A DNA stretch of 64,000 nt from Bradyrhizobiaceae bacterium (GTDB lineage: Bacteria > Bacteroidota > Ignavibacteria > Kapaibacteriales > Kapaibacteriaceae): assembly GCA_024103135.1 (NCBI GenBank), contig JAGFIZ010000051.1:1-64000 (forward strand). The letters are read 5' to 3'. This document shows positions 1 through 64,000 of the stretch, in pieces. The notes under the pieces were generated by a model. The model did not search any database. It worked only from the letters and a program-made list of their open reading frames with translations, and had not been told where the DNA came from. Position numbers and translations under genes: made by a program. Every line of letters starts with the position of its first letter. Position 1 is the first letter of the stretch.

Positions 1-92
1 GCAAAGAGTGATGCTAACGCTACAGCATCTCTTGCTTCCCACGCTTCAATAAAGAGCTTGGGAATATCTTCTGGTTGTTGAGCACGTGTCAT
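1..92 (-). CDS. NTF2-like (SgcJ/DUF4440-type) protein, 3' end cut by window
   Basis: An open frame starts with ATG at 92 and runs off the left edge of the window after 30 codons. The visible N-terminus reads MTRAQQPEDIPKLF followed by IEAWEARDAVALASLF. An amphipathic helix with the pattern 'W..rDa..la.lf' is typical of the N-terminus of SnoaL/SgcJ-type NTF2-like proteins, small cone-shaped folds that bind ligands or act as isomerases. The start is four bases inside a stop codon in the alternative frame of the upstream beta-helix gene (ATGA at 92-89), the same overlap used by many gene pairs here. Function cannot be inferred from so short a fragment. Confidence 0.55.
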   Translation of the reverse strand, partial: MTRAQQPEDIPKLFIEAWEARDAVALASLF

Positions 93-134
93 TGCTCCAT
101 CCTCACATGTTGCACAACGACGGTCGACCCGCCA

Positions 135-1598
135 CTACCTAGCCCCCTGCAGCAATTGCCAGCCGTTATGGAACGGAATGAAATGTCGACCGGACTCGAC
201 GGTGTAGGTATCTATCAACCTCCCGAGGAGGTCGTAGGCATGGATGCGTGATGGTGTACATGACGGAGCAACTTCTACCCAAGCACCGTCATGACCGTAT
301 CCAATGATCTGCACACATGCATCTGCACTGCTCTGGTGATGGTCTGTAACAATTGTTGGATTATTCACTTCACATGCACCGATGCTTGGTGGAATGCCCC
401 AAGGTTTGCCTTCCAGATCGGCAATGAGTCCGGGAACGGGAATACCGGCCCCAACGACTGGTGATGCAGCGTCGGGACAGTCACCCGTAAGCAGCGGATT
501 AACACCCGTAATCGTGTTGACGGCAGTGAACGGATAGTTGGCAAATGGTTGTGCTTGTTGTGATGTGCCATCGTAGAACAGGTTGTTTGACACGGTAAAC
601 GATGCCGGATCGGTATTGACGCCAATGTTCACCGTGGGCATTGAACCCGGATCGTGGAGAACGATGTTGTTGCAAAAGAAACCGTTACTGCTTGCAACAA
701 ACCGTCCCTCTGGTTCCGTTGTCTCCTGAAGAATCCTGAATATCCATTTACCAGGATTTCTAAACACGTTGTTTGCCACATACACACGCGTAGAGCCGAC
801 GTAGGCAACTGGTGCCTGCGAACCTTCGAAGACATTGGCAAACACAAACAGATCGGCTGCCTCGAACGGTGCGTCAATTGGACGGAAGAAATCCAGTCCA
901 GTATTGCCGCCAAGATTGATTCCTCTGGCGCCAGCATTTCGAAAATGATTCCGCTCAATGCGTAGATGCTGCGTTCCACCCTTTGCCTGGATAGCATTGG
1001 AGCCCATGTTCTCGAATGAACATTGCGTAATGGTTCCTTGGTGACATCCCACCATGTCGATCCCACTGCCACCACTTGCACCATTCAGGAATGAACAATG
1101 TTCAATCCGAAAATCATCAAGTCCACTAAGCTTGAGCATGTCGTTGTTGCCTTGTCCACCCATATCCCGAAATCGCACGTTGGCAACCACGATATGGTGA
1201 GCGGGCGTATCGTAGGTACCGCCATCGTCGATGTTCATGCCATTGCCTTGCTGACCCGTTACGGTGAAGCGCTCAATGCGTAGGTAGCTGCACTCGGAGA
1301 AATGCATGCTTTCCGTACCACCGTCGAATACCACGGCTTGATCTGACTGACCCATGATGGTAATCCAGGCATTCTCCGTCCCATGCAAGTCGTTGATGAA
1401 GAATGTTCCTTGATACGATCCTGGCATGATGAGTATGGTATCGCCAGGTTGCGCTTGTTGCGCTGCTGCAACAGGATTGGCGTATTGGTATCCATCACCA
1501 ACGACGAACGTTGTAGCAAGGGCATACGGTGTTGCCAGTGCTACGGTCATTACGGTCATTACGATCATTGCGATCACTACACGGTGCATGTGTTTCAT
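135..1598 (-). CDS. Secreted parallel beta-helix protein, T9SS tail probably frameshifted
   Basis: The 487-residue product begins at an ATG preceded by a strong GGAGGAAAC ribosome site; an in-frame upstream start is less likely because the signal peptide follows this ATG directly. Residues 1-28 are a signal peptide ending near YALA. Residues about 35-400 are a pectate-lyase-like right-handed beta-helix with asparagine- and glycine-rich turns ('NHFRNAGARGINLGG', 'ANNVFRN'). The last 70 residues resemble a T9SS type A sorting domain ('RIHAYDLLGRLIDTY'), but the protein stops after LLQGAR, one strand short. Skipping one G in the G5 tract at 141-145 would extend it to GLGSGGSTVVVQHVRMEQ and end in an ATGA overlap with the next gene. 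It may bind or cleave polysaccharide at the cell surface; the substrate is unknown. Confidence 0.8.
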   Translation of the reverse strand: MKHMHRVVIAMIVMTVMTVALATPYALATTFVVGDGYQYANPVAAAQQAQPGDTILIMPGSYQGTFFINDLHGTENAWITIMGQSDQAVVFDGGTESMHFSECSYLRIERFTVTGQQGNGMNIDDGGTYDTPAHHIVVANVRFRDMGGQGNNDMLKLSGLDDFRIEHCSFLNGASGGSGIDMVGCHQGTITQCSFENMGSNAIQAKGGTQHLRIERNHFRNAGARGINLGGNTGLDFFRPIDAPFEAADLFVFANVFEGSQAPVAYVGSTRVYVANNVFRNPGKWIFRILQETTEPEGRFVASSNGFFCNNIVLHDPGSMPTVNIGVNTDPASFTVSNNLFYDGTSQQAQPFANYPFTAVNTITGVNPLLTGDCPDAASPVVGAGIPVPGLIADLEGKPWGIPPSIGACEVNNPTIVTDHHQSSADACVQIIGYGHDGAWVEVAPSCTPSRIHAYDLLGRLIDTYTVESGRHFIPFHNGWQLLQGAR

Positions 1599-1689
1599 TG
1601 TTTCCTCCGCTGTGAAAATACCTTCAGACCGTGACTGTTTCAACATGCACGTTATGAGAGGGGGCTTCGTAGGACTTGATCAATCGTTG

Positions 1690-3519
1690 TTACGACGCCA
1701 GCCAATGTGCCATGAAGGCCGTACCATAGGCCAGCACAAAGGTGATGGCAAAGGCCAGGGCAGGCCACTTCCACGTTCCCGTTTCCCTGCGCATCACGGC
1801 AATCGTACTGATACACTGCAGAGCGTAGACGTAGAAGGCTAGTAGCGACAGTCCTACCGACAGTGGAAGAATCTCATGCAGTACGTGCCTTAGCGGTGCA
1901 TCATCCTGCTCGACGTCGGCGGCGTACATCTGTCCCATCGTGGCGACGAACGTTTCACGCGCTGCGAAGGACGACATGACGCCTAGCGTGACCTTCCAAT
2001 CATAACCCAATGGTGCGAACACAGGCTGGATGGCCTTGCCGATGTCGGCAGCGAAGGAGTTCTCCAACTGCTCCTGCTGCTGCACAATCGTCGGCTTACT
2101 CGGGTCGGGTTCACGCATAGGCAGTTCCGTAAGAGCCCACAAGATCAGCGAGAACACCAGGATCACAGTACCAGCGTTGACCAGGAATTCACGGCTTCGT
2201 GCAATCATCGTGGTCAGCATACTACGCCAACCAGGAATGCGATACACCGGAAACTCAATCATGAACGGCACCGTTCCACCACGAAGCAAGGTCCGCTTGA
2301 GCATCAGTGCAATCACCAACCCACTCAACGCACCAGCAACGTAGAGTAGAGCCATGACGCCGGCTTGGAGGGTAAGCGGACCCAACAACGGTGTTGATGG
2401 AATCACCGCAGCAATAATCAAAGCATACACCGGAAGGCGTGCAGAACAGGTCATCAACGGTGCTGCCATGATTGTCGCTATGCGATCTTTCCGAGAAGGG
2501 ATGATCCGTGCAGCCATGATACCTGGGATGGCACAAGCAAACGAGCCCAGTAGTGGAATGAAGGAACGTCCTTGCAGTCCGAACACCCCCATGGCTCTGT
2601 CGACCAAGAATGCCGCACGCGCCAGGTATCCACTTTCTTCGAGTACGGTAATAAACAAGTTTAGAATCAGGATCTGAGGTAGGAAGACGATCACCGAGCC
2701 CACGCCAGCAAGGAGTCCTCGGTTGATAAACGACGTGAGTATTGATGGTGGCAACGACGCTTCGACCCATCCTTGCAGCATGCCTATGCCCCCTTCCACC
2801 AATTGCATCAAGGGTTCTGCCCACGTGAAGATGCTTTGGAAGAAGATGATCATCACGACGACGAAGGTGAGGCTTCCCCACACAGGGTGGAGCAAGAACC
2901 TGTCAAGCTTACGCGTGATGCTATCCGGAGCAGGTGCCGTACTGTGCTTGGCAAGCACGGCATGGGCCCACTCATGTCGGCCTTCAATGGTCGGTGTGAT
3001 GGTAAGGGGCTTGGGAATACGTGCTGGCAGGGCAAGTGCATGGAGGACGTCGCCTAGTCCGATACCCTTTGTACCAACGACGGGAATGATCTGCACGCCG
3101 AGTTCGTGTTGCAAGCCGATATCGTCGATAAAGCCACCACCAGCCTTGAGTGCATCAACCATCGTCAATGCGATGATGACCGGGATGCCTAGCTCGGCAA
3201 TGGCAGAGTAGAGCGACAGGCATTTCTCCGGGTCGACGGCACTAACCACAAGTAGTACGGCATCGGGTTGCTTGATCGAAGGATGGATGCCCTTGAGTAC
3301 TTCAACCGTCAGTCGCTCATCTTCCGACGTGGGTTGTAGCGAATACACACCCGGAAGGTCGATGAGCCTTACTGTCTGTGAATCGGTCTTCACCGTTCCG
3401 ACCATCGGCTCGACCGTTACACCGGGGAAATTGCCAACCTTCTGCTGGAGTCCTGTTAGCGCATTGAACAGCGTACTCTTGCCAACGTTCGGTGTGCCGA
3501 CAAGGGCAACATTCGTCAT
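1690..3519 (-). CDS. feoB: Ferrous iron transporter FeoB, short form
   Basis: FeoB is an inner-membrane Fe(II) transporter with an N-terminal GTPase domain. Residues 8-16 (GTPNVGKST) are the G1 P-loop, T35 the G2 threonine and DLPG at 54-57 the G3 motif. The expected G4 NxxD reads TMVD (about residue 120), an Asn-to-Thr change. The membrane part carries the two Gate regions with conserved cysteines ('FACAIPGIMAARIIPSRKDR', 'MTCSARLPVY'). At 609 residues it is shorter than the about 770 of E. coli FeoB, and the C-terminal cytoplasmic FeoC-binding region is absent. It overlaps feoA by four bases (ATGA), so the two are translationally coupled. Confidence 0.95.
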   Translation of the reverse strand: MTNVALVGTPNVGKSTLFNALTGLQQKVGNFPGVTVEPMVGTVKTDSQTVRLIDLPGVYSLQPTSEDERLTVEVLKGIHPSIKQPDAVLLVVSAVDPEKCLSLYSAIAELGIPVIIALTMVDALKAGGGFIDDIGLQHELGVQIIPVVGTKGIGLGDVLHALALPARIPKPLTITPTIEGRHEWAHAVLAKHSTAPAPDSITRKLDRFLLHPVWGSLTFVVVMIIFFQSIFTWAEPLMQLVEGGIGMLQGWVEASLPPSILTSFINRGLLAGVGSVIVFLPQILILNLFITVLEESGYLARAAFLVDRAMGVFGLQGRSFIPLLGSFACAIPGIMAARIIPSRKDRIATIMAAPLMTCSARLPVYALIIAAVIPSTPLLGPLTLQAGVMALLYVAGALSGLVIALMLKRTLLRGGTVPFMIEFPVYRIPGWRSMLTTMIARSREFLVNAGTVILVFSLILWALTELPMREPDPSKPTIVQQQEQLENSFAADIGKAIQPVFAPLGYDWKVTLGVMSSFAARETFVATMGQMYAADVEQDDAPLRHVLHEILPLSVGLSLLAFYVYALQCISTIAVMRRETGTWKWPALAFAITFVLAYGTAFMAHWLAS

Positions 3520-3794
3520 GCTGGTACTAGCTGCTTTACGGGTGCTGGTGATGTGTGCGGTACTCGCTCGCAGGGTTCGACCAACACGTCGACCTGCGTC
3601 AACCGGATCCCTAGATGACGGCTACCAACGGACAGTTCGACTGGACCACCAAACGGCGACTTGCGAACGACCATGCACTGTGCGCCTACCGTAAGCCCTA
3701 GCTCACGTATGCGCTGTGTTGACTCCGGCGCACCCTCTACCGATACGATACGGTAGGTTGTCCCAGGCAAGGCATGTTGAAGGAGTATGCTCAT
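3516..3794 (-). CDS. feoA: FeoA-domain protein
   Basis: A small SH3-like protein of about 92 residues, the usual partner of FeoB and thought to tune its activity. The sequence 'LLQHALPGTTYRIVSVEG' followed by 'RIRELGLTVGAQCMVV' and 'GPVELSVGSRHLGIRL' is the standard FeoA pattern. Earlier in-frame ATGs exist at 3824 and 3842, but a TATGTTTG promoter box lies at 3825-3818, which would put the transcript start near 3814, downstream of both. I therefore chose the ATG at 3794. The protein ends in a proline-rich extension. It is cotranscribed with feoB. Confidence 0.88.
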   Translation of the reverse strand: MSILLQHALPGTTYRIVSVEGAPESTQRIRELGLTVGAQCMVVRKSPFGGPVELSVGSRHLGIRLTQVDVLVEPCERVPHTSPAPVKQLVPA

Positions 3795-3817
3795 CTTATC
3801 TAGACTGAATCCAGATA

Positions 3818-3825
3818 CAAACATA
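3818..3825 (-). promoter_or_regulatory. TAnnTTTG-type -7 promoter box for feoAB
   Basis: On the minus strand this reads TATGTTTG, a perfect match to the Bacteroidota primary sigma factor -7 consensus TAnnTTTG. The predicted start is near 3814, giving a leader of about 20 nt to feoA. The -33 box is weak (CTTG at a short spacing). No iron-box operator was recognised. Confidence 0.5.
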
Positions 3826-3920
3826 CGACATAACTGGTGCAAGGACTATCGTTGGCACCTATTCTTCTACCACTACAACAAGCTTGAGCAAGGGGCTGTG
3901 AATCAATAGTTTCGTAAACC

Positions 3921-4337
3921 ATGCAGGACTCACCAATTCACCAAACATCCTATGCGGTTGTGGCAACCTTCCCTACGGTGATTGAAGCCGAGATCTGCAA
4001 GGGCATGTTGCAGGCCCATGGCATTACGGCAACGTTGCACGACGCCGAAAGTGTATCCATGTACGCCGGTGCCGTTACGGCACTTGGAGGTGTCAAGGTC
4101 GTAGTCCCCCAGAGCCAAGCCGACCTTGCCCGGGGATGCATCAACTCGACCAGTGCTCAGCCCGAACACATTGATGTGTGCACCCAATGCGGAAGCACTT
4201 CGCTTGCCTACAAACCCGACGGATTCCTTCGTACCGTGTGGCGTATGCTGTCGGCTTCGTTTCAGGCTGACTCTGGAACAATCGTCTGCAAGCGCTGCGG
4301 TCACAAACGTAGAATTCAACGGCACGACGTATCATGA
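3921..4337 (+). CDS. DUF2007-type protein with C-terminal zinc ribbon
   Basis: A 138-residue protein. Residues about 10-75 ('YAVVATFPTVIEAEICKGML...HGITATLHD' to 'GGVKVVVPQSQADLARG') match the DUF2007 (PII-like, putative signal-transducing) fold. The C-terminal part holds two cysteine pairs, CTQC and CKRC, about 40 residues apart, which look like a zinc ribbon. There is no signal peptide, so it is cytoplasmic. Its stop overlaps the start of the Y-family polymerase gene by four bases, so the two are translationally coupled, but no functional link to DNA repair is known to me. Its precise role is unknown. Confidence 0.8.
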   Translation: MQDSPIHQTSYAVVATFPTVIEAEICKGMLQAHGITATLHDAESVSMYAGAVTALGGVKVVVPQSQADLARGCINSTSAQPEHIDVCTQCGSTSLAYKPDGFLRTVWRMLSASFQADSGTIVCKRCGHKRRIQRHDVS

Positions 4338-5587
4338 GCAACGAGACTCCATCTGGTGCCGTACATCGTGCCTTGTACATCGACTTCAATTCCTACTTCG
4401 CATCTGTCGAGCAACAACTTGCTCCCGAGTTGCGTGGCAAACCGATTGCTGTTGTTCCTGTTGTTACCGACAGCACGGCAACCCTTGCTGCCAGCTATGA
4501 AGCCAAGGCCTGCGGGGTAAAGACTGGTACACGGATTTATGACGCCAAGAAACTCTGTCCCGACCTGATCCTCGTACGAGCAAACCACAACAAGTACATC
4601 GAGTTCCATCATCGGCTCATCGACGTTGTAAATACGGTCCTGCCAGTCCAACGCGTGATGTCGATCGACGAGATGACGTGTGAGCTCATCGGCTCACAGC
4701 GTTACGAAGAGGCAGCGCTGGAGCTTGCCCATCGTGTGAAACACACCATTGCAACCGAGGTTGGTTCGGAACTACGGTGTAGCATTGGCATTGCTCCAAA
4801 CACATACTTGGCAAAGACGGCTACCGACATGCAGAAGCCCGATGGGCTTGTGGTAATCCGACCCCACGAACTCCCCCACATCCTCTACCATCTTGAATTG
4901 CGTGATCTCGTAGGCATTGGCCAGAAGATGTTCGACCGATTGTTTCGTGCCGGGATCTACACGGTCGAAATGCTCTGTGCAGCGTCAAAGCAACAGTTGG
5001 CCGACGTGTGGGGAGGCATCGAAGGCGAACGCATGTGGGCACGCCTACGTGGCGAACAAACGCCGTTCATCGAAACCCACAAGAGCAGTATCTCGCATGA
5101 ACATGTTCTTGAACCAGCCAAGCGAAATCGGCAAGGGGCTGAAGGCGTGCTTCATCGATTACTGCAGAAGGCCGCTACACGACTCCGAGCGTACGGCATG
5201 GTATGCGGTCAGGTGAGAGTGAAGATCAAACATCGCGATGGTACGCGATTCAAGCGATCGGTGACCCTGCTACCAACACAAGACAGCTTGCAATTCACAC
5301 AACTCCTGTCTGCTGTCCTCCAGGAATGGTCAGCCCCCTCCACCTACCCAATCAAGGTTACGGTCGAGCTCACCAAGCTTAGCGTGGAAGGTAGCACACC
5401 TGCTTCGTTGTTCGAGAATGTCGGACCAGCAAGAGCAAGGCTCAATGCATCGCTGGATGCCTTGAATGCACGCTATGGAAAGAACACCGTCTACGTTGGT
5501 ACGGCATGGAATGCTCTGGGTGCTGCACGGACGCACATTGCATTCAATCACATACCAGAAGCCGATAAGGACAAGGATTCAGCGTAG
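4334..5587 (+). CDS. dinB: Y-family translesion DNA polymerase (DinB/Pol IV type)
   Basis: A 417-residue error-prone polymerase that bypasses damaged template bases. Metal-binding residues are visible as D17 in 'LYIDFNSYFASVEQ' and D112-E113 in 'SIDEM'. The steric region 'ASYEAKACGVKTGTR' and the helix-hairpin-helix segment ('LRDLVGIGQKMFDRLF') are in order, followed by the little-finger domain. The first motif reads DFN rather than the usual DMD. No classical C-terminal beta-clamp peptide was obvious. The last 9 bases overlap the convergent binding-protein gene. An octamer AGCCCCCT lies at 5332 inside the little-finger domain. Confidence 0.92.
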   Translation: MSNETPSGAVHRALYIDFNSYFASVEQQLAPELRGKPIAVVPVVTDSTATLAASYEAKACGVKTGTRIYDAKKLCPDLILVRANHNKYIEFHHRLIDVVNTVLPVQRVMSIDEMTCELIGSQRYEEAALELAHRVKHTIATEVGSELRCSIGIAPNTYLAKTATDMQKPDGLVVIRPHELPHILYHLELRDLVGIGQKMFDRLFRAGIYTVEMLCAASKQQLADVWGGIEGERMWARLRGEQTPFIETHKSSISHEHVLEPAKRNRQGAEGVLHRLLQKAATRLRAYGMVCGQVRVKIKHRDGTRFKRSVTLLPTQDSLQFTQLLSAVLQEWSAPSTYPIKVTVELTKLSVEGSTPASLFENVGPARARLNASLDALNARYGKNTVYVGTAWNALGAARTHIAFNHIPEADKDKDSA

Positions 5588-7381
5588 GTCAAACCATACG
5601 CGATGCAACATCATTTTGTCCATCGCATTGTGTGGATAGTCTCGCACGTATGGCTGCAGAAACCGATAGTCTTCGTCATGAAAGATGAGAATCATCGGGG
5701 CATGGTCGATAGCAATTTGCTCTGCTTGTCTGTAAAGCTCCATTCTTGTAGGCCTGTCCGTTGTCTGCACGGCACGCTCGAAGAGCGAGTCGTACTGCGC
5801 ATTCACAAAGCGCGTTGAGTTGATCGGGCTAATCTCTGACAACGATGGAACAAGTTTGCCGTAGTACAGATTGAGAAACGTTTCTGGATCTGGATAATCG
5901 GCAACCCATCCGAGACGGAAGAATGGAGCTTGTCCCCTGTCGATGCGCGCCAGGTGTTGGGCAAACTCTACCTGTTCTAGCTTAACCGTAATATTCAGGG
6001 TTTCTTCCAGCATGCTTTGGATTGCCTCGGCAATCTGTGCATTACGTCCGCCCCCTGAATTCAACTGCAGCGTAACGACGTCAAAGCCCTTCCCATTCGG
6101 ATAGCCCGCTTCGGTCATGAGCTGCCGGGCCCTCACGGGATTGTAGGTATAGCCGCGAACACTTGTGTAGGCATAGCCAGGCATGGAGCTTGGTACCAAG
6201 CCGTGTTCGGCTGGACCAGCGGCTTGTCCGTTCAACACGTAGCGGATAATGCGACGTCTGTCGACGGCCATGTTGAATGCCTGCCGAACTCGCACGTCGG
6301 CAAATGCCTTGCTTGTGGTAAGCATGCCATAGAACTGTGTGCTCATGGCTGGAACGTGTAGCAACTGGAACTTTGACCACTTCCCTGTTGGATTCTTGTT
6401 GCCGTCTACAATGTCGGCAAAGAACTCATTAGGGATGCGATATGACTCTTCCAGCTTACCGGCGGCAAACTCCAGGAGTTGCAGCTTGTCGTCCTTCATG
6501 AACGTAAACCGAACACCATCCAGATATGGCAGTTGATTTCCTGCTTCGTCAACATCCCAATAATGCTGGTTACGCGTGAGAATGAGTTTACGGTCGGGCT
6601 CCCAGCTGACGAACTTGAACGGACCCGTACCTACGGGATGTTTGAAGAAATCGGCACCATACTTCTCGACTGCTTCACGGGGATGAATGCTCATACCCGA
6701 CAGGGCAGGGTAGTTTTCGAATGGTGCAAAGGCTCGGGTTAGGTGGACTCTGAACGTTGTGTCGTTGACCACCTCAAAACCAGACACCTCGGTGATGGTG
6801 AGTGGTGAGGATTCAGAGGCTGACTTCTGCGTCGCATCAAAGTATTGCGTAGCACCAACGACTTTATCACGGAAGTAGTCAAAGTTTTTCGACTTCGCTC
6901 TAAAGTCACAGACTCGCGTGAAGGAGTACTTGACGTCATGAGCCGTAAAGATTCGCCCCTTACCACCCTCAAAGCACGGGTCGTCGTGAAACCGTACACC
7001 ACTCCGTAGATGATAGGTGTACGTCTTTCCGTCCGCACTCACATCCCAATACTTTGCCAGTTGTGGTACCAACTCGAGTTTAGCATTGAACGACACCAAT
7101 TTGTCGTACACATTACCGGCAACGTGGCTACTCGTAACGTCGTTAATTGCCACAGGATCCAGCGAGCTCATCTCGCCCACTTCATTGCTACGGTAAATGC
7201 CACCGTAGACCTTCCCGCCCTTTGCCTCGCGGAACGTGCCTTCTGGACTACCGTGACTAGTGCAACCAGCAGTGAGCAGTTGAACCACGAAAGCCAAGGC
7301 AATCAGCCAACCTAGCCGATAGCGCAATCGGCTAGCACTGAGCCATGAAGCGATGGCTGTAGTGGTATTCCCACGCGTCAT
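5579..7381 (-). CDS. ABC transporter substrate-binding lipoprotein (DppA/OppA family)
   Basis: A 600-residue SBP_bac_5 family protein that would capture peptides or similar solutes outside the inner membrane. The lipobox is LTAGC with the modified cysteine at residue 40. The family pattern appears as 'SSLDPVAINDVTSSHVAGNVYDKLV' near residue 75 and 'YTYHLRSGVRFHDDP', then 'VGTGPFKFVSWEPDRKLILTRN'. No permease or ATPase gene is adjacent, so its transporter must be elsewhere. It overlaps the OmpA-domain gene by four bases and is the last gene of a minus-strand chain that begins with the ALDH gene at 16193. Confidence 0.9.
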   Translation of the reverse strand: MTRGNTTTAIASWLSASRLRYRLGWLIALAFVVQLLTAGCTSHGSPEGTFREAKGGKVYGGIYRSNEVGEMSSLDPVAINDVTSSHVAGNVYDKLVSFNAKLELVPQLAKYWDVSADGKTYTYHLRSGVRFHDDPCFEGGKGRIFTAHDVKYSFTRVCDFRAKSKNFDYFRDKVVGATQYFDATQKSASESSPLTITEVSGFEVVNDTTFRVHLTRAFAPFENYPALSGMSIHPREAVEKYGADFFKHPVGTGPFKFVSWEPDRKLILTRNQHYWDVDEAGNQLPYLDGVRFTFMKDDKLQLLEFAAGKLEESYRIPNEFFADIVDGNKNPTGKWSKFQLLHVPAMSTQFYGMLTTSKAFADVRVRQAFNMAVDRRRIIRYVLNGQAAGPAEHGLVPSSMPGYAYTSVRGYTYNPVRARQLMTEAGYPNGKGFDVVTLQLNSGGGRNAQIAEAIQSMLEETLNITVKLEQVEFAQHLARIDRGQAPFFRLGWVADYPDPETFLNLYYGKLVPSLSEISPINSTRFVNAQYDSLFERAVQTTDRPTRMELYRQAEQIAIDHAPMILIFHDEDYRFLQPYVRDYPHNAMDKMMLHRVWFDLR

Positions 7382-9564
7382 CGAACTGGCGTCTCAATAA
7401 CAATCTGGACTGTTCGGGAGTAGGAGCGACCTTCGGCAAGATCATTGTCGTACAGCAACTTGTCGGAGCCAATTGGCTCGATCGTAACCTGGCTATCCGG
7501 AATACCCAAGGCCCGCTGTGCTTCCACACACCGCTTGCGAGCAAGATTGCGGTTATACTCGGCATTACCTTGTCTGTCGGCATACCCTAGAATGTGCACC
7601 TTACTTTCTGGTTGAATCCTGCTCTTCACACGATCCATTACGCGCTGATTGGCAGCATTCAATTGTGCACTATTGAAATCAAACACGATGAGTGAGTAGC
7701 GCTCGATGAGCTTTCCACCTTCTCTACTGGCCTTCATCAACTGTGCCGTGACGTAGTCTACATCAAGCGTATCGGTTGATGTGCGGGATTGTCCGATCTC
7801 GTTGCTGACCGTGTAGGTGGCGATGATTGGCTTGTCGTTCCGTGGAAGTGAACTGCTGCTATCGGCATCCCATGATATTGATGTTGGCCTGCCTTCTCCC
7901 TTGCCACTGGCAAGTTTTGATAGCCCTTGCACGACTTGTGCTTCCCACTTCGCAATGTCCTGTCCACCCTTCACGGTCGGCTTGATGGTAAAGGCCTTTG
8001 GTGTGATCACAAGGTCCTTGTCCTTGAATTCCACTGGCTCGAGAATTGACGGGTCGTTCGACGTAAGATCTACACGTCTGTTCTCTGCCATCCCTTCTAT
8101 CGTGATCGGATTGGCCGGATTGTCAGGCAGACCACCGCGGGCCGTAACCTTGATTCTCGATGGATCAATGCCAAAGGCACTGGTCAAGTAGTCCTTCACT
8201 GCAGTTGCGCGTTGTAGGGCAAGCTCGCGATTGTTCTTCTCCTCGCCCTCATTGTCGGTTGCACCAGTAAGCGTGAGCGTAGCACCGCTCTTCTCCTTCA
8301 TGCGCATGCCAACCACGTTCAACAGGTTGTGGTAGACGTCCAACTGGTTCCTGAAGAGTTCCTTGACTGAGAAGTCTGATGCTTGTTCTTCATCGTACCG
8401 AAGTTGAGCTACGCTATCCATTGATGCGCTATTCTTCGCAAAGAACACTTGCGGTAGGAGTGGATAGTTTTCGATGACTTCCAGTTCTTGGACGCGAATG
8501 GCTTCAAGCGGTGCTGGCTCGCCCGATGGACCAACGGCTACGAATTGCAGGTTCACATCTGGTGTGAATGGTCGGGGCGTTTCGCGGACGTATGACTGAC
8601 GCACATGAGTGGTAACAAACTGTAGGTCGCCTTCGTCACGCACACTGTCTTCACTCGTGGTAGAAGCCAGAAATACCTGATCACCAATGCGGTTGGGCTT
8701 CTCGACGATCACGGTATCACGCCAGATCACGGTGTCGCGGATTACCTTCTGCTCGTCCGGTGTGTAGATGCCATAGCGGAAACTCACACCTAGCTGGAAG
8801 GCACTAACGGCCCAGTCGACTGACGATACCTTGGTAAAAGGGATGTAGTACCGTACTTCTGGTACTAACGAAAACGGTGAGTTGGTAAACAACTCATAGC
8901 CAAGCCCAAGTACGCCATGGAACTGTAGCGACTTGAAATCCGGGATGCTCCCTTCGGTATGATTCCGAATGGTTGTGCCATCAAGAAACGTATAGCCCTC
9001 CGGCGTGAACAGTGTTTCGCGTTGGTTATATGAGTTCCCTATTGCCCACCCGGCACGACCGCCCACACTAAGCCACAGGAAGTTCCAGATCTGATAACCA
9101 ACCGTTGGTTCCAGAACAACCATCGGAGCTGATGCATCCAGTCGATGTTCGACCTGTATGTCCACGCGATTCTCCGTGGGGATAGGCCCATCATCCAATA
9201 CGGGCTCATTCCCGATTGCCTCTTGGCGCTGCAGACTACCATTTAATGCACTGTATCCCAAACGTGTTTGCAGACGCAGGTTGGTAGAGATCGGGACTTC
9301 CACCAAGCCGGCAAAGATTGGGATCAACGATGTTGCGTCACGATACTCGCTGCAACACGATGGTAGCCCCGGTAAACTCCCAAACGATGCTTGATGAAGA
9401 TTGATGCCAAGTGCTGCATAGCCCCCTACAAACAGCCGCAGGTATTTCGTCCGCGCTGTACTGTCTTCCTTCAGCGTAAGCTGTGCAGATGACGTACCTG
9501 CACAGCATAGTGCAAGAACTAGGGCAAGGATGAATCGTGATGGTGTTGTCAACGGTGTTGTCAT
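7378..9564 (-). CDS. Outer-membrane OmpA-family protein with two OmpA domains
   Basis: A 728-residue protein. The start at 9564 puts a clean signal peptide (MTTPLTTPSRFILALVLAL..SSAQ) at the N-terminus; a longer frame would overlap the upstream gene. Residues about 30-250 look like an outer-membrane beta-barrel ('GYAALGIN', 'PEVRYYIPFTK'). Two OmpA-like peptidoglycan-binding domains follow. The first contains 'TGATDNEGEEKNNRELALQRA' and the second 'LGYADRQGNAEYNRNLARKR', each with the Asp and Arg expected to bind diaminopimelate. Doubled OmpA domains are unusual but known. It lies 13 bp downstream of a giant T9SS protein and probably anchors the envelope. Confidence 0.87.
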   Translation of the reverse strand: MTTPLTTPSRFILALVLALCCAGTSSAQLTLKEDSTARTKYLRLFVGGYAALGINLHQASFGSLPGLPSCCSEYRDATSLIPIFAGLVEVPISTNLRLQTRLGYSALNGSLQRQEAIGNEPVLDDGPIPTENRVDIQVEHRLDASAPMVVLEPTVGYQIWNFLWLSVGGRAGWAIGNSYNQRETLFTPEGYTFLDGTTIRNHTEGSIPDFKSLQFHGVLGLGYELFTNSPFSLVPEVRYYIPFTKVSSVDWAVSAFQLGVSFRYGIYTPDEQKVIRDTVIWRDTVIVEKPNRIGDQVFLASTTSEDSVRDEGDLQFVTTHVRQSYVRETPRPFTPDVNLQFVAVGPSGEPAPLEAIRVQELEVIENYPLLPQVFFAKNSASMDSVAQLRYDEEQASDFSVKELFRNQLDVYHNLLNVVGMRMKEKSGATLTLTGATDNEGEEKNNRELALQRATAVKDYLTSAFGIDPSRIKVTARGGLPDNPANPITIEGMAENRRVDLTSNDPSILEPVEFKDKDLVITPKAFTIKPTVKGGQDIAKWEAQVVQGLSKLASGKGEGRPTSISWDADSSSSLPRNDKPIIATYTVSNEIGQSRTSTDTLDVDYVTAQLMKASREGGKLIERYSLIVFDFNSAQLNAANQRVMDRVKSRIQPESKVHILGYADRQGNAEYNRNLARKRCVEAQRALGIPDSQVTIEPIGSDKLLYDNDLAEGRSYSRTVQIVIETPVR

Positions 9565-9577
9565 TCGTTTACTGATT

Positions 9578-12500
9578 TCAATGGATGACCATGATCTGGG
9601 CAACGCGCTGCCGTGTGGGTGTGGTAAGGCGGATGGTGTACGGACCCGATGCAAGTCTGCGTACATCAAACTGCGACACTTGTGGCTCCTGCCCTGGTGT
9701 GTGTTCCCAACCGATCTGGTCGAGCACTTGTCCGTTCATGTCGAGAATCTCAAGCGTGTGCCGTCCACGTTCAAACACGGTGGAGTGGACGGTTAGCACT
9801 TCATTGACGGGACTTGGAAGGGGCTGAACATTGAGCGAGCCGGACTTTTTCACGAGTCTGTCGCCCCCTTCCCGACATATCTCAAGTATCACCCAGCCAT
9901 CTTCTGGTCGGGTTGTATACGTAGCACCCGATGCCGTGAGCTCCGCAAAGGCCAGGTCAATGTCGGTACTATCAACCATGCCCAAGGTTGCTTGTCCATG
10001 CAGTGTTGCAATGACGCTTTCTTGATCGGTAATCGTAACGCCAGGAACAAGCACTTCGAGTTCGGTAATGCCACCGGTGGACTCATTGCGTACGATCGTA
10101 CCTGGTGTTATGCTGTGCACTACGTAGACGGAAGTGATGTTACGAATGATCAGGTGGACGTCTGCGGAAATCGTGGAGACGGCCCCTGCCATGATCTCTG
10201 CACGAATCGGGATTTCGAGATTGTCTTCTGCCGGACTTACTCGCAGGAATGGCATGCGAACGGCGATTTCGACGTTGAGCCGACCCGTACCGGTAAGTAC
10301 AACGGTTTTCACGTCGGCACATGGTTGATCAAACTCGATAAGCAGACTGTCGGTGTACACGATCCTGTCGGTCGGTGTAAAGGCAATCTGGATGTCGACC
10401 CGATCACCTGGTTGTAGTGTTGTTGGCAAGCCAGGTCCGGTGAACGTGAACACTCCACCGCTTGTACCGCGCAATGCGATCGAAGTGATGCGAACAGGAA
10501 GCAATCCTGTGTTGACGATCGTCAGCGTCTGCGCACTGGTCTGTTGCACATCTACCAACCCAAAGGCAACGGGGCTTGGCGTACTTGGAATGCTTGTAGC
10601 ACGAGTTCCGCTCAGTGCACAGATGAATCCGGTGGGCTGGTTGGCAATACGTGCGCGTACGGTGAGCGAAGCACTCTTTGGTCCGTCAGTACCTCCACGG
10701 GGATCGAACTGCACGGCAATGCCGATTCTCTGTCCAGGAGTGAGCGTGACGTTCGTTGCAATTGCTGGGTTAAGAATGGTAAAGACGTTTGCATCAGCAC
10801 CGGTAATTACGGCGTCGATCACGTCGACGTTGACCTTGCTGGTATTCGTTACGTAGCACGTGTCCACCTTCGTTGCACAGTTGCTAAGCAGACCAAAGGC
10901 CAGCGTGTTGGTGATCCCGATCGAGCCACTCTCACTCGTCCACCGAACGAGAACAGGGAACGAGTCGGCACACGGTGCGTCGGAGACAAACCACAAGGTG
11001 TCGACGGTACTTGTTTCGATCGTAGGAGTTACGGAAACATCAACCGACTGTGTAGCACCGTTGGCAACGGTAAATGATGTAGGTGTTGTCGTGGTGGAGG
11101 GTCTGGTCGAGCGGATTTGCGTGATGGTAACATCGGCACCGGTGTTGTTGACGTACTGCACCGTTTGCGTCGCCGTCGAACCTATCGGTACAAGGCCAAG
11201 ATCAATGTATCGCGGACCTGTAAGGTCGATCGTCGCGACCTGTCCGTTCAGCGGGACATCAATCTGTGGCAAGCCTGGTGCATCGGTACGCACAGACAGA
11301 ACGGCTGTACGAATCGTTGCTGCCCCGGTAGCAGGAGCAAAGCGCACATCGTAAAAGGCCTTGCCTCCAGGTGGCAATGTTGTGTCGGCCAAAGGCTCTT
11401 TCACTACTGAGTAGTCTGCACTGTTGAGTCCGTTGATGAAGGCCGGACGCGTGAGTTTCACTGCCACAGCACCAACGTTTTCGATGGCGACGGTGAGCAT
11501 GGTGTCGGCACACGTGCGCGTTGGCGAGAAGTTCAGTGATCCAGGTGAGGCAACAACATCAGCGGCTTGGGCGGTGCCCGCAAGGATGACTTCGACTGAG
11601 TCTGGACAGCTTCGACCACCGCTAGCGGTGTTGCCGATTGCATGAATCCAGAACGTTGCCTGATTGGTGCCCACAATGGTCGGACGATACTCGTAAACAA
11701 GATCCATCGTCTGCCCCGGTTGCAGAATGGCTGGTGGACCTGGCACAGCAGAGATCAATTGGAATGGGGGCAATACCGTGGGTAGTGCGGGTATTTCGAG
11801 GTCGGACGACCCATCGTTTCGGATTTGAATGAGGAGTTGCCGTGAGCCACCGACGGGAACGACGCCGAACTGACCTGTACCGACCAAGGTCATGGACGGT
11901 GCCACACCATGGTACTTGATCCACACGGTATCGGGCTCTGCACAACCTTCGATGGCAAGCAGCGTTGGTACGACGGCTTGTCCAACATGTTTTGCGATAA
12001 TGGTGAAGCTCAGGTTACGGAATCCACTCACGGGAACGGTGAATGGCAGGTTGGCACTGACTTCAACCATGGACAGGTCTGCACTCTTGTATGAGAGTAG
12101 ACGCACGGAGTCAAGGCCAACGTTCTCCACCACAATCTGATCAGAGAGTGCGGTGTTCACGCAAATGGCACCGATGTCGATCGTGTCGCGAATCTCTCCC
12201 CTGAACTTGTAGTGAAGATCAACGAGTCTTACGTCGACGTTAAACCGTACACGCCATGGATCGCGGGCCTTAACGGTGTCGGTGTTGTCCAGCACAAGCG
12301 TACCGGTAAGTGGACCGTTTTGTCCCGTCTGTGCTACGTACTCGACAACGTACTTCTTGCTTGTATTCGATGCAATGCTATCCGGGAAGGTCGTAGGTGA
12401 TACAAGTCTGAAGCCCGATGCACCAGTCCAGGAGGCAGAGCTAATCTCAAGTGGACTCTCGCCGCGATTTGTAATGGTAATCGTGTCGGTTACCACTTCG

Positions 12501-14332
12501 TTCGGACAGCGATAGGCTCCTAGGTTACGGACACTATCGGTTTGGATTACTGGCGGTCCTTTCAAGCGCACGATGTTCCAGGCGCTTTGCGAGAGGATCA
12601 TGCTTGGCTCGTCGGTGTACGCACCGGTCACAGCATTAGGATTACGCTGACCAAAGGCGATGAAGTACAACGTATCCGTTCCGGGAAGTCTGTTAACGAA
12701 GTGCCATGTTCCACCATAGCCACTTAATGAGTCAATCAGAATCCACGGTGAGTGTTCAGACTTGAGGTAGACGTTCACCGTTTCGCCGTTGGCGTGGCCA
12801 ACGATGTCAACGTCACGCAAGGATTGCGTCGTCGTATCCGACAACGGTCCAAGGAACCACCCAGCATTCTTTCCAATCCACACATCCAGGCGCAGTCTGC
12901 CAGTGCCGCCCTTCAAATGTGGTGGCCTGTCCGGCGTCCCGGTTTGTCCGCCAGCCGATCCGATACTCGTATTATCCAGACGCGAGCCCAGAATGATGCC
13001 ACCACCAGAACCACCACCGGCAGCAACGCCATTGATCGACGTGGTGCCACCAACGGCCCAGACGTCAAATTGAGCAAGCAGTCGTGCATGCATACTAACA
13101 GCACCACCGCCGCCACCACCGGTGGACGAGAGTCCAGTAAGGCCTGACGGATTACCACTTGCGCCTCCAGAGCCCCCTGCCAATGGTACCAACATGGCAT
13201 TACCATGCTTCAGACCTTGATTGCTCTGACCCGGCGATGGTATACCATCTTCGCCAAAGCCGGCACTTGAGCCCACGATACCTTCACGTGCGCCACTGCC
13301 ACCACCGTATGCCGAGCTCGTATTGCAATTATCCTTTTGATCGCAACCAACGCCGCTTTGACCGAAGGGGTGACCCGTTCCGCCGCCGGCATTCTCGTAT
13401 GCAGATGTTGCGTCGCCGCCTAGCGTACCATTGAGTGCAGGACTCCCTACGGTGCCACTACCTAATGATTCGCCCGATCCAACGCCTGGCTTCCGTCGAC
13501 TACTACCGTTGAACGGGGCGTTCTCACCGCCAGGACCTCCACCAGTAAAGCCATTGCCACCAGCCGTACCACTCGACCCCGCAACGAGGACGTTGTAGTA
13601 TGCACCGCCACCACCACCACCACCAGGTCCACCATCTGCGCCGCTAGCACTAGCACGAATGTTAGACCCAACCTGTCCCACAATTCTTCCGGGCGAGAGC
13701 AACGTATAGGGCAGATAGCCTTGGTTGCCGGGTTTGCTCGCATCACAATCCGCCGTGCTCACGGTATAATCAGCACCGGCAAGGAGGAATGAATCTATGA
13801 GCATGGCGCCGCGCTTCGAGCGTCGGCCTAACGATCCTTCACCAATCACACGATCGGCATTGCCACGCTTGTCGCCGATTGGCCAGGGTTTGACGATGTA
13901 GAACGTATCGGGTTGCGATGTTACGCCATTGACTTCAACGACCAGTGGGATGCGATACTTTGGATCGAGCTTTGTCCAGTCTTCACTATTTGGTGCAACC
14001 GTCGGAAGTACATAGACGATGGTGCTAATCATCCTGCCGTCCCAGCTAACCACGCATGGTCCAATCTTTACCAGTAACGTGTCGGCACTTCGTTCGCACC
14101 GTACACGTACCGCATCGCCAGGATTGTTCAGGTAGGTACCGTCGGTGCCAAAGCCGCCGTTGGCGTTATGCGGACCAATCACTTCGATGTATGTACCATA
14201 CCGTGTGGTACCGAGGTCAGGTATGAGGTAGGAAATCTTGGGCTGGGCGTAACTCTGTAGAGCACCCAGTGCGAACAGCACGACGATCGTGAAGGGGGCT
14301 AGCCATTCGCAGGCCGGAATGCGTCTCTTCAT
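9578..14332 (-). CDS. Giant secreted glycine-rich/ASH-repeat protein with T9SS sorting domain
   Basis: A 1584-residue surface protein. Residues 1-29 are a signal peptide ending in SYAQ. Residues about 225-475 are a glycine-rich region with a run of seven glycines ('GGPGGGGGGGAYY'). Residues about 595-1345 carry repeated choice-of-anchor-D (ASH) beta-sandwich units, seen as recurring 'VRVTSI.L.G....F' and 'P.TLQPGDRVDIQIAFTP'. A cohesin-like segment follows ('GRLNVEIAVRMPFLRVS'). The last about 90 residues are a T9SS type A domain ('LEILDMNGQVLDQIG' to 'RLASGPYTIRLTT'). No enzymatic domain is recognisable; an adhesin or matrix role is inferred. It overlaps the RidA gene by four bases. Confidence 0.88.
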   Translation of the reverse strand: MKRRIPACEWLAPFTIVVLFALGALQSYAQPKISYLIPDLGTTRYGTYIEVIGPHNANGGFGTDGTYLNNPGDAVRVRCERSADTLLVKIGPCVVSWDGRMISTIVYVLPTVAPNSEDWTKLDPKYRIPLVVEVNGVTSQPDTFYIVKPWPIGDKRGNADRVIGEGSLGRRSKRGAMLIDSFLLAGADYTVSTADCDASKPGNQGYLPYTLLSPGRIVGQVGSNIRASASGADGGPGGGGGGGAYYNVLVAGSSGTAGGNGFTGGGPGGENAPFNGSSRRKPGVGSGESLGSGTVGSPALNGTLGGDATSAYENAGGGTGHPFGQSGVGCDQKDNCNTSSAYGGGSGAREGIVGSSAGFGEDGIPSPGQSNQGLKHGNAMLVPLAGGSGGASGNPSGLTGLSSTGGGGGGAVSMHARLLAQFDVWAVGGTTSINGVAAGGGSGGGIILGSRLDNTSIGSAGGQTGTPDRPPHLKGGTGRLRLDVWIGKNAGWFLGPLSDTTTQSLRDVDIVGHANGETVNVYLKSEHSPWILIDSLSGYGGTWHFVNRLPGTDTLYFIAFGQRNPNAVTGAYTDEPSMILSQSAWNIVRLKGPPVIQTDSVRNLGAYRCPNEVVTDTITITNRGESPLEISSASWTGASGFRLVSPTTFPDSIASNTSKKYVVEYVAQTGQNGPLTGTLVLDNTDTVKARDPWRVRFNVDVRLVDLHYKFRGEIRDTIDIGAICVNTALSDQIVVENVGLDSVRLLSYKSADLSMVEVSANLPFTVPVSGFRNLSFTIIAKHVGQAVVPTLLAIEGCAEPDTVWIKYHGVAPSMTLVGTGQFGVVPVGGSRQLLIQIRNDGSSDLEIPALPTVLPPFQLISAVPGPPAILQPGQTMDLVYEYRPTIVGTNQATFWIHAIGNTASGGRSCPDSVEVILAGTAQAADVVASPGSLNFSPTRTCADTMLTVAIENVGAVAVKLTRPAFINGLNSADYSVVKEPLADTTLPPGGKAFYDVRFAPATGAATIRTAVLSVRTDAPGLPQIDVPLNGQVATIDLTGPRYIDLGLVPIGSTATQTVQYVNNTGADVTITQIRSTRPSTTTTPTSFTVANGATQSVDVSVTPTIETSTVDTLWFVSDAPCADSFPVLVRWTSESGSIGITNTLAFGLLSNCATKVDTCYVTNTSKVNVDVIDAVITGADANVFTILNPAIATNVTLTPGQRIGIAVQFDPRGGTDGPKSASLTVRARIANQPTGFICALSGTRATSIPSTPSPVAFGLVDVQQTSAQTLTIVNTGLLPVRITSIALRGTSGGVFTFTGPGLPTTLQPGDRVDIQIAFTPTDRIVYTDSLLIEFDQPCADVKTVVLTGTGRLNVEIAVRMPFLRVSPAEDNLEIPIRAEIMAGAVSTISADVHLIIRNITSVYVVHSITPGTIVRNESTGGITELEVLVPGVTITDQESVIATLHGQATLGMVDSTDIDLAFAELTASGATYTTRPEDGWVILEICREGGDRLVKKSGSLNVQPLPSPVNEVLTVHSTVFERGRHTLEILDMNGQVLDQIGWEHTPGQEPQVSQFDVRRLASGPYTIRLTTPTRQRVAQIMVIH

Positions 14333-14745
14333 AGTGTTGCAATAACCTTGAGTTCAACAGCAATTGGTGTGGGCAGCGCACCGACTTCAATCGTTGTCCG
14401 CGTTGCCTCTATCCCAGCAAAGTGCTCGGCATACAGAGCATTGAAAACGCTGAAGTCATTCTTCATGTCGGTAAGGAAGACCATGACGTCGATGATATTC
14501 TCCCATGCCGATCCGGCATCTTCGAGTATCGTCCGCACATTCTTGAACACCGACAGGGTTTGCGCCGCGATGTCCTTTGCAATAACCACGCCATCTTCGC
14601 CGAGTGTGACGCCAGGGATTACGGATGTTCCGCGTTCCCGAGGTCCGACTCCGCTGAGGTACACAAGATTCCCAACTACACGTGCATGAGGATAGGCACC
14701 AACAGGTTCTGGTGCTCGAGAAGAGTTCACAACGTCTACAGCCAT
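14329..14745 (-). CDS. RidA/YjgF-family deaminase, 2-aminomuconate deaminase-like
   Basis: A 138-residue member of the RidA (YER057c/UK114) family, which hydrolyses enamine/imine intermediates. Conserved features are 'GAYPHARVVGNLVYLSGVGP' near residue 16 and the substrate-binding arginine in 'ATRTTIEVGALP' near residue 115. The insert 'RERGTSVIPGVTLGEDGVV' is like that of 2-aminomuconate deaminases rather than housekeeping RidA. It overlaps by 10 bp the gene for an aminomuconate-semialdehyde-dehydrogenase-like enzyme, which supports a role in the same step sequence (2-aminomuconate to 4-oxalocrotonate). The pathway assignment is inference from sequence plus neighbourhood. Confidence 0.85.
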   Translation of the reverse strand: MAVDVVNSSRAPEPVGAYPHARVVGNLVYLSGVGPRERGTSVIPGVTLGEDGVVIAKDIAAQTLSVFKNVRTILEDAGSAWENIIDVMVFLTDMKNDFSVFNALYAEHFAGIEATRTTIEVGALPTPIAVELKVIATL

Positions 14746-16193
14746 ACGCAGATATTCTTTGCTTCAGTAAAAAATCGCAGTGCTTCGGTCCCGCCTTCAC
14801 GTCCGACACCGCTTTGCTTCACACCACCAAATGGTGTCCGTAGATCGCGTACCAACCAGCAGTTAATCCATACGATGCCTGATTCCAGGCGGTGAGCAAC
14901 GCGATGGGCACGTTGCAACTGATCGGTCCACACACTTGCTGCCAAACCATACGGCGTGCTATTGGCCATGGCAATGGCTTGGTCTTCAGTGTCGAAGGGG
15001 ATCACCGTAGCAACAGGACCAAAGATCTCTTCCTGATTTACCCTGCAGTGCTCGGTAAGTCCGTCGATCAAGGTAGGGGCTACGAAATATCCATCACTAC
15101 ACCGACCTTCCACGCGTACTCGAGAGCCCCCTGCCAACACCGTTCCGCCTTCTGTCTTGGCGAGTTCGATGTAGGAGAGCACCTTTTCCATGTGTGCTTT
15201 GCTTACCAAAGCCCCCATGCGTGTTGACTCTTCGAGCGGATCGCCAACGGTGAACTTGTTGGTTTCGGCAACCAGTGCTTCGACGAAGGGCGTGTAGATG
15301 GATCGTTCAACGAGGATGCGCGAACCGCAGAGGCAGATCTCGCCTTGGTTGGTAAACGCTGCTCGTGCAACCTTACGCGCTGTTTCGGCGATTGGTGCGT
15401 CGGCAAAGACGATCGAAGCATTCTTGCCGCCCAATTCCAGCGAGAGCTTCTTGAACTGTGGAGCGGCGATTGATGCAATGGTGCGTCCGGTTGCCGTGCC
15501 ACCAGTAAACGAAATGGCCTTCACATCAGGATGTTCAATGATGGCTTGTCCGCATTCACTGCCAAGACCATGCACGACGTTCAGTACGCCAGGCGGCAAG
15601 CCAGCATCGGCACATAGCTTCGAAAACAGGAAGGCCGTAAAGGGTGTAAGCTCGCTGGGCTTTGCCACGACGCAATTGCCGGCGGCCAGGGCAGGGGCAA
15701 TCTTCCAGGTAAAGAGGTAGAGTGGCAGGTTCCAGGGCGAGATGCAGCCAACGACGCCGATGGGTGAACGTGTGGTGTAGTTCAGTGTGTGGACGTCCGT
15801 CTGATGCGTTGCCGTTTCCGAATGCAGAATCTCCGTGGCAAAGAAGGCCATGTTGGCTTCGGCACGGGGTATGTCCACGGTTGAGCTTTGACGCAGCGTC
15901 TTCCCATTGTCGTCCGATTCAGCGCGTGCTAACTCGTCGGCATGTTCCCGAATCTTTGCCGCTACGGCAAGCAGAACGTCCGACCGTTCCTTTGCCGACA
16001 GGGTCGACCACGAAGGAAAGGCCTGTTGGGCTGCCTGGACGGCTTCGTCGACATCTGCTCGAGTGCTCCTTGCTACCAACGCATAACGTTGGGCTGTTGC
16101 TGGGTTCTCTACGTCGAGCCATTCTGCCGAATGCGGATCACGGAAATGTCCGCCTATGTAATTGCGAATGTGAAGCACCGACAAAAATACCAT
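14736..16193 (-). CDS. Aldehyde dehydrogenase, 2-amino/hydroxymuconate-semialdehyde type
   Basis: A 485-residue NAD-dependent aldehyde dehydrogenase. The general base lies in 'LELGGKNASIVF' and the nucleophile in 'NQGEICLCGSRI'; the substrate-pocket signature 'INCWLVRDLRTPFGGVKQSG' is characteristic of the ALDH8A1/2-hydroxymuconate-semialdehyde branch. These enzymes oxidise 2-aminomuconate semialdehyde in tryptophan breakdown or its hydroxy analogue in catechol meta-cleavage. The overlapping RidA gene favours the amino route. Starts at 16193 and 16202 are both possible; residues from LHIRNYIGG onward align with the family, so I chose the nearer one. It is the first gene of the minus-strand chain and is divergent from the Xer gene. 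Confidence 0.9.
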   Translation of the reverse strand: MVFLSVLHIRNYIGGHFRDPHSAEWLDVENPATAQRYALVARSTRADVDEAVQAAQQAFPSWSTLSAKERSDVLLAVAAKIREHADELARAESDDNGKTLRQSSTVDIPRAEANMAFFATEILHSETATHQTDVHTLNYTTRSPIGVVGCISPWNLPLYLFTWKIAPALAAGNCVVAKPSELTPFTAFLFSKLCADAGLPPGVLNVVHGLGSECGQAIIEHPDVKAISFTGGTATGRTIASIAAPQFKKLSLELGGKNASIVFADAPIAETARKVARAAFTNQGEICLCGSRILVERSIYTPFVEALVAETNKFTVGDPLEESTRMGALVSKAHMEKVLSYIELAKTEGGTVLAGGSRVRVEGRCSDGYFVAPTLIDGLTEHCRVNQEEIFGPVATVIPFDTEDQAIAMANSTPYGLAASVWTDQLQRAHRVAHRLESGIVWINCWLVRDLRTPFGGVKQSGVGREGGTEALRFFTEAKNICVWL

Positions 16194-16245
16194 GCAATGC
16201 ATTCGTACAGACGCTATCTTATGGCAATCAACGCTATTCAGCAAC

Positions 16246-17193
16246 ATGCACGAGACGTTTCAGCATACGGTTGACGAGTTTTTGCGGACGCTTGACGTGG
16301 AGCGATCGGCAAGTTCACACACCATTGCTGCCTACCATGTGGCGTTGATGCAGTTTGCCGAGTACCTCGACGAAACGTATGGCACCGTACCAAGGGTCAC
16401 CGAGATTGCCGAAGCCGATGTGCGTCCATTCCTTGGATGGATGTTTGACAGGGGGCTAGGTAGACGCTCCATCAGACAGAAGCTCACGGCTGTTCGATCG
16501 ATGTTTGCATGGCTTGTGCGAACGGAGGTGCTCGACAAGAATCCAGCATCGGCCATTAGTTCACCGAAGCTTGAGAAGAAGCTCCCGTCATTCCTGCAGC
16601 AGACAGAAGCCCAGGATCTGCGGATGGTCTTCGACGTAACAACCGAGCCAGGTGCCCGCGACCATGCGCTATGTGAATTGCTCTACGGTAGTGGTCTGCG
16701 CATTAGCGAGGCCTTGCAGCTCTGCATTGCCGACGTGCAGCCACAGACAACGGTCATTCGGGTCCTTGGAAAACGAAACAAGCACCGCGTTGTGCCAGTT
16801 ACCGCCGAATCAGTCACGGCAATCGTGAATTACCTCTGCATGCGCTACAACGTTGGTACGGAGAAGTTCACCTCGCTCATCACCATGCATGGTTCCGAAC
16901 CGCTCTTCACCGGCAATCGTGGTGGCAAGCTCTCTTCTGCAGCAGCCTGGCGAATTGTGAACAGAGCACTAACACCAATTACAGAAGCGCGTAAGAAGAG
17001 TCCGCACGTCCTACGTCACTCCTTCGCCACCCACCTCCTGGACAACGGCGCCGACCTCAACGCTGTCAGCGAAATGCTGGGCCACAGCTCCCTGAGCACC
17101 ACTCAGGTGTACACACACGTGAGCGTGGAACGCCTGAAGGAGGCCTATAAGCAGGCACATCCTCGCACGGACGCTGGGGATGCGGAAGGATAA
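16246..17193 (+). CDS. Tyrosine recombinase XerC/XerD-like
   Basis: A 315-residue integrase-family recombinase. The N-terminal SAM-like core-binding domain ('VDEFLRTLDVERSASSHTIAAY') is followed by the catalytic domain. Catalytic residues are all visible: Arg in 'GSGLRISEAL', HxxR in 'HVLRHSFATHLL', His in 'MLGHSS' and the nucleophile Tyr in 'TQVYTH'. Length and architecture match chromosomal XerC/XerD, which resolve chromosome dimers at 28-bp dif sites. I chose the ATG at 16246 because the family starts a few residues before the core-binding domain. Three 28-bp palindromes lie directly downstream. Whether this is the XerC or the XerD partner cannot be told here. Confidence 0.92.
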   Translation: MHETFQHTVDEFLRTLDVERSASSHTIAAYHVALMQFAEYLDETYGTVPRVTEIAEADVRPFLGWMFDRGLGRRSIRQKLTAVRSMFAWLVRTEVLDKNPASAISSPKLEKKLPSFLQQTEAQDLRMVFDVTTEPGARDHALCELLYGSGLRISEALQLCIADVQPQTTVIRVLGKRNKHRVVPVTAESVTAIVNYLCMRYNVGTEKFTSLITMHGSEPLFTGNRGGKLSSAAAWRIVNRALTPITEARKKSPHVLRHSFATHLLDNGADLNAVSEMLGHSSLSTTQVYTHVSVERLKEAYKQAHPRTDAGDAEG

Positions 17194-17205
17194 AACAGAA
17201 AAAAC

Positions 17206-17233
17206 AGTGCCGGGGTGTGAACACCCCGGCACT
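17206..17233. repeat. 28-bp palindrome, copy 1
   Basis: A perfect inverted repeat: 13-nt arms AGTGCCGGGGTGT and ACACCCCGGCACT around the dinucleotide GA. It begins 12 bases after the xer stop codon. A-rich tracts lie on both sides, but there is no T-run after it on the plus strand, so it is not a standard intrinsic terminator for xer. It is the reverse complement of copy 3. Confidence 0.9.
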
Positions 17234-17320
17234 AAAACACAACGTTCTAAAAAAGCGCCCGTGGCAGGGCAGCTGTTAAGTTTTTGTCTTTCAATTGGTT
17301 AACAAGTTTAACTGCAGAAG

Positions 17321-17348
17321 AGTGCCGGGGTGTTCACTCCCCGGCACT
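17321..17348. repeat. 28-bp palindrome, copy 2 (one mismatch)
   Basis: Same element as copies 1 and 3 with centre TC, but the right arm reads ACTCCCCGGCACT, a single A-to-T change that leaves one unpaired position. It starts 115 bp after the start of copy 1 and is followed by AAAATTTAG. Confidence 0.9.
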
Positions 17349-17380
17349 AAAATTTAGTCTTTCCGCCAACTGCCATTTTC

Positions 17381-17408
17381 AGTGCCGGGGTGTTCACACC
17401 CCGGCACT
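17381..17408. repeat. 28-bp palindrome, copy 3
   Basis: A perfect inverted repeat with the same 13-nt arms as copy 1 and centre TC. It starts 60 bp after the start of copy 2 and lies 78 bp before the next gene. The 293-bp gap 17194-17486 holds these three elements and otherwise only A/T-rich sequence; I see no gene in it. Confidence 0.9.
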
Positions 17409-17486
17409 GACTTCCACTGACTCCACCACTGCGAAGTGCTCTCCGACGTAATTTCACGAATACCAATCATCACCGTGTAGACTGAA

Positions 17487-18452
17487 ATGATTCGCATTGC
17501 TGTTGTGGGGACGGGTCACCTTGGCTCGATACATGCAAGACTGTGGACGGAACAAGAGGGCGCCGAGCTCGTTGCTGTGGTCGATCCGCATGAGCAGCGT
17601 GGCAAGGATACTGCACAGCGGTATCACGCGACATGGTACCCAGCGCTTGAAGAGATGCCGGACGTCGATGCCGTTGTGATTGCAGCACCAACGGCCAGCC
17701 ACTTCGAGCTTGCAACGGCATGTTTGAAGCGTGGTATGCACACCTTTGTCGAAAAGCCTGTGACGGCTACCTACGCGCAAGCAGAGGAGCTTGGTCGGCT
17801 TGCACAGACGGTGGATTGTATTGTGCAGGTTGGTCATGTTGAACGCTTCAACCCTGCAATCATGGCATTGAGGGATTACCAGGTTGACCCAATGTTTATC
17901 GAGGGTCATCGGTTGTCGACCTTCAAACCGCGCGCGATCGACGTGAGCGTGGTGTACGACCTCATGATTCACGACATCGACTTGCTGCTCTGGCTCACGA
18001 GATCATCGGTCGTTGATATTGCCGCAACCGGCGTTGCCGTGCTAACCTCTACACCCGACATTGCCAATGCACGCATAACGTTCAGCAATGGATGTGTGGC
18101 CAACCTTACGGCTTCACGCATTAGCGCAAAGCCACTGCGCAAGCTCAGAATCTTTCAGAAGGAATGTTACCTTGGCATTGACCTCGCTGCTGGCTCGGTA
18201 GAGATGTTCAGGCTTATTGAGCAGGCCGCATTCAACAATGCTACCCAACAACCCGTGGGGGCAGTAACAACACAATTCGGCAATAAGATGATTGTGCTGG
18301 ACTCCCCTACCATCGAAGCCGTGAATGCCATCGCAGAGGAACAGCGTTCGTTCCTGCATAGTATCACCAACAACTCTGACGCTGCCGTAACCTTACAAGA
18401 GGGTGCAGAGGCAGTCCGGATTGCCGAGCTCATCGAGCAGGCAATGAACTGA
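17487..18452 (+). CDS. Gfo/Idh/MocA-family NAD(P)-dependent oxidoreductase
   Basis: A 321-residue sugar dehydrogenase-type protein. The N-terminal Rossmann motif GTGHLG lies at residues 8-13, followed by 'VDAVVIAAPTASHFELA' and the catalytic-region lysine in 'TFVEKPVT' near residue 93. The segment 'EGHRLSTFKPRAIDVSVV' then 'YDLMIHDIDLLLWL' closely resembles a subgroup that includes UDP-GlcNAc 3-dehydrogenase (GnnA) of lipid A biosynthesis. The partner aminotransferase and lpx genes are not nearby, so the substrate stays open. It is followed after a short gap by the DUF5723-like gene. Confidence 0.88.
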   Translation: MIRIAVVGTGHLGSIHARLWTEQEGAELVAVVDPHEQRGKDTAQRYHATWYPALEEMPDVDAVVIAAPTASHFELATACLKRGMHTFVEKPVTATYAQAEELGRLAQTVDCIVQVGHVERFNPAIMALRDYQVDPMFIEGHRLSTFKPRAIDVSVVYDLMIHDIDLLLWLTRSSVVDIAATGVAVLTSTPDIANARITFSNGCVANLTASRISAKPLRKLRIFQKECYLGIDLAAGSVEMFRLIEQAAFNNATQQPVGAVTTQFGNKMIVLDSPTIEAVNAIAEEQRSFLHSITNNSDAAVTLQEGAEAVRIAELIEQAMN

Positions 18453-18485
18453 TTCCATCCTGTTGCATCTCTGTAGGTCCCTCCA

Positions 18486-19958
18486 CTGTCGACGCCACGA
18501 TACACGTACTACCTAGCCCCCTTCCTTTTCTTGTGGACACTGGTAGCGGTCTCAACGAATTCTGTTGCACAAACAGAGGCGGCCGACTTTTCACGCATCG
18601 GCTTTGGTGCCTTCCTAACCTCGGTGGCGAGCGACTATCAATGTGTTGGCATCAATCCTGCCAACCTAGGCTTTGTGCCGACGGATGATGTGTTTAGACT
18701 TTCTACGCCACTGGAGTTTGGCGTTACGAGAATAAAGCGACATTGGAGTTTTACCGCTGCCGAGGGCGGCATGAGTCTGCATAGCGATGCACTAAGTCGG
18801 TCGGGCTTGATGGATATGATCACACAAACATCAAGTGGAACGTTTTCTCGTGAAGACAAGATCGCTGCAGCCACGGCCTTTGCTAACAAGGGTGTGCGCT
18901 TCTCGATAGATGGCATGCTTGTTGGTGCTGCTTACCAGAGTGGTCAGTGGGGCGGCATTGCCCTCACCGTACGCGAACGCCTGGCAGGTACGTTCAGGTT
19001 CAACAAGGATGCTGCACGATTGGCGTTCGAGGGCCGACACTTTGAATACTTCGATAGCCTTGCCGTGAATTTCAATGGCGACACGGTGGGCTATAGCACA
19101 CAACCACAACGATTCTCGGAGTTGTTCAACGGTACTCGTCTGGCGATGATCTGGTATCGTGAGTATGGGGCTTCGTATGGACTCCAACTGTATCACGATG
19201 CTGACCTCCAGCTCTACGGCGGTGCCAGCGTGCGATATCTTCAAGGGTATGCCTTGATCGACGCCGAAGTGCAGACAGGCAACCTACATGCAATGTCGGC
19301 TATCAGTCCATTCTTTGGAATATCATACGGCAAGGCAACAAGTAGCTCCTACATTCCGGGTACCGACTTCGTCCCCGTTGGCGATGGCTGGAGTATGGAC
19401 CTTGGTGTGACCGTTGCGTATAACAACACGTCGCTCGGACTCGCCGTGGTCGACGTTGGGTCCATCGTCTGGGACGGCAATGTCTACGCTGCAAAGGACA
19501 CCATACTCAACGGCATGAGTAGCACGGGCTTTAGTAGCTACAACATTTTTCAAGAAGCACCAAAGATCACCGGTGAAGGCAATTACTTCAAGTGGGAGGG
19601 GGCTTCGGAGGCGGTGTCGACCTTGCCTACTCGCATTCGTGTTGGACTGTCGCACCTCTACAGTACACACTGGCGTTTTGGCATTGACGCCATCTTCCCT
19701 CTGAACACGGTCTCGGGTTCACTTGGCGAACCGATTGTGAGCATGGGTGCCGACTGGCGTCCGCTAGTCTGGCTACGCCTTGGCTCGGGCATTGGCAGTG
19801 GTGGTAACATGGGTACGTTCATTCCCATCAGTGCCATGTTCTCACTGTTTGGTGGCATGTGGGAGATGGGCATCGCATCGAGAGATGTGATTACGTTGTT
19901 TACGGTAAACCGACCGGTTCTGTCGCTCGTGATGGGAGTTGCTCGTATACGCTTGTAA
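18486..19958 (+). CDS. DUF5723-like outer-membrane protein with non-AUG start
   Basis: A roughly 490-residue beta-barrel-type protein. 'GINPANLGF' near the N-terminus and the many glycine/aromatic-rich strands ('GMLVGAAYQSGQWGGIALTV', 'GASVRYLQGYALIDAEV') fit the DUF5723 family of Bacteroidota outer-membrane proteins of unknown function. No in-frame ATG exists between the upstream stop at 18474 and the mature protein. Starting at CTG 18486 gives an ideal signal peptide (RYTYYLAPFLFLWTLVAV..SVAQ); a TTG at 18531 would leave it truncated and without basic residues. The octamer AGCCCCCT lies inside the signal-peptide codons at 18515. The exact start is uncertain. Confidence 0.75.
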   Translation: MSTPRYTYYLAPFLFLWTLVAVSTNSVAQTEAADFSRIGFGAFLTSVASDYQCVGINPANLGFVPTDDVFRLSTPLEFGVTRIKRHWSFTAAEGGMSLHSDALSRSGLMDMITQTSSGTFSREDKIAAATAFANKGVRFSIDGMLVGAAYQSGQWGGIALTVRERLAGTFRFNKDAARLAFEGRHFEYFDSLAVNFNGDTVGYSTQPQRFSELFNGTRLAMIWYREYGASYGLQLYHDADLQLYGGASVRYLQGYALIDAEVQTGNLHAMSAISPFFGISYGKATSSSYIPGTDFVPVGDGWSMDLGVTVAYNNTSLGLAVVDVGSIVWDGNVYAAKDTILNGMSSTGFSSYNIFQEAPKITGEGNYFKWEGASEAVSTLPTRIRVGLSHLYSTHWRFGIDAIFPLNTVSGSLGEPIVSMGADWRPLVWLRLGSGIGSGGNMGTFIPISAMFSLFGGMWEMGIASRDVITLFTVNRPVLSLVMGVARIRL

Positions 19959-20019
19959 CACGACTCGAGTACGGGTATTACCACGCATGCAGGGCTACCT
20001 TCCCTACTGCAGCACAACG

Positions 20020-20027
20020 TAACTTTG
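20020..20027 (+). promoter_or_regulatory. Possible -7 box directly before leuS
   Basis: TAACTTTG matches the TAnnTTTG consensus and ends three bases before the leuS ATG at 20031. With usual spacing the transcript would start at or beside the ATG, which would make leuS leaderless. No good TTTG -33 box was found at the expected distance. Confidence 0.3.
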
Positions 20028-20030
20028 TTG

Positions 20031-22616
20031 ATGAAGTATCCGTTCGAAACAGTGGAACCAGCTTGGCAACAACGCTGGGAAGAGGAAGGAACGTATCGGG
20101 TCGACCCCGGGACAAGCAAGCCACCGTACTACGTGTTGGACATGTTTCCATACCCTTCGGGATCGGGCTTGCACATTGGTCATCCAGAAGGATATACCGC
20201 TACCGACATTGTAAGTCGGTTCAAGCGCATGAGCGGCTTCAACGTTCTTCACCCCATGGGCTTTGATGCCTTTGGTCTGCCTACTGAACGTCAAGCAATG
20301 GTCGAAAACATTCATCCTCGGCTCATCACCGAACGAAACATTGCAACGTTTACCAAACAGCTCAAGATGCTGGGCTTTGACTATGACTGGTCGCGATGCA
20401 TCAATACGACTGATGTGGGATATGTGCGGTGGACGCAATGGATCTTCCGCCTGATCTACAATTCGTGGTTCGACCCTGCAGTAAACAAGGCACGTCCGAT
20501 TAGTGAGTTGCCTATCCCGCCTGAGTGTACGACCGAACTTGCCATCCAGCAGTATCAAGACGAGCATCGTCTTGCCTATATCGCCAACATCCCCGTCAAC
20601 TGGTGCGAGGCACTGGGGACGGTACTCGCGAATGAAGAGGTGGATGAGTGGACGGAAAAGGGCTACACGGTCGAACGACGTCCAATGCGACAGTGGATGC
20701 TCCGCATCACGGCCTACGCACAACGTCTGCTTGATGGCCTCGACGCAATCGACTGGCCAGCGTCGACGTTAGACATGCAACGCCACTGGATCGGAAGATC
20801 GGAGGGGGCTAGGGTTTCGTTCAGTCTTGAAAATGATGATGTAAGCAACGGCACTCACACACCGTCAGTCACGGTGTTTACGACCAGACCCGATACGATC
20901 TTTGGTGCTACGTACCTGGTGCTTGCACCGGAGCACGAGCTTGTGTCAACCATCACCACGGCCGACCACCAACAACAGGTAGCTGCTTACCAACAAGCCG
21001 CTGCACTCAAGAGCGATCTTGAGCGAACGGAGCTGTCAAAGGACAAGTCAGGCGTCTTCACTGGTGCCTACGCCATCAATCCTGCCAACGGCAAACGCAT
21101 TCCGGTGTGGATTGCCGACTACGTCCTCGCACACTACGGCACTGGTGCAATCATGGCCGTCCCTGCGCACGACGAGCGTGACTTTGACTTTGCTGTTGCA
21201 AACAACCTTCCTATTGCCGTCGTCGTCAAGCCAGTTGATTCGTCGGACGATGCTGGCAGTAGTACAGAGCCCCCTTCCAAAGCATTTTCTGATGCTGGTG
21301 TGAATTGCAATTCTGCAAGTGCACAGTTGGTGCTCGATGGTTTGCAAACGATCGAAGCCAAACGTGCAACGATTGCCTGGCTTGAACAAACGGGTATCGG
21401 TGAAGGCAGAGTTCAGTACAAGCTGCGTGATTGGCTATTCTCACGACAGCGTTACTGGGGCGAACCCATGCCCATCCTGTTCTTTGATGATGGACTGCGA
21501 AGAGTGCTGGACGAGGACGAATTGCCGTTACTGCTGCCCGAGGTAGAGAGTTTCCAGCCAGCAGGTACTGGTGAAAGTGCTCTCGCAACCGTGCCGGAGT
21601 GGATCCATTTTGTCGACCCTAAGACTGGTAAGCATGCCCGCTTCGAAACCAATACGATGCCACAATGGGCTGGTTCGTGTTGGTATTACTTGCGCTATTG
21701 TGATCCGCATAACGACCAGCAGTTCTGTTCACCGCAAGCCGAAAAGTATTGGTTGGGAAACAATGGTATCGACCTCTACGTGGGTGGTGCTGAACATGCT
21801 GTGTTGCACTTGCTCTATGCACGCTTCTGGCATCAGATGCTGTTTGACTATGGACTTGTTTCGACTCCAGAGCCCGTGAAGCGGCTGTTCCATCAAGGTT
21901 TAATTCTTGGTGAAGACGGCCGAAAGATGAGCAAGTCGTTAGGCAATACCATCAATCCGAATGATGTTGTGGCACTCTATGGCGCCGATGCTGTGCGTTT
22001 GTACGAGATGTTCCTTGGTCCGCTCGAAGCTTCCAAACCCTGGAACTCCCGTGGCATCGAAGGTATCTCGCGATTTCTTGATCGTGTGTGGCGTCTTGTG
22101 AGCGACTGCATTGCTGGTTCCGACGATACGGCAATTGAAGAGCAGACAATGCGTGAGCTTGAACGAACGCTTCACTACACCATCAAGAAAACCACGGAAG
22201 ACATCGATAACCTGAGCTTCAATACCGCCATTGCACAGTTCATGATCTTCGTGAACACCTACACGCCACTACCAGTTAAACCAAAGAGTCACATCGTTGC
22301 GTTCTTACAATGCCTGGCTCCGTTTGCTCCTCACATAACAGAGGAACTCTGGCATCGGATGAACATGCAAGGAAGTATTCACCTGTCGGCTTTCCCTACC
22401 TACGATCCATCGCTTCTTGTAGAATCCACCGTCGAGATCGTCGTTCAGGTGAACAGCAAGATTCGTGGAAAGATTACGGTGGCTGCAGGTTCGAATGGAG
22501 ATCAACTTGCAGAGCTGGCAATGAAGCATGATGCGATAGTGCCTCACCTGGAAGGTAAGAGCATCAAGAAAACCATTGTAGTCCCGGACAAGTTGGTCAA
22601 CTTCATCGTGGCCTAA
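20031..22616 (+). CDS. leuS: Leucyl-tRNA synthetase
   Basis: An 861-residue class I synthetase charging tRNA-Leu. The HIGH motif reads GLHIGH near residue 48 and the KMSKS motif is GRKMSKSLGN in the C-terminal half; the CP1 editing domain includes 'TTRPDTIFGATYLVLAPEHEL' and 'YGTGAIMAVPAHDERD'. The anticodon-binding domain and the C-terminal extension ('VQVNSKIRGKITV') complete it. The ATG at 20031 was chosen over two preceding TTG codons. Two octamers (20803, 21268) fall in variable surface stretches, the second in an acidic, serine-rich insertion 'DSSDDAGSSTEPPSKAF' in the editing domain. Confidence 0.97.
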   Translation: MKYPFETVEPAWQQRWEEEGTYRVDPGTSKPPYYVLDMFPYPSGSGLHIGHPEGYTATDIVSRFKRMSGFNVLHPMGFDAFGLPTERQAMVENIHPRLITERNIATFTKQLKMLGFDYDWSRCINTTDVGYVRWTQWIFRLIYNSWFDPAVNKARPISELPIPPECTTELAIQQYQDEHRLAYIANIPVNWCEALGTVLANEEVDEWTEKGYTVERRPMRQWMLRITAYAQRLLDGLDAIDWPASTLDMQRHWIGRSEGARVSFSLENDDVSNGTHTPSVTVFTTRPDTIFGATYLVLAPEHELVSTITTADHQQQVAAYQQAAALKSDLERTELSKDKSGVFTGAYAINPANGKRIPVWIADYVLAHYGTGAIMAVPAHDERDFDFAVANNLPIAVVVKPVDSSDDAGSSTEPPSKAFSDAGVNCNSASAQLVLDGLQTIEAKRATIAWLEQTGIGEGRVQYKLRDWLFSRQRYWGEPMPILFFDDGLRRVLDEDELPLLLPEVESFQPAGTGESALATVPEWIHFVDPKTGKHARFETNTMPQWAGSCWYYLRYCDPHNDQQFCSPQAEKYWLGNNGIDLYVGGAEHAVLHLLYARFWHQMLFDYGLVSTPEPVKRLFHQGLILGEDGRKMSKSLGNTINPNDVVALYGADAVRLYEMFLGPLEASKPWNSRGIEGISRFLDRVWRLVSDCIAGSDDTAIEEQTMRELERTLHYTIKKTTEDIDNLSFNTAIAQFMIFVNTYTPLPVKPKSHIVAFLQCLAPFAPHITEELWHRMNMQGSIHLSAFPTYDPSLLVESTVEIVVQVNSKIRGKITVAAGSNGDQLAELAMKHDAIVPHLEGKSIKKTIVVPDKLVNFIVA

Positions 22617-22736
22617 CACAACGAGTCTGTACTACTGTTTTGCGAACTGACCCTTGATCCTATGATGACCATTCCTCATACTGTAACAACCGAAACGACG
22701 ACCAACCAACGATGTCACCATGCGGCGGGTGCGGCA

Positions 22737-24041
22737 ATGCGGACATCGTCCTTGACTACTCTTGTTGTCATCACTGCTGCCTGGATTCTGGCAAGCATGG
22801 TTCCGCTGTGGGCCAAGGCTCAGGTGGCCGACCCGATTGAAGGTCGACTTGCCGACGTGAAAGCCCTCCTGAACGGTACGCTTGACGATCCTACGTCAGT
22901 CTTTGCGCCATCCTTCCTCGCTGCTGTTCCATCAGCACAGCTTAAGGCGGGTGTGTCATCGATCACGTCCACTACGGGATCGTGTACAAGCATCAGCGTT
23001 ACGAAGCGCAACAGTGCAACGTCCGTTGTTGCCAGCGCCATCATGACCAACAACTACAGCGTACCCGTAGTTCTAACCATCGAAGAGTCAGCGCCACACT
23101 TGATTGCTGGTCTGTTCCTCAAGCCACCGGTCAAGCTTGCCTCTGATCTTACGACGATTGTCGGCGACCTCGGCGCGCTTCCAGGAACAACATCCATCTG
23201 CGTGGTTGACGTTTCGAACAACACCGTTCTAGCAAGCAAGGATACGCTACGTGCCCTGCCGATGGGATCGACCTTCAAGCTCTACATCCTTGGCGAGCTG
23301 GCACGGAGTGTAAGTCAAGGAACACTGCGGTGGGAACAGGTCATTAAACTCAATCGCGCCTTCTTCTCGCTGCCATCAGGCATCTTGCAGACGTGGCCGC
23401 ATTCTGCACCACTGACCGTTTATGCCATGGCCGCGCTGATGATTTCGCAGAGCGACAATACGGCAACCGACCACCTCCTCTACTTCGCTGGCAGGGATAG
23501 CGTTGCGCAGATTCTCCCGACCATGGGTAACACCCACACATCGGCCAATATTCCGTTCATCTCCACACAGGAGATGTTCAAGCTCAAGTTTTACAACGGT
23601 GGCGTTCATGCACGCATATACGCCAATGCCGAACCCGAGTCACGTCAGGAACAGCTTCAAGCTCTGTCGGAAATGCCGCTGGACAGTGTGGTCCTCACGG
23701 ACAAGCCCGTCTTCCCGGATCAGGTAGAATGGTTTGCTTCTACGCCTGACCTCTGCCGCGCAATCAGCATCCTGGAGCATGTTGCCGAGACGCAGCATGA
23801 GGTGAGAGATATTCTTGGTATCAACAGAGGACTCGACCTATCTAAGGAGACGTGGCCCATCGTCGGATACAAGGGAGGGAGCGAACCAGGCGTGATGAAC
23901 ATGACCTACTTCCTTGAACGGAAGGATGGACGAAGGTTTGCACTCTCTGCATCGTGGTTGCGTACCGATCAGGACGTAGACCAGGAGAAGCTCGCTGCCA
24001 TCGTTGGCGGTGCCATCCGCGTGCTGGCCGACGTGAAGTAG
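22737..24041 (+). CDS. Secreted serine hydrolase, class A beta-lactamase-like
   Basis: A 434-residue exported protein. The start at 22737 gives a signal peptide (MRTSSLTTLVVITAAWIL to AKAQ). An N-terminal domain of about 120 residues looks NTF2-like, as often seen ahead of such hydrolases. The hydrolase domain has the S-x-x-K motif as STFK, the SDN loop as 'QSDNTATDHLLY', and a KGG triad in 'GYKGGSEPGV' in place of KTG. These are the three active-site elements of penicillin-recognising serine enzymes. Whether it hydrolyses beta-lactams or a cell-wall substrate cannot be read from sequence. It is followed closely by fmt. Confidence 0.85.
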   Translation: MRTSSLTTLVVITAAWILASMVPLWAKAQVADPIEGRLADVKALLNGTLDDPTSVFAPSFLAAVPSAQLKAGVSSITSTTGSCTSISVTKRNSATSVVASAIMTNNYSVPVVLTIEESAPHLIAGLFLKPPVKLASDLTTIVGDLGALPGTTSICVVDVSNNTVLASKDTLRALPMGSTFKLYILGELARSVSQGTLRWEQVIKLNRAFFSLPSGILQTWPHSAPLTVYAMAALMISQSDNTATDHLLYFAGRDSVAQILPTMGNTHTSANIPFISTQEMFKLKFYNGGVHARIYANAEPESRQEQLQALSEMPLDSVVLTDKPVFPDQVEWFASTPDLCRAISILEHVAETQHEVRDILGINRGLDLSKETWPIVGYKGGSEPGVMNMTYFLERKDGRRFALSASWLRTDQDVDQEKLAAIVGGAIRVLADVK

Positions 24042-24076
24042 AACCAGACATCGACCACGTCGCCCCTTACCCCATC

Positions 24077-25033
24077 ATGCAATCAGAAAAGCAACGCACA
24101 CCACGTATCGTGTTCATGGGAACACCTGACTTTGCCGTACCTGCATTGCAAGCCTTGCATGCAACCTTTGGTGTGACGGCAGTGGTTACGATTCCTGACA
24201 AGCAGCGTGGACGTGGATTGGCCATGCAGGCTTCCGACGTAGGTTCTGCTGCCGAGCAGCTTGGCATTCAACACATCATCAAGCCAAGCAAGCTCAAGGA
24301 TCCATCCTTCATCGCTCAGCTAGAATCACTGTGCCCAGATGTGATCTGTGTCATTGCCTTCCGCATCCTCCCACGTGAAGTCTACTCTCTAGCACGCATT
24401 GCCTCCTTCAATGTACATGCATCGCTCTTGCCCAAGTTCCGTGGTGCTGCACCCATCAACCATGCAATAATGACTGGTGAAACCGAGAGTGGTGTAACGT
24501 CGTTCATTCTCAACGACACCGTCGACGCAGGTTCGATCATTGATCAACTTCACGTGCCGATTCCTGATGGGACAACAGCAGGCGAACTCTACGATACTCT
24601 CAAGGAAGTTGCTGCAACCTGTGCCGTGAAGACTACAACCTCGTTGCTTGACAATACGGCTGCGCCAAAGCCACAGGACGTGCAACACATCACACTTGCA
24701 CCAAAGGTCTTTCGCGAAACATCAGGTATTGACTGGACGATGTCCGCCACGAACGTTCGAAATTTTATTCACGGATTGAGTCCGCTCCCTTGCGCCTGGA
24801 CGGTATGGAACAACACCATGCTAAAGGTCTACAAGGCCGAGTATTACCAAGCCCCCTTACAACCTGGCGAGTGGAAGATCGAGAATCAGATGCTCATTGC
24901 AGGATGTGGGCAGGGGGCTCTGGCACTTACGGAAATTCAGTTGCCAGGGAAGAAGCGTATGAACGTTGCCGACGTGATGCGTGGGTACCGTGGTCCACAA
25001 AGTGGCATCTTTGCCAACGAGGTTGGTTCATGA
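24077..25033 (+). CDS. fmt: Methionyl-tRNA formyltransferase
   Basis: A 318-residue enzyme that formylates initiator Met-tRNA using 10-formyl-THF. The N-terminus 'RIVFMGTPDFAVPALQAL' and the active-site region 'SLLPKFRGAAPINHAIMTGE' are diagnostic; the C-terminal OB domain ('LKVYKAEYYQ') follows. The frame is open further upstream, but that part overlaps the beta-lactamase-like gene, so the ATG at 24077 is the start. It overlaps the GDPD gene by four bases. Two octamers in opposite orientation (24850 and 24912) lie 54 bp apart in the C-terminal domain. Confidence 0.96.
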   Translation: MQSEKQRTPRIVFMGTPDFAVPALQALHATFGVTAVVTIPDKQRGRGLAMQASDVGSAAEQLGIQHIIKPSKLKDPSFIAQLESLCPDVICVIAFRILPREVYSLARIASFNVHASLLPKFRGAAPINHAIMTGETESGVTSFILNDTVDAGSIIDQLHVPIPDGTTAGELYDTLKEVAATCAVKTTTSLLDNTAAPKPQDVQHITLAPKVFRETSGIDWTMSATNVRNFIHGLSPLPCAWTVWNNTMLKVYKAEYYQAPLQPGEWKIENQMLIAGCGQGALALTEIQLPGKKRMNVADVMRGYRGPQSGIFANEVGS

Positions 25034-25764
25034 TCCCACTTGCTGAGTTCGTCCGCACTACCGATTTCTTCTTGATAGCCCACCGTGGTGCTAGTGGTAG
25101 TGCACCAGAGAATACTATCGAAGCCATCGAATTGGCGATTGATGCTGGCGTTGCCATGGTTGAGATTGATGTGCAGTCAACGCTTGACGGACAGGTGGTC
25201 GTGTTTCATGACGATGAGTTGGAGCGTACAACCGATGGACGTGGCGCTATCAATGCGATGTCCTACGAACAGCTACGGACACTCGATGCTGGATCATGGT
25301 TCGGTAGTCAGTTTGCAAATGCACGGATACCATTGTTGTCGGATGCCATTGATGTCATCCAGAATCGCGTGTATCTGAACCTGGAGCTTAAAGCACATTC
25401 CACGCTCGACCAGAGCATGACGTGGTTTGCTCATATCCATCGTCAGCTCGACGATCGGTCAATGCTCCCCTACACCGTATTTAGCTCATTCCATCACGAC
25501 CTCTTGCATCAGCTCAAGGTCGTCTACCCATCCTTGCACACCTGTGCCTTACACGTACCATCGGACGAGCGGTTGCCTTCGGCAATCCTTGCTTCATGTA
25601 ATGCCAGTGCCTACGGTTGTTCACTGCGTGAAGCAACAGCAGTGGTAGCAGAAGACTGCCGTGTCCATTCCATCCCTTGGGGTGTGTACAATGCCAACAC
25701 TCCTGAACACATTCATCAAGCACGATCACTAGGCGTTACGGCTGCTGTAACCAACAATCCGTAG
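25030..25764 (+). CDS. Glycerophosphodiester phosphodiesterase
   Basis: A 244-residue GDPD-family protein that cleaves glycerophosphodiesters to glycerol-3-phosphate and alcohol. The catalytic pattern is present: 'LIAHRGASGSAPENTIEA' near residue 17, 'MVEIDVQSTLDGQVVVFHDD' near residue 42 and 'NLELKAHS'. There is no signal peptide, so it is a cytoplasmic form. The start overlaps the fmt stop (ATGA). Frames running in from upstream within fmt are spurious. Confidence 0.92.
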   Translation: MIPLAEFVRTTDFFLIAHRGASGSAPENTIEAIELAIDAGVAMVEIDVQSTLDGQVVVFHDDELERTTDGRGAINAMSYEQLRTLDAGSWFGSQFANARIPLLSDAIDVIQNRVYLNLELKAHSTLDQSMTWFAHIHRQLDDRSMLPYTVFSSFHHDLLHQLKVVYPSLHTCALHVPSDERLPSAILASCNASAYGCSLREATAVVAEDCRVHSIPWGVYNANTPEHIHQARSLGVTAAVTNNP

Positions 25765-25799
25765 ACGCTAGACTTTGTATCACACGACTGTTCTGCCTT

Positions 25800-26492
25800 A
25801 TGTACAATGTTGGAGTTTTACTGAGTGGCTGCGGCGTCTATGACGGGTCAGAGATCCACGAGGCCGTTTTTACGTTGCTGGAACTTGCCAAGCACGGCGT
25901 ACGCACAACGTGTATGGCTCCGGATGCTAATCAATTGCATGTGGTGAACCACCTCACTGGTCAAGTTGCCGATGAGCAGCGCAACATTCTTGTCGAGAGT
26001 GCGCGCATAGCCCGTGGTATGATCGAATCGCTTGCCGACGTCGACGTTGCCTCACTCGATGCCCTGGTAATCCCTGGCGGTTTTGGCACGGCAAAGAACC
26101 ACACCACCTGGGCATTGCATGGTTCCGAGTGTGAGATACGGACGGATGTAGCAGAGCTTATCCGGCAGATGGCCGATGCAGGCAAGCCGATCGTTGGTCT
26201 TTGTATGGGGCCGACGACCATTGCCAAGGCACTGGCTAGCACACTTCATCATGCAGAGCTGACGGTTGGAACGCCGGACGAAGCAACGCCATACAACATC
26301 ACGGAGATTTCCAAAGGGATGGAAATACTTGGTGCGAAGGCTAAGTATTGCACGGTTCGCGAAGTCGCCGTCGACGCCAAGCAGAGAATCATCACGGCTC
26401 CAGCGTATATGATGGAGGCCTCCATCGTCGACGTTCACAACAACATTGCACAAGCCATCAGTGCCTTGATGTCGATGCTCGGAGAGCGATAA
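25800..26492 (+). CDS. elbB: ElbB-type DJ-1/PfpI glyoxalase-like protein
   Basis: A 230-residue member of the DJ-1/PfpI superfamily. The start 'VGVLLSGCGVYDGSEIHEAV' and the nucleophile elbow 'IVGLCMGPTTIAKAL' with its cysteine are typical of ElbB, as is 'VIPGGFGTAKN'. E. coli ElbB has glyoxalase activity in vitro and has been linked to isoprenoid synthesis. It is followed after two bases by the HsdR-N-like gene, so the two are probably cotranscribed. A TAGACTTTG sequence upstream is a poor promoter match. Confidence 0.9.
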   Translation: MYNVGVLLSGCGVYDGSEIHEAVFTLLELAKHGVRTTCMAPDANQLHVVNHLTGQVADEQRNILVESARIARGMIESLADVDVASLDALVIPGGFGTAKNHTTWALHGSECEIRTDVAELIRQMADAGKPIVGLCMGPTTIAKALASTLHHAELTVGTPDEATPYNITEISKGMEILGAKAKYCTVREVAVDAKQRIITAPAYMMEASIVDVHNNIAQAISALMSMLGER

Positions 26493-26494
26493 CC

Positions 26495-26962
26495 ATGGCA
26501 GACCTTGTTGCCCTCCCGACGCTGATCTTCCCCTCATTCAAGGCACGTATTGATTCCACCGAATCTGGTCTGAAGATCTATGACGAGATTCGCAAGAAGT
26601 ATGTAGCCCTAACACCGGAAGAATGGGTACGGCAACACTGTCTGCATTGGCTGCACTCCAAGGGGTATCCATTGGGTCGTTGCAGCGTGGAACGCAGTAT
26701 TCAGTCAACCGGCATGCGCTATGACCTGCTCTGGGTTGATGCTGCCATCAAGCCATACATGTTGGTGGAGTGCAAGGCACCGTCGGTGGACATTTCGTTC
26801 GACACGTTGCGGCAGAGTGCCTGGTACAATCTCACTCTCAAGGCACCCTACATGCTGCTCACCAATGGTATGGTTGCGTTCTGTGCGAAGGTCTCCGACG
26901 ATGGCGTAACCGAACTTGTAGAGACTATTCCCGACTATCCATTGCATTCCGAACAATCATGA
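26495..26962 (+). CDS. Stand-alone type I restriction HsdR N-terminal-like nuclease domain
   Basis: A 155-residue protein resembling the HSDR_N_2 domain, a PD-(D/E)xK nuclease fold. The core is visible as '[15 protein letters not shown]' followed by '[13 protein letters not shown]', giving D and E-x-K. It has no helicase part and no HsdM or HsdS nearby, so it is not a type I restriction enzyme. Such short proteins recur in Bacteroidota next to housekeeping genes; their role is unknown. It overlaps pyrC by four bases and follows elbB by two, within one operon. Confidence 0.82.
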
Positions 26963-27966
26963 ACAGTGTAACGTTACGATCACCGCTCGACATGCATGTG
27001 CACCTCCGACAGGATGCCATGCTTGACCTGGTAGCACCGCTGACTGCCGCATCCTTTGCTGGCGCCGTGATCATGCCCAACCTCCTTCCACCCGTCAATA
27101 GTGTTGAGCGTCTGCAGTGGTATACCCAAGAGGTTCGGCGTGCAACCGCGGCCTTCTCCTTTGCGCCGTACATGACGCTGTTCTTTCGTGACTACTCCGA
27201 ACAGGAACTCATGGCAGCTCGTGAGCACATGATTGGCATCAAGCTGTATCCTGCCGGTGCTACGACGAACAGTGAGCATGGTGTACAACAGATCGACGCT
27301 ATGGGACATGTGTTCGCCATGATGGAAGAGATGGACATCCCTCTCCTTGTCCACGGCGAAACCCACGGCTTTGTGATGGACAGGGAAGCAGAGTTCACCC
27401 GAGTATACCGACACCTTGCTACTGCCTATCCCCGTCTTCGGATTGTGATGGAGCATATCACCACGGCCGATGCCGTAGCACTCCTTGACCAATACGAGAA
27501 TCTCTTTGCCACGGTAACGGTTCACCACCTCTATATCACACTGGATGACGTTGTAGGTGGACTCATGCGTCCGCACCTCTTCTGTAAACCGATCGCCAAA
27601 CGACCAGAAGACAAGGAAGCATTGCTTCGCGTCTGCCTCGATGCTCACCCAAAGGTGATGTTCGGTTCCGACAGTGCACCACATCCGGTCTCCATGAAGG
27701 AGTCGCCTGGTTGCGCAGCTGGCGTGTTTACCGCTCCCATTGCCCTCCCACTCCTGGCACAACTGTTTAGCACACACTCCTCACTGGATAAGCTCCAGGC
27801 ATTTGTGAGCGATAATGCCCAACGCATCTACCGCATTACACCGCCATCAACGGAGGTTGTTGTCGAGAAGGTACCGATGACCATTCCCGACGCGTATGAC
27901 GAGGTGATTCCAATGTGGGCCGGTTCGAAGTTGGAATGGTCTATAACAAAACCTGCCCACCAATAG
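26959..27966 (+). CDS. pyrC: Dihydroorotase, PyrC type
   Basis: A 335-residue zinc amidohydrolase of pyrimidine synthesis. The metal-binding HVH lies at residues 13-15 in 'PLDMHVHLR', the carboxylated lysine in '[14 protein letters not shown]', further ligands in 'LLVHGE' and 'MEHITT', and the metal Asp in 'FGSDSAPH'. It is of the class II (E. coli) type. The ATG at 26959 overlaps the upstream stop; a longer frame reading into that gene is spurious. Confidence 0.95.
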
Positions 27967-27975
27967 GTGAGCAGG
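27946..27975 (-). terminator. Intrinsic terminator after the stomatin/NfeD genes
   Basis: A hairpin with 10-nt arms (CCTGCCCACC / GGTGAGCAGG, one mismatch) and loop AATA at 27952-27975. Read on the minus strand it is followed by TTTTGTTATAG. It overlaps the pyrC 3' end and would stop transcripts from the 28080-29505 genes. Confidence 0.55.
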
Positions 27976-28079
27976 CAAGGTTGTACTACGTGTGATCTAA
28001 CAGCATGAACGCTGGATGACGATTACCGTGCAGGACAGCATACATTCGCTGTACGCTCGATTCCTTGTAAACCTAATGT

Positions 28080-29063
28080 TTACTGCATCGTTTTCCAGAG
28101 CTCCTTCATGCTACCCAATGAGCCCATGACGCCGCTGGCCTCGAAAGGCATGAAGACTACCTTGTTTCCACCTGCTGCCATTTCCTTCATCGCCTCGATG
28201 TAGCGTACGGCGATCAGGTAGGACGTTGGGTCGCCCTTAAGATCGGCCACGGCCTGTGCCACTCTTCGAATTGCCTCGGCTTCGGCTTCGGCAACAGCAA
28301 CACGAGCTTCAGCTTGACCTTGAGCATACAGAATTTGCGACTGCTTGTCGCCTTCTGCCTTGTTAATCTGTGATTCACGCTTTCCTTCTGAATCCAGAAT
28401 GGCACTACGCTTCTCTGCCTCTGCTGATAGGATCGTTGCACGTCTGTCGCGTTCAGCGCGCATCTGCTTCTCCATCGCATCTTGAATGTCGCGAGGAGGA
28501 ATGATGTCCTGCAACTCGACTCTGTTAACCTTTACACCCCACTTATGCGATGCCTCGTCCAGGATCACACGAAGCTTGCTGTTAATCGTGTCGCGCGACG
28601 TGAGAGTCTCATCAAGATCTAGCTCGCCGATCACGTTACGAAGCGTTGTTTGTGTGAGCTTTTGAATAGCGTCAGGCAGGTTCGAGATTTCATAGACCAC
28701 CTTCATCGGATCAGCAATCTGATAGTACAGCAAGGCATTGATCTCGATGGTGACGTTGTCCTTTGTGATTACGCCTTGACGTGGGAAGTCATAGACCCCT
28801 TCCCGAAGATCCAGACGCTTTGTTGACGTGTGAATGAACAGGTTCTGACCCTTGACATCCGTCCGAACAAAGCGCCACTCAATGGACCGAGGACGGTCAA
28901 TGATGGGAATGATCACGTTAATGCCACTCACAAGCGTTCGGTGGTATTTGCCCAATCGCTCGATGATCATCACCTCGGCTTGCCGTACTACGACAATGCC
29001 CTTGAAGAGTAGCACCACAAAGAACAGTGCTACCATGGCCATCAGAAAGACAATGACTTCCAT
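28080..29063 (-). CDS. SPFH/stomatin-family membrane protein (paraslipin/QmcA-like)
   Basis: A 327-residue protein with one N-terminal membrane helix ('VIVFLMAMVALFFVVLLF') followed by an SPFH domain ('VVRQAEVMIIERLGKYHRTL', 'VNRVELQDIIPPRDIQDAM') and a long alanine/glutamate-rich coiled coil ('AEARVAVAEAEAEAIRRVA'). Such proteins form large ring assemblies at membranes. The ATG at 29063 starts right before the helix; an earlier in-frame ATG would overlap the NfeD gene. It sits 7 bp behind NfeD, the classic pairing in which NfeD assists the SPFH protein. Confidence 0.92.
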   Translation of the reverse strand: MEVIVFLMAMVALFFVVLLFKGIVVVRQAEVMIIERLGKYHRTLVSGINVIIPIIDRPRSIEWRFVRTDVKGQNLFIHTSTKRLDLREGVYDFPRQGVITKDNVTIEINALLYYQIADPMKVVYEISNLPDAIQKLTQTTLRNVIGELDLDETLTSRDTINSKLRVILDEASHKWGVKVNRVELQDIIPPRDIQDAMEKQMRAERDRRATILSAEAEKRSAILDSEGKRESQINKAEGDKQSQILYAQGQAEARVAVAEAEAEAIRRVAQAVADLKGDPTSYLIAVRYIEAMKEMAAGGNKVVFMPFEASGVMGSLGSMKELWKTMQ

Positions 29064-29070
29064 AAGATCC

Positions 29071-29505
29071 TCAAATTCGTTTAATGGTGAGTGTCGTTGT
29101 ATCAACGGATAAGATCCGTACTGCTGCACCTAGTTCAACTGGTTGCCTGTCATCGGCAATCGCACGCCAGCTATCCCCGTCGATCTGAACTCGACCGTAC
29201 TGCAGTCCGCCAGGAATGGCCTCAGTTACGATGGCTTCCCTGTCTATCAGAGCATCAACACCTGTCGGCGTATTGGTCATGTTCTTCTCGAAGGTGTTGC
29301 GTAGGAATGGTCGGAGCGTAATGAACGACAAGAAACACGTGAGCACAAAGGCACTAACTTGCATGACTAGATCGCCCCCTATCCATGCAGCTCCCGCAGC
29401 TACCATGGATGCTACACCAAAGTTTGCCAGCACAAAACCTGGAGTAAAGATCTCAAGGATAAAGAGCAGTATTGCCGCAGCAAGCCAAATCTGTTCTGCT
29501 GTCAT
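29071..29505 (-). CDS. NfeD-family membrane protein
   Basis: A 144-residue short-form NfeD protein: three or four membrane helices ('IWLAAAILLFILEIFTPGFV' and following) and a C-terminal OB-fold domain ('EAIPGGLQYGRVQIDGDSW', 'GAAVRILSVDTTTLTI'). It lacks the ClpP-like protease domain of long NfeD. The gene directly precedes the stomatin gene. An octamer variant CGCCCCCT lies at 29374. Confidence 0.92.
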   Translation of the reverse strand: MTAEQIWLAAAILLFILEIFTPGFVLANFGVASMVAAGAAWIGGDLVMQVSAFVLTCFLSFITLRPFLRNTFEKNMTNTPTGVDALIDREAIVTEAIPGGLQYGRVQIDGDSWRAIADDRQPVELGAAVRILSVDTTTLTIKRI

Positions 29506-29508
29506 GTT

Positions 29509-30552
29509 CTACCTGTAGACTGAGTATGCTTCCGAAGTTAACCCACGTCGGAGTAAGAATTCAGCAAACATTCGCTTATAGTTTTGGACGTCGGGTGCTA
29601 CGGATGCTGCAGAGGCAAATGTCTTGTGTGCTTCATACATGAGCCCCATGTCCTCCATTGCCGAGGCTTCGATGAGCATACCAATGGCTTCGGTTTCTGA
29701 GCTGCATGACTCACGAATGTCCTGGAGCACTGCCTGAGCATTGTCCTGCTCTACCCCATCCAGCCAATACAGAGCATACTCGGTCGAACGCAGACTTGCA
29801 TCAGTAGTGCTCTCGACGTGCCAATAATAGAGCTGTCCCCTGCCAAGGCCTAGTTGCGAGACCGTTGATACAAACTGCGTGTCACGAACTTCCGTTTGAA
29901 ACACTTGCTTGTTTGTCCTGTCCACCACGACGAGTTTGTACGCCGATGGCTTCGTCGATCTATGCCACACAAACGTTACGGTGTCAGCCAACATGCGTGT
30001 ATGCCGAGGCATGCGCACGATCAACTCCGAGCCACTCGTAATTGCATCATCCTGCAAGGCAGCAAGGGCTTGCAACTCTCCAGGTGCACCAACCATCACC
30101 AGTATGGAATCCCATGCATTCACGTCGTCGCCTGCGGCACGTTCCACACTCCCCGTCGTACGCATGTTGGAACGTCTGGAGTTCGTGAATGACACTGGCT
30201 CCTGAACATCGGTGAGTTCACTAAACACATTGGCAGCAAACTTTCCCACGGCAGTGCTTGTTTTCTTTTGCGCTGCCTTGTCCAGGTCCGCTACCTTGTA
30301 GGTACCTGGCTTGCGTATCTCTGTTGTCCGTCCATTGATGTGAGCTAGACTCACATACCCTCCAGATTGGATGGTAAGCTTGTCGGAGGTGGAAAGGGGC
30401 TGACCCAACGTGCACTTCTTTGCACCATTCATCACATTCCCTCGAACAGCTAACACCTTGAATTTGTTCTGTGCAAATGCCGATGTGAAACCAGTGATAA
30501 TCAGTAAGAGAGCAATCGTTAAAACAGAAACTACGCGTCGTGATGTGGTCAT
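29509..30552 (-). CDS. Exported FecR-like domain protein
   Basis: A 347-residue protein with signal peptide (MTTSRRVVSVLTIALLLI to AFAQ). The next stretch 'KVLAVRGNVMNGAKKC' with 'QPLSTSDKLTIQSGGYVSLA' and 'EIRKPGTYKV' matches the FecR-type ligand-sensing fold. A fibronectin-like segment follows ('VTFVWHRSTKPSAYKLVVVD') and the C-terminal 80 residues are helical and TPR-like. It lies 29 bp downstream of a CHASE2 gene, a pairing also seen elsewhere with FecR and CHASE2 proteins. No sigma factor is adjacent, so it is unlikely to be an anti-sigma factor. Confidence 0.7.
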   Translation of the reverse strand: MTTSRRVVSVLTIALLLIITGFTSAFAQNKFKVLAVRGNVMNGAKKCTLGQPLSTSDKLTIQSGGYVSLAHINGRTTEIRKPGTYKVADLDKAAQKKTSTAVGKFAANVFSELTDVQEPVSFTNSRRSNMRTTGSVERAAGDDVNAWDSILVMVGAPGELQALAALQDDAITSGSELIVRMPRHTRMLADTVTFVWHRSTKPSAYKLVVVDRTNKQVFQTEVRDTQFVSTVSQLGLGRGQLYYWHVESTTDASLRSTEYALYWLDGVEQDNAQAVLQDIRESCSSETEAIGMLIEASAMEDMGLMYEAHKTFASAASVAPDVQNYKRMFAEFLLRRGLTSEAYSVYR

Positions 30553-30581
30553 GTGTACTCCAAAGGCAAGTGAATACGAAC

Positions 30582-31856
30582 TCACGAATGCGAAGTTGCG
30601 GAATTCCTACGCTGCTTCAACCGTCCATACAGACTGAGAATGATTTTCTTCAGCGAATCCTGATACAAATCGTGCGCGGTACCAACCACGAATACTGCGG
30701 CAATTGCTGGCGTTAGGGCAAGCTTGTACTGAAACTTGTCGAACACTAACACGATGAGAAAGAGCATGCCGATGGATTGCGAGAGTTGTGCAACGACGGC
30801 GATGACGTCGTACCAGTTTTCGATGTGTTCATAGACCCAGGTAAAGAGCACGACATTGCAACAAAGGATGAATAATCCAACGGCGATCGACAACCAGAAT
30901 GGCATGGTGTTGATGTAGTTGTCGGCCAGTATCATGCTCAAGATGTTCGCATGGATCACCACACCATGCATGTCGGGAAATGCTCGACCGACGTAGTGTT
31001 TGTTCATTGGTGTGAAGAACTTGTCCTCCGTCGTCGCATCACTTTCATTGTCGCCTACAAAGCCAAGCAACACTACCTTGCCCCTTACCAATTCCAGCGA
31101 TACGGTGGGATCGAGGGCTTGATCGAGATTGATGAAGTAGAACGATTCGACGTTGCCATGATAGTTGATGGTCTCGAGTTCATTGTTTCTGGTCATGGCC
31201 TTGGCCGCACGTTCAGGGCGTGCCACGCTGGCGAGCTTCAGTGCAAACGATTGCTCTAGGCGGCCAGCACAGGAGTCGTACAACGAGATCTCCCTGCAGG
31301 TCATGAACGCTGCTTGCTGGTCAATGACCAGATTGGCAAACCCGGTTGCATGCTGCTGTTGGAACATCGGATTGCTGGTGACCAGCGTGTCGAAAGCACC
31401 AGCATCGTCATCAATGGCTTTACCTGCGATGCTGCTCTTGTAATCAACCCTGCTAACCATCACAAGGTTTTGCGTCCGCTGGAGACTGGCTGCAAGGAGC
31501 GAGTCCTCGTAGGGATCCTTGGGGTTGTAGAAGAAGACGTCCAGTCCTACGGCAGCAGGATTATGCTCGTTTATTCTGTCCAATATCGTAGCGATCTCTC
31601 CACGTGAGGCGTGCCCGATGTTTACAAGGACGATTGAGGTGTCGACGGTACTACGTTGATCGTTCCGAAACTGCGAGAATACCATGTCGGTCAGGTCGAC
31701 ATCACCTAGTGCCTTGCCAACAGGATCAAGAAAATCAAAGTTCTGGGGGATAAGGTAGGCAAGCCAGATAACAACGATGGTGGCCAACGTGACCATGGCA
31801 TTGTCAAACGTGAAGACAATGCGTTGGCGCTTGGGTTTGGGTGACTCCTGACTCAT
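30582..31856 (-). CDS. CHASE2-domain membrane protein without output domain
   Basis: A 424-residue protein with one N-terminal membrane helix ('AMVTLATIVVIWLAYLI'), an extracytoplasmic CHASE2 sensor domain ('SIVLVNIGHASRGEIATIL', 'AAVGLDVFFYNPKDP', 'FPDMHGVVIHANILSMIL') and three C-terminal helices. CHASE2 is normally followed by a kinase, cyclase or GGDEF domain; here the protein ends about 25 residues after the last helix with a basic tail (LYGRLKQRRNS). It must therefore signal through a partner or have a structural role. The start at 31856 was chosen over an earlier in-frame ATG at 31889. Confidence 0.85.
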   Translation of the reverse strand: MSQESPKPKRQRIVFTFDNAMVTLATIVVIWLAYLIPQNFDFLDPVGKALGDVDLTDMVFSQFRNDQRSTVDTSIVLVNIGHASRGEIATILDRINEHNPAAVGLDVFFYNPKDPYEDSLLAASLQRTQNLVMVSRVDYKSSIAGKAIDDDAGAFDTLVTSNPMFQQQHATGFANLVIDQQAAFMTCREISLYDSCAGRLEQSFALKLASVARPERAAKAMTRNNELETINYHGNVESFYFINLDQALDPTVSLELVRGKVVLLGFVGDNESDATTEDKFFTPMNKHYVGRAFPDMHGVVIHANILSMILADNYINTMPFWLSIAVGLFILCCNVVLFTWVYEHIENWYDVIAVVAQLSQSIGMLFLIVLVFDKFQYKLALTPAIAAVFVVGTAHDLYQDSLKKIILSLYGRLKQRRNSATSHS

Positions 31857-31929
31857 ACACCAATTTCGCTCAATCAGGGGTTCTAACAATGCCTTTGCTG
31901 TACGGTGGACTTTGTAGATTGACCTACTT

Positions 31930-33192
31930 ATGCAACGTCACCCAACAGACAGACTCACCTTCTCACCCACGGTTGTAACGCTCGATAGTGGCGTCCGCGT
32001 GGCCTACGACCATGTACCATCGGTGGATTCCTGTGCCATTGGTATCTGGGTCAAGGCCGGCACCCGCGACGAACCACGCGGTCATGCAGGCGTTGCCCAC
32101 CTGGTTGAACACACGGCATTCCGTCGGACGAGAACACGCACGAACCATCGTATTGCTAGAGAGTTCGAGAATGTGGGTGCCTATGCCAATGCCTATACCA
32201 CCAAGGAGGAAACCTGCTACTACGTGCGGACGCTGTCGGATCACGCTCTACGTGTGTTGCCTACGCTCGTCGATGTTGTCCTCAACCCACAGTTTTCGGA
32301 AAAGGATATCAACAAGGAGCGATCCATCATCATCGAGGAGATTCGTTCGTATGAAGATGAAGCCGAAGAGTATGTGTTCGACCTAGCCGAGCAACAGTTG
32401 TTTGGCAGCCATGCGCTTGGGAATCCAATTCTGGGGACGGTTGAGAGTGTTCGAACGATTGATGCACAACATGTTCGTGACTTCCATGCTGCTCGGTATC
32501 AGGCTAACGCCATCGTTGTGACGGTGTCGGGCAATATCGACTTCCCTCGATTTCTGGATGCTGCCAATACGCTGATCGGTTTTGGCAAGCGTCCCAAGAA
32601 CACTGTGCGTCGAACGATGCCGAAGGAAATGGTCATCGCAAAACGTCGGTTTGCTGGGAATACACAACAAGCCCACATCGTCATGCACAGACGCACTCCG
32701 GGTCATGCTGCCAAACAACGCTCCGCACTAACCTTGCTCAACCTTATCCTGGGTGATGGTATGAGCAGTCGTCTTAACATGCGTCTACGTGAGTCACAGG
32801 GCCTGGCCTACAACGTAAGCTCACAGTTGCAGTTGTTTGCCGATGTAGGCATGCTCTCCGTCTACGCTGGGGCCGATGCTCGCAAGGAACAGAAGGTTGT
32901 GCAGATGATCGAACGCGAACTCCAGCAGTTGCAGTCCCATTCGGTCAAACCATCCGAACTGCGTAGAGCAAAGGAGCAGGCACGTGCCTCGAGGTTGATG
33001 TCGCTTGAATCTCTATCGGCCAGGATGACGCTCTTGGGCAAGGGGCTCCTGGATGATGGGAAACCAGAAGACCCGTACGCCATGATCGATGAGTTACTGT
33101 CCGTCGACGCCGACCAAATGAAGGCTCTGACCAGCGAGATTTGTTCACCCAATGCGTGGCACCAGCTTGCCATGGTCCCAAGCGTAGAATAA
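31930..33192 (+). CDS. M16-family zinc metallopeptidase (processing-peptidase-like)
   Basis: A 420-residue peptidase with the inverted zinc motif HLVEH at residues 57-61 and the third ligand region 'IRSYEDEAEEYVFDLAEQ' about 75 residues later, so it should be catalytically active. The C-terminal half is the usual second M16 domain ('GLAYNVSSQLQLFADVGMLSVYAG'). Length fits single-unit bacterial M16B enzymes. There is no signal peptide. It is separated from the AddA-like gene by one base, so they form an operon. Confidence 0.93.
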   Translation: MQRHPTDRLTFSPTVVTLDSGVRVAYDHVPSVDSCAIGIWVKAGTRDEPRGHAGVAHLVEHTAFRRTRTRTNHRIAREFENVGAYANAYTTKEETCYYVRTLSDHALRVLPTLVDVVLNPQFSEKDINKERSIIIEEIRSYEDEAEEYVFDLAEQQLFGSHALGNPILGTVESVRTIDAQHVRDFHAARYQANAIVVTVSGNIDFPRFLDAANTLIGFGKRPKNTVRRTMPKEMVIAKRRFAGNTQQAHIVMHRRTPGHAAKQRSALTLLNLILGDGMSSRLNMRLRESQGLAYNVSSQLQLFADVGMLSVYAGADARKEQKVVQMIERELQQLQSHSVKPSELRRAKEQARASRLMSLESLSARMTLLGKGLLDDGKPEDPYAMIDELLSVDADQMKALTSEICSPNAWHQLAMVPSVE

Positions 33193-33193
33193 C

Positions 33194-36100
33194 ATGGCTC
33201 GGATTGAACTTACAGACCAGCAGAAGGCTGCATTGAACACAAGCGGACACCTTGTTGTGCGCGCGAATGCAGGAAGTGGGAAGACGTTCATTCTCACACT
33301 TCGCTATGTGTGGTTGTTGCTTGAACATGGTCTGCCTATCGACTCCGTGGTAGCGATAACGTTTACCAAGAAAGCCGCGGCGGAGATGCGCTCAAGGGTG
33401 AGAGACGAGTTAGATCGACTCAAACACGATCCTGAACGCCGTGCTTCGCTTGGTTTCAGCGTGGGCGATGATACAGTAATGAGTCGCATCGATCAGTACC
33501 TCCACGAAATCGGCAAGGCAAGAATTTCGACCTTCCATTCGTTTGCCGCATCCATCGTCAGACAGCACGGGTATGAACTCGATATCAATCCTGAGTCACA
33601 AGACTTGGCTGATACAGAGAAACGTACACTCTTACGACAAGCCGTCCGCGCAGCCATACGCAATGGTATCGAGAACGGAACCATCACTCCAGCTCACGAG
33701 CTCCTTGGCATCCAGACTACGGAGGACGTCGTCCTCTCCCTCGCTGGATCAGCAGAGACACTTGACTTGCTAAAGGAGTGGGACCTGACACCACACGAGA
33801 TTGCCAAGCGACGACTGGCTACCATGCCCCCTTCTCTCGCTACCTACCTGATGGCCATTGCGTCAGGATTACGAGCTGAGCTGCTATCGCTAGGTGCAAC
33901 ACAGCACATAGAAGGTCAACGCATCTGTGATGGGTTGCTTCAAGTAGCCGAGGATCTTACGCAGTTCGATGGCTCAGACGAAGCCAAGGATAAGAACAGA
34001 CTGAGTGCGTCCGAACGCAGCGACCTCATTCTCTCGATTGCTGGAAGGCTCGACGACTACCTAAGTGTTGTGTATACAAAGGACGGCACTGGCAGAAAAA
34101 AACATAAACCGCTACCAGTCACCGCAGAACTTAGCCCCCTTCCATCGTGTGGCAAGGTAAGAGCGTGGGCGGCTGAAGTTCTTAAAGGCAACGAGGATAG
34201 GCAAGCCGAGGTATTCCGTGCTGTACTTACTGCTGCCTTTGATGCCGAGAAACTGTACGCTGAGCTGAAGAGAGATCGGAATGTGATTGACTTCGACGAC
34301 ATGATGCGTCACTCCGTTCGCCTCTTCCAACAACACGCCAATGTTGCTGCTGGCTTTCGTAGAATCATCAAGCACCTCATGGTGGACGAGTTTCAGGACA
34401 CCAACCCACTGCAGTACAAACTGATTGAACTACTGGTACCTGACCTCTGTGACAGGACAGCAAGGGAGCAGGAAACAACGTTGTTCGTCGTGGGTGACGA
34501 CAAGCAGAGTATCTACGGGTTTAGAGATGCCGACGTGCGACTGTTTTCCAAGGTGGATGAAGCAATTCGTGAATCGAATGAGCGGTGTAATGTTAGTGGA
34601 GCGTCATCTGTGCGCTTGCAGCAATCCTACCGCATGACGCCGCCACTGGCCAAGGAAGTCAATGCCATCTGTAAGGCTGTCTTTGCCATCGATAGCGAGT
34701 ACGACGTTGAATACGCCAGCCTGGAGAGTGCTCGTACGCATGGAGTCAATGCAACGCTCGGATCGCTCCGCGTGTTTGGCACCGATAAAGCAAATAGTCA
34801 GGAATCCGAAGCAGGAGATACCGAAGACAATGCCGATGCCGAGGTCCGCCTAGTCCTCGAAAGAGTACTGGCAATTCTCTCCGGCACCGACGACATCACA
34901 ATCCCGACAAAGGATGGAAGTGGTGTACGTAAGCCTGAAGCATCGGACATCGCCGTGCTGGTCAGACGTCGGAACACTGTTTCAGGCATCGCCCGCGCAC
35001 TGCAAGCAGAGGGCATACCTGTTCAACTTCATGGTGGCCGTGCCTTCTTTAGTCGACCAGAGATTGCCGACGTTCGCAACCTCCTGCAGGTGCTTGCCGA
35101 TGAATCGGATTCGTTGGCCCTCGCTGCCCTGCTTCGATCACCACTCTTCGGGATTACCGATGCAACGCTCTTCACCATAGCTGCCACACAGAGCAAACCA
35201 ACGCTCAGTTGGGAAGCACTGGCGTCGTATGTGCGGACAGATACGGCCGCGGCATCGGTGGTCAACGCATACACCGTGCTCTGCGATCTCCGCACTCGAT
35301 TGTTTGATCACTCGGTCGACGAAGTCATCCAACACGCACTTCGACAGTCGCAATGGTATGATTCTCTGAACGGTGACCCTAGAGCAAGTCAGGCAATCGA
35401 CAATGTTGCAAAGCTCCTTGACATGGTTCGCGACGTAGCTTCCCGTGACGGTGCAACCTTGTACGACGTCATTGACCGCATTGCCGTCCCCGATGAAACC
35501 GATAACGAAGCAGAAAGCACGGAAAGTGAAGGGGGCTATGGAGTACAGGTGATGACGCTGCATGCATCTAAGGGCCTTGAGTTCCCCATCGTGATATTGG
35601 CTGATATCTCATCACAGGTCAATCCCCCTTCCACTAGGTCCAGTTCCGATCTAGGCCCAACCTATTCGATCGACGACAAGGAAGTCTCCGAACACAATCC
35701 AGTGGAAAAGGTGGAAGCATCCATTGGCGCTTCGCACCTAGCAAACTCATTGGTCGACATGCTACGCGAACAAGCCGAAACACGTCGACTCCTATACGTT
35801 GCCCTTACTCGTGCCGAGTACCACGTCTTGGTGAATGTGCAGTACAGCACGCTCAAGGATGGCACACAGAGCGTTAGAGGGGGAATTGGGAAGCTCATTC
35901 AACAATGGTTCGGTTACTTTGCTAGTCCACAAGCCGACGCAACTCCGATCGCGGAGTATCACGACGTTGGCACCAAGGATTACTACGACCTTAGCCATAC
36001 CATCAGTGCAGAACCGTATGCTGATGTAATCAACGTCACCAGTCTTGTTGACGACGTTCCCACACTCACCAGCATGCCCGCATCACCCAATGCACGCACA

Positions 36101-36589
36101 CGTGGTACGGAGGTGCACGAAGCACTGGCATTGGTTCTTAGTGGCGGCAGACACCTGACGACGCATGCCGACGAGATTGTCCAGCAGTTTCTCGATGCAC
36201 GAGCATCGTGGGAACACATCCCTAGCGATGCATTTGTCGAGACCGAACATGTGGCCTTGCTAGACCAGACATTGGTCGTAGGCAGAGCCGACCTGGTATT
36301 CTACTCCGACTCAGAGACGTTGCACATCTGGGATTGGAAGGTGATTGAGCCTGCAACGGACGAAGATCGCAATCGACTACTTGACCATTACCGTCCGCAA
36401 CTCGCTGGATATGCCTGGCTATTCATGAAGGCCAATCCCGCCATCCAGCAGGTTCATGCCCGACTCTTGTTTGTTCCACTTGCTAGCAACCACCTTGACG
36501 AATGGTCGGTTGGCTGTGAGTTCTATAGGTCTGATCTCACGGAACTCGAAGCAGAAATACGATCACGGAGTGCAATTCCAGCGGCGTAG
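33194..36589 (+). CDS. AddA-like UvrD-family helicase-nuclease
   Basis: An 1131-residue SF1A helicase. Walker A is 'ANAGSGKT' at residues 24-31, motif II 'MVDEFQDTNPL', motif III 'GDDKQSIYGFRDAD', and later 'VMTLHASKGLEFPIVI' and 'LLYVALTRAEYHVL'. The C-terminal domain holds a RecB/AddA-type nuclease signature, 'GRADLVFYSD' then 'LHIWDWKV'. This is the architecture of AddA, which resects broken ends until it meets a Chi-like octamer. No AddB gene is adjacent. Two AGCCCCCT/AGGGGGCT octamers lie inside it (34133, 35530). Its last 67 bp overlap the convergent flavoprotein gene. Confidence 0.9.
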   Translation: MARIELTDQQKAALNTSGHLVVRANAGSGKTFILTLRYVWLLLEHGLPIDSVVAITFTKKAAAEMRSRVRDELDRLKHDPERRASLGFSVGDDTVMSRIDQYLHEIGKARISTFHSFAASIVRQHGYELDINPESQDLADTEKRTLLRQAVRAAIRNGIENGTITPAHELLGIQTTEDVVLSLAGSAETLDLLKEWDLTPHEIAKRRLATMPPSLATYLMAIASGLRAELLSLGATQHIEGQRICDGLLQVAEDLTQFDGSDEAKDKNRLSASERSDLILSIAGRLDDYLSVVYTKDGTGRKKHKPLPVTAELSPLPSCGKVRAWAAEVLKGNEDRQAEVFRAVLTAAFDAEKLYAELKRDRNVIDFDDMMRHSVRLFQQHANVAAGFRRIIKHLMVDEFQDTNPLQYKLIELLVPDLCDRTAREQETTLFVVGDDKQSIYGFRDADVRLFSKVDEAIRESNERCNVSGASSVRLQQSYRMTPPLAKEVNAICKAVFAIDSEYDVEYASLESARTHGVNATLGSLRVFGTDKANSQESEAGDTEDNADAEVRLVLERVLAILSGTDDITIPTKDGSGVRKPEASDIAVLVRRRNTVSGIARALQAEGIPVQLHGGRAFFSRPEIADVRNLLQVLADESDSLALAALLRSPLFGITDATLFTIAATQSKPTLSWEALASYVRTDTAAASVVNAYTVLCDLRTRLFDHSVDEVIQHALRQSQWYDSLNGDPRASQAIDNVAKLLDMVRDVASRDGATLYDVIDRIAVPDETDNEAESTESEGGYGVQVMTLHASKGLEFPIVILADISSQVNPPSTRSSSDLGPTYSIDDKEVSEHNPVEKVEASIGASHLANSLVDMLREQAETRRLLYVALTRAEYHVLVNVQYSTLKDGTQSVRGGIGKLIQQWFGYFASPQADATPIAEYHDVGTKDYYDLSHTISAEPYADVINVTSLVDDVPTLTSMPASPNARTRGTEVHEALALVLSGGRHLTTHADEIVQQFLDARASWEHIPSDAFVETEHVALLDQTLVVGRADLVFYSDSETLHIWDWKVIEPATDEDRNRLLDHYRPQLAGYAWLFMKANPAIQQVHARLLFVPLASNHLDEWSVGCEFYRSDLTELEAEIRSRSAIPAA

Positions 36590-37722
36590 CCTGACGACCA
36601 AGCCCACTGGAAGTTATAGCCCCCTAGCCATCCCGTAACGTCGGCGCACTCACCAATCACGTACAACCCTGGTACCGATCGTGCTTCCATGGTCTTTGAG
36701 CTCAGGCCATGAGTGTCGATTCCACCCCCAGTGACTTCTGCCTTTGCATAACCCTCGGTACCAACGACGGGAATCTTCCAGGACCGCAACGTTGAAATGG
36801 CCTCCGAGAATGTTTTTGCAGAGATGGAATTTCTTGGCATCGAGAATCGTGGATCGGTCCATGCCGATGCTAGACGCGAAGGAATATGCTCCGAAGCGAT
36901 GTTGCGAACAAGGCGTTTATCGGATTGTGGCACGTCGTCAAAAGCAGCGCTTCCAGCAGGAAGCAAGTCAAGCTCGACGCTGTCCGGTATGTTCAGGTAT
37001 GACGAGGCCTGCAGTATGGCGGGTCCGCTTAACCCTCGATGCGTAAACAACATGTTCTCTGCAAAGGAGACACCTGATGCTGTTGCTACACATGGTGTGC
37101 TAACACCGGCAAGCTGACCATACGATTGCGCAAAGTCGTCATCGCAGATCAAGGGTACAAGTGCAGGTTTTGTTGGAACAACGGCTAACCCGAACTTTCG
37201 TGCAATGCGGTAGGCAATGCCTGATGCGCCGAGTTTTGGAATCGAAAGTCCACCGGTTGCAAGCACAACGGTCCGAGACTCAAAATATCCATCGCTTGTG
37301 CGAACTGTGAAAACATCGCTCTTATCAACGTCGTTGACCGTAACTCCGCAACGAAGCTCGACACCAGCGCTCACACACTCGTCAACCAGCATGTCGATGA
37401 TTTGCTGAGCACTACCATCGCAAAAGAGCTGACCTAGCGTTTTCTCGTGCCATGCAATGCCATAGCGATTGACGAGGGCAATGAAATCATCTGGAGTGTA
37501 TCGTGCAAGTGCACTCTGCACGAAGTGCTGATTGGAACTGATGAAGTTCCTTGCACCAACGACCCTATTGGTAAAGTTGCACCGACCACCACCGCTGATG
37601 CGAATCTTCCTACCTGGTGTTGCATTATGCTCCAGAAGTATGGTCCGAAGACCATGCTTACCTGCTGTTGCCGCACACATCAGTCCGGCAGCACCGCCGC
37701 CGAGCACAATCACATCCGTCAT
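36523..37722 (-). CDS. HI0933-family FAD/NAD(P) oxidoreductase
   Basis: A 399-residue flavoprotein. The dinucleotide motif 'VIVLGGGAAGLMCAATAG' starts at residue 5, followed by the family marker 'PGRKIRISGGGRCNFTN' and the C-terminal FAD contact 'GLYVIGECADVTGWLGGYNFQ'. It belongs to the YhiN/HI0933 family; members include BaiN-type enoyl reductases, but the substrate here is unknown. It overlaps the giant T9SS gene upstream by four bases and, tail to tail, the AddA-like gene by 67 bp. The octamer at 36618 encodes part of the conserved GWLGGYN. Confidence 0.92.
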   Translation of the reverse strand: MTDVIVLGGGAAGLMCAATAGKHGLRTILLEHNATPGRKIRISGGGRCNFTNRVVGARNFISSNQHFVQSALARYTPDDFIALVNRYGIAWHEKTLGQLFCDGSAQQIIDMLVDECVSAGVELRCGVTVNDVDKSDVFTVRTSDGYFESRTVVLATGGLSIPKLGASGIAYRIARKFGLAVVPTKPALVPLICDDDFAQSYGQLAGVSTPCVATASGVSFAENMLFTHRGLSGPAILQASSYLNIPDSVELDLLPAGSAAFDDVPQSDKRLVRNIASEHIPSRLASAWTDPRFSMPRNSISAKTFSEAISTLRSWKIPVVGTEGYAKAEVTGGGIDTHGLSSKTMEARSVPGLYVIGECADVTGWLGGYNFQWAWSSGYAAGIALRDRISASSSVRSDL

Positions 37723-40700
37723 TTGAGCACAACGAATGGCTGATGGCTTACAAACACTCCAGCCTCGATCTGCACCACGTAGGCACCAGCACCAAGCTCA
37801 GACGTGCTAATGTTAACGGCATACTCGCCACCATTCAATCGAAGAGATCCGTCCAACAGCGTGCGAACTACAATGCCGTTGGCATCGATCACACGGAGGA
37901 CAACGGGCACCGTCTCACGCATACGGAAGGCAATGGTTGCAGCATCTCGTGCTGGATTCGGGAATACCTGGATTCGTGGTGCACCTTGACTGCTAAACTG
38001 CAGGACGGAGATGTTGCACGATCCTGCGGTGACAAATGGTGCCGATGAATCAACGGGTACAATGTCCAGGAACTGCAACGAATCCGATAAGTATCCCCTA
38101 CCACTTGCTGTAATCGTAGTCGTACTGAACTCCGGTACGGTAACGACAAACTGGAACCGTGCTAGTTCGCCCCCTGCAACAGAATCCATTGCCGTTCCCA
38201 CTAACTCAAGCGTTCCATGCTGAATCTCTTGTACGGACATTGCACTGGGCTTTGCCAGGAACGTCGTGCCAATGTACTTGAGCGAACGTGGGTCGTAGTT
38301 CACAGTGTAGGTGGCATTGAGTCCGTTCAACCAATAGGTCGTGCCATTGTACTCGGCCTTGATGTCGGCATCTATCATCAATGGAATCTCAATCGTGTCG
38401 CCTATCGTTCCACCAAGCGTGTCGACAACGAAGTGCGTCAATGCAGGTGCGGTCGCTACGTTTAACTCGGGAGCATAGCCGTATCCAGTGACGATGTTCG
38501 TATCGCGCGTGTCGCATGGACCAAGACTTAAGCCGATGACCGATGTATCGATGGACCGTTCACTACGTGGACAGAATCGTAACGTTACGACGGCACTATC
38601 TCCGGGTTGGACACTGTCGCCAAATGCCGGCACACTACTTACAACAGAGGTGTACATCGGCAGGTCCAGTAGTCCATCAATGGTGTTGGCTACATCACCG
38701 ATGTTGTGGATGGTTACCGTACGGTCCACACATTCAAGAATCCGTACACTGTCAAAGGCCGTAGGCTGCTGAATCTGTATCTCGCTCTTGAAGGCAAGCA
38801 CCGTTCCTTTATCGCCAACGGCAATGAGTTTGTATAAAATCACATCTTCGGTGTCGAAGTTGATACTGTCAACCGTCAACCGGCTATCAACACGATTGTT
38901 GGCAACGGTAACAAAGCGTAGATAGGCAAAGGCATTCAGCGAATCAATACCGCAGAAGTTCTTCAGCGTAATCGACTGTCCACCATACTGACTCGGTGTT
39001 GTAATCACACTTGGGAGATACTGAATTCCACCAGTCTTCGAAATGCACGTATTGCTAAGCAGTGGAGAGATCACATCGAGCAGTCGGAGTTGCGTACTGT
39101 CGAAATCAACGCGCATCATCACGTCGACAACCGATGCATCAATCACAATCGAGGAATGGATCGGCACAACCAACGTATCACAACTAACCATGCCAAACGT
39201 GTCAGGCAGCATTCTGGAAGGTTCAAATGAGAACGTTACACCACGCGGTTGCGCGAAGCCTTCGCCCTTAACCAGCACCGTTGTATCAGCCCCCTTACAG
39301 GGTTTGCTGTAATGAATCACCATTCGTGCTTCATAGATGCGAGGGGCACGTGGTCGCTGGCGGACTTCGATGCTGAACGTCGAACCAGGCCCAATCGTCA
39401 CAGGGAATGCTGCAGGTTGTGTAACAACAAACACCCTGTCGTCTGGCAGGAACGTTACGGAATCAACCTGAACAGTATCCTGCGACGGGTTTACATCAAA
39501 GCTTGGAATCGTAACCTGCACCGTTCGTGCAACATTGCTCAACGTATCGATCACGCCGCTTGGGAACTGTATGCTCAAGGGGTAAGGGGCGAAGGTTAAC
39601 GCCCTCTTGCCAATAAGGAACGTCTCTAGTTCCTTTGCCCAACGTGATCCATGTGCCTTGACGTGTAAGGCCGCTTGCACTTCTATGCTTGTGGAGTCGG
39701 CAGGAACGTTCGGACAGAACTCCAGCACCACCGTGTCGCGCATGCCGGGCGGTATCGTGTATGGCACAACACCGGTTGGTGAATACTTGGACGTCCACGT
39801 AAAGAACTGAGGTCTACCACCGGGAACCCCCGCCGTGTCGGTCCATATCGAGTCCACCGTCATATCAAACACTTGCGAGGCATTGAGCAACTCAATAAGC
39901 CGACGTGAACACTCGCATGGCCGCACATAGCCAAAGTTCACCAAGCTCAATGCACTCTCCAACTCGATGATGATACCGCGTCCGTTGAGATCACCTTCGC
40001 CCTTGACGGTACATGGTGAGCTGCTGTAGGCCGTGAGTTTTGCATTGTACGTTGCATCAGCTTGTGGCCGGAACTCAACGACTACGGCCAGTGAGTCACG
40101 TGGCTGAAGTGTAAGCGGTAGTGGTCGTGAGGTACTGACGATCGCAAAGCCAGGGCCAATCGTGAGACTGTCAAGGACGACTGGCAACGACGAGGTATTC
40201 TCGACAACCAAGGTTGCTTGACGGATGTCACCGGCTTCGACCGTACCGAACGCTGTGTACTGGGTGACGAAGATCTTTGGAGCCGCTGACGTGCCAATCA
40301 TCTGCAGTGTCCATTCTTCTGAGTCAGCATCTCGATATCGGATGTAGGCACGATCGGCCCTGTCCTTTGTCACGTCTGCCGGTGTGTACTCAACCACCAC
40401 GCAAAGCGAATCCCCCGCTGCTAGTGTTTGATTGGGAGGCAAGGATGGTGGATCGACCAACCGATACTTGCCGGTTGGATTATCGAACTGCAGATTGGAT
40501 AGTTGCTGGGTCGACCCTGAGATGTTCACGATGCACACGGTATCCAGCCCACTTGCACATGCAATGACATTCTCCGTTTCCATCACCAGCGGTGAGAATC
40601 TAAAGCGTTGAAGGATGCCCTTGCCGGTAAGGGTAACACAGTCCACCGTATAACATCGGGTTTCGAAGAGACACAGTCTGTCTACATATCGGATGCTATC

Positions 40701-42749
40701 CGTTGGTCGGAACGTAACGGGGATGGTTGCCGTACCATTCGGCGGAACACGTCTGCCCGTACCACTGAGCAGGACGAAGCCATCGCCACGCTCAACATAG
40801 AGGGCTACGTTCAACTCATCGTCGGGCGAGAGATTGCGGATTACGGCATTGATCGTGCGGCTCTGGCCGACAATGACATTGCCAAAGTCAATCGTGTCGA
40901 CTTCGAATTGAATGCGATTGTCAAGCCCCCTTCCAGTAAGCTTGATTGTCCGCTCGATTGTACAACCTCCAAGCTTTGTGCGAATGATGATGCTATCTGA
41001 CTTCTGACCAGGTGATCGTGGTCTGAACCTGATGGCAATGGGGTCGTATCCAGTCTTTGGCTGCACAAGGAATGGAAGTTTGATCTTGTAGTGCGTCCAA
41101 TCCGGAGGAACAATGATGGTGTCGATGGTCAGCGGTGTAAGCGTGAGGTTCGACCAGACGTAGTATGCTGGTGAGGAAAGTTGTCCTGGACACGTTGGTG
41201 AGAAATTCAACTTGTCAATACGACGTGTACCGCCTGGATCACGAATGGAGATTACTTCTTGTGTTCTGCCAATCATTACAAGCTCGGCGGGACGACTCTG
41301 ACAACGGTCATTGCTGACGAGTCGGATGGTATCGATGTAGTCGTTCGTCGTATCACGGACAAAACACCGAACGGTAAGTGTGGTACACTGCCCGGGTGGG
41401 ATTACCAATGGAAACGTAACGCCAACAACGCGATAGCCCTGTGGCTCGCGCGCATTCATGCTGGAGATCGTAATTGGTCGTGGCTGTCCAAGCTTGTCGG
41501 AAGTGTTGCAAATCGTAATTGTCGAGTCGATCGACGAGTATTCCTTGCATCCCACGAGCAAGGTGTCGAACGTTATCGAACTCCGACTATAGCTAAGCTC
41601 GGTCAGACGATTGAGCTTCATGACGATGAATCGCGTACGACCGCAGCGATCGGTGTTGCTCACCTGCAGGGTGTCGAGCATCGGACCGACGTTGGTTCCC
41701 CTAAATGTCACGGTAACGGTCTGTGGTACACCCTGCGTCAGAGTAATACGAGTTGGCGACACGCTAAACGATCCACTCTCGGGTCCGCGCATTCGCAGCG
41801 ATACCTCGCTACCGCACACCGACGTGTCGACGATCTGGAACGTCCACGTCTTCACACTATCACAGAGTATGTCCTCCGTAATCTGATTCGGTGCCACCTG
41901 AAACGTAAGCGGAACCACACGATCGTTGTTCTGATTGCTTGCCTGTGCTCGCAATGCTCCCCAGTGATTGTGACCCGTAGCATCGCAAATGTCGTTGAGA
42001 TTGTTCACCAACTCGTTGCAGCGGTGATAGCTTTCCAGACCAGCTTCGTTGCCGTTGAGTGATTTGTCCTTCCCACAGAGGATTTCCTGCGCAGTACGGA
42101 CGCGACTCCAGATGCGCATCTCGTCCATGAATCCAAGCATGGTCCGATAGAGTGCCTGATTATCAGCCATGGCATTGCATCGTGCATACTGCGTGAGCAA
42201 GCCAGGGTTCTCAAGGGGCTTCAAATACGTTGTTGGATACGATGGATTCGAAACCGGTCCGGCAACCAGTGCACCGTTGATATAGACGGAAACGCTGGCC
42301 GTTGCACCATCAAACACGCCGGCAACGTGGACCCAGGTGTCGTAGTGACCAGAGAAGTCAGCGCGAGCAACGGTATTATCGGCAGCACCTAGTGATGTTG
42401 CTTCCGGACTCACCTCGAAACAGAGTTGATCGGTTTCGCTGATGTACATCACCCATACGTCGTTGTAATCAACGTTGGGTCCCCACAGTCCGCCCAGCGG
42501 CACTCTATACCCTGCCTGCCTCTCTACCTTTACCCACATCTCCACCGTGATGGCCTGCTGCCTTGGTTTGCTTACTTCGCCTGCCAGTTCGATGTACTGC
42601 GCATTGCGTCCTACCGAGTTGGTAAAACGGATTGCACGTTGTGTACAGGCTTTGCGGTTGTCGCATGCAGCCGGGTACTGCGCTTGCGCATGCATGACGC
42701 AGAAGAACAGCACGGCCAGCCATGCTAGAACGCGAGGTCGAGCGTCCAT
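37719..42749 (-). CDS. Giant LamG/ASH-repeat surface protein with T9SS sorting domain
   Basis: A 1676-residue secreted protein. The start at 42749 gives a signal peptide (MDARPRVLAWLAVLFF to AQAQ). Residues about 30-270 are a LamG/concanavalin-type domain ('TVEMWVKVERQAGYR', 'WVHVAGVFDGATASVSVYIN', 'FMDEMRIWSRVRTAQEI'). Repeated ASH-type beta-sandwiches follow to about residue 1150 ('GNVIVGQSRTINAVIRN', 'FGTVEAGDIRQATLVVEN'). Two cohesin-like segments come next, including 'GGTIGDTIEIPLMIDAD'. The end is a T9SS type A domain ('RIQVFPNPARDAATIAF' to 'ELGAGAYVVQIEAG'). It is a probable adhesin. Octamers lie at 39288 and 40924. Confidence 0.9.
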   Translation of the reverse strand: MDARPRVLAWLAVLFFCVMHAQAQYPAACDNRKACTQRAIRFTNSVGRNAQYIELAGEVSKPRQQAITVEMWVKVERQAGYRVPLGGLWGPNVDYNDVWVMYISETDQLCFEVSPEATSLGAADNTVARADFSGHYDTWVHVAGVFDGATASVSVYINGALVAGPVSNPSYPTTYLKPLENPGLLTQYARCNAMADNQALYRTMLGFMDEMRIWSRVRTAQEILCGKDKSLNGNEAGLESYHRCNELVNNLNDICDATGHNHWGALRAQASNQNNDRVVPLTFQVAPNQITEDILCDSVKTWTFQIVDTSVCGSEVSLRMRGPESGSFSVSPTRITLTQGVPQTVTVTFRGTNVGPMLDTLQVSNTDRCGRTRFIVMKLNRLTELSYSRSSITFDTLLVGCKEYSSIDSTITICNTSDKLGQPRPITISSMNAREPQGYRVVGVTFPLVIPPGQCTTLTVRCFVRDTTNDYIDTIRLVSNDRCQSRPAELVMIGRTQEVISIRDPGGTRRIDKLNFSPTCPGQLSSPAYYVWSNLTLTPLTIDTIIVPPDWTHYKIKLPFLVQPKTGYDPIAIRFRPRSPGQKSDSIIIRTKLGGCTIERTIKLTGRGLDNRIQFEVDTIDFGNVIVGQSRTINAVIRNLSPDDELNVALYVERGDGFVLLSGTGRRVPPNGTATIPVTFRPTDSIRYVDRLCLFETRCYTVDCVTLTGKGILQRFRFSPLVMETENVIACASGLDTVCIVNISGSTQQLSNLQFDNPTGKYRLVDPPSLPPNQTLAAGDSLCVVVEYTPADVTKDRADRAYIRYRDADSEEWTLQMIGTSAAPKIFVTQYTAFGTVEAGDIRQATLVVENTSSLPVVLDSLTIGPGFAIVSTSRPLPLTLQPRDSLAVVVEFRPQADATYNAKLTAYSSSPCTVKGEGDLNGRGIIIELESALSLVNFGYVRPCECSRRLIELLNASQVFDMTVDSIWTDTAGVPGGRPQFFTWTSKYSPTGVVPYTIPPGMRDTVVLEFCPNVPADSTSIEVQAALHVKAHGSRWAKELETFLIGKRALTFAPYPLSIQFPSGVIDTLSNVARTVQVTIPSFDVNPSQDTVQVDSVTFLPDDRVFVVTQPAAFPVTIGPGSTFSIEVRQRPRAPRIYEARMVIHYSKPCKGADTTVLVKGEGFAQPRGVTFSFEPSRMLPDTFGMVSCDTLVVPIHSSIVIDASVVDVMMRVDFDSTQLRLLDVISPLLSNTCISKTGGIQYLPSVITTPSQYGGQSITLKNFCGIDSLNAFAYLRFVTVANNRVDSRLTVDSINFDTEDVILYKLIAVGDKGTVLAFKSEIQIQQPTAFDSVRILECVDRTVTIHNIGDVANTIDGLLDLPMYTSVVSSVPAFGDSVQPGDSAVVTLRFCPRSERSIDTSVIGLSLGPCDTRDTNIVTGYGYAPELNVATAPALTHFVVDTLGGTIGDTIEIPLMIDADIKAEYNGTTYWLNGLNATYTVNYDPRSLKYIGTTFLAKPSAMSVQEIQHGTLELVGTAMDSVAGGELARFQFVVTVPEFSTTTITASGRGYLSDSLQFLDIVPVDSSAPFVTAGSCNISVLQFSSQGAPRIQVFPNPARDAATIAFRMRETVPVVLRVIDANGIVVRTLLDGSLRLNGGEYAVNISTSELGAGAYVVQIEAGVFVSHQPFVVLK

Positions 42750-42889
42750 AAAGCTCCAATTCTCTAGAGTATGCCGACAGAAACCACGCAAGGTCATACG
42801 GGTTACAAGTCGATCACAAAATACGAACGACAGCTCTCTACTGCATGTTCCGATCTCGTGTTAGTTTGCATCAAACATCCGGAGGTGAT

Positions 42890-44974
42890 ATGAAGGTCAT
42901 GCTACACGTTGGTGCACTGGTTCTATGTCTGCTCTTTCTCCAGCCCACGACGTCCACGGCACAGTCGCCAAAAGACTTTGCCGTTCGCGTTACGGCGCAA
43001 GTGACGGAAAGTCCAGCCCCTTCCATCACCCTAAAGTGGGATACTCATCCTGATCAGAAAACCATCATCATTCAGCGGAAGCTCGTCAACGCAACAAGCT
43101 TCGGGACTGATTTCGTAGCATCGTTGGACAGCGTCGCCACCGTGTGGACCGATACGGCTGTCGACGTTGGAGTGTCGTATGAGTATCGCATCATTCGCGA
43201 TTGCATCCGTTTCTTGAAACCAGACTCGGCAATTCGCTGGTGGGGCTTTGGCTATATCAACTCTGGAATTCGCGTCGTTCCTGAACTTCGAAACCGCGTA
43301 CTCGTACTCGTGGATTCTACGATGGAAGGTGCACTCTCGGCTGAGTTGACGCAGTATCAGGCCGACCTCGAAGCGGAGGGGTGGACGTCGACCATACGCT
43401 ATGTTCCACGCGCAGAGGACTTCGATCCCGTAGCTGTCGGAAACGTCCGCCAGCTCATCAAGGACGAACTCGTTGCCGGCAAACGGGACGTCCAAGCCAT
43501 CTTCCTTGTAGGCAGAGTTCCGATTCCATACAGTGGTGTGATTGCTCCCGACGGTCACCAGGATCACGTAGGTGCATGGCCTGCCGATGGTGTGTATGGC
43601 GATGACGGCGGATTCTACACGGACGGAACAGCCAACTATCCGAACAACAGCAGAACTGCGCAGAACAATGTTCCTGGTGACGGGAAGTTCGACCAAAGCA
43701 CGTTCTCTTCGCAACTGGAAATTCCAGTCGGTCGCGTAGACTTCTTCAATCTGCCAGAGTTTCAGCAATCGGAAATCGAACTCCTCAAGGCTTACTTCAA
43801 CAAGGCCCATCGATTCCGCACGGCACAATATCCTGTGATCCATAGTGCATATATCGACGATAACTTCGGCAGCTACGGCGAAGGTTTTGCAACAACGGCG
43901 TGGCGAACGTTTCAGTTGTGGGGATCGGATACATCAGTGCATGCAGCAGATTGGTTCGAGTCGCTTGCTGGACCAAACGTCTACCTCTGGGCATACGGAT
44001 GCGGCGGTGGAACAGATATCAGTTGTGGTGGCGTGTGTACGACGAAGGACCTCGCCATAAAGCCCGTGAATGCTGTTCACACGCAACTATTCGGTAGCTA
44101 CTTTGGCGATTGGAACACCAAGAACAACCTCCTTCGGTCGGCAATTGCAACCTCGCCTACAGCCATCACCTGTGCATGGGTCGGACGTCCTGCCTGGTAT
44201 CTACAACGCATGGCACTTGGTGGCACCATTGGCGGTAGTCTCTTGCTCAGCCAGAACAACATGTCGAACGTTGGTGGACAAATGGGGGCTTTCATCCCGA
44301 ACGTCATCTACTCGGGAACGGCAGCAGGCATTGCATCAGTTGGTGAACGAGGCATTCACATTGCACTCATGGGCGACCCAACGCTGCGTGCAATCATGCA
44401 GCCAGTCCCAGCAATGTTGTCAGCTCAAGCCACGATGCTCGAACAGAATCACATTCAGGTTTCCTGGAATGCTGTGCAGGGGGCTGATGGTTACGTGATA
44501 GCCCGGTCAACAGATGGAAAGAAGTTCAAACTTCTTACGTCCATACCTGTAGATGCATCGCCGTATATCGACTCGTTGATGCACGACGGCGAGGTTACCT
44601 ATCGCGTCTATGCATGTGCCTTGCGGACAACGCATGCAGGAACGTACTACGACTTTGGCAAGCCGGCACAGACGTCGTTACAAGTAATGGATGTTGCCGA
44701 AACACCAACGCTTGCAGCAACTGTTCGCATTACACCACAACCAGCAATGGTATCGGCAAGTGCAATCATTACCGTGCCTCATGAAACAGCAATGCTTGGA
44801 CTCACCCTGGTAGATCTGTCGGGAGCAACCGTATGGTCAGCCCACCGCAGCAACGTCGCTGCTGGCAGTCTGCAGATTGAACTTCCTGCACAAGGCCTCC
44901 CCTCCGGCCGGTATGCACTCAAGATCGAAACACTGCAAGGTGTAACTACCGTGTCCTACCTTGTTGTGCATTGA
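42890..44974 (+). CDS. Secreted FN3-containing protein with T9SS tail, C25-peptidase-like core
   Basis: A 694-residue protein whose ATG follows an optimal GGAGGTGAT ribosome site by one base. It has a signal peptide (MKVMLHVGALVLCLLFL to TAQ), a fibronectin III-like domain (about 30-105), a large central domain (about 140-480), a second FN3-like domain ('IQVSWNAVQGADGYVIARS') and a T9SS tail ('LVDLSGATVWSAH', 'GLPSGRYALKIETL'). The core has 'AIFLVGRVPIPYSG', 'GAWPADGVYGD' and 'VYLWAYGCGGGT', reminiscent of gingipain-type C25 peptidases. I could place a candidate cysteine but not a convincing catalytic histidine, so peptidase activity is unproven. Confidence 0.75.
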   Translation: MKVMLHVGALVLCLLFLQPTTSTAQSPKDFAVRVTAQVTESPAPSITLKWDTHPDQKTIIIQRKLVNATSFGTDFVASLDSVATVWTDTAVDVGVSYEYRIIRDCIRFLKPDSAIRWWGFGYINSGIRVVPELRNRVLVLVDSTMEGALSAELTQYQADLEAEGWTSTIRYVPRAEDFDPVAVGNVRQLIKDELVAGKRDVQAIFLVGRVPIPYSGVIAPDGHQDHVGAWPADGVYGDDGGFYTDGTANYPNNSRTAQNNVPGDGKFDQSTFSSQLEIPVGRVDFFNLPEFQQSEIELLKAYFNKAHRFRTAQYPVIHSAYIDDNFGSYGEGFATTAWRTFQLWGSDTSVHAADWFESLAGPNVYLWAYGCGGGTDISCGGVCTTKDLAIKPVNAVHTQLFGSYFGDWNTKNNLLRSAIATSPTAITCAWVGRPAWYLQRMALGGTIGGSLLLSQNNMSNVGGQMGAFIPNVIYSGTAAGIASVGERGIHIALMGDPTLRAIMQPVPAMLSAQATMLEQNHIQVSWNAVQGADGYVIARSTDGKKFKLLTSIPVDASPYIDSLMHDGEVTYRVYACALRTTHAGTYYDFGKPAQTSLQVMDVAETPTLAATVRITPQPAMVSASAIITVPHETAMLGLTLVDLSGATVWSAHRSNVAAGSLQIELPAQGLPSGRYALKIETLQGVTTVSYLVVH

Positions 44975-46358
44975 CGTAACGCCAGATGGCGTACACAGGT
45001 ATGCCACAGGCAACGATGATCAAGCCAGGCCAGGTATAATCTGGCTTGGCATAGAGTAGAACACCACAGATGCCCGATGCAATGATCACATAGGCACCGG
45101 GAACAAACGGATATCCAAAGGCCTTGATTGGTCGTACGGCATCTGGCTGCGTCTTTCGCAGCTTGAAGATGCCAAGGATCGACATCACATAGAAAATCAA
45201 AACGGCAAAGACAACGTAGTCGAGCAACTGACCGTACGAGCCACTCAGGCAGAGCAGACTAGCCCAGATTGCCTGGATCCAGAGTCCCGTACTAGGAACG
45301 CCATGTTGGTTAAGTGATGCTGCTCCCTTAAAGAACAGCTTGTCCGTAGCCATTGCCCAATAGGCCCGAGCTCCTGCAAGGATAAGACCGTTATTGCAAC
45401 CAAACGTACTCACCATGATCAGCACGGCCATCACGATGGCACCGGAACTGCCAAGCAGACCTTCGGCAACGGCCGTACCCACTCTGTCCTTTGCAGCATG
45501 CATGATTGTCGCCGACGGACCTGTTGCTGATGCATCGCCGACGGGCAGCACGTTAAGGTAGGCCACGTTCGTCGTCAGATACAGCACCGTTACCAGGACC
45601 ACACCATAGACCAGGCCGCGAGGGATGGTACGTTCGGCATTCTTGACTTCTCCAGCAATGAAGGTGATGTTGTTCCATGCATCGCTGGAAAAAATCGAAC
45701 CAACCATCGCTGCGGCAATCATTGGGAGCAGCGTTGTGACCGACATGCTCGGTAGCGGCATCGAGAAATTGTCCGTTAGCATGGTGCCCATGACAAGTCC
45801 ACCTACCGCAAGCAACACCACCGCCAACACCTTCGTTGAGGTAAACACATTCTGCACCAGCTTGCCAGTTCGAACACCCTTGGTATTGATAAACGTCAAC
45901 AACACGATGCTAGCAATCGCCAGGAGCTGAGCGGCACTAATGGTTAGATGTAATCCATCGCCCCCTCCCAACTGCAGAACGATAACATCTTCACCAACTT
46001 GTGGTATAAGCACAGAGGTGAACTTGGCAAAGGCCATGGCTACGGCTGCGATGGTGCCGGTCTGGATAACGGTGAAGAGCGTCCAACCATAGAGGAAGCC
46101 GGCAAGCGGACCAAACGCTTCGCGCAGGTATACGTACTGTCCGCCTGCATGTGGCATCATCCCCGCAAGCTCGCCATACGATGATGCTGCGATAAGGGTT
46201 AGCAAGCCCGTGATGGCCCATACGGCCAACAAGAGCACTGGATGACCCACCTGACGGGCGATGTCGGCACTGACGATGAAGATGCCAGAACCAATCATCG
46301 ATCCTGCAACGATCATTGTTGCATCAAGTGTACCGAGAGACTTGGTAAAGTTGCTCAT
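44946..46358 (-). CDS. APC-superfamily amino-acid permease
   Basis: A 470-residue transporter with about 12 membrane helices. The first helix carries 'IVAGSMIGSGIFIVSADI', the GSG(I/V)F unwound substrate motif of APC amino-acid transporters. 'GELAGMMPHAGGQYVYLREAFGP' is typical of the LAT/SteT-like exchanger branch. It overlaps the second permease gene by four bases (ATGA), so the pair is coupled, and overlaps the convergent T9SS gene end by 29 bp. Substrate not known. Confidence 0.93.
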   Translation of the reverse strand: MSNFTKSLGTLDATMIVAGSMIGSGIFIVSADIARQVGHPVLLLAVWAITGLLTLIAASSYGELAGMMPHAGGQYVYLREAFGPLAGFLYGWTLFTVIQTGTIAAVAMAFAKFTSVLIPQVGEDVIVLQLGGGDGLHLTISAAQLLAIASIVLLTFINTKGVRTGKLVQNVFTSTKVLAVVLLAVGGLVMGTMLTDNFSMPLPSMSVTTLLPMIAAAMVGSIFSSDAWNNITFIAGEVKNAERTIPRGLVYGVVLVTVLYLTTNVAYLNVLPVGDASATGPSATIMHAAKDRVGTAVAEGLLGSSGAIVMAVLIMVSTFGCNNGLILAGARAYWAMATDKLFFKGAASLNQHGVPSTGLWIQAIWASLLCLSGSYGQLLDYVVFAVLIFYVMSILGIFKLRKTQPDAVRPIKAFGYPFVPGAYVIIASGICGVLLYAKPDYTWPGLIIVACGIPVYAIWRYVNAQQGRTR

Positions 46359-47929
46359 CGAATGAAGTGTGCCCAGGCAACGTAGGCCAGGAAGACAGCC
46401 GAGACGATTGCCACGGCAGGACGTACGATGCGCAATGGAGCCCACGTCTTCCCTGCATTGACCTTACTATGATTGATGCCATAGAAGAAGTAGATCAAGC
46501 CACCGATGCACAGCCATGCAACAAGTCGTTCCCACGTTGCACCCGGAAGCGGGATCATCTGTGCCATGCACACGACGATGCCCCCTATCGGCACAAACGG
46601 CACCAGAGGTGTTTTGAATGGTCGTTCAATGTTTGGATGCGTCCGCCTTAGAATCAAGACGGCAGCGCACACCAAGACGAATGCCAGGAGAGTTCCGATC
46701 GACACGAGTTCCGAGAGCACGTTGATCGGGAATAGGCCCGCAATCGTCATTGCTACCACGCCCGTCAACACCGTCGAAAACACTGGCGTCTTGAACTTCG
46801 GATGAACCTTGCTAAAGATTGAAGGAAGCAAGCCATCGCGTGACATGGTGAAGAAGATGCGGGGCTGTCCCATGAGCATCACAAGAATCACGGAGCTCAA
46901 ACCAGCAATGGCGCCAATCTTGATGAACGGCGAAAGCCAACCCAGCGCTGCCGTACCATCAGGAAGTCTAGTTGCATCAACTGCTACGGCAATTGGATCT
47001 GGTACATTAAGCATGGTGTAGGGTACGATACCCGTGAGTACAATCGTGACAAGGATGTACAGGACCGTGCAGATCGCCAGCGACGCAAGTATGCCGATGG
47101 GCATATCTCGTTTGGGATTCTTTGCTTCCTGTGCAGCGGTCGACACTGCATCAAAGCCGATGTAGGCAAAGAAGATTACGCCAGCAGCTCGAAAGATTCC
47201 GCTCCATCCAAACACACCGAACTCGCCTGTGTTCTCTGGAATGATCGGGATTGCACCATTGGGGTTAGCGAACCAGTTCTCCGGGTTCACATACTGGAAG
47301 CCGAAGATGATGAACAGGAGAATCACGACCAGCTTCACAAACACGATGATGTTGTTGAACGAAGCCGACTCCTTGATGCCGCGTACGAGCAGTACGGTAA
47401 TGATACCAATCACCAGAACTGCCGGCAGGTTGATGATTGACGAGGTCGCGCTAAACCCCGTTGCAGGATCAAAACTCAACGGCGCCGCTCGTAATGCGTC
47501 GGGTATCGTGATGTGTAGATTCTTCTCGAGAAAGCTTACAGCATACCCGCTCCAGGCAACAGCCACGGTTGAGGATGCAAAGAGATATTCAATGATGAGG
47601 TCCCAGCCGATGATCCATGCGAACAGCTCGCCAATGGTAGCATAGGAGTAGGTGTAGGCACTACCCGCAATCGGCAGCATCGATGCAAACTCGGCATAGC
47701 ACAAGCCAGCGAACGCACAGGCAATGGCACTGATGATGAAGGAAATCACCAAGGCAGGTCCGGCATACTGTGCCGCTGCTACACCAGTGATCGAAAAAAT
47801 TCCTGCACCGATGATGGCGCCAATGCCAAGCGATGTAAGATTCAAAGCACCTAACGTTCGCTTCAGACCAGATGTCTCACCCGATGCATCGGCCTGCAGG
47901 TCTTCAATGCGCTTTCGTGTAAACAGCAT
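46355..47929 (-). CDS. APC-superfamily permease, cationic amino-acid transporter-like
   Basis: A 524-residue transporter. 'GIGAIIGAGIFSITGVAAAQYAG' in helix 1, 'YAEFASMLPIAGSAYTYSYATIGE' and 'FFAYIGFDAVSTAAQEAKNPKRD' are the signatures of the CAT/YfnA-type branch. It has about 12-14 helices. It is the first gene of a two-permease operon, with a promoter-like TATCTTTG about 50 bp upstream. Its closeness to the first permease is limited to the family motifs, so it is not a recent duplication. Confidence 0.94.
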   Translation of the reverse strand: MLFTRKRIEDLQADASGETSGLKRTLGALNLTSLGIGAIIGAGIFSITGVAAAQYAGPALVISFIISAIACAFAGLCYAEFASMLPIAGSAYTYSYATIGELFAWIIGWDLIIEYLFASSTVAVAWSGYAVSFLEKNLHITIPDALRAAPLSFDPATGFSATSSIINLPAVLVIGIITVLLVRGIKESASFNNIIVFVKLVVILLFIIFGFQYVNPENWFANPNGAIPIIPENTGEFGVFGWSGIFRAAGVIFFAYIGFDAVSTAAQEAKNPKRDMPIGILASLAICTVLYILVTIVLTGIVPYTMLNVPDPIAVAVDATRLPDGTAALGWLSPFIKIGAIAGLSSVILVMLMGQPRIFFTMSRDGLLPSIFSKVHPKFKTPVFSTVLTGVVAMTIAGLFPINVLSELVSIGTLLAFVLVCAAVLILRRTHPNIERPFKTPLVPFVPIGGIVVCMAQMIPLPGATWERLVAWLCIGGLIYFFYGINHSKVNAGKTWAPLRIVRPAVAIVSAVFLAYVAWAHFIR

Positions 47930-47979
47930 TCGATGTTCCCCAGTTCATGAATACGTGATTGCCTTCTCTACCCGTCAAG

Positions 47980-47987
47980 CAAAGATA
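47980..47987 (-). promoter_or_regulatory. -7 promoter box for the permease operon
   Basis: Reads TATCTTTG on the minus strand, an exact TAnnTTTG match. The start would be near 47976, with a leader of about 47 nt. No clear -33 TTTG. The identical octet occurs in divergent orientation at 48040. Confidence 0.45.
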
Positions 47988-48039
47988 ATTGCAGGATCAT
48001 GCGATCCATCGTTGGTGGGACGACCAATTTAGATTCCAG

Positions 48040-48047
48040 TATCTTTG
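48040..48047 (+). promoter_or_regulatory. -7 promoter box for the peroxiredoxin gene
   Basis: TATCTTTG matches TAnnTTTG. The predicted start near 48051 leaves a leader of about 22 nt that contains an AGGAG ribosome site at 48063-48067, six bases before the ATG. Confidence 0.5.
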
Positions 48048-48073
48048 TCCGAATTTTCATTTAGGAGTTACTG

Positions 48074-48535
48074 ATGGCACTTTCTGTTGGAGCAAAGGCT
48101 CCCGACTTTACCCTTCTCAATACCAACCTTGAACCTGTGAGCTTGTCGAGCTTTGCTGGTAAGCGTGTGCTGCTTGCATTCTTTCCTGCTGCCTTCACAG
48201 GCGTTTGTGAAGCAGAGCTTTGCAGATTCCAGGAATCGATGCAGCAACTCAACAACGCTGGCGTGCAGGTGCTGGCAGTGTCTGCCGACCTGCCTTGGTC
48301 GAACGGTGGCTTTGCTAAGGCAAACAATCTTTCCTTCCCGCTGCTTAGCGATTGGAAGATGGATGCCATCCGTGCATACGATGTGTCATGGGAAAACTTT
48401 GCTGGTATCGAGGGACTTACCCGCAGTGCACGAGCCACGTTTGTGATCGGTGCCGATGGTATGATCGAGTTCGTTGACGTAACAGAGAACCCTGGCATCG
48501 AACCAGACTACGCAGCCATCTTGGCCAAGGTCTAA
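48074..48535 (+). CDS. Peroxiredoxin, Bcp/AhpE-like
   Basis: A 153-residue thiol peroxidase. The peroxidatic cysteine is C45 in 'FFPAAFTGVCEAELCRF' and a second cysteine, C50, sits five residues later, the Bcp spacing in which C50 can act as resolving cysteine. The thioredoxin fold is complete. It has its own promoter box and ribosome site and is followed by a strong terminator, so it is a single-gene transcript. It would detoxify peroxides in the cytoplasm. Confidence 0.94.
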   Translation: MALSVGAKAPDFTLLNTNLEPVSLSSFAGKRVLLAFFPAAFTGVCEAELCRFQESMQQLNNAGVQVLAVSADLPWSNGGFAKANNLSFPLLSDWKMDAIRAYDVSWENFAGIEGLTRSARATFVIGADGMIEFVDVTENPGIEPDYAAILAKV

Positions 48536-48590
48536 GTCTGCCCCGATCGGTCGTTCACACTACACGGTGCGAACGTCATAGCAGAAAACG

Positions 48591-48622
48591 AAAAAGCCCG
48601 TCCACTTCTGGACGGGCTTTTT
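48591..48622. terminator. Bidirectional intrinsic terminator
   Basis: A perfect 9-bp stem (GCCCGTCCA / TGGACGGGC) with loop CTTC, extended by A5 on the left and T5 on the right. It ends the peroxiredoxin transcript on the plus strand and the small unknown gene on the minus strand. Confidence 0.92.
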
Positions 48623-48643
48623 GTTTTTCCCCGCAAGGCCTCT

Positions 48644-48658
48644 TTATGCTGCATGCCT
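48644..48658. repeat. 15-bp direct repeat, left copy
   Basis: TTATGCTGCATGCCT lies 15 bp beyond the stop codon of the 48674-49045 gene. The identical 15-mer recurs in the same orientation at 49079, just upstream of that gene. It contains the 6-bp palindrome GCATGC. Confidence 0.85.
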
Positions 48659-48673
48659 CGAGATCTACGGGAG

Positions 48674-49045
48674 CTATTGGTTCGGCTGATCCGTTTTACG
48701 GTGCCGACCATAGCGTCGCTCGGATTTTTTCTTCATTCCGAGCCGTGTTATCTCTTCCGAATCGTCACCGTACTGGGCAATGACTTGTCGTTTAGCACCG
48801 AGCACCAGCTCGTGGAAGGCTGCCTCCTCTTTGATTGCAGCACTCCTGGCTTTCACAACGGCAGCCATGGCTTCCTGTTCGGCCTTGAACGCATTATCCA
48901 TCCTCTGCAAGGCTTCCCCCAACCGTTCGGCTGTGTATTCGCTATTGGCTGGGTTGTAGCCCTTCAACGCAAGAACGGCCGCCAGAATCTGACGGTCTTT
49001 CTTAAGTATGCGTTGAGATACCCTAGCGATTTTCTTTACAGCCAT
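48674..49045 (-). CDS. Small basic coiled-coil protein of unknown function
   Basis: A 123-residue protein from ATG 49045; an in-frame TTG at 49078 would add eleven residues. It is helical, with a lysine-rich start (MAVKKIARVSQRILKKD), a central Glu/Ala-rich coiled coil ('DNAFKAEQEAMAAVVKARSA') and a basic tail containing 'QYGDDSEEITRLGMKKKSER'. Such a tail is shared, as I recall, by scattered small hypothetical proteins of several phyla. It is bracketed by 15-bp direct repeats, has a full promoter and a hairpin leader, and ends at the shared terminator. Function is unknown; the charge suggests nucleic-acid binding. Confidence 0.7.
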   Translation of the reverse strand: MAVKKIARVSQRILKKDRQILAAVLALKGYNPANSEYTAERLGEALQRMDNAFKAEQEAMAAVVKARSAAIKEEAAFHELVLGAKRQVIAQYGDDSEEITRLGMKKKSERRYGRHRKTDQPNQ

Positions 49046-49078
49046 GGATGCGGATTCCCCGAAGCCAGCAGAAGTCAA

Positions 49079-49093
49079 TTATGCTGCATGCCT
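49079..49093. repeat. 15-bp direct repeat, right copy
   Basis: Identical TTATGCTGCATGCCT to the copy at 48644, 435 bp away, in the 5' leader of the small unknown gene. Confidence 0.85.
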
Positions 49094-49095
49094 AT

Positions 49096-49126
49096 GCAGT
49101 TCCGTCGATTCGGAATCGACCACTGC
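49096..49126 (-). promoter_or_regulatory. Palindromic leader/operator hairpin
   Basis: A perfect inverted repeat GTCGATTC-G-GAATCGAC at 49104-49120, flanked by a second pairing of GCAGT (49096) with ACTGC (49122). It covers the predicted transcription start near 49124 and the first transcribed bases, so it could be either an operator or a 5' RNA hairpin. Confidence 0.6.
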
Positions 49127-49127
49127 G

Positions 49128-49157
49128 CAAACATATATGATTTCTGCTTAAGTCAAA
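49128..49157 (-). promoter_or_regulatory. Complete Bacteroidota-type promoter for the small unknown gene
   Basis: On the minus strand: TTTG (49157-49154), an 18-bp spacer, then TATGTTTG (49135-49128). Both boxes match the -33/-7 consensus TTTG and TAnnTTTG. It is the best promoter seen in the window. The 334-bp gap 49046-49379 otherwise holds the repeat, the hairpin, a T9 run and terminators. Confidence 0.75.
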
Positions 49158-49303
49158 CATTTTTTTTTCGAGGCATAAGTCACATAACACCACGCATGAT
49201 GTTGGGACGACATGGCGTAATTCTGTTCAGACAGGGCTGAACTGACTTTTACCACGTCTCAACTGTATCACGGAATGTCGATATTGACTATCCCCAAAAC
49301 AAA

Positions 49304-49372
49304 AAAGCAGTACACGCTGGGCGTATACTGCTTCTTCAGTGTCAGTCTTATGAGCTTGGGGTCCTACCCCAA
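49304..49372 (-). terminator. Tandem hairpins ending the efp-accBC-gcvH gene group
   Basis: Just past the stop at 49380 lies hairpin TTGGGGT-CCT-ACCCCAA (49356-49372). Further on, GCAGTACACG pairs with CGTATACTGC (one wobble) around CTGGG and, read on the minus strand, is followed by TTTTTTGTTTT. The second is a standard intrinsic terminator for the minus-strand genes. Confidence 0.7.
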
Positions 49373-49379
49373 CGCTGGC

Positions 49380-49814
49380 TTATTTATGCTTGTCTTGCTC
49401 GGCCTTTACGGCGTCTTGCAGGGTCTGCACAATTTCACGCCATTTTTCTGCTTCGGCACCCTTAAGCTGACCACGCTGCATGAGCGTAAACAGGTTCTGG
49501 GCCTGGTCCAGACGCATTTCGACTTCGATTACATCCTCGTCCTTCTTGCCGGCCTTGGTGGCAGCTTCGCTTGCCGTAGTGAGCACCTTGCGGGTGTCCA
49601 AGTAGGCATCGACTTCCGTACCACGGAGATCGACACCCTGAATGAACTGGGCAACGGCCTTAACGTCGGCTACCTTCATCTTTGGTGATAGCACGATTGG
49701 CTTCTGTGGTGCTGGAGAAAGGGAAGACGAATTGTTAGACTGTGCCTGTGTAGTGGCAACGATTCCAACGGCGAACATCAAGAGCATCAGGGCTCGAGTG
49801 ATTGTGCGCTTCAT
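49380..49814 (-). CDS. Small exported protein of unknown function
   Basis: A 144-residue protein with a signal peptide (MKRTITRALMLLMFAVGI to TQAQ), a Ser/Asn/Pro-rich linker and a helical, charged domain ('VAQFIQGVDLRGTEVDAYLDT' to 'TLQDAVKAEQDKHK'). The ATG at 49814 follows an AAGGA ribosome site and begins the signal peptide; an earlier frame would run into gcvH. It is the last gene behind gcvH before a terminator. I do not recognise the family. Periplasmic location is inferred. Confidence 0.72.
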   Translation of the reverse strand: MKRTITRALMLLMFAVGIVATTQAQSNNSSSLSPAPQKPIVLSPKMKVADVKAVAQFIQGVDLRGTEVDAYLDTRKVLTTASEAATKAGKKDEDVIEVEMRLDQAQNLFTLMQRGQLKGAEAEKWREIVQTLQDAVKAEQDKHK

Positions 49815-49866
49815 TGCTGTCCTTACAATAGTTAGTGATGCGAGGAAACCCTCATTTAATGCATTG

Positions 49867-50244
49867 TTATGAGCCAATATAGGCCTTGTATTCTTCTGCA
49901 TCCATCAGACTGTTGAGTTCTGCCGGATCGGTGAGTTCAATCTTAACAAGCCAACCTTCGCCGTATGGGTCGGAGTTGACAACTTCTGGACTGTCATTGA
50001 CGGAATTCACGGCAACTAGTGTACCACCGACTGGAGAATAGAGGTCGGCAACGGTCTTAACTGCCTCGATCGAGCCAAATGAATCACCAGCACGGACGGC
50101 TGCCGATGCATCAGGAATGTCTACATACACAACGTCGCCAAGCTCGCTACAAGCATGTGCAGTAATGCCGACGGTGGCTGTGGTTCCGTCAACGAGGACC
50201 CATTCATGGTCCTTGGTATACTTCAGGTTCGATGGGAATTCCAT
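49867..50244 (-). CDS. gcvH: Glycine cleavage system H protein
   Basis: A 125-residue lipoyl carrier. The lipoylated lysine is K63 in 'GSIEAVKTVADLYSPVGG', with 'YTKDHEWVLVDG' at the start typical of GcvH. It shuttles the aminomethyl group in glycine cleavage. The other gcv genes are absent here. It starts one base after accC ends, so it is cotranscribed with the fatty-acid carboxylase genes, an unusual partner; a role as lipoate relay is possible. No glycine riboswitch is present. Confidence 0.96.
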   Translation of the reverse strand: MEFPSNLKYTKDHEWVLVDGTTATVGITAHACSELGDVVYVDIPDASAAVRAGDSFGSIEAVKTVADLYSPVGGTLVAVNSVNDSPEVVNSDPYGEGWLVKIELTDPAELNSLMDAEEYKAYIGS

Positions 50245-50245
50245 A

Positions 50246-51586
50246 CTATGCTTTCCAATCGTGAGTGTCTAAATATTTCGTGTCAAACATACCGGCAATA
50301 AAGTCTTTGTTGTCCATCATCTTGCGATGGAATGGTATGGTTGTGTGAATGCCTTCGATCACAAACTCGTCAAGGGCACGACGCATTCTTGCAATAGCCA
50401 TGTCGCGAGTAGGAGCGTAGGTTATCAGCTTGGCCACCATGCTGTCGTAAAACTGTGGTATTACATAGCCCTGGTAGATGTGCGAGTCAACACGTACGCC
50501 AGGTCCTCCAGGAAAGTTCAAGCTTTCGATCTTACCTGGAGATGGCCGGAAGTCGTGGAATGGATCTTCGGCGTTGATACGACATTCAATGCTATGTAGT
50601 GTTGGTTCTTGCTGCTTGATGGAAAGCTTTTCACCCGAGGCCACGAGAAGTTGCTCACGGATCAGGTCGACGCCTACGGACAACTCCGTCACTGGATGTT
50701 CTACCTGGATACGCGTGTTCATCTCCATGAAGTAGAACTTGCGGTGTTTGTCTACAAGGAACTCAATGGTTCCGGCACCCACGTAGTTTACACTTTGGAC
50801 ACCACGTACGGCTGCTTCGCCCATGGCCTTACGCAACTCAGGCGTCATGATTGGCGATGGTGCTTCCTCGATAAGCTTTTGATGCCGACGCTGAATCGAA
50901 CACTCGCGCTCGTTCAGGTGTATCACGTTCCCATGCATGTCGGCAAACACTTGAATCTCTACGTGACGTGGTTCTTCGATGAACTTCTCGATATACACGT
51001 CACCATTGCCAAACGAGGCTTCTGCTTCACCACGTGCGGTAGCATAGGCCCGGTCGAGCTCCGAAGCTTGCTCTACATATCGCATGCCCTTGCCACCACC
51101 ACCGGCAACGGCCTTAAGCATAATGGGGTAGCCGACTTCTTCGGCAACAACCCGCGCCTGCTCGATGGTGGCTACAATGCCGTCGGAGCCAGGGACTACA
51201 GGTACGCCTGCAGCACGCATGGTTTCCTTGGCAACGCTCTTGTTACCCATCTGGAGGATGGCCGAAGGAGGCGGACCAACAAAGGTGAGATTGCTATCCT
51301 TACAGATCTCTGCAAAGGTTTCGTTCTCTGAGAGGAAGCCGTATCCTGGATGGATTGCATCAGCGTTAGTAACCTCTGCTGCTGCAATGATCGAGGGAAT
51401 GTTCAGGTAGGAGAGCTTACCTTGTGGCGGACCAATGCAGACGGCTTCGTCGGCAAATCGCACGTGAAGCGACGGACGGTCGGCCTCGCTATACACTGCT
51501 ACGGTTCGGATACCGAGCTCGCGTGCAGCACGTATGATGCGCAAGGCAATTTCGCCACGATTGGCGATGAGGAGTTTGGAAATCAT
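50246..51586 (-). CDS. accC: Acetyl-CoA carboxylase, biotin carboxylase subunit
   Basis: A 446-residue ATP-grasp enzyme that carboxylates biotin on AccB. The sequence starts '[20 protein letters not shown]', has the ATP-binding glycine loop '[13 protein letters not shown]' and the catalytic region '[14 protein letters not shown]'. Length matches AccC of fatty-acid synthesis rather than the fused pyruvate or propionyl-CoA carboxylases. It is 8 bp behind accB. Confidence 0.97.
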
Positions 51587-51594
51587 CGGTCCAG

Positions 51595-52083
51595 CTAGTC
51601 TGGCTTGATGAGGAACATTGGCTGGTTGTATTCAACGGGCTGACTGTTTTCGACAAGAATCTTAACAATCGTGCCCGATACATCACTCTCAATCTCATTG
51701 AGCAACTTCATTGCTTCAACGATACACAACGTGTCGCCTGCCTGAACATGCTGTCCTACCGATACAAACGGATCAGCGTCAGGTGCTGGAGCCCGGTAAA
51801 ACGTCCCCACAATCGGCGAATGCACGGTATGTGCCTGTTCCGTTGCCTCGGCTTCGGGCTTTGCTGCCGGCTGGGAGGGGGCTGCAGGTGACGCTGGAAT
51901 CGGTGCCGGTGCGGCAGCCGGTGCATGTGGCATCGGTGCGATATACGTCTGCATTGGTGCAGCTGCCACCTGGGTCACCTGTTTTGCGAACTGGAGCTTT
52001 ACGCCCTCTTCTTCGATGCTGAGCTCAGTAACGGAGCTTTCATCAAATAACTTCAACAGTCGCTTTAGATAGTTCAGATCCAT
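51595..52083 (-). CDS. accB: Acetyl-CoA carboxylase biotin carboxyl carrier protein
   Basis: A 162-residue carrier. The biotinyl lysine lies in '[15 protein letters not shown]' near residue 128. A Pro/Ala-rich flexible linker (about 45-80) joins it to the N-terminal '[21 protein letters not shown]' helix, which matches AccB. The octamer at 51876 falls in the linker. It lies between efp and accC, a very common bacterial order. Confidence 0.97.
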
Positions 52084-52131
52084 GCTGTTTCCTCCATCCG
52101 CCTGAGCGGCTAGGTACGGGACTTGCCCGTG

Positions 52132-52698
52132 TTACTCTTTCACCCGATCAAGGTAGTTTCCTGTGGCCGTGTCCACCCGAATGAGATCACCTTCGTTCAC
52201 GAAGAGAGGTACGCTAACCTGCGCACCAGTTTCTACCGTGGCCGGCTTCAGCACGTTGGTCGCTGTGTCGCCACGCACGCCTGGCTCGGTATGCTCTACT
52301 CGAAGGGTTACGTGTGGTGGTACGGTAAGGGTGACGACATTGCCTTCTTCGTCACGACCAATCTGCACTTCCATGCCTTCCTTCAGAAACTTCGCTCCAT
52401 CGCCGACGAGGTCGGCCGGAACTGGGATCTGGTCATACGTGTTCGTGTCCATAAACATGAACAGGTCGGCATCACGATAGAGATACTGGAAGTTGTTGGT
52501 CTCAACCCGAACAAACTCAATGGTCTCGCCACTGCGGAAGCGCTCTTCCTTTAGCTTGCCTGTCTTGATCACGCGCATCTTCACCTGGTAAAATGCACGC
52601 AGGTTTCCTGGTGTACGATGGATGCTCTCCAAAACCACACAGAGCTCACCGTTGAATCGGATTACTGCGCCAATACGCAGGTCTGCTGTTGTTGCCAT
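52132..52698 (-). CDS. efp: Elongation factor P with atypical loop tip
   Basis: A 188-residue three-domain factor that rescues ribosomes stalled at polyproline. Domains II and III are standard ('YTEPGVRGDTATNVLKPA' type, here 'HTEPGVRGDTATNVLKPATVE'). The domain I loop reads HRTPGNLRAF: the position of the modified lysine (PGK in E. coli) is Asn32, with Arg34 nearby. So lysylation or 5-aminopentanol-type modification at that position is not possible. No modification gene is adjacent. It lies upstream of accB and just after tRNA-Cys. Confidence 0.95.
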   Translation of the reverse strand: MATTADLRIGAVIRFNGELCVVLESIHRTPGNLRAFYQVKMRVIKTGKLKEERFRSGETIEFVRVETNNFQYLYRDADLFMFMDTNTYDQIPVPADLVGDGAKFLKEGMEVQIGRDEEGNVVTLTVPPHVTLRVEHTEPGVRGDTATNVLKPATVETGAQVSVPLFVNEGDLIRVDTATGNYLDRVKE

Positions 52699-52725
52699 TC
52701 AGTTATGTTATTCGTGATAGTATCG

Positions 52726-52796
52726 AGGTCCCGACCGGATTCGAACCGATGTACGAGCTTTTGCAGAGCTCTGTATAGCCACTCTACCACGGGACC
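52726..52796 (-). tRNA. tRNA-Cys (GCA)
   Basis: A 71-nt cloverleaf. The acceptor stem GGTCCCG pairs with CGGGACC; the anticodon stem GAGCT/AGCTC closes the loop CTGCAAA with anticodon GCA; the T arm has TTCGAAT. The discriminator base is U, as expected for tRNA-Cys. CCA is not encoded. It is followed by efp on the same strand. Confidence 0.95.
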
Positions 52797-52802
52797 GGAC
52801 CG

Positions 52803-52810
52803 CAAATATA
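52803..52810 (-). promoter_or_regulatory. -7 promoter box for tRNA-Cys
   Basis: Reads TATATTTG on the minus strand, an exact TAnnTTTG match. The predicted start falls about three bases before the mature tRNA 5' end. The -33 box is not convincing. Confidence 0.5.
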
Positions 52811-52954
52811 GGAAGGTGGGATTTCTTAACCGTTAGGTGAAATGGCTGGAATTGGCAAAAACTGACGAAAAACGGGTCGAATTATGCACAAATCGAGGGC
52901 AAATCCTAAAAAACGGTCAATTTTCCCCCAAATCGAGAAACTTGGTACAAAAAC

Positions 52955-52983
52955 AAAAAACCAGCCGTATTGGCTGGTTTTTT
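52955..52983. terminator. Intrinsic terminator
   Basis: Stem CCAGCC/GGCTGG with loop GTATT, extended by A6 on the left and T6 on the right. It lies 100 bp behind the OmpA-like gene and ends that minus-strand operon. The 287-bp gap 52797-53083 holds only this and the tRNA promoter. Confidence 0.88.
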
Positions 52984-53083
52984 GTGTTTTTTCGACATTC
53001 ATGAGGGTTCTCTGCATCGCAACCTCAGTACGGTCAACCCTAAGTTCGTTAACCGTGGTACTGGGTTCCCTACCTTACACCCC

Positions 53084-53821
53084 TTACACCTTGGTTACGA
53101 CTAAGTAGGCACTACCAACATACCGCTTGCCCTTAGCCCCCTTCTTGATTGGTGGTGGGTTTACGGGGTCGGTTGAATTTGTGGCTTTCACGGTGATTCG
53201 TGAGCTGTTGACGCCATTGGTTTCCAAGTAAGCTTTGATGGCGTTACCGCGAGCAACCGAAATGGCAGCGGCTTGTGTTGCTGCCAGCTCTTCGTCTGGG
53301 TAGCATACCAGTTCGACATTGACGTTGGGGTTGAGCATCAGAGTGCGGGCAAGTTCGGACATATCGTCCTCTGTACCTTCCTTCAAATCGCTCTTCTTGA
53401 GATCGAATGGTGTTGGAGTGATCATGATCTTCCTGCCGACTTCGAGTGGACGTACAACGAAGTCCTTGCTGATCTCTGTGTACTTCGAAGAATTTGGCAG
53501 GACGATGCTAAACTCCTGCTTGAAGAAGCGTGGATCTTCAACGCGAACGGTATAGGTTGCTCCTGGCTTGAGCCCGGTGATAAGGAAGCCATCCTTTTCG
53601 TTTGCGCGGTGGCTTTGGCCAACCTTGCCACCACGAGCATCATAGACGCTGTAGGCAGCATCTACAGGATTAAGATTGTTGGCATTGAGGACGAATCCTG
53701 AGACGGTCACAACCGTGCCAATCGCACTCTGGGCTACCATGCGTGATGGAAGTACCTGCGTCATTGCAGCTACCAGCACGACAACAAACGTCAAACGTAC
53801 AAGCTTGTGTAGGTTCTTCAT
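53084..53821 (-). CDS. Exported OmpA-like protein with N-terminal beta-sandwich
   Basis: A 245-residue protein. The ATG at 53821 has a GGAGG ribosome site and opens a signal peptide (MKNLHKLVRLTFVVVLVAA). Residues about 45-130 look like a carboxypeptidase-regulatory/CNA-B-type sandwich ('VVTVSGFVLNANNLNPVD', 'GFLITGLKPGATYTVRVED'). The C-terminal half is OmpA-like ('NPNVNVELVCYPDEEL', 'ARGNAIKAYLETNGVNSSRITVKA'), though the usual peptidoglycan-binding Asp is not obvious. It follows the secreted WD40 gene by one base, suggesting that the two act together in the periplasm. Confidence 0.8.
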   Translation of the reverse strand: MKNLHKLVRLTFVVVLVAAMTQVLPSRMVAQSAIGTVVTVSGFVLNANNLNPVDAAYSVYDARGGKVGQSHRANEKDGFLITGLKPGATYTVRVEDPRFFKQEFSIVLPNSSKYTEISKDFVVRPLEVGRKIMITPTPFDLKKSDLKEGTEDDMSELARTLMLNPNVNVELVCYPDEELAATQAAAISVARGNAIKAYLETNGVNSSRITVKATNSTDPVNPPPIKKGAKGKRYVGSAYLVVTKV

Positions 53822-53822
53822 G

Positions 53823-54830
53823 TTAGCGTCCTCCCCTGTTGTTTCCTCGACCGGATTGATTGTTCTGCGCCACCATAAAACGGACACTGCCATCTGCACA
53901 TCCAAGGATGATGATCTCTGCATTGCTTGTAAGGTCAATCGACCAGACTTCGACGCCAACGTCTTGCGTGAGCAGGTTTTCGCCGGTTTCGATGTTCCAC
54001 ATCTTCACGGTCTTGTCAAGACTTGCACTTACGAGTGTGTTGTCTTCTGCAAACGAAACGTCCTGCACTAGCTCCGTATGGGCGTTGATCGTGCGAACAA
54101 GCTCGCCACTTGGCATCGACCAGATCTTGATCACGCCATTCTGATCACACGAAGCAAGGTACTTGCTGTCGAATGAATACAGGACGGATAGGACAGGTGC
54201 GAGATGACCGCGAAGCGTCATCAATGGTTCTTTCTTTGCAAAATCTGCAGACCAGATAACGATGGTACGGTCGTCCGAGCACGAAGCAATGTACTTGCCG
54301 TCGTAGCTATAGGCCACGTTATTCGTCTGCATGGAGTGACCACGCAGGGTCTTGATTTCGATTCCGAGGTCGGCATCCCAAAGCTTGACGGTCTTGTCAA
54401 ACGATGTGCTTGCCACCACGTTGCTGCCTGCAACAGGACTGTAGTACACGCCAATCACTTCGGCAGTGTGGCCACGCAGTACCTGCTTCTGTGCACCGGT
54501 GGCGATGTCCCAGATCCGGATCGTGCGATCATTTGACGCACTGGCCAGATTCTTGTCGTCACCACTGAACGAGAGGTTGTTCACCTGCGCCGTGTGACCC
54601 GTAAGGGTGCGGATGATCTTGCCATCAGGTAACGACCAGAGCTTGATCGTCTCGTCGAGACTACAGGTTGCTACCATCGTGTTGTCGTCATTTACAAACA
54701 CACCCAACACCTCGTCGGCATGGTTGCCCACAATCCGCGTGGTGTAATTGCGCTGTTGCGCCTGAAGTGTGCTCGCTCCAAGGAGAACGGCGACTGCAAT
54801 CCAGACTGCAGCGCTAACCTTTCGAAACAT
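53823..54830 (-). CDS. Secreted WD40 beta-propeller protein
   Basis: A 335-residue protein with a signal peptide (MFRKVSAAVWIAVAVLLG to LQAQ) followed by seven WD40 repeats, each ending in a WD-like pair ('IKLWSLPDG', 'IRIWDIATG', 'VKLWDADLG', 'IVIWSADFA', 'IKIWSMPSG', 'VKMWNIETG'). They should close into one propeller that acts as an interaction platform. The tail is Gly/Arg-rich (GRGNNRGGR). WD40 proteins exported alone are uncommon in bacteria. It is coupled to the OmpA-like gene. Confidence 0.88.
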   Translation of the reverse strand: MFRKVSAAVWIAVAVLLGASTLQAQQRNYTTRIVGNHADEVLGVFVNDDNTMVATCSLDETIKLWSLPDGKIIRTLTGHTAQVNNLSFSGDDKNLASASNDRTIRIWDIATGAQKQVLRGHTAEVIGVYYSPVAGSNVVASTSFDKTVKLWDADLGIEIKTLRGHSMQTNNVAYSYDGKYIASCSDDRTIVIWSADFAKKEPLMTLRGHLAPVLSVLYSFDSKYLASCDQNGVIKIWSMPSGELVRTINAHTELVQDVSFAEDNTLVSASLDKTVKMWNIETGENLLTQDVGVEVWSIDLTSNAEIIILGCADGSVRFMVAQNNQSGRGNNRGGR

Positions 54831-54861
54831 GTGTTGACCCTTCAATGGATTATTGATTCTC

Positions 54862-55311
54862 TTACCCTCGTGCTTCGGCCTTTGCTTTTTGCCTAAGAGT
54901 CTGTGCAATCTCACGCAACTCCTTTGCCGTCCGCTTTGCCACGGCTTGTACCCGTTCTAATTCCTGGCCATGATTTTCATCCATCCCCGTACTACCTTGC
55001 CCCCTGCCCTGATCTGTGTTCTTATCTGTTGTTTCTGCAATTGCAAACCCCTCGTCCTGTTCCTCAACGCCGTGCTGCTTGAGGTATTCCTTGGCGCTTG
55101 CTACCGTAAGCCGCTCTTCCCGCAACAATCGCTGAATCGTTCGAAGTACGGCCAAATCCTTGGCAGTATAGATACGATTCCCAGCCCTGTTTTTCTGCGG
55201 TTTTAGTTGCGGAAACTCTCGCTCCCAATACCGTAAAACATGCTGTTCTTCACCTAGAATCTTACTTATCTCGGTGATCGAATGGTACAGTCGCTCAATT
55301 ACGGACTTCAT
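54862..55311 (-). CDS. MerR-family transcriptional regulator
   Basis: A 149-residue regulator. The winged-helix domain is 'YHSITEISKILGEEQHVLRYWERE' and 'NRAGNRIYTAKDLAVLRTI', followed by a helical region ending in a Glu/Lys-rich coiled coil. There are no cysteines for metal sensing. Such short MerR proteins occur near cell-division or stress genes in Bacteroidota. The ATG at 55311 was chosen because the conserved domain starts about ten residues later. Target genes are unknown. Confidence 0.88.
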   Translation of the reverse strand: MKSVIERLYHSITEISKILGEEQHVLRYWEREFPQLKPQKNRAGNRIYTAKDLAVLRTIQRLLREERLTVASAKEYLKQHGVEEQDEGFAIAETTDKNTDQGRGQGSTGMDENHGQELERVQAVAKRTAKELREIAQTLRQKAKAEARG

Positions 55312-55388
55312 CAGTCCCGAATTATACGAAAAATCGCGCCTCACTCGTTGTTCCATTGCGTGAGAATTTCTACGTAAATGGAGCAATG

Positions 55389-56534
55389 CTAAGAGGTAGG
55401 GGGCTTTGGTTTACGTCGGTAGACCCCTGCATGGGCCGAAACATTCAACAAAACGCCAATGGCGATGGTGCTAAACAGCACACTGGAACCTCCATAGCTG
55501 ATGAATGGCATGGGGAGTCCGGTTGTCGGTAGCAGTCCACAAGTCACCCCCGCATTGACGAAGGCATAGATGGCAATGGTCGTGGTGATGCCACCGGCGA
55601 CGAGTCGACCGAAGGGGTCGGGTGCCTTTCGGGCGACCATGTACCCTCGCCACATGATGAGCACAAAGCACAAGATGATGAGGGTGATGCCGATGAATCC
55701 ATACTCTTCACCAACGATGCTGAAGATGAAGTCGCCATACGACTCAGGAAGGAACCAATCGCGTTGTCTGCTCTGTCCTGGTCCTAGACCGGTGATCCCG
55801 CCGTTACCGAAGGCAATGAGTGCCTGGTTGCTTTGGTGGACGACGGCAGCATCGGCCTGAGAGCTACCGATGAAGGCCAGTAGGCGCTGCAACCGGTATT
55901 CTGCGCTGACGGCATAGATACTACCAGCGACTAAACCGATTGCGAGGATGACGCCAAGGTGGATGGGTCTCACGTCCCCCAGGAACATCATGGTAATCAC
56001 AACAAAGAGTACAACGCTCGCCGTGGAGAGGTTTGGCTGCAAGGCAATGAGCAAACACACGGGGGCTGTCCATGCCATCACAGGGAGTACGGTCGACTTC
56101 CAGTTTCGTGTCTTGTCCTTAACGGTCGACAAGAGCACTGCACAATGCAACACCAGGGCATACTTGGCTAGTTCCGATGGTTGAAAGTTAATCGGACCAA
56201 GGTGAACCCACCGAGCAGCACCCTTGATTTGCGTACCGGTAAGCAGCACCAAGGCCAGGAAGCCAATGGCAACAAGGAGTATGCTGGTCGACGTGCGCTC
56301 CCAGAAACGATAGTCAAGCTTGGCAACGCCAATCATGAGGGCAATACCTAGCAGCACACGGATGGCATGGTTCCAGAACATTTGTTCGGACGAGCCAAAC
56401 TTCACGGCTGCAAATGTGGCACTGGCACTATACACAAAGGCCACACTAAACATGAGCAAGGCCGCTACAGGGAGCAGAATGAACCAATCAATATGACCTT
56501 GTTCGGGTTGTTGTACAGTACTCACCGTGTTCAC
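55389..56534 (-). CDS. ftsW: FtsW/RodA/SpoVE-family peptidoglycan polymerase
   Basis: A 381-residue SEDS protein with about ten membrane helices. Signatures are 'GAARWVHLGPINFQPSELAKYA', 'SNQALIAFGNGGITGLGPGQSRQR' and 'GLPMPFISYGGSS'. SEDS proteins polymerise glycan strands with a partner PBP. The first residues and the short basic tail favour FtsW over RodA. Its start overlaps the histidine-kinase stop by four bases. The octamer AGGGGGCT lies at 55398, in the last codons (KPKPPTS). Confidence 0.9.
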   Translation of the reverse strand: MNTVSTVQQPEQGHIDWFILLPVAALLMFSVAFVYSASATFAAVKFGSSEQMFWNHAIRVLLGIALMIGVAKLDYRFWERTSTSILLVAIGFLALVLLTGTQIKGAARWVHLGPINFQPSELAKYALVLHCAVLLSTVKDKTRNWKSTVLPVMAWTAPVCLLIALQPNLSTASVVLFVVITMMFLGDVRPIHLGVILAIGLVAGSIYAVSAEYRLQRLLAFIGSSQADAAVVHQSNQALIAFGNGGITGLGPGQSRQRDWFLPESYGDFIFSIVGEEYGFIGITLIILCFVLIMWRGYMVARKAPDPFGRLVAGGITTTIAIYAFVNAGVTCGLLPTTGLPMPFISYGGSSVLFSTIAIGVLLNVSAHAGVYRRKPKPPTS

Positions 56535-57781
56535 TGGAGGTTAGGAAGTTCAATTGCAAAGGTAGTACCTACTCCAGGTTGACTTTCCTTTACGTACAAC
56601 TTTCCATGGTGGTACTCTTCGACAATACGCTTTGAGAGCGATAGGCCGAGTCCCCACCCTCGACGTTTGGTTGTGTATCCTGGCTGGAAGACGCGTTTCT
56701 TAAGTGCAGCACTCATTCCTTTGCCATTGTCGGTAACGAGAATGCGGATGCCTGCCTTGGTTTGCTGCACGCCAATGTCGATGCGACCATCCTGTCGTTC
56801 GATAGACTCAACGGCATTCTTAATCAAGTTCTCAATCACCCAGGCAAAGAGCTCGACAGAAATTGAGCATTGAATATCGCTATCCACCTCGCGTGTGATC
56901 GTGACGCGTCGGCCGAGTGCTGGCAAGCGAGTGTCGAAATACCGACAGGTCTTTTCAACGACGTCACCAAGGTTTACGGTCTCCAACTTCGGTAGCGACC
57001 CGATCTTGCTAAACCTATTTGCTATCACCTTCAGGCGCTCAACGTCCTGCTCCATCTCTCCGATGGTCCGTTCGGCCAATTGTTTGTCGGTAGAGCTTGA
57101 TCGAAGAATTTCGAGCCAAGCCAGCAGACTCGACAATGGAGTACCAAGCTGATGGGCCGCCTCCTTGGCCATACCTACCCAGATGTTGCTCTCTTCGTTC
57201 CGGCGAATGGTACTGAAGGCAACGTAGCCAACGAGGATGAAGGCCGACACCATGAGGATCTCTACAACAGGCATGTACCGCAGTCGGCGTATCACGGCAC
57301 TATTGGCAAAGAAGATCTTCTGAATCACCTTTCCGTCAGGCATCGTGATGACAAATGGTGGATGCTCTGCCTTCATTTCGGCGATGAGTCCCTGTAGGTA
57401 GACCCGTTGGTCTTCGACACTCTTGGTACTATCGAGATCTACGTTCAGCATGAACTGCTGAAACGGATAGATGGGCTGCTCGTCCCTACCGGTGATAATC
57501 ACAGGGAAATGAATGCTGGAGTATGCATTCTCGAGATAGAAGAGCAGATCCTGATCGTTGCTTTCCTGTGCCGAACGTCCCAAGAGCTTCGCATAAAGGT
57601 CAACCGTGCGTTGCTCATTGAGTACAAGTTCGTCGACAATGGTCTTGGTGTAGAACAGCACGGTTGCCATAATCGACAAGCCGAAAATGATCAACACGGT
57701 TTTTATCTGTCGCTTCGATACGGTGATGAAACCGATGCGAACTTGGTCGACAGCAGATGGCGTTCGGATGTTCTTACTCAT
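56531..57781 (-). CDS. Membrane sensor histidine kinase
   Basis: A 416-residue kinase. Two membrane helices ('TVLIIFGLSIMATVLFYT', 'EILMVSAFILVGYVAFS') enclose an extracytoplasmic domain of about 120 residues. The phospho-acceptor is in 'AKEAAHQLGTPLSSLL', an H-Q-L-G-T-P variant of the H box; the ATPase motifs are 'IENLIKNAVESI', 'DNGKGM' and 'GWGLGLSLSKRI'. No response regulator is adjacent. Translational coupling to ftsW suggests a role in envelope stress or division control, which is inference. Confidence 0.93.
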   Translation of the reverse strand: MSKNIRTPSAVDQVRIGFITVSKRQIKTVLIIFGLSIMATVLFYTKTIVDELVLNEQRTVDLYAKLLGRSAQESNDQDLLFYLENAYSSIHFPVIITGRDEQPIYPFQQFMLNVDLDSTKSVEDQRVYLQGLIAEMKAEHPPFVITMPDGKVIQKIFFANSAVIRRLRYMPVVEILMVSAFILVGYVAFSTIRRNEESNIWVGMAKEAAHQLGTPLSSLLAWLEILRSSSTDKQLAERTIGEMEQDVERLKVIANRFSKIGSLPKLETVNLGDVVEKTCRYFDTRLPALGRRVTITREVDSDIQCSISVELFAWVIENLIKNAVESIERQDGRIDIGVQQTKAGIRILVTDNGKGMSAALKKRVFQPGYTTKRRGWGLGLSLSKRIVEEYHHGKLYVKESQPGVGTTFAIELPNLQ

Positions 57782-57800
57782 GATCGGACGACACCGAGCA

Positions 57801-59054
57801 CTAGCTTCGCTGTATTTCGGTTAGCAGATGCTCGAGGGATACGGCGCGTTGTTCTTGTGTGCGAAGATTCTTGAGCATCACAGTATTCTCGTCAAGCTCG
57901 TCCTGCCCAAGAAGTATTGCCCACGTAGCCATTGTACGATCTGCGTCTTTCAACTGCGCTTTCCCGCTCTTACGTTGGAGATCGGTCATGGCAGCAATCC
58001 CTGCACGACGCAATCGCAGGGCAACAAGCTGTGCTGGTAGACGGGCTGCATCGGTCATGGCACAGACGTATACGTCGCATGATGGTACAGGTGCAAAGCC
58101 CCCTTCCATTTGCTCAATGAGCAATAGTAAACGGTCGACGCCGATGGAGAAGCCAACGGCTGGAATGTCCGAACCGCCTAACATGGAGAAGAGTGGATCG
58201 TACCGACCACCTCCGCATACGGTGTTCTGTGCACCTAGATGCGAGGTGGTAAACTCAAAGACGGTGTGCGAGTAATAGTCGAGTCCACGAACCAGTAAGG
58301 CATTACGCGTGTAGGCAATGCCAGCACTATCGAGCAGTGCCAACACTGCACCAAAATGGTCCTGACTTTCTGTATCAAGGTGATCCGTGAGAACGGGCGC
58401 TCCAGCAATGACGGTCTTATCGCCAGCGTCCTTACTATCCAGGACTCGCAAGGGATTCGTAGTAAGCCGACGCTGACTGTCGGCACTGAGTTGCTGAAGA
58501 TTGTCCTGCAAGTACTCTACCAAACGCTGTCGGTACGATGCCCGTGATGCAGGCGAGCCCAAGGTGTTAATCTCAAGTGTTATTCCACTCGCCCCGCTAC
58601 GTTGTAGTGCATCGGCACCAAGCATGATGACCTCGGCATCAGCCTCGGGATGTGGACTGCCAAGCAACTCTGCTCCGAACTGAAAGAACTGTCGGTAGCG
58701 ACCTTTTTGAGGGCGTTCGTAGCGAAAGAGCGGACCCAGGTACCACAGGCGCGTGGTGGGCTTATGCCGAACCAGGTTGTGCTCGATGGCCGCGCGAACA
58801 ATCGGTGCAGTCATCTCTGGACGCAACGTCAAGACGTCGCCTCCTCTGTCGGTAAACACATACATCTCCTTGCCAACGATGTCGGTGTTCTCCCCTACAC
58901 CTCTGTTAAAGAGCTCTGCATGCTCTACTATGGGTGTGCGAAACTCTTCGTATCCAAACTGTGTGGCAACCTCTATCAAACAGCGTTCGACGCGCTGCCA
59001 TGTACTAAGCTCCGACCCGAAGAGGTCGCGCATTCCGCGGACAACCTGATGCAT
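57801..59054 (-). CDS. hisS: Histidyl-tRNA synthetase
   Basis: A 417-residue class II synthetase. 'VRGMRDLFGSELSTWQRVE' at the start, motif 2 in 'LWYLGPLFRYERPQKGRYRQFFQ' and the HisRS signatures 'LVRGLDYYSHTVFEFT' and 'CGGGRYDPL' are diagnostic. The C-terminal anticodon domain is present. The start at 59054 lies one base after ptsN ends; an earlier in-frame start would overlap it. The gene is in the acs-to-ompA minus-strand run. Confidence 0.96.
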   Translation of the reverse strand: MHQVVRGMRDLFGSELSTWQRVERCLIEVATQFGYEEFRTPIVEHAELFNRGVGENTDIVGKEMYVFTDRGGDVLTLRPEMTAPIVRAAIEHNLVRHKPTTRLWYLGPLFRYERPQKGRYRQFFQFGAELLGSPHPEADAEVIMLGADALQRSGASGITLEINTLGSPASRASYRQRLVEYLQDNLQQLSADSQRRLTTNPLRVLDSKDAGDKTVIAGAPVLTDHLDTESQDHFGAVLALLDSAGIAYTRNALLVRGLDYYSHTVFEFTTSHLGAQNTVCGGGRYDPLFSMLGGSDIPAVGFSIGVDRLLLLIEQMEGGFAPVPSCDVYVCAMTDAARLPAQLVALRLRRAGIAAMTDLQRKSGKAQLKDADRTMATWAILLGQDELDENTVMLKNLRTQEQRAVSLEHLLTEIQRS

Positions 59055-59055
59055 G

Positions 59056-59520
59056 TTAGGCCTGGTCTTCTTCGTACGATGCAAAGAGTGCTAGCACGGC
59101 TTCGACTGTTGGGGCCGACGAGAGTTGATTCCGGAACGATTCCGACCCTACCATTCTCGAGATGCGGCTGAGTAGACGTAGGTGAACGCCTACATTGCCC
59201 TCAGTGCCAACAAGCATGAGAACGATCGAAACGGGTGCGTCGTCAAGTGCATCAAAATCAACTGGAGTTTGCAACGTAGCAAGGGCTGCAATGGATTTCC
59301 CAACGACGTTGGATTTTCCGTGCGGCAATGCAACGCCGTGTCCAATGCCGGTACTCATGAGCTTTTCGCGCTCGGTGATCACGCGCAGTAGCTCAGTGCT
59401 GTCTTGCACCGCACCTGTTGTTGCGATAGCGTCGACCAGTTTCTTCAACACTTGGTCCTTGCTCTCGGCTTGCATGCCCAAGATGATGCACGATGGTGCA
59501 AGTATGTCGGTGATTTTCAT
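59056..59520 (-). CDS. PTS EIIA domain protein, nitrogen-type (PtsN-like)
   Basis: A 154-residue single-domain EIIA protein. The phosphorylated histidine is H67 in 'GIGHGVALPHGKSN'. Single-domain EIIA-Ntr proteins act as regulatory phospho-acceptors rather than sugar transporters. No EIIB, EIIC or HPr is nearby. It sits between the sugar-nucleotide fusion gene and hisS with gaps of 25 bp and 1 bp. Confidence 0.9.
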   Translation of the reverse strand: MKITDILAPSCIILGMQAESKDQVLKKLVDAIATTGAVQDSTELLRVITEREKLMSTGIGHGVALPHGKSNVVGKSIAALATLQTPVDFDALDDAPVSIVLMLVGTEGNVGVHLRLLSRISRMVGSESFRNQLSSAPTVEAVLALFASYEEDQA

Positions 59521-59545
59521 AGTCAGCGTAATTCAGTTTCTGTTA

Positions 59546-62041
59546 TCAGTTTCCATCCCGCCAGTTGGACACCAGTGCTACGTAGCGTTCAAGTTCGCGT
59601 TGTGCTTTCTCTGATGTGTCTGCTTCCGACGTGATGTTGAACAATGCTTCTTCTCTATCTGGCACGAGCAACACTGTTGCTGAGCCGTCAAAAATCTTCA
59701 CTCCATCAACAAGGAGTCGTTGTTTCCCTTCGCTATGCTCCATGGCTCGTCGCATGACGGTGCCCTTTGCTTCCCACGGACATGCCACGCCGCGCTGCAC
59801 CAGGTGTCGCTTCGGCAAGGTCCTGTCCAGGTCGCTAATCACATATCCCGTCCGTGCAATCATCTCGAGTATTCTACACACGGTAAACATGCCGTCCGAT
59901 GCACTTAGGAATTCGGGAAAAATAAAGCCGCCTCGCGTACCTCCAACGAAGAGAACGTTCTCGTCTCTCGTGGCTTCCATCATCCCGCCATGGGAGCTTC
60001 GAATACGGCGGACCTCGATGTCATGTCCAGCCGCAACCATTTCGATTTCCTGCGTTGCTTGTACTGGCACGGCAATTACGTATGGTTCGCGATCAACGTG
60101 TGTGTCGACGAACAGCTTGGTGATCATCGTAAGCAAACGCTGTGAGGTATACGAAATACCACGCTCGTCGATCAGGACCAAGCGTTCTGCTCCTGGATCG
60201 ATCTTGATCCCAAGCTCATAACCGAGCGATTGCATGATGGATGCCGACTCGTCCAGACTTGCCTTGAGTGGATCTGCAGAACGTGTTGCATCCATGTAGT
60301 TGTTCATGGACAGCGATCGCACGTTCAATTCACCGAGAATCTGCGGTAGTACGGAAACGGCCAGACCAAACGAATAGTCAACCAGCAGATGAAAACGTCG
60401 CTGTGTAATCAGCTCACGATCGATCATACTCAGCACTCGATCGACGTACATACCTGTTGACCGTTCGGGGAAGCTTAGGCGTCCTACACTTGCTGGAGCT
60501 GCACGGCGGATATCTTCACCGTAGTAGTAGCGTTCGATGCTCTTTGTGGAAGAGATGGGTATGTCGCGTCCATCCTTACCAAAGAGTACAACATCGGCCT
60601 GTTCTGCATGCTTGGGAGAGCGGCGAACGTGGAATCCTGCAGCATACTTGCCGGAATTCATCTCCTGACGTGTTTGCGGTATCGACGTCGTCTGCAAGTC
60701 GCTCACGCTCACACCTACACTCATCAGTCCAGCCGTAATGGAACGCTTCATCATCCGAGAAACGTCATCGGCATCTCTGCTAGCTACAACGAGTGCTCCA
60801 GCTCCAAGGGCCGTACCAAGGGCAGCACCAAACTTGGCGCCAAAGTCTGGCGTGAGGTCAATGTTACTCAGTCCGGATATTCGGGCATCAGTAAACAACT
60901 CGCGTGACCAGCGTTCTTCTCGAACCAGGGATCTTGTTACCACAGCATCACTCTCCACGATTTTCCGAGGCCAGAGTTTAATATTCGACAGTAGCCGAGC
61001 ACCATCGCCGATCACACATTCTTCGGCAACGATCACATTGTCCTGAATGGTTGCACCGTTGCCAATGACAACGTTGTTGCAAATCACATCGTTCGATAGC
61101 TCGGCATTATTCCCGATCGTGGTCCCATCCCACACCACGGCACCGATGAGCTTACTGCCGGCGCCGATGCTGACGTTATTGCCGAGTACACAATTAGCCA
61201 CGTAGGCATCGGCACCAATCTGGACGTTATCACCAAGGACAACCAAACCATCAAGGTTGGCCGTCGGATGCAGGTCGAGATGACCACCACAGAATGAATT
61301 TTCACATGCCTCACCAGGGAGCTGGAGCTTGACGTTACCGGCAAGTACATCGGCATGAGCTAGCTGATACTCCGTGAGATTTCCGATATCCTTCCAATAC
61401 CCGTTGGCGACGTAGCCAAACAGTGGTAACTCATTACGGAGCATCAGCGGAAAGAGGTCCTTGCTAAAGTCGAACTCCGTCTTTGCAGGAATCAGATCCA
61501 GCACTTCTGGCTCGAGGATGTAAATCCCTGTATTGATGGTATCACTAAATACTTCGCCCCATGAGGGTTTCTCAAGGAAGCGTGTGATACGTCCACTTGC
61601 GTCGGTCATGACAATCCCGTACTGCAACGGCTGTGCAACACGGGTGAGTACGATGGTGGCAAGCGCCTTGTTATCTGTGTGGAACTTGACTGCAGCCGAG
61701 ATATCGAAATCGGTAAGCACATCACCGCTTATGATGATGAAGCGCTCACCCAATTTCTCTTGAGCATTCTTCACGGCACCAGCCGTACCGAAGTCGGCTT
61801 CGGCAGTGATGTACTCCATGCTGATGCCATGTCCGGCACCGTCCTTGAAGTAGTCGGTAATGTGCTCAGGCTGGAAATAGAGTACGCTGACCATGTTGGT
61901 GATGCCATGGTGTTTCAACAGGTCAACGATGTGATGCATCATGGGCTTGTTGGCAACGGGTACCATGGGCTTAGGGATCGACATCGTCAGCGGACGAAGT
62001 CGGGTCCCAAACCCTCCTGCCATGATTACTGCTTTTCGCAT
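59546..62041 (-). CDS. Fused sugar-1-P nucleotidylyltransferase and degenerate phosphomannomutase
   Basis: An 831-residue fusion. Residues 1-235 are a nucleotidyltransferase ('MAGGFGTRLRPLTMSIPKPM'), probably mannose-1-phosphate guanylyltransferase. Residues about 250-360 form a left-handed hexapeptide helix ('GNNVSIGAGSKLIG', 'IGNGATIQDNVIVAEE'). The rest is a PMM/PGM-type mutase with the domain I marker 'VASRDADDVSRMMKRS', but where mutases carry TASHNP with the phosphoserine this one reads 'GFHVRRSPKH'. Mutase activity is therefore doubtful. Such fusions occur in several phyla. It lies 9 bp behind acs. Confidence 0.9.
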   Translation of the reverse strand: MRKAVIMAGGFGTRLRPLTMSIPKPMVPVANKPMMHHIVDLLKHHGITNMVSVLYFQPEHITDYFKDGAGHGISMEYITAEADFGTAGAVKNAQEKLGERFIIISGDVLTDFDISAAVKFHTDNKALATIVLTRVAQPLQYGIVMTDASGRITRFLEKPSWGEVFSDTINTGIYILEPEVLDLIPAKTEFDFSKDLFPLMLRNELPLFGYVANGYWKDIGNLTEYQLAHADVLAGNVKLQLPGEACENSFCGGHLDLHPTANLDGLVVLGDNVQIGADAYVANCVLGNNVSIGAGSKLIGAVVWDGTTIGNNAELSNDVICNNVVIGNGATIQDNVIVAEECVIGDGARLLSNIKLWPRKIVESDAVVTRSLVREERWSRELFTDARISGLSNIDLTPDFGAKFGAALGTALGAGALVVASRDADDVSRMMKRSITAGLMSVGVSVSDLQTTSIPQTRQEMNSGKYAAGFHVRRSPKHAEQADVVLFGKDGRDIPISSTKSIERYYYGEDIRRAAPASVGRLSFPERSTGMYVDRVLSMIDRELITQRRFHLLVDYSFGLAVSVLPQILGELNVRSLSMNNYMDATRSADPLKASLDESASIMQSLGYELGIKIDPGAERLVLIDERGISYTSQRLLTMITKLFVDTHVDREPYVIAVPVQATQEIEMVAAGHDIEVRRIRSSHGGMMEATRDENVLFVGGTRGGFIFPEFLSASDGMFTVCRILEMIARTGYVISDLDRTLPKRHLVQRGVACPWEAKGTVMRRAMEHSEGKQRLLVDGVKIFDGSATVLLVPDREEALFNITSEADTSEKAQRELERYVALVSNWRDGN

Positions 62042-62050
62042 TGCGCGAAA

Positions 62051-63979
62051 TTAGACCTCATCGTCGGAACGCAAGCGTTCAAGTACGCTAAAGTCTTCCA
62101 GAGTGGTGATATCACCGAATCCTGAGCCCCCTTTCACCAGCTCTCTGAGGAGTCTGCGCATAATCTTACCGCTGCGCGTTTTGGGTAGTGCTTCTGCAAA
62201 GCGAACATCGTCCGGCTTGGCGATATGGCCAATCTCGCGGCCAACATGCTCGCGTAAATCGTCCTTTAGCTTAACCAGGTTCGTGGCATTCTTCCCCATT
62301 TTCAATGTCACGAAGGCAACCAAGGCGTTACCCTTGATCTCGTCTGGACGTGCGATGACGGCTGCTTCGGCAACACGGGGATGACTCACCAGCGCACTTT
62401 CGATCTCGGCCGTGCCAAGGCGGTGTCCACTTACATTCACGACATCATCCACTCTACCGATAATCCAGACATTCCCTTCAGCATCAATCTTGGCACCGTC
62501 ACCCGTGGCATACCAGCCATCGGGGACGTTCTCAGGTGGGAACTCCGACCAATAGGCGGCCTTGTACCGTGCATCATCGCCATACACGGTACGCAACATC
62601 CCTGGCCAAGGATGTTTGATCACGAGCAGACCCGTTTCGCCTGCCTTGCACTTTTTCCCATTTCGTGTGACAACCGCTGCCTGTATTCCTGGAAGTGGAA
62701 GTGTGGCGGCACCAGGGACTTGTCGGCTTGCCGTTAGCGTTCCCTTCGATTGCTTGCCCTCTCCTTCAAGCGGAACCGCCGAAATCATGATACCACCAGT
62801 TTCGGTTTGCCACCAGGTATCAACAACGGGACATCGCTTGTTACCGATCACACGATGATACCATCGCCATGCTTCGGGGTTGATGGGCTCGCCAACGCTG
62901 CCGAGCAATCGTAAGGACGACAAGTCATGCTTCGATGGCCATTCATCGCCCCATCGCATGAACGATCGTATAGCCGTGGGTGCTGTGTACAAGATTGTCA
63001 CTCGATGACGGCTGATGATATCCCAGAACCTATCCGGTTGTGGATGATTTGGTGCGCCTTCGTACATCATGACGGTAGCACCCAGACTGAGTGGACCGTA
63101 GACGACGTAGCTGTGACCGGTAATCCAGCCTACATCGGCAGTGCAAAAGAACAGGTCGGTATCCTGCATATCGAATACGAGCTTTGTCGTATACGACACG
63201 TGTGTCAGGTAACCACCTGTTGTGTGCAGAATGCCCTTGGGCTTACCGGTACTACCACTGGTATAGAGAATGAACAAGGGATGTTCGGCGGGCAACTTGG
63301 CTGCCTTCGCCTGTGGTGATGCTGTGGCCATCACGTCATGCCACCAGAGGTCGCGCTTGGCCTTCATCTTTACCGATGCCGTCCCCCGCTTGAACACCAC
63401 CATGTGTTTGAGTGTGGGAATTCGCTTTGCGGCCTTATCTGCCGTTACCTTCAACTCGACATCTTTACCACGACGGTAGGCCACGTCCTGCGTCACCAAC
63501 ACCACGGCACCACTATCGCTCATTCTATCAGCAAGTGCATCGGCACTAAAGCCACCAAACACCACGTTGTGTGTTGCGCCGATGCGAGCACAGGCCAACA
63601 TGGCAATAGCAGCTTCCGGAACCATGCCCATGTAGATGCCAACAACGTTGCCCTTCTTGACGCCTAGGTTGCGCAACACATTGGCAAACCGGCACACCTG
63701 ATCATGCAACTGTGCATAGGTGATGGTACGCGTTTCGAACGTCTCGCCCTCCCAAACGATAGCTGCCTTATGCTTGCGCGGTGAATCAACGTGTCTGTCT
63801 ACACAGTTCACACTAGCATTGAGGTAGCCATCGGCAAACCATCGAGCGTGAGGATACTTCCATTGGAGCGTGGCATGGAAGGGGGCTTGCCAATCGAGTT
63901 CACGTGCTTGACGTGCCCAGAAGGATACTGGATCCCGATCAGCAGATTTTCTCAATGCATGGTAGGCAGCCGCTGTCAT
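62051..63979 (-). CDS. acs: Acetyl-CoA synthetase
   Basis: A 642-residue AMP-forming synthetase that activates acetate. Motifs: 'FILYTSGSTGKPKGILHTTGG', the acetate-pocket region 'VVDTWWQTETGG', 'WYATGDGAKIDAEGNVWIIGR', and the A10 lysine in 'LPKTRSGKIMRRLLRE', which is the usual acetylation-regulated site. Full length. It is the first visible gene of the long minus-strand run; the 21 bp before it at the window edge show no further feature. Confidence 0.97.
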   Translation of the reverse strand: MTAAAYHALRKSADRDPVSFWARQARELDWQAPFHATLQWKYPHARWFADGYLNASVNCVDRHVDSPRKHKAAIVWEGETFETRTITYAQLHDQVCRFANVLRNLGVKKGNVVGIYMGMVPEAAIAMLACARIGATHNVVFGGFSADALADRMSDSGAVVLVTQDVAYRRGKDVELKVTADKAAKRIPTLKHMVVFKRGTASVKMKAKRDLWWHDVMATASPQAKAAKLPAEHPLFILYTSGSTGKPKGILHTTGGYLTHVSYTTKLVFDMQDTDLFFCTADVGWITGHSYVVYGPLSLGATVMMYEGAPNHPQPDRFWDIISRHRVTILYTAPTAIRSFMRWGDEWPSKHDLSSLRLLGSVGEPINPEAWRWYHRVIGNKRCPVVDTWWQTETGGIMISAVPLEGEGKQSKGTLTASRQVPGAATLPLPGIQAAVVTRNGKKCKAGETGLLVIKHPWPGMLRTVYGDDARYKAAYWSEFPPENVPDGWYATGDGAKIDAEGNVWIIGRVDDVVNVSGHRLGTAEIESALVSHPRVAEAAVIARPDEIKGNALVAFVTLKMGKNATNLVKLKDDLREHVGREIGHIAKPDDVRFAEALPKTRSGKIMRRLLRELVKGGSGFGDITTLEDFSVLERLRSDDEV

Positions 63980-64000
63980 ACGTCAGACTCCCAGGAAGAA

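Follow-up and report, generated by a model that had tools for sequence, protein, structure and literature searches.

Three 28-bp palindromes lie just downstream of a gene for a Xer-type tyrosine recombinase in the window, by which we mean the whole stretch of 64,000 nucleotides analysed here, and the question raised by this locus is whether they are sites for that recombinase or members of a repeat family with a different partner. Comparison of sequences leads us to regard it as likely, with a probability of roughly 0.8, that the palindromes make up one copy of a non-autonomous REP/BIME-like element belonging to a RAYT (TnpAREP) encoded on contig C10 of the same genome, and that Xer plays no part. 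This explanation draws on hairpins that are dispersed and nearly private to the genome, on a cluster of them beside the RAYT gene, on the pairing of RAYT genes with private palindromes in related genomes, and on homology between copies that ends at the outer hairpins.

Architecture of the element in the window

The element has the order hairpin, long linker, hairpin, short linker, hairpin and spans 203 bp. Its parts and neighbours are as follows.

16192..17193, plus strand: gene for an XerC-like tyrosine recombinase; adjacent to the element but outside it
17203..17205, plus strand: AAC, the outer 5' foot; in line with the trend towards A[A/T]C at the ends of terminal hairpins, a candidate guide of putative function
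17206..17233, no strand: hairpin H1, perfect 28-bp palindrome around GA; forms the left end
17234..17320, plus strand: long linker L (forward), 87 nt; other clusters have homologous long linkers
17321..17348, no strand: hairpin H2, internal, with a single mismatched pair (GTGT..ACTC)
17349..17380, plus strand: short linker R, 32 nt
17381..17408, no strand: hairpin H3, perfect palindrome around TC; forms the right end
17409..17411, minus strand: outer foot of the right end, minus-strand GTC; fits A[A/T]C at the last two positions only
17487..18452, plus strand: 321-aa ORF, presumably a Gfo/Idh/MocA-type oxidoreductase; downstream neighbour, adjoining xer in four of five congeners

Recomputation reproduced the coordinates and arms given in the first-pass annotation for the palindromes at 17206, 17321 and 17381: in copies 1 and 3 all 13 arm positions pair, around centres of GA and TC, and either copy is the exact reverse complement of the other; copy 2 pairs at 12 of 13 positions, with a single mismatched pair. 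The arm core GTGCCGGGGTGT, allowing up to one mismatch, is matched eight times in the window, six of these at the element; shuffled versions of the window gave a mean of 0.31 matches and at most 3, and none of 100 shuffles reached eight.

The annotation was also right that no plus-strand T-run follows any of the three palindromes, and the test for an intrinsic terminator (a GC hairpin plus a T-run) accordingly gives 0 of 3 copies on the plus strand; it gives 1 of 3 on the minus strand, where TTTTTT follows copy 1, which is listed as terminator-like. A smaller terminator-like hairpin lies within the long linker (17271-17256, minus strand). Elsewhere in the window, inverted repeats at 48584-48629 and 52949-52989, rich in A at the left end and in T at the right, have the look of two-way terminators.

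A dispersed family within the genome

The genome (2.7 Mb in 137 contigs) holds 43 copies of the palindrome at up to 3 mismatches, and a reversed control pattern found no match in it. The copies fall into 12 clusters, two each on C5, C27 and C121 and one each on C10, C22, C61, C81, C101 and C116, the last being that of the window. The 31 gaps between hairpins are of two kinds, 18 short (32-33 nt) and 13 long (87-99 nt), which is the regular spacing with fixed linkers found in BIMEs. Ten units read H-L-H-R-H in a common orientation, the linkers of C27 and C121 lying in reverse; C81 is extended to H-L-H-R-H-L-H, and C5 and C121 carry additional short-linker modules. The linkers are homologous across these ten units, with columns of conserved sequence, among them CTAA, TCAA and GTTA, in a comparison that omits C22, which has no short linker, and C10, whose 99-nt long linker is divergent.

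The asymmetric 2-nt centre noted at the window locus is a property of the whole family: 34 of the 43 copies have TC there or the complementary GA, as if hairpins might flip in place. The internal hairpin H2 has a T/A mismatch in seven of ten units, in the opposite arm in the window, and among the 43 copies this mismatch is confined to the H2 position.

When the longest ORFs of at least 100 aa, which are not curated genes, are taken as neighbours, all 12 clusters are intergenic, flanked by co-directional genes in eight cases, by divergent ones in three and by convergent ones in one, with C61 counted as co-directional only if one 106-aa ORF is spurious. Five clusters (C5a, C22, C81, C121a and C121b) overlap a listed ORF, and these ORFs are taken as spurious or overlong, running into or through the hairpins. 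The family thus has the broad features of REPs, being palindromic, extragenic, within 20-40 bp and present in many copies, with 43 copies in 12 clusters; REPs usually exceed 100 copies (PMC2817692, in part). A different hairpin, CATCCCCGCTTTCGCGGGGATG, is found at most about 100 bp to the right of clusters C5a and C22 (L016 and L018) and may belong to a separate repeat family.

The neighbouring xer gene

The gene upstream of the palindromes encodes an XerC-like tyrosine recombinase: its product scores 121.6 bits against Phage_integrase (cut-off 27.1) and 303.9 bits against the XerC model, below the cut-off of 335.15. The first palindrome begins 12 nt past its stop codon. A dif site is a single site per replicon that is kept with Xer, and the xer adjacency, the 28-bp size and the asymmetric centre would all suit such a site. 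Homologues of the window xer are present in all five congeners at 59-63% identity. In the window 293 bp separate xer from the oxidoreductase-like gene, against 91 bp, without a palindrome, between xer stop and oxidoreductase start in G005; the matches to the two genes are 66, 67 and 69 nt apart in G004, G001 and G003, where they end a few residues inside the gene ends. The xer locus of G002 reaches the contig edge. As all four readable congeners keep the gene pair without room for the element, the element sits between otherwise close neighbours.

The dif-like tie to Xer suggested in the first-pass annotation does not survive these results, nor the genome search that it had named as a check, in which scattered copies would speak against Xer. 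The family has 43 dispersed copies, 11 of its 12 clusters lie away from the window xer, and the palindromes of related genomes (see below) accompany RAYT genes. We therefore reject a dif site, its chances being close to nil, and the adjacency to xer is most likely a coincidence.

A RAYT gene beside one cluster

The REP-like alternative mentioned in the annotation gained ground. A single gene in the genome exceeds the Y1_Tnp cut-off of Pfam, with 43.8 bits against 23, and it lies on C10, 88 nt from an upstream cluster of three hairpins. Its product has an HFH motif (H60-F61-H62) and Y120---N124P125, and H60, H62, Y120, N124 and P125 are invariant in all ten aligned homologues, which represent 10 of 14 RAYT match rows, L044 (in-frame stop), L050 and L053 (a split gene) and L052 (partial) being omitted. 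A Y1_Tnp domain with HUH and Y---NP motifs is the RAYT signature (PMC6006769, in part). Against NCBIfam the only match at E ≤0.001 is NF047646 (REP_Tyr_transpos), at 74.6 bits under a cut-off of 80. The C10 protein as a single sequence matched no solved structure at 0.001; a profile of the ten homologues placed TnpArep 4er8 first (E 1.1e-8), with other transposases at 0.0014 or worse. We call the C10 gene a RAYT on the strength of the HUH and Y---NP motifs and this best solved relative.

The residues discussed for reading the GTAG guide are W94, Q95, E100, H101 and R104 (PMC6006769, in part), and the C10 protein has F, Q, C, I and H at these positions, so that four of five differ. These differences fit the absence of GTAG from the family without proving the point, since GTAG subclasses themselves differ at E100 and H101 and W94 has no clear role (PMC6006769, in part). 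Hairpins are found only upstream of the C10 gene, and not on both sides of it as in a REPtron. A second and weaker Y1_Tnp-like protein of 148 aa, with an HIH motif and 21.3 bits against the cut-off of 23, is encoded at C113:3831-4052 (L040:1297-1743).

RAYT genes and private palindromes in related genomes

Of the 23 genomes of the family, 10 have RAYT homologues, counting our own. The 13 loci from relatives represent 12 distinct places, L050 and L053 being one split gene, and a strong palindrome (arms of at least 10 pairs) with a CCGGG core lies within 400 bp of nine of the 13 (8 of 12 distinct). At the remaining four places (L042, L049, L051 and L054) no palindrome with arms of at least 10 and one mismatch was found. 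Three relatives have palindrome types of their own, each first spotted beside the RAYT of its genome, with 6 copies at home in G003, 44 in G009 and 27/28 in G002; among the nine genomes searched, each type was absent from the other eight. In G002 palindromes lie on both sides of the RAYT gene. The RAYT beside the G003 type (L044, G003:C3) has an in-frame TAA, and the palindrome next to it is perfect; G003 has two further RAYT homologues on C2.

The window palindrome is similarly restricted: of 59 other genomes, 58 gave no match and the remaining one a single match with 3 mismatches, and no exact match was found in genome_contigs and viral_contigs, from which the genome's own or near records are possibly left out. 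In G009, GTAG stands directly before the stem at 4 of 31 complete hairpin ends and AAG at 22, so that GTAG is not the rule there, yet present. The G009 palindrome is concentrated on the short contigs C65 and C69 (8 and 6 copies listed), the latter with a RAYT gene and with all best matches on one strand.

Wider sampling took the best 80 of at least 554 RAYT-related matches in genome_contigs, a set that includes G002 and G003 again. With arms of at least 11 pairs, a palindrome lies beside the gene at 37 of these best 80 (on the upstream side in 30, on the downstream side in 29 and on both in 22); equal-size distant windows gave 3 of 68 and 4 of 76. The other 43 have no strong palindrome.

Unit ends, sister clusters and a candidate foot

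Sister clusters on the same contig are alike inside, with 198/205 identical positions (97%) in C27a/b, 249/265 (94%) in C5a/b and 218/267 (82%) in C121a/b, and their 60-nt flanks align like unrelated DNA. Homology thus stops at the outer hairpins, to within a few bases, so that the unit is hairpin-bounded. The pairs on C27, C5 and C121 are 5.3, 3.1 and 2.1 kb apart from start to start (5.1, 2.8 and 1.7 kb from end to start), and both members of each pair have the same orientation, a layout that would suit short-range single-strand transposition. Between units, mean identity is 93-97% in hairpins, 56-59% in long linkers and 61% in short linkers. Conserved hairpins between diverged linkers imply that most copies are old, or that the hairpins are separately maintained, rather than that the copies are recent jumps.

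Of the hairpin ends read into the element, 22 of 24 terminal and 26 of 62 internal ones have C before AGTGCC; for the foot A[A/T]C the counts are 16 of 24 and 19 of 62. From this correlation only, A[A/T]C is put forward as a weak candidate for a guide-like foot. The four-letter form AA[A/T]C separates poorly (8 of 24 terminal and 14 of 62 internal ends) and was dropped. A GTAG or CGTC tag was rejected, being absent from the terminal feet: GT[AG]G stands at the foot of none of 24 terminal and none of 62 internal ends (anywhere in 12 nt, at 1 terminal and 4 internal ends), and CGTC was found within 12 nt of none of the 24 terminal ends.

Proposed mechanism and alternative explanations

We regard the family as RAYT-associated and REP-like, in BIME-like arrays, and it probably works like a REP system. 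The RAYT would recognise the hairpin as a single strand folded on itself, possibly together with a short foot on its 5' side (A[A/T]C being the weak candidate), would nick at the hairpin through its HUH/Tyr site, and would move or copy hairpin-bounded units into intergenic DNA. Several observations weigh against it: the lack of a GTAG tag, the NF047646 score of 74.6 under 80, the one-sided hairpins on C10, the in-frame TAA in the RAYT beside the G003 palindrome, a copy number of 43 where REPs usually exceed 100, and RAYT loci without palindromes (4 of 12 distinct places in relatives, 43 of the best 80 of at least 554 matches). The contrast in identity between hairpins and linkers speaks against recent jumping. 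A more specific and rather speculative idea, which we hold to be doubtful, is that this RAYT lineage has swapped the GTAG guide for an A[A/T]C foot and may move composite units over short distances and on one strand, as in single-strand transposition at the replication fork. If true, comparing species that each have private palindromes would let one follow how guide codes evolve in RAYTs.

Among the alternatives, it is conceivable though unlikely that the hairpins act for the host in RNA or in DNA, for example as terminators, mRNA stabilisers, or gyrase or nucleoid-protein sites, with the RAYT incidental. The much greater conservation of hairpins than of linkers, the minus-strand terminator-like form of window copy 1 and the location of the clusters between genes (on the longest-ORF reading) would all agree with such a role. 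Termination is nevertheless not a common one, with three of 12 clusters between divergent genes, and we reject a general terminator role on this count and on the lack of a plus-strand T-run at the window copies. A conserved RNA was likewise rejected, since compensatory changes were found at 0 of 40 predicted pairs and the nine weak Rfam matches were all below threshold; single-sequence folds are dominated by pairing between hairpins. A host role also leaves unexplained why private families should lie beside the RAYTs of relatives.

Less probable still is that nothing jumped and that gene conversion homogenised neighbouring clusters, with the hairpins as seeds; three sister pairs within 5.3 kb would allow for this, but it does not account for how 12 clusters sharing one linker arrangement arose at sites that are unrelated. 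A CRISPR-like array, suggested by a 28-bp repeat and a 32-nt spacer, was rejected, as the linkers are mutually homologous and some are 87-99 nt long.

Relation to known systems

Association with the C10 RAYT would place the family beside systems already described. Like the GTAG REPs of REPtrons, it consists of short, GC-rich intergenic palindromes that are clustered, genome-specific and located beside a RAYT with HUH and Y---NP motifs; unlike them it has no GT[AG]G, is near-perfectly symmetric, numbers only 43 copies and accompanies a RAYT that differs at four of five GTAG-contact residues. Judged by its sequence features, the family belongs with the REP/RAYT repeats that carry no GTAG, the tag of canonical REPs. 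In BIMEs, the mosaic elements of E. coli, hairpins similarly alternate with fixed-length linkers, as in the C81 array; the likeness is one of architecture, and the symmetry of the present hairpins means that alternating orientation cannot be read from them.

RAYT genes may be flanked by GTAG repeats or by unrelated TIRs, and some TIRs form repeat families in dimers or clusters (PMC3733652, in part). RAYT subclass 2.6, mostly from Bacteroidetes, and class 3 are described with atypical structures without GT[AG]G (PMC6006769, in part). These TIR-type (TIRYT) and subclass 2.6/class 3 repeats come close to the present family in that palindromes unrelated to GTAG flank a RAYT and occur as dimers or clusters elsewhere (PMC3733652 and PMC6006769, both in part), a likeness by description rather than by placement in a tree; the candidate A[A/T]C foot sets the present family apart. 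CGTC-tagged repeats without a transposase are reported from Chlorobi and Bacteroidetes (PMC3733652, in part), and as of 2010 RAYTs with abundant REPs were described from gammaproteobacteria only (PMC2817692, in part). The present lineage is not mentioned in the parts of PMC3733652 and PMC6006769 consulted, and no paper turned up when the names Kapabacteria or Ignavibacteria were paired with terms for REPs or RAYTs.

The pairing of RAYT and palindrome is thus documented here in a little-studied group of MAGs. What may be mildly new is the candidate A[A/T]C foot, a RAYT with four of the five GTAG-contact residues changed, and same-orientation sisters 1.7-5.1 kb apart. The genome and its three relatives, each with a private palindrome family, form a natural series for studying how RAYTs choose hairpins and whether they still move them.

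Further afield, in four records titled cyanobacteria (L071, L072, L074 and L081; arms of at least 10 pairs), near-perfect palindromes, mostly starting AGATC, flank relatives of the RAYT on both sides.
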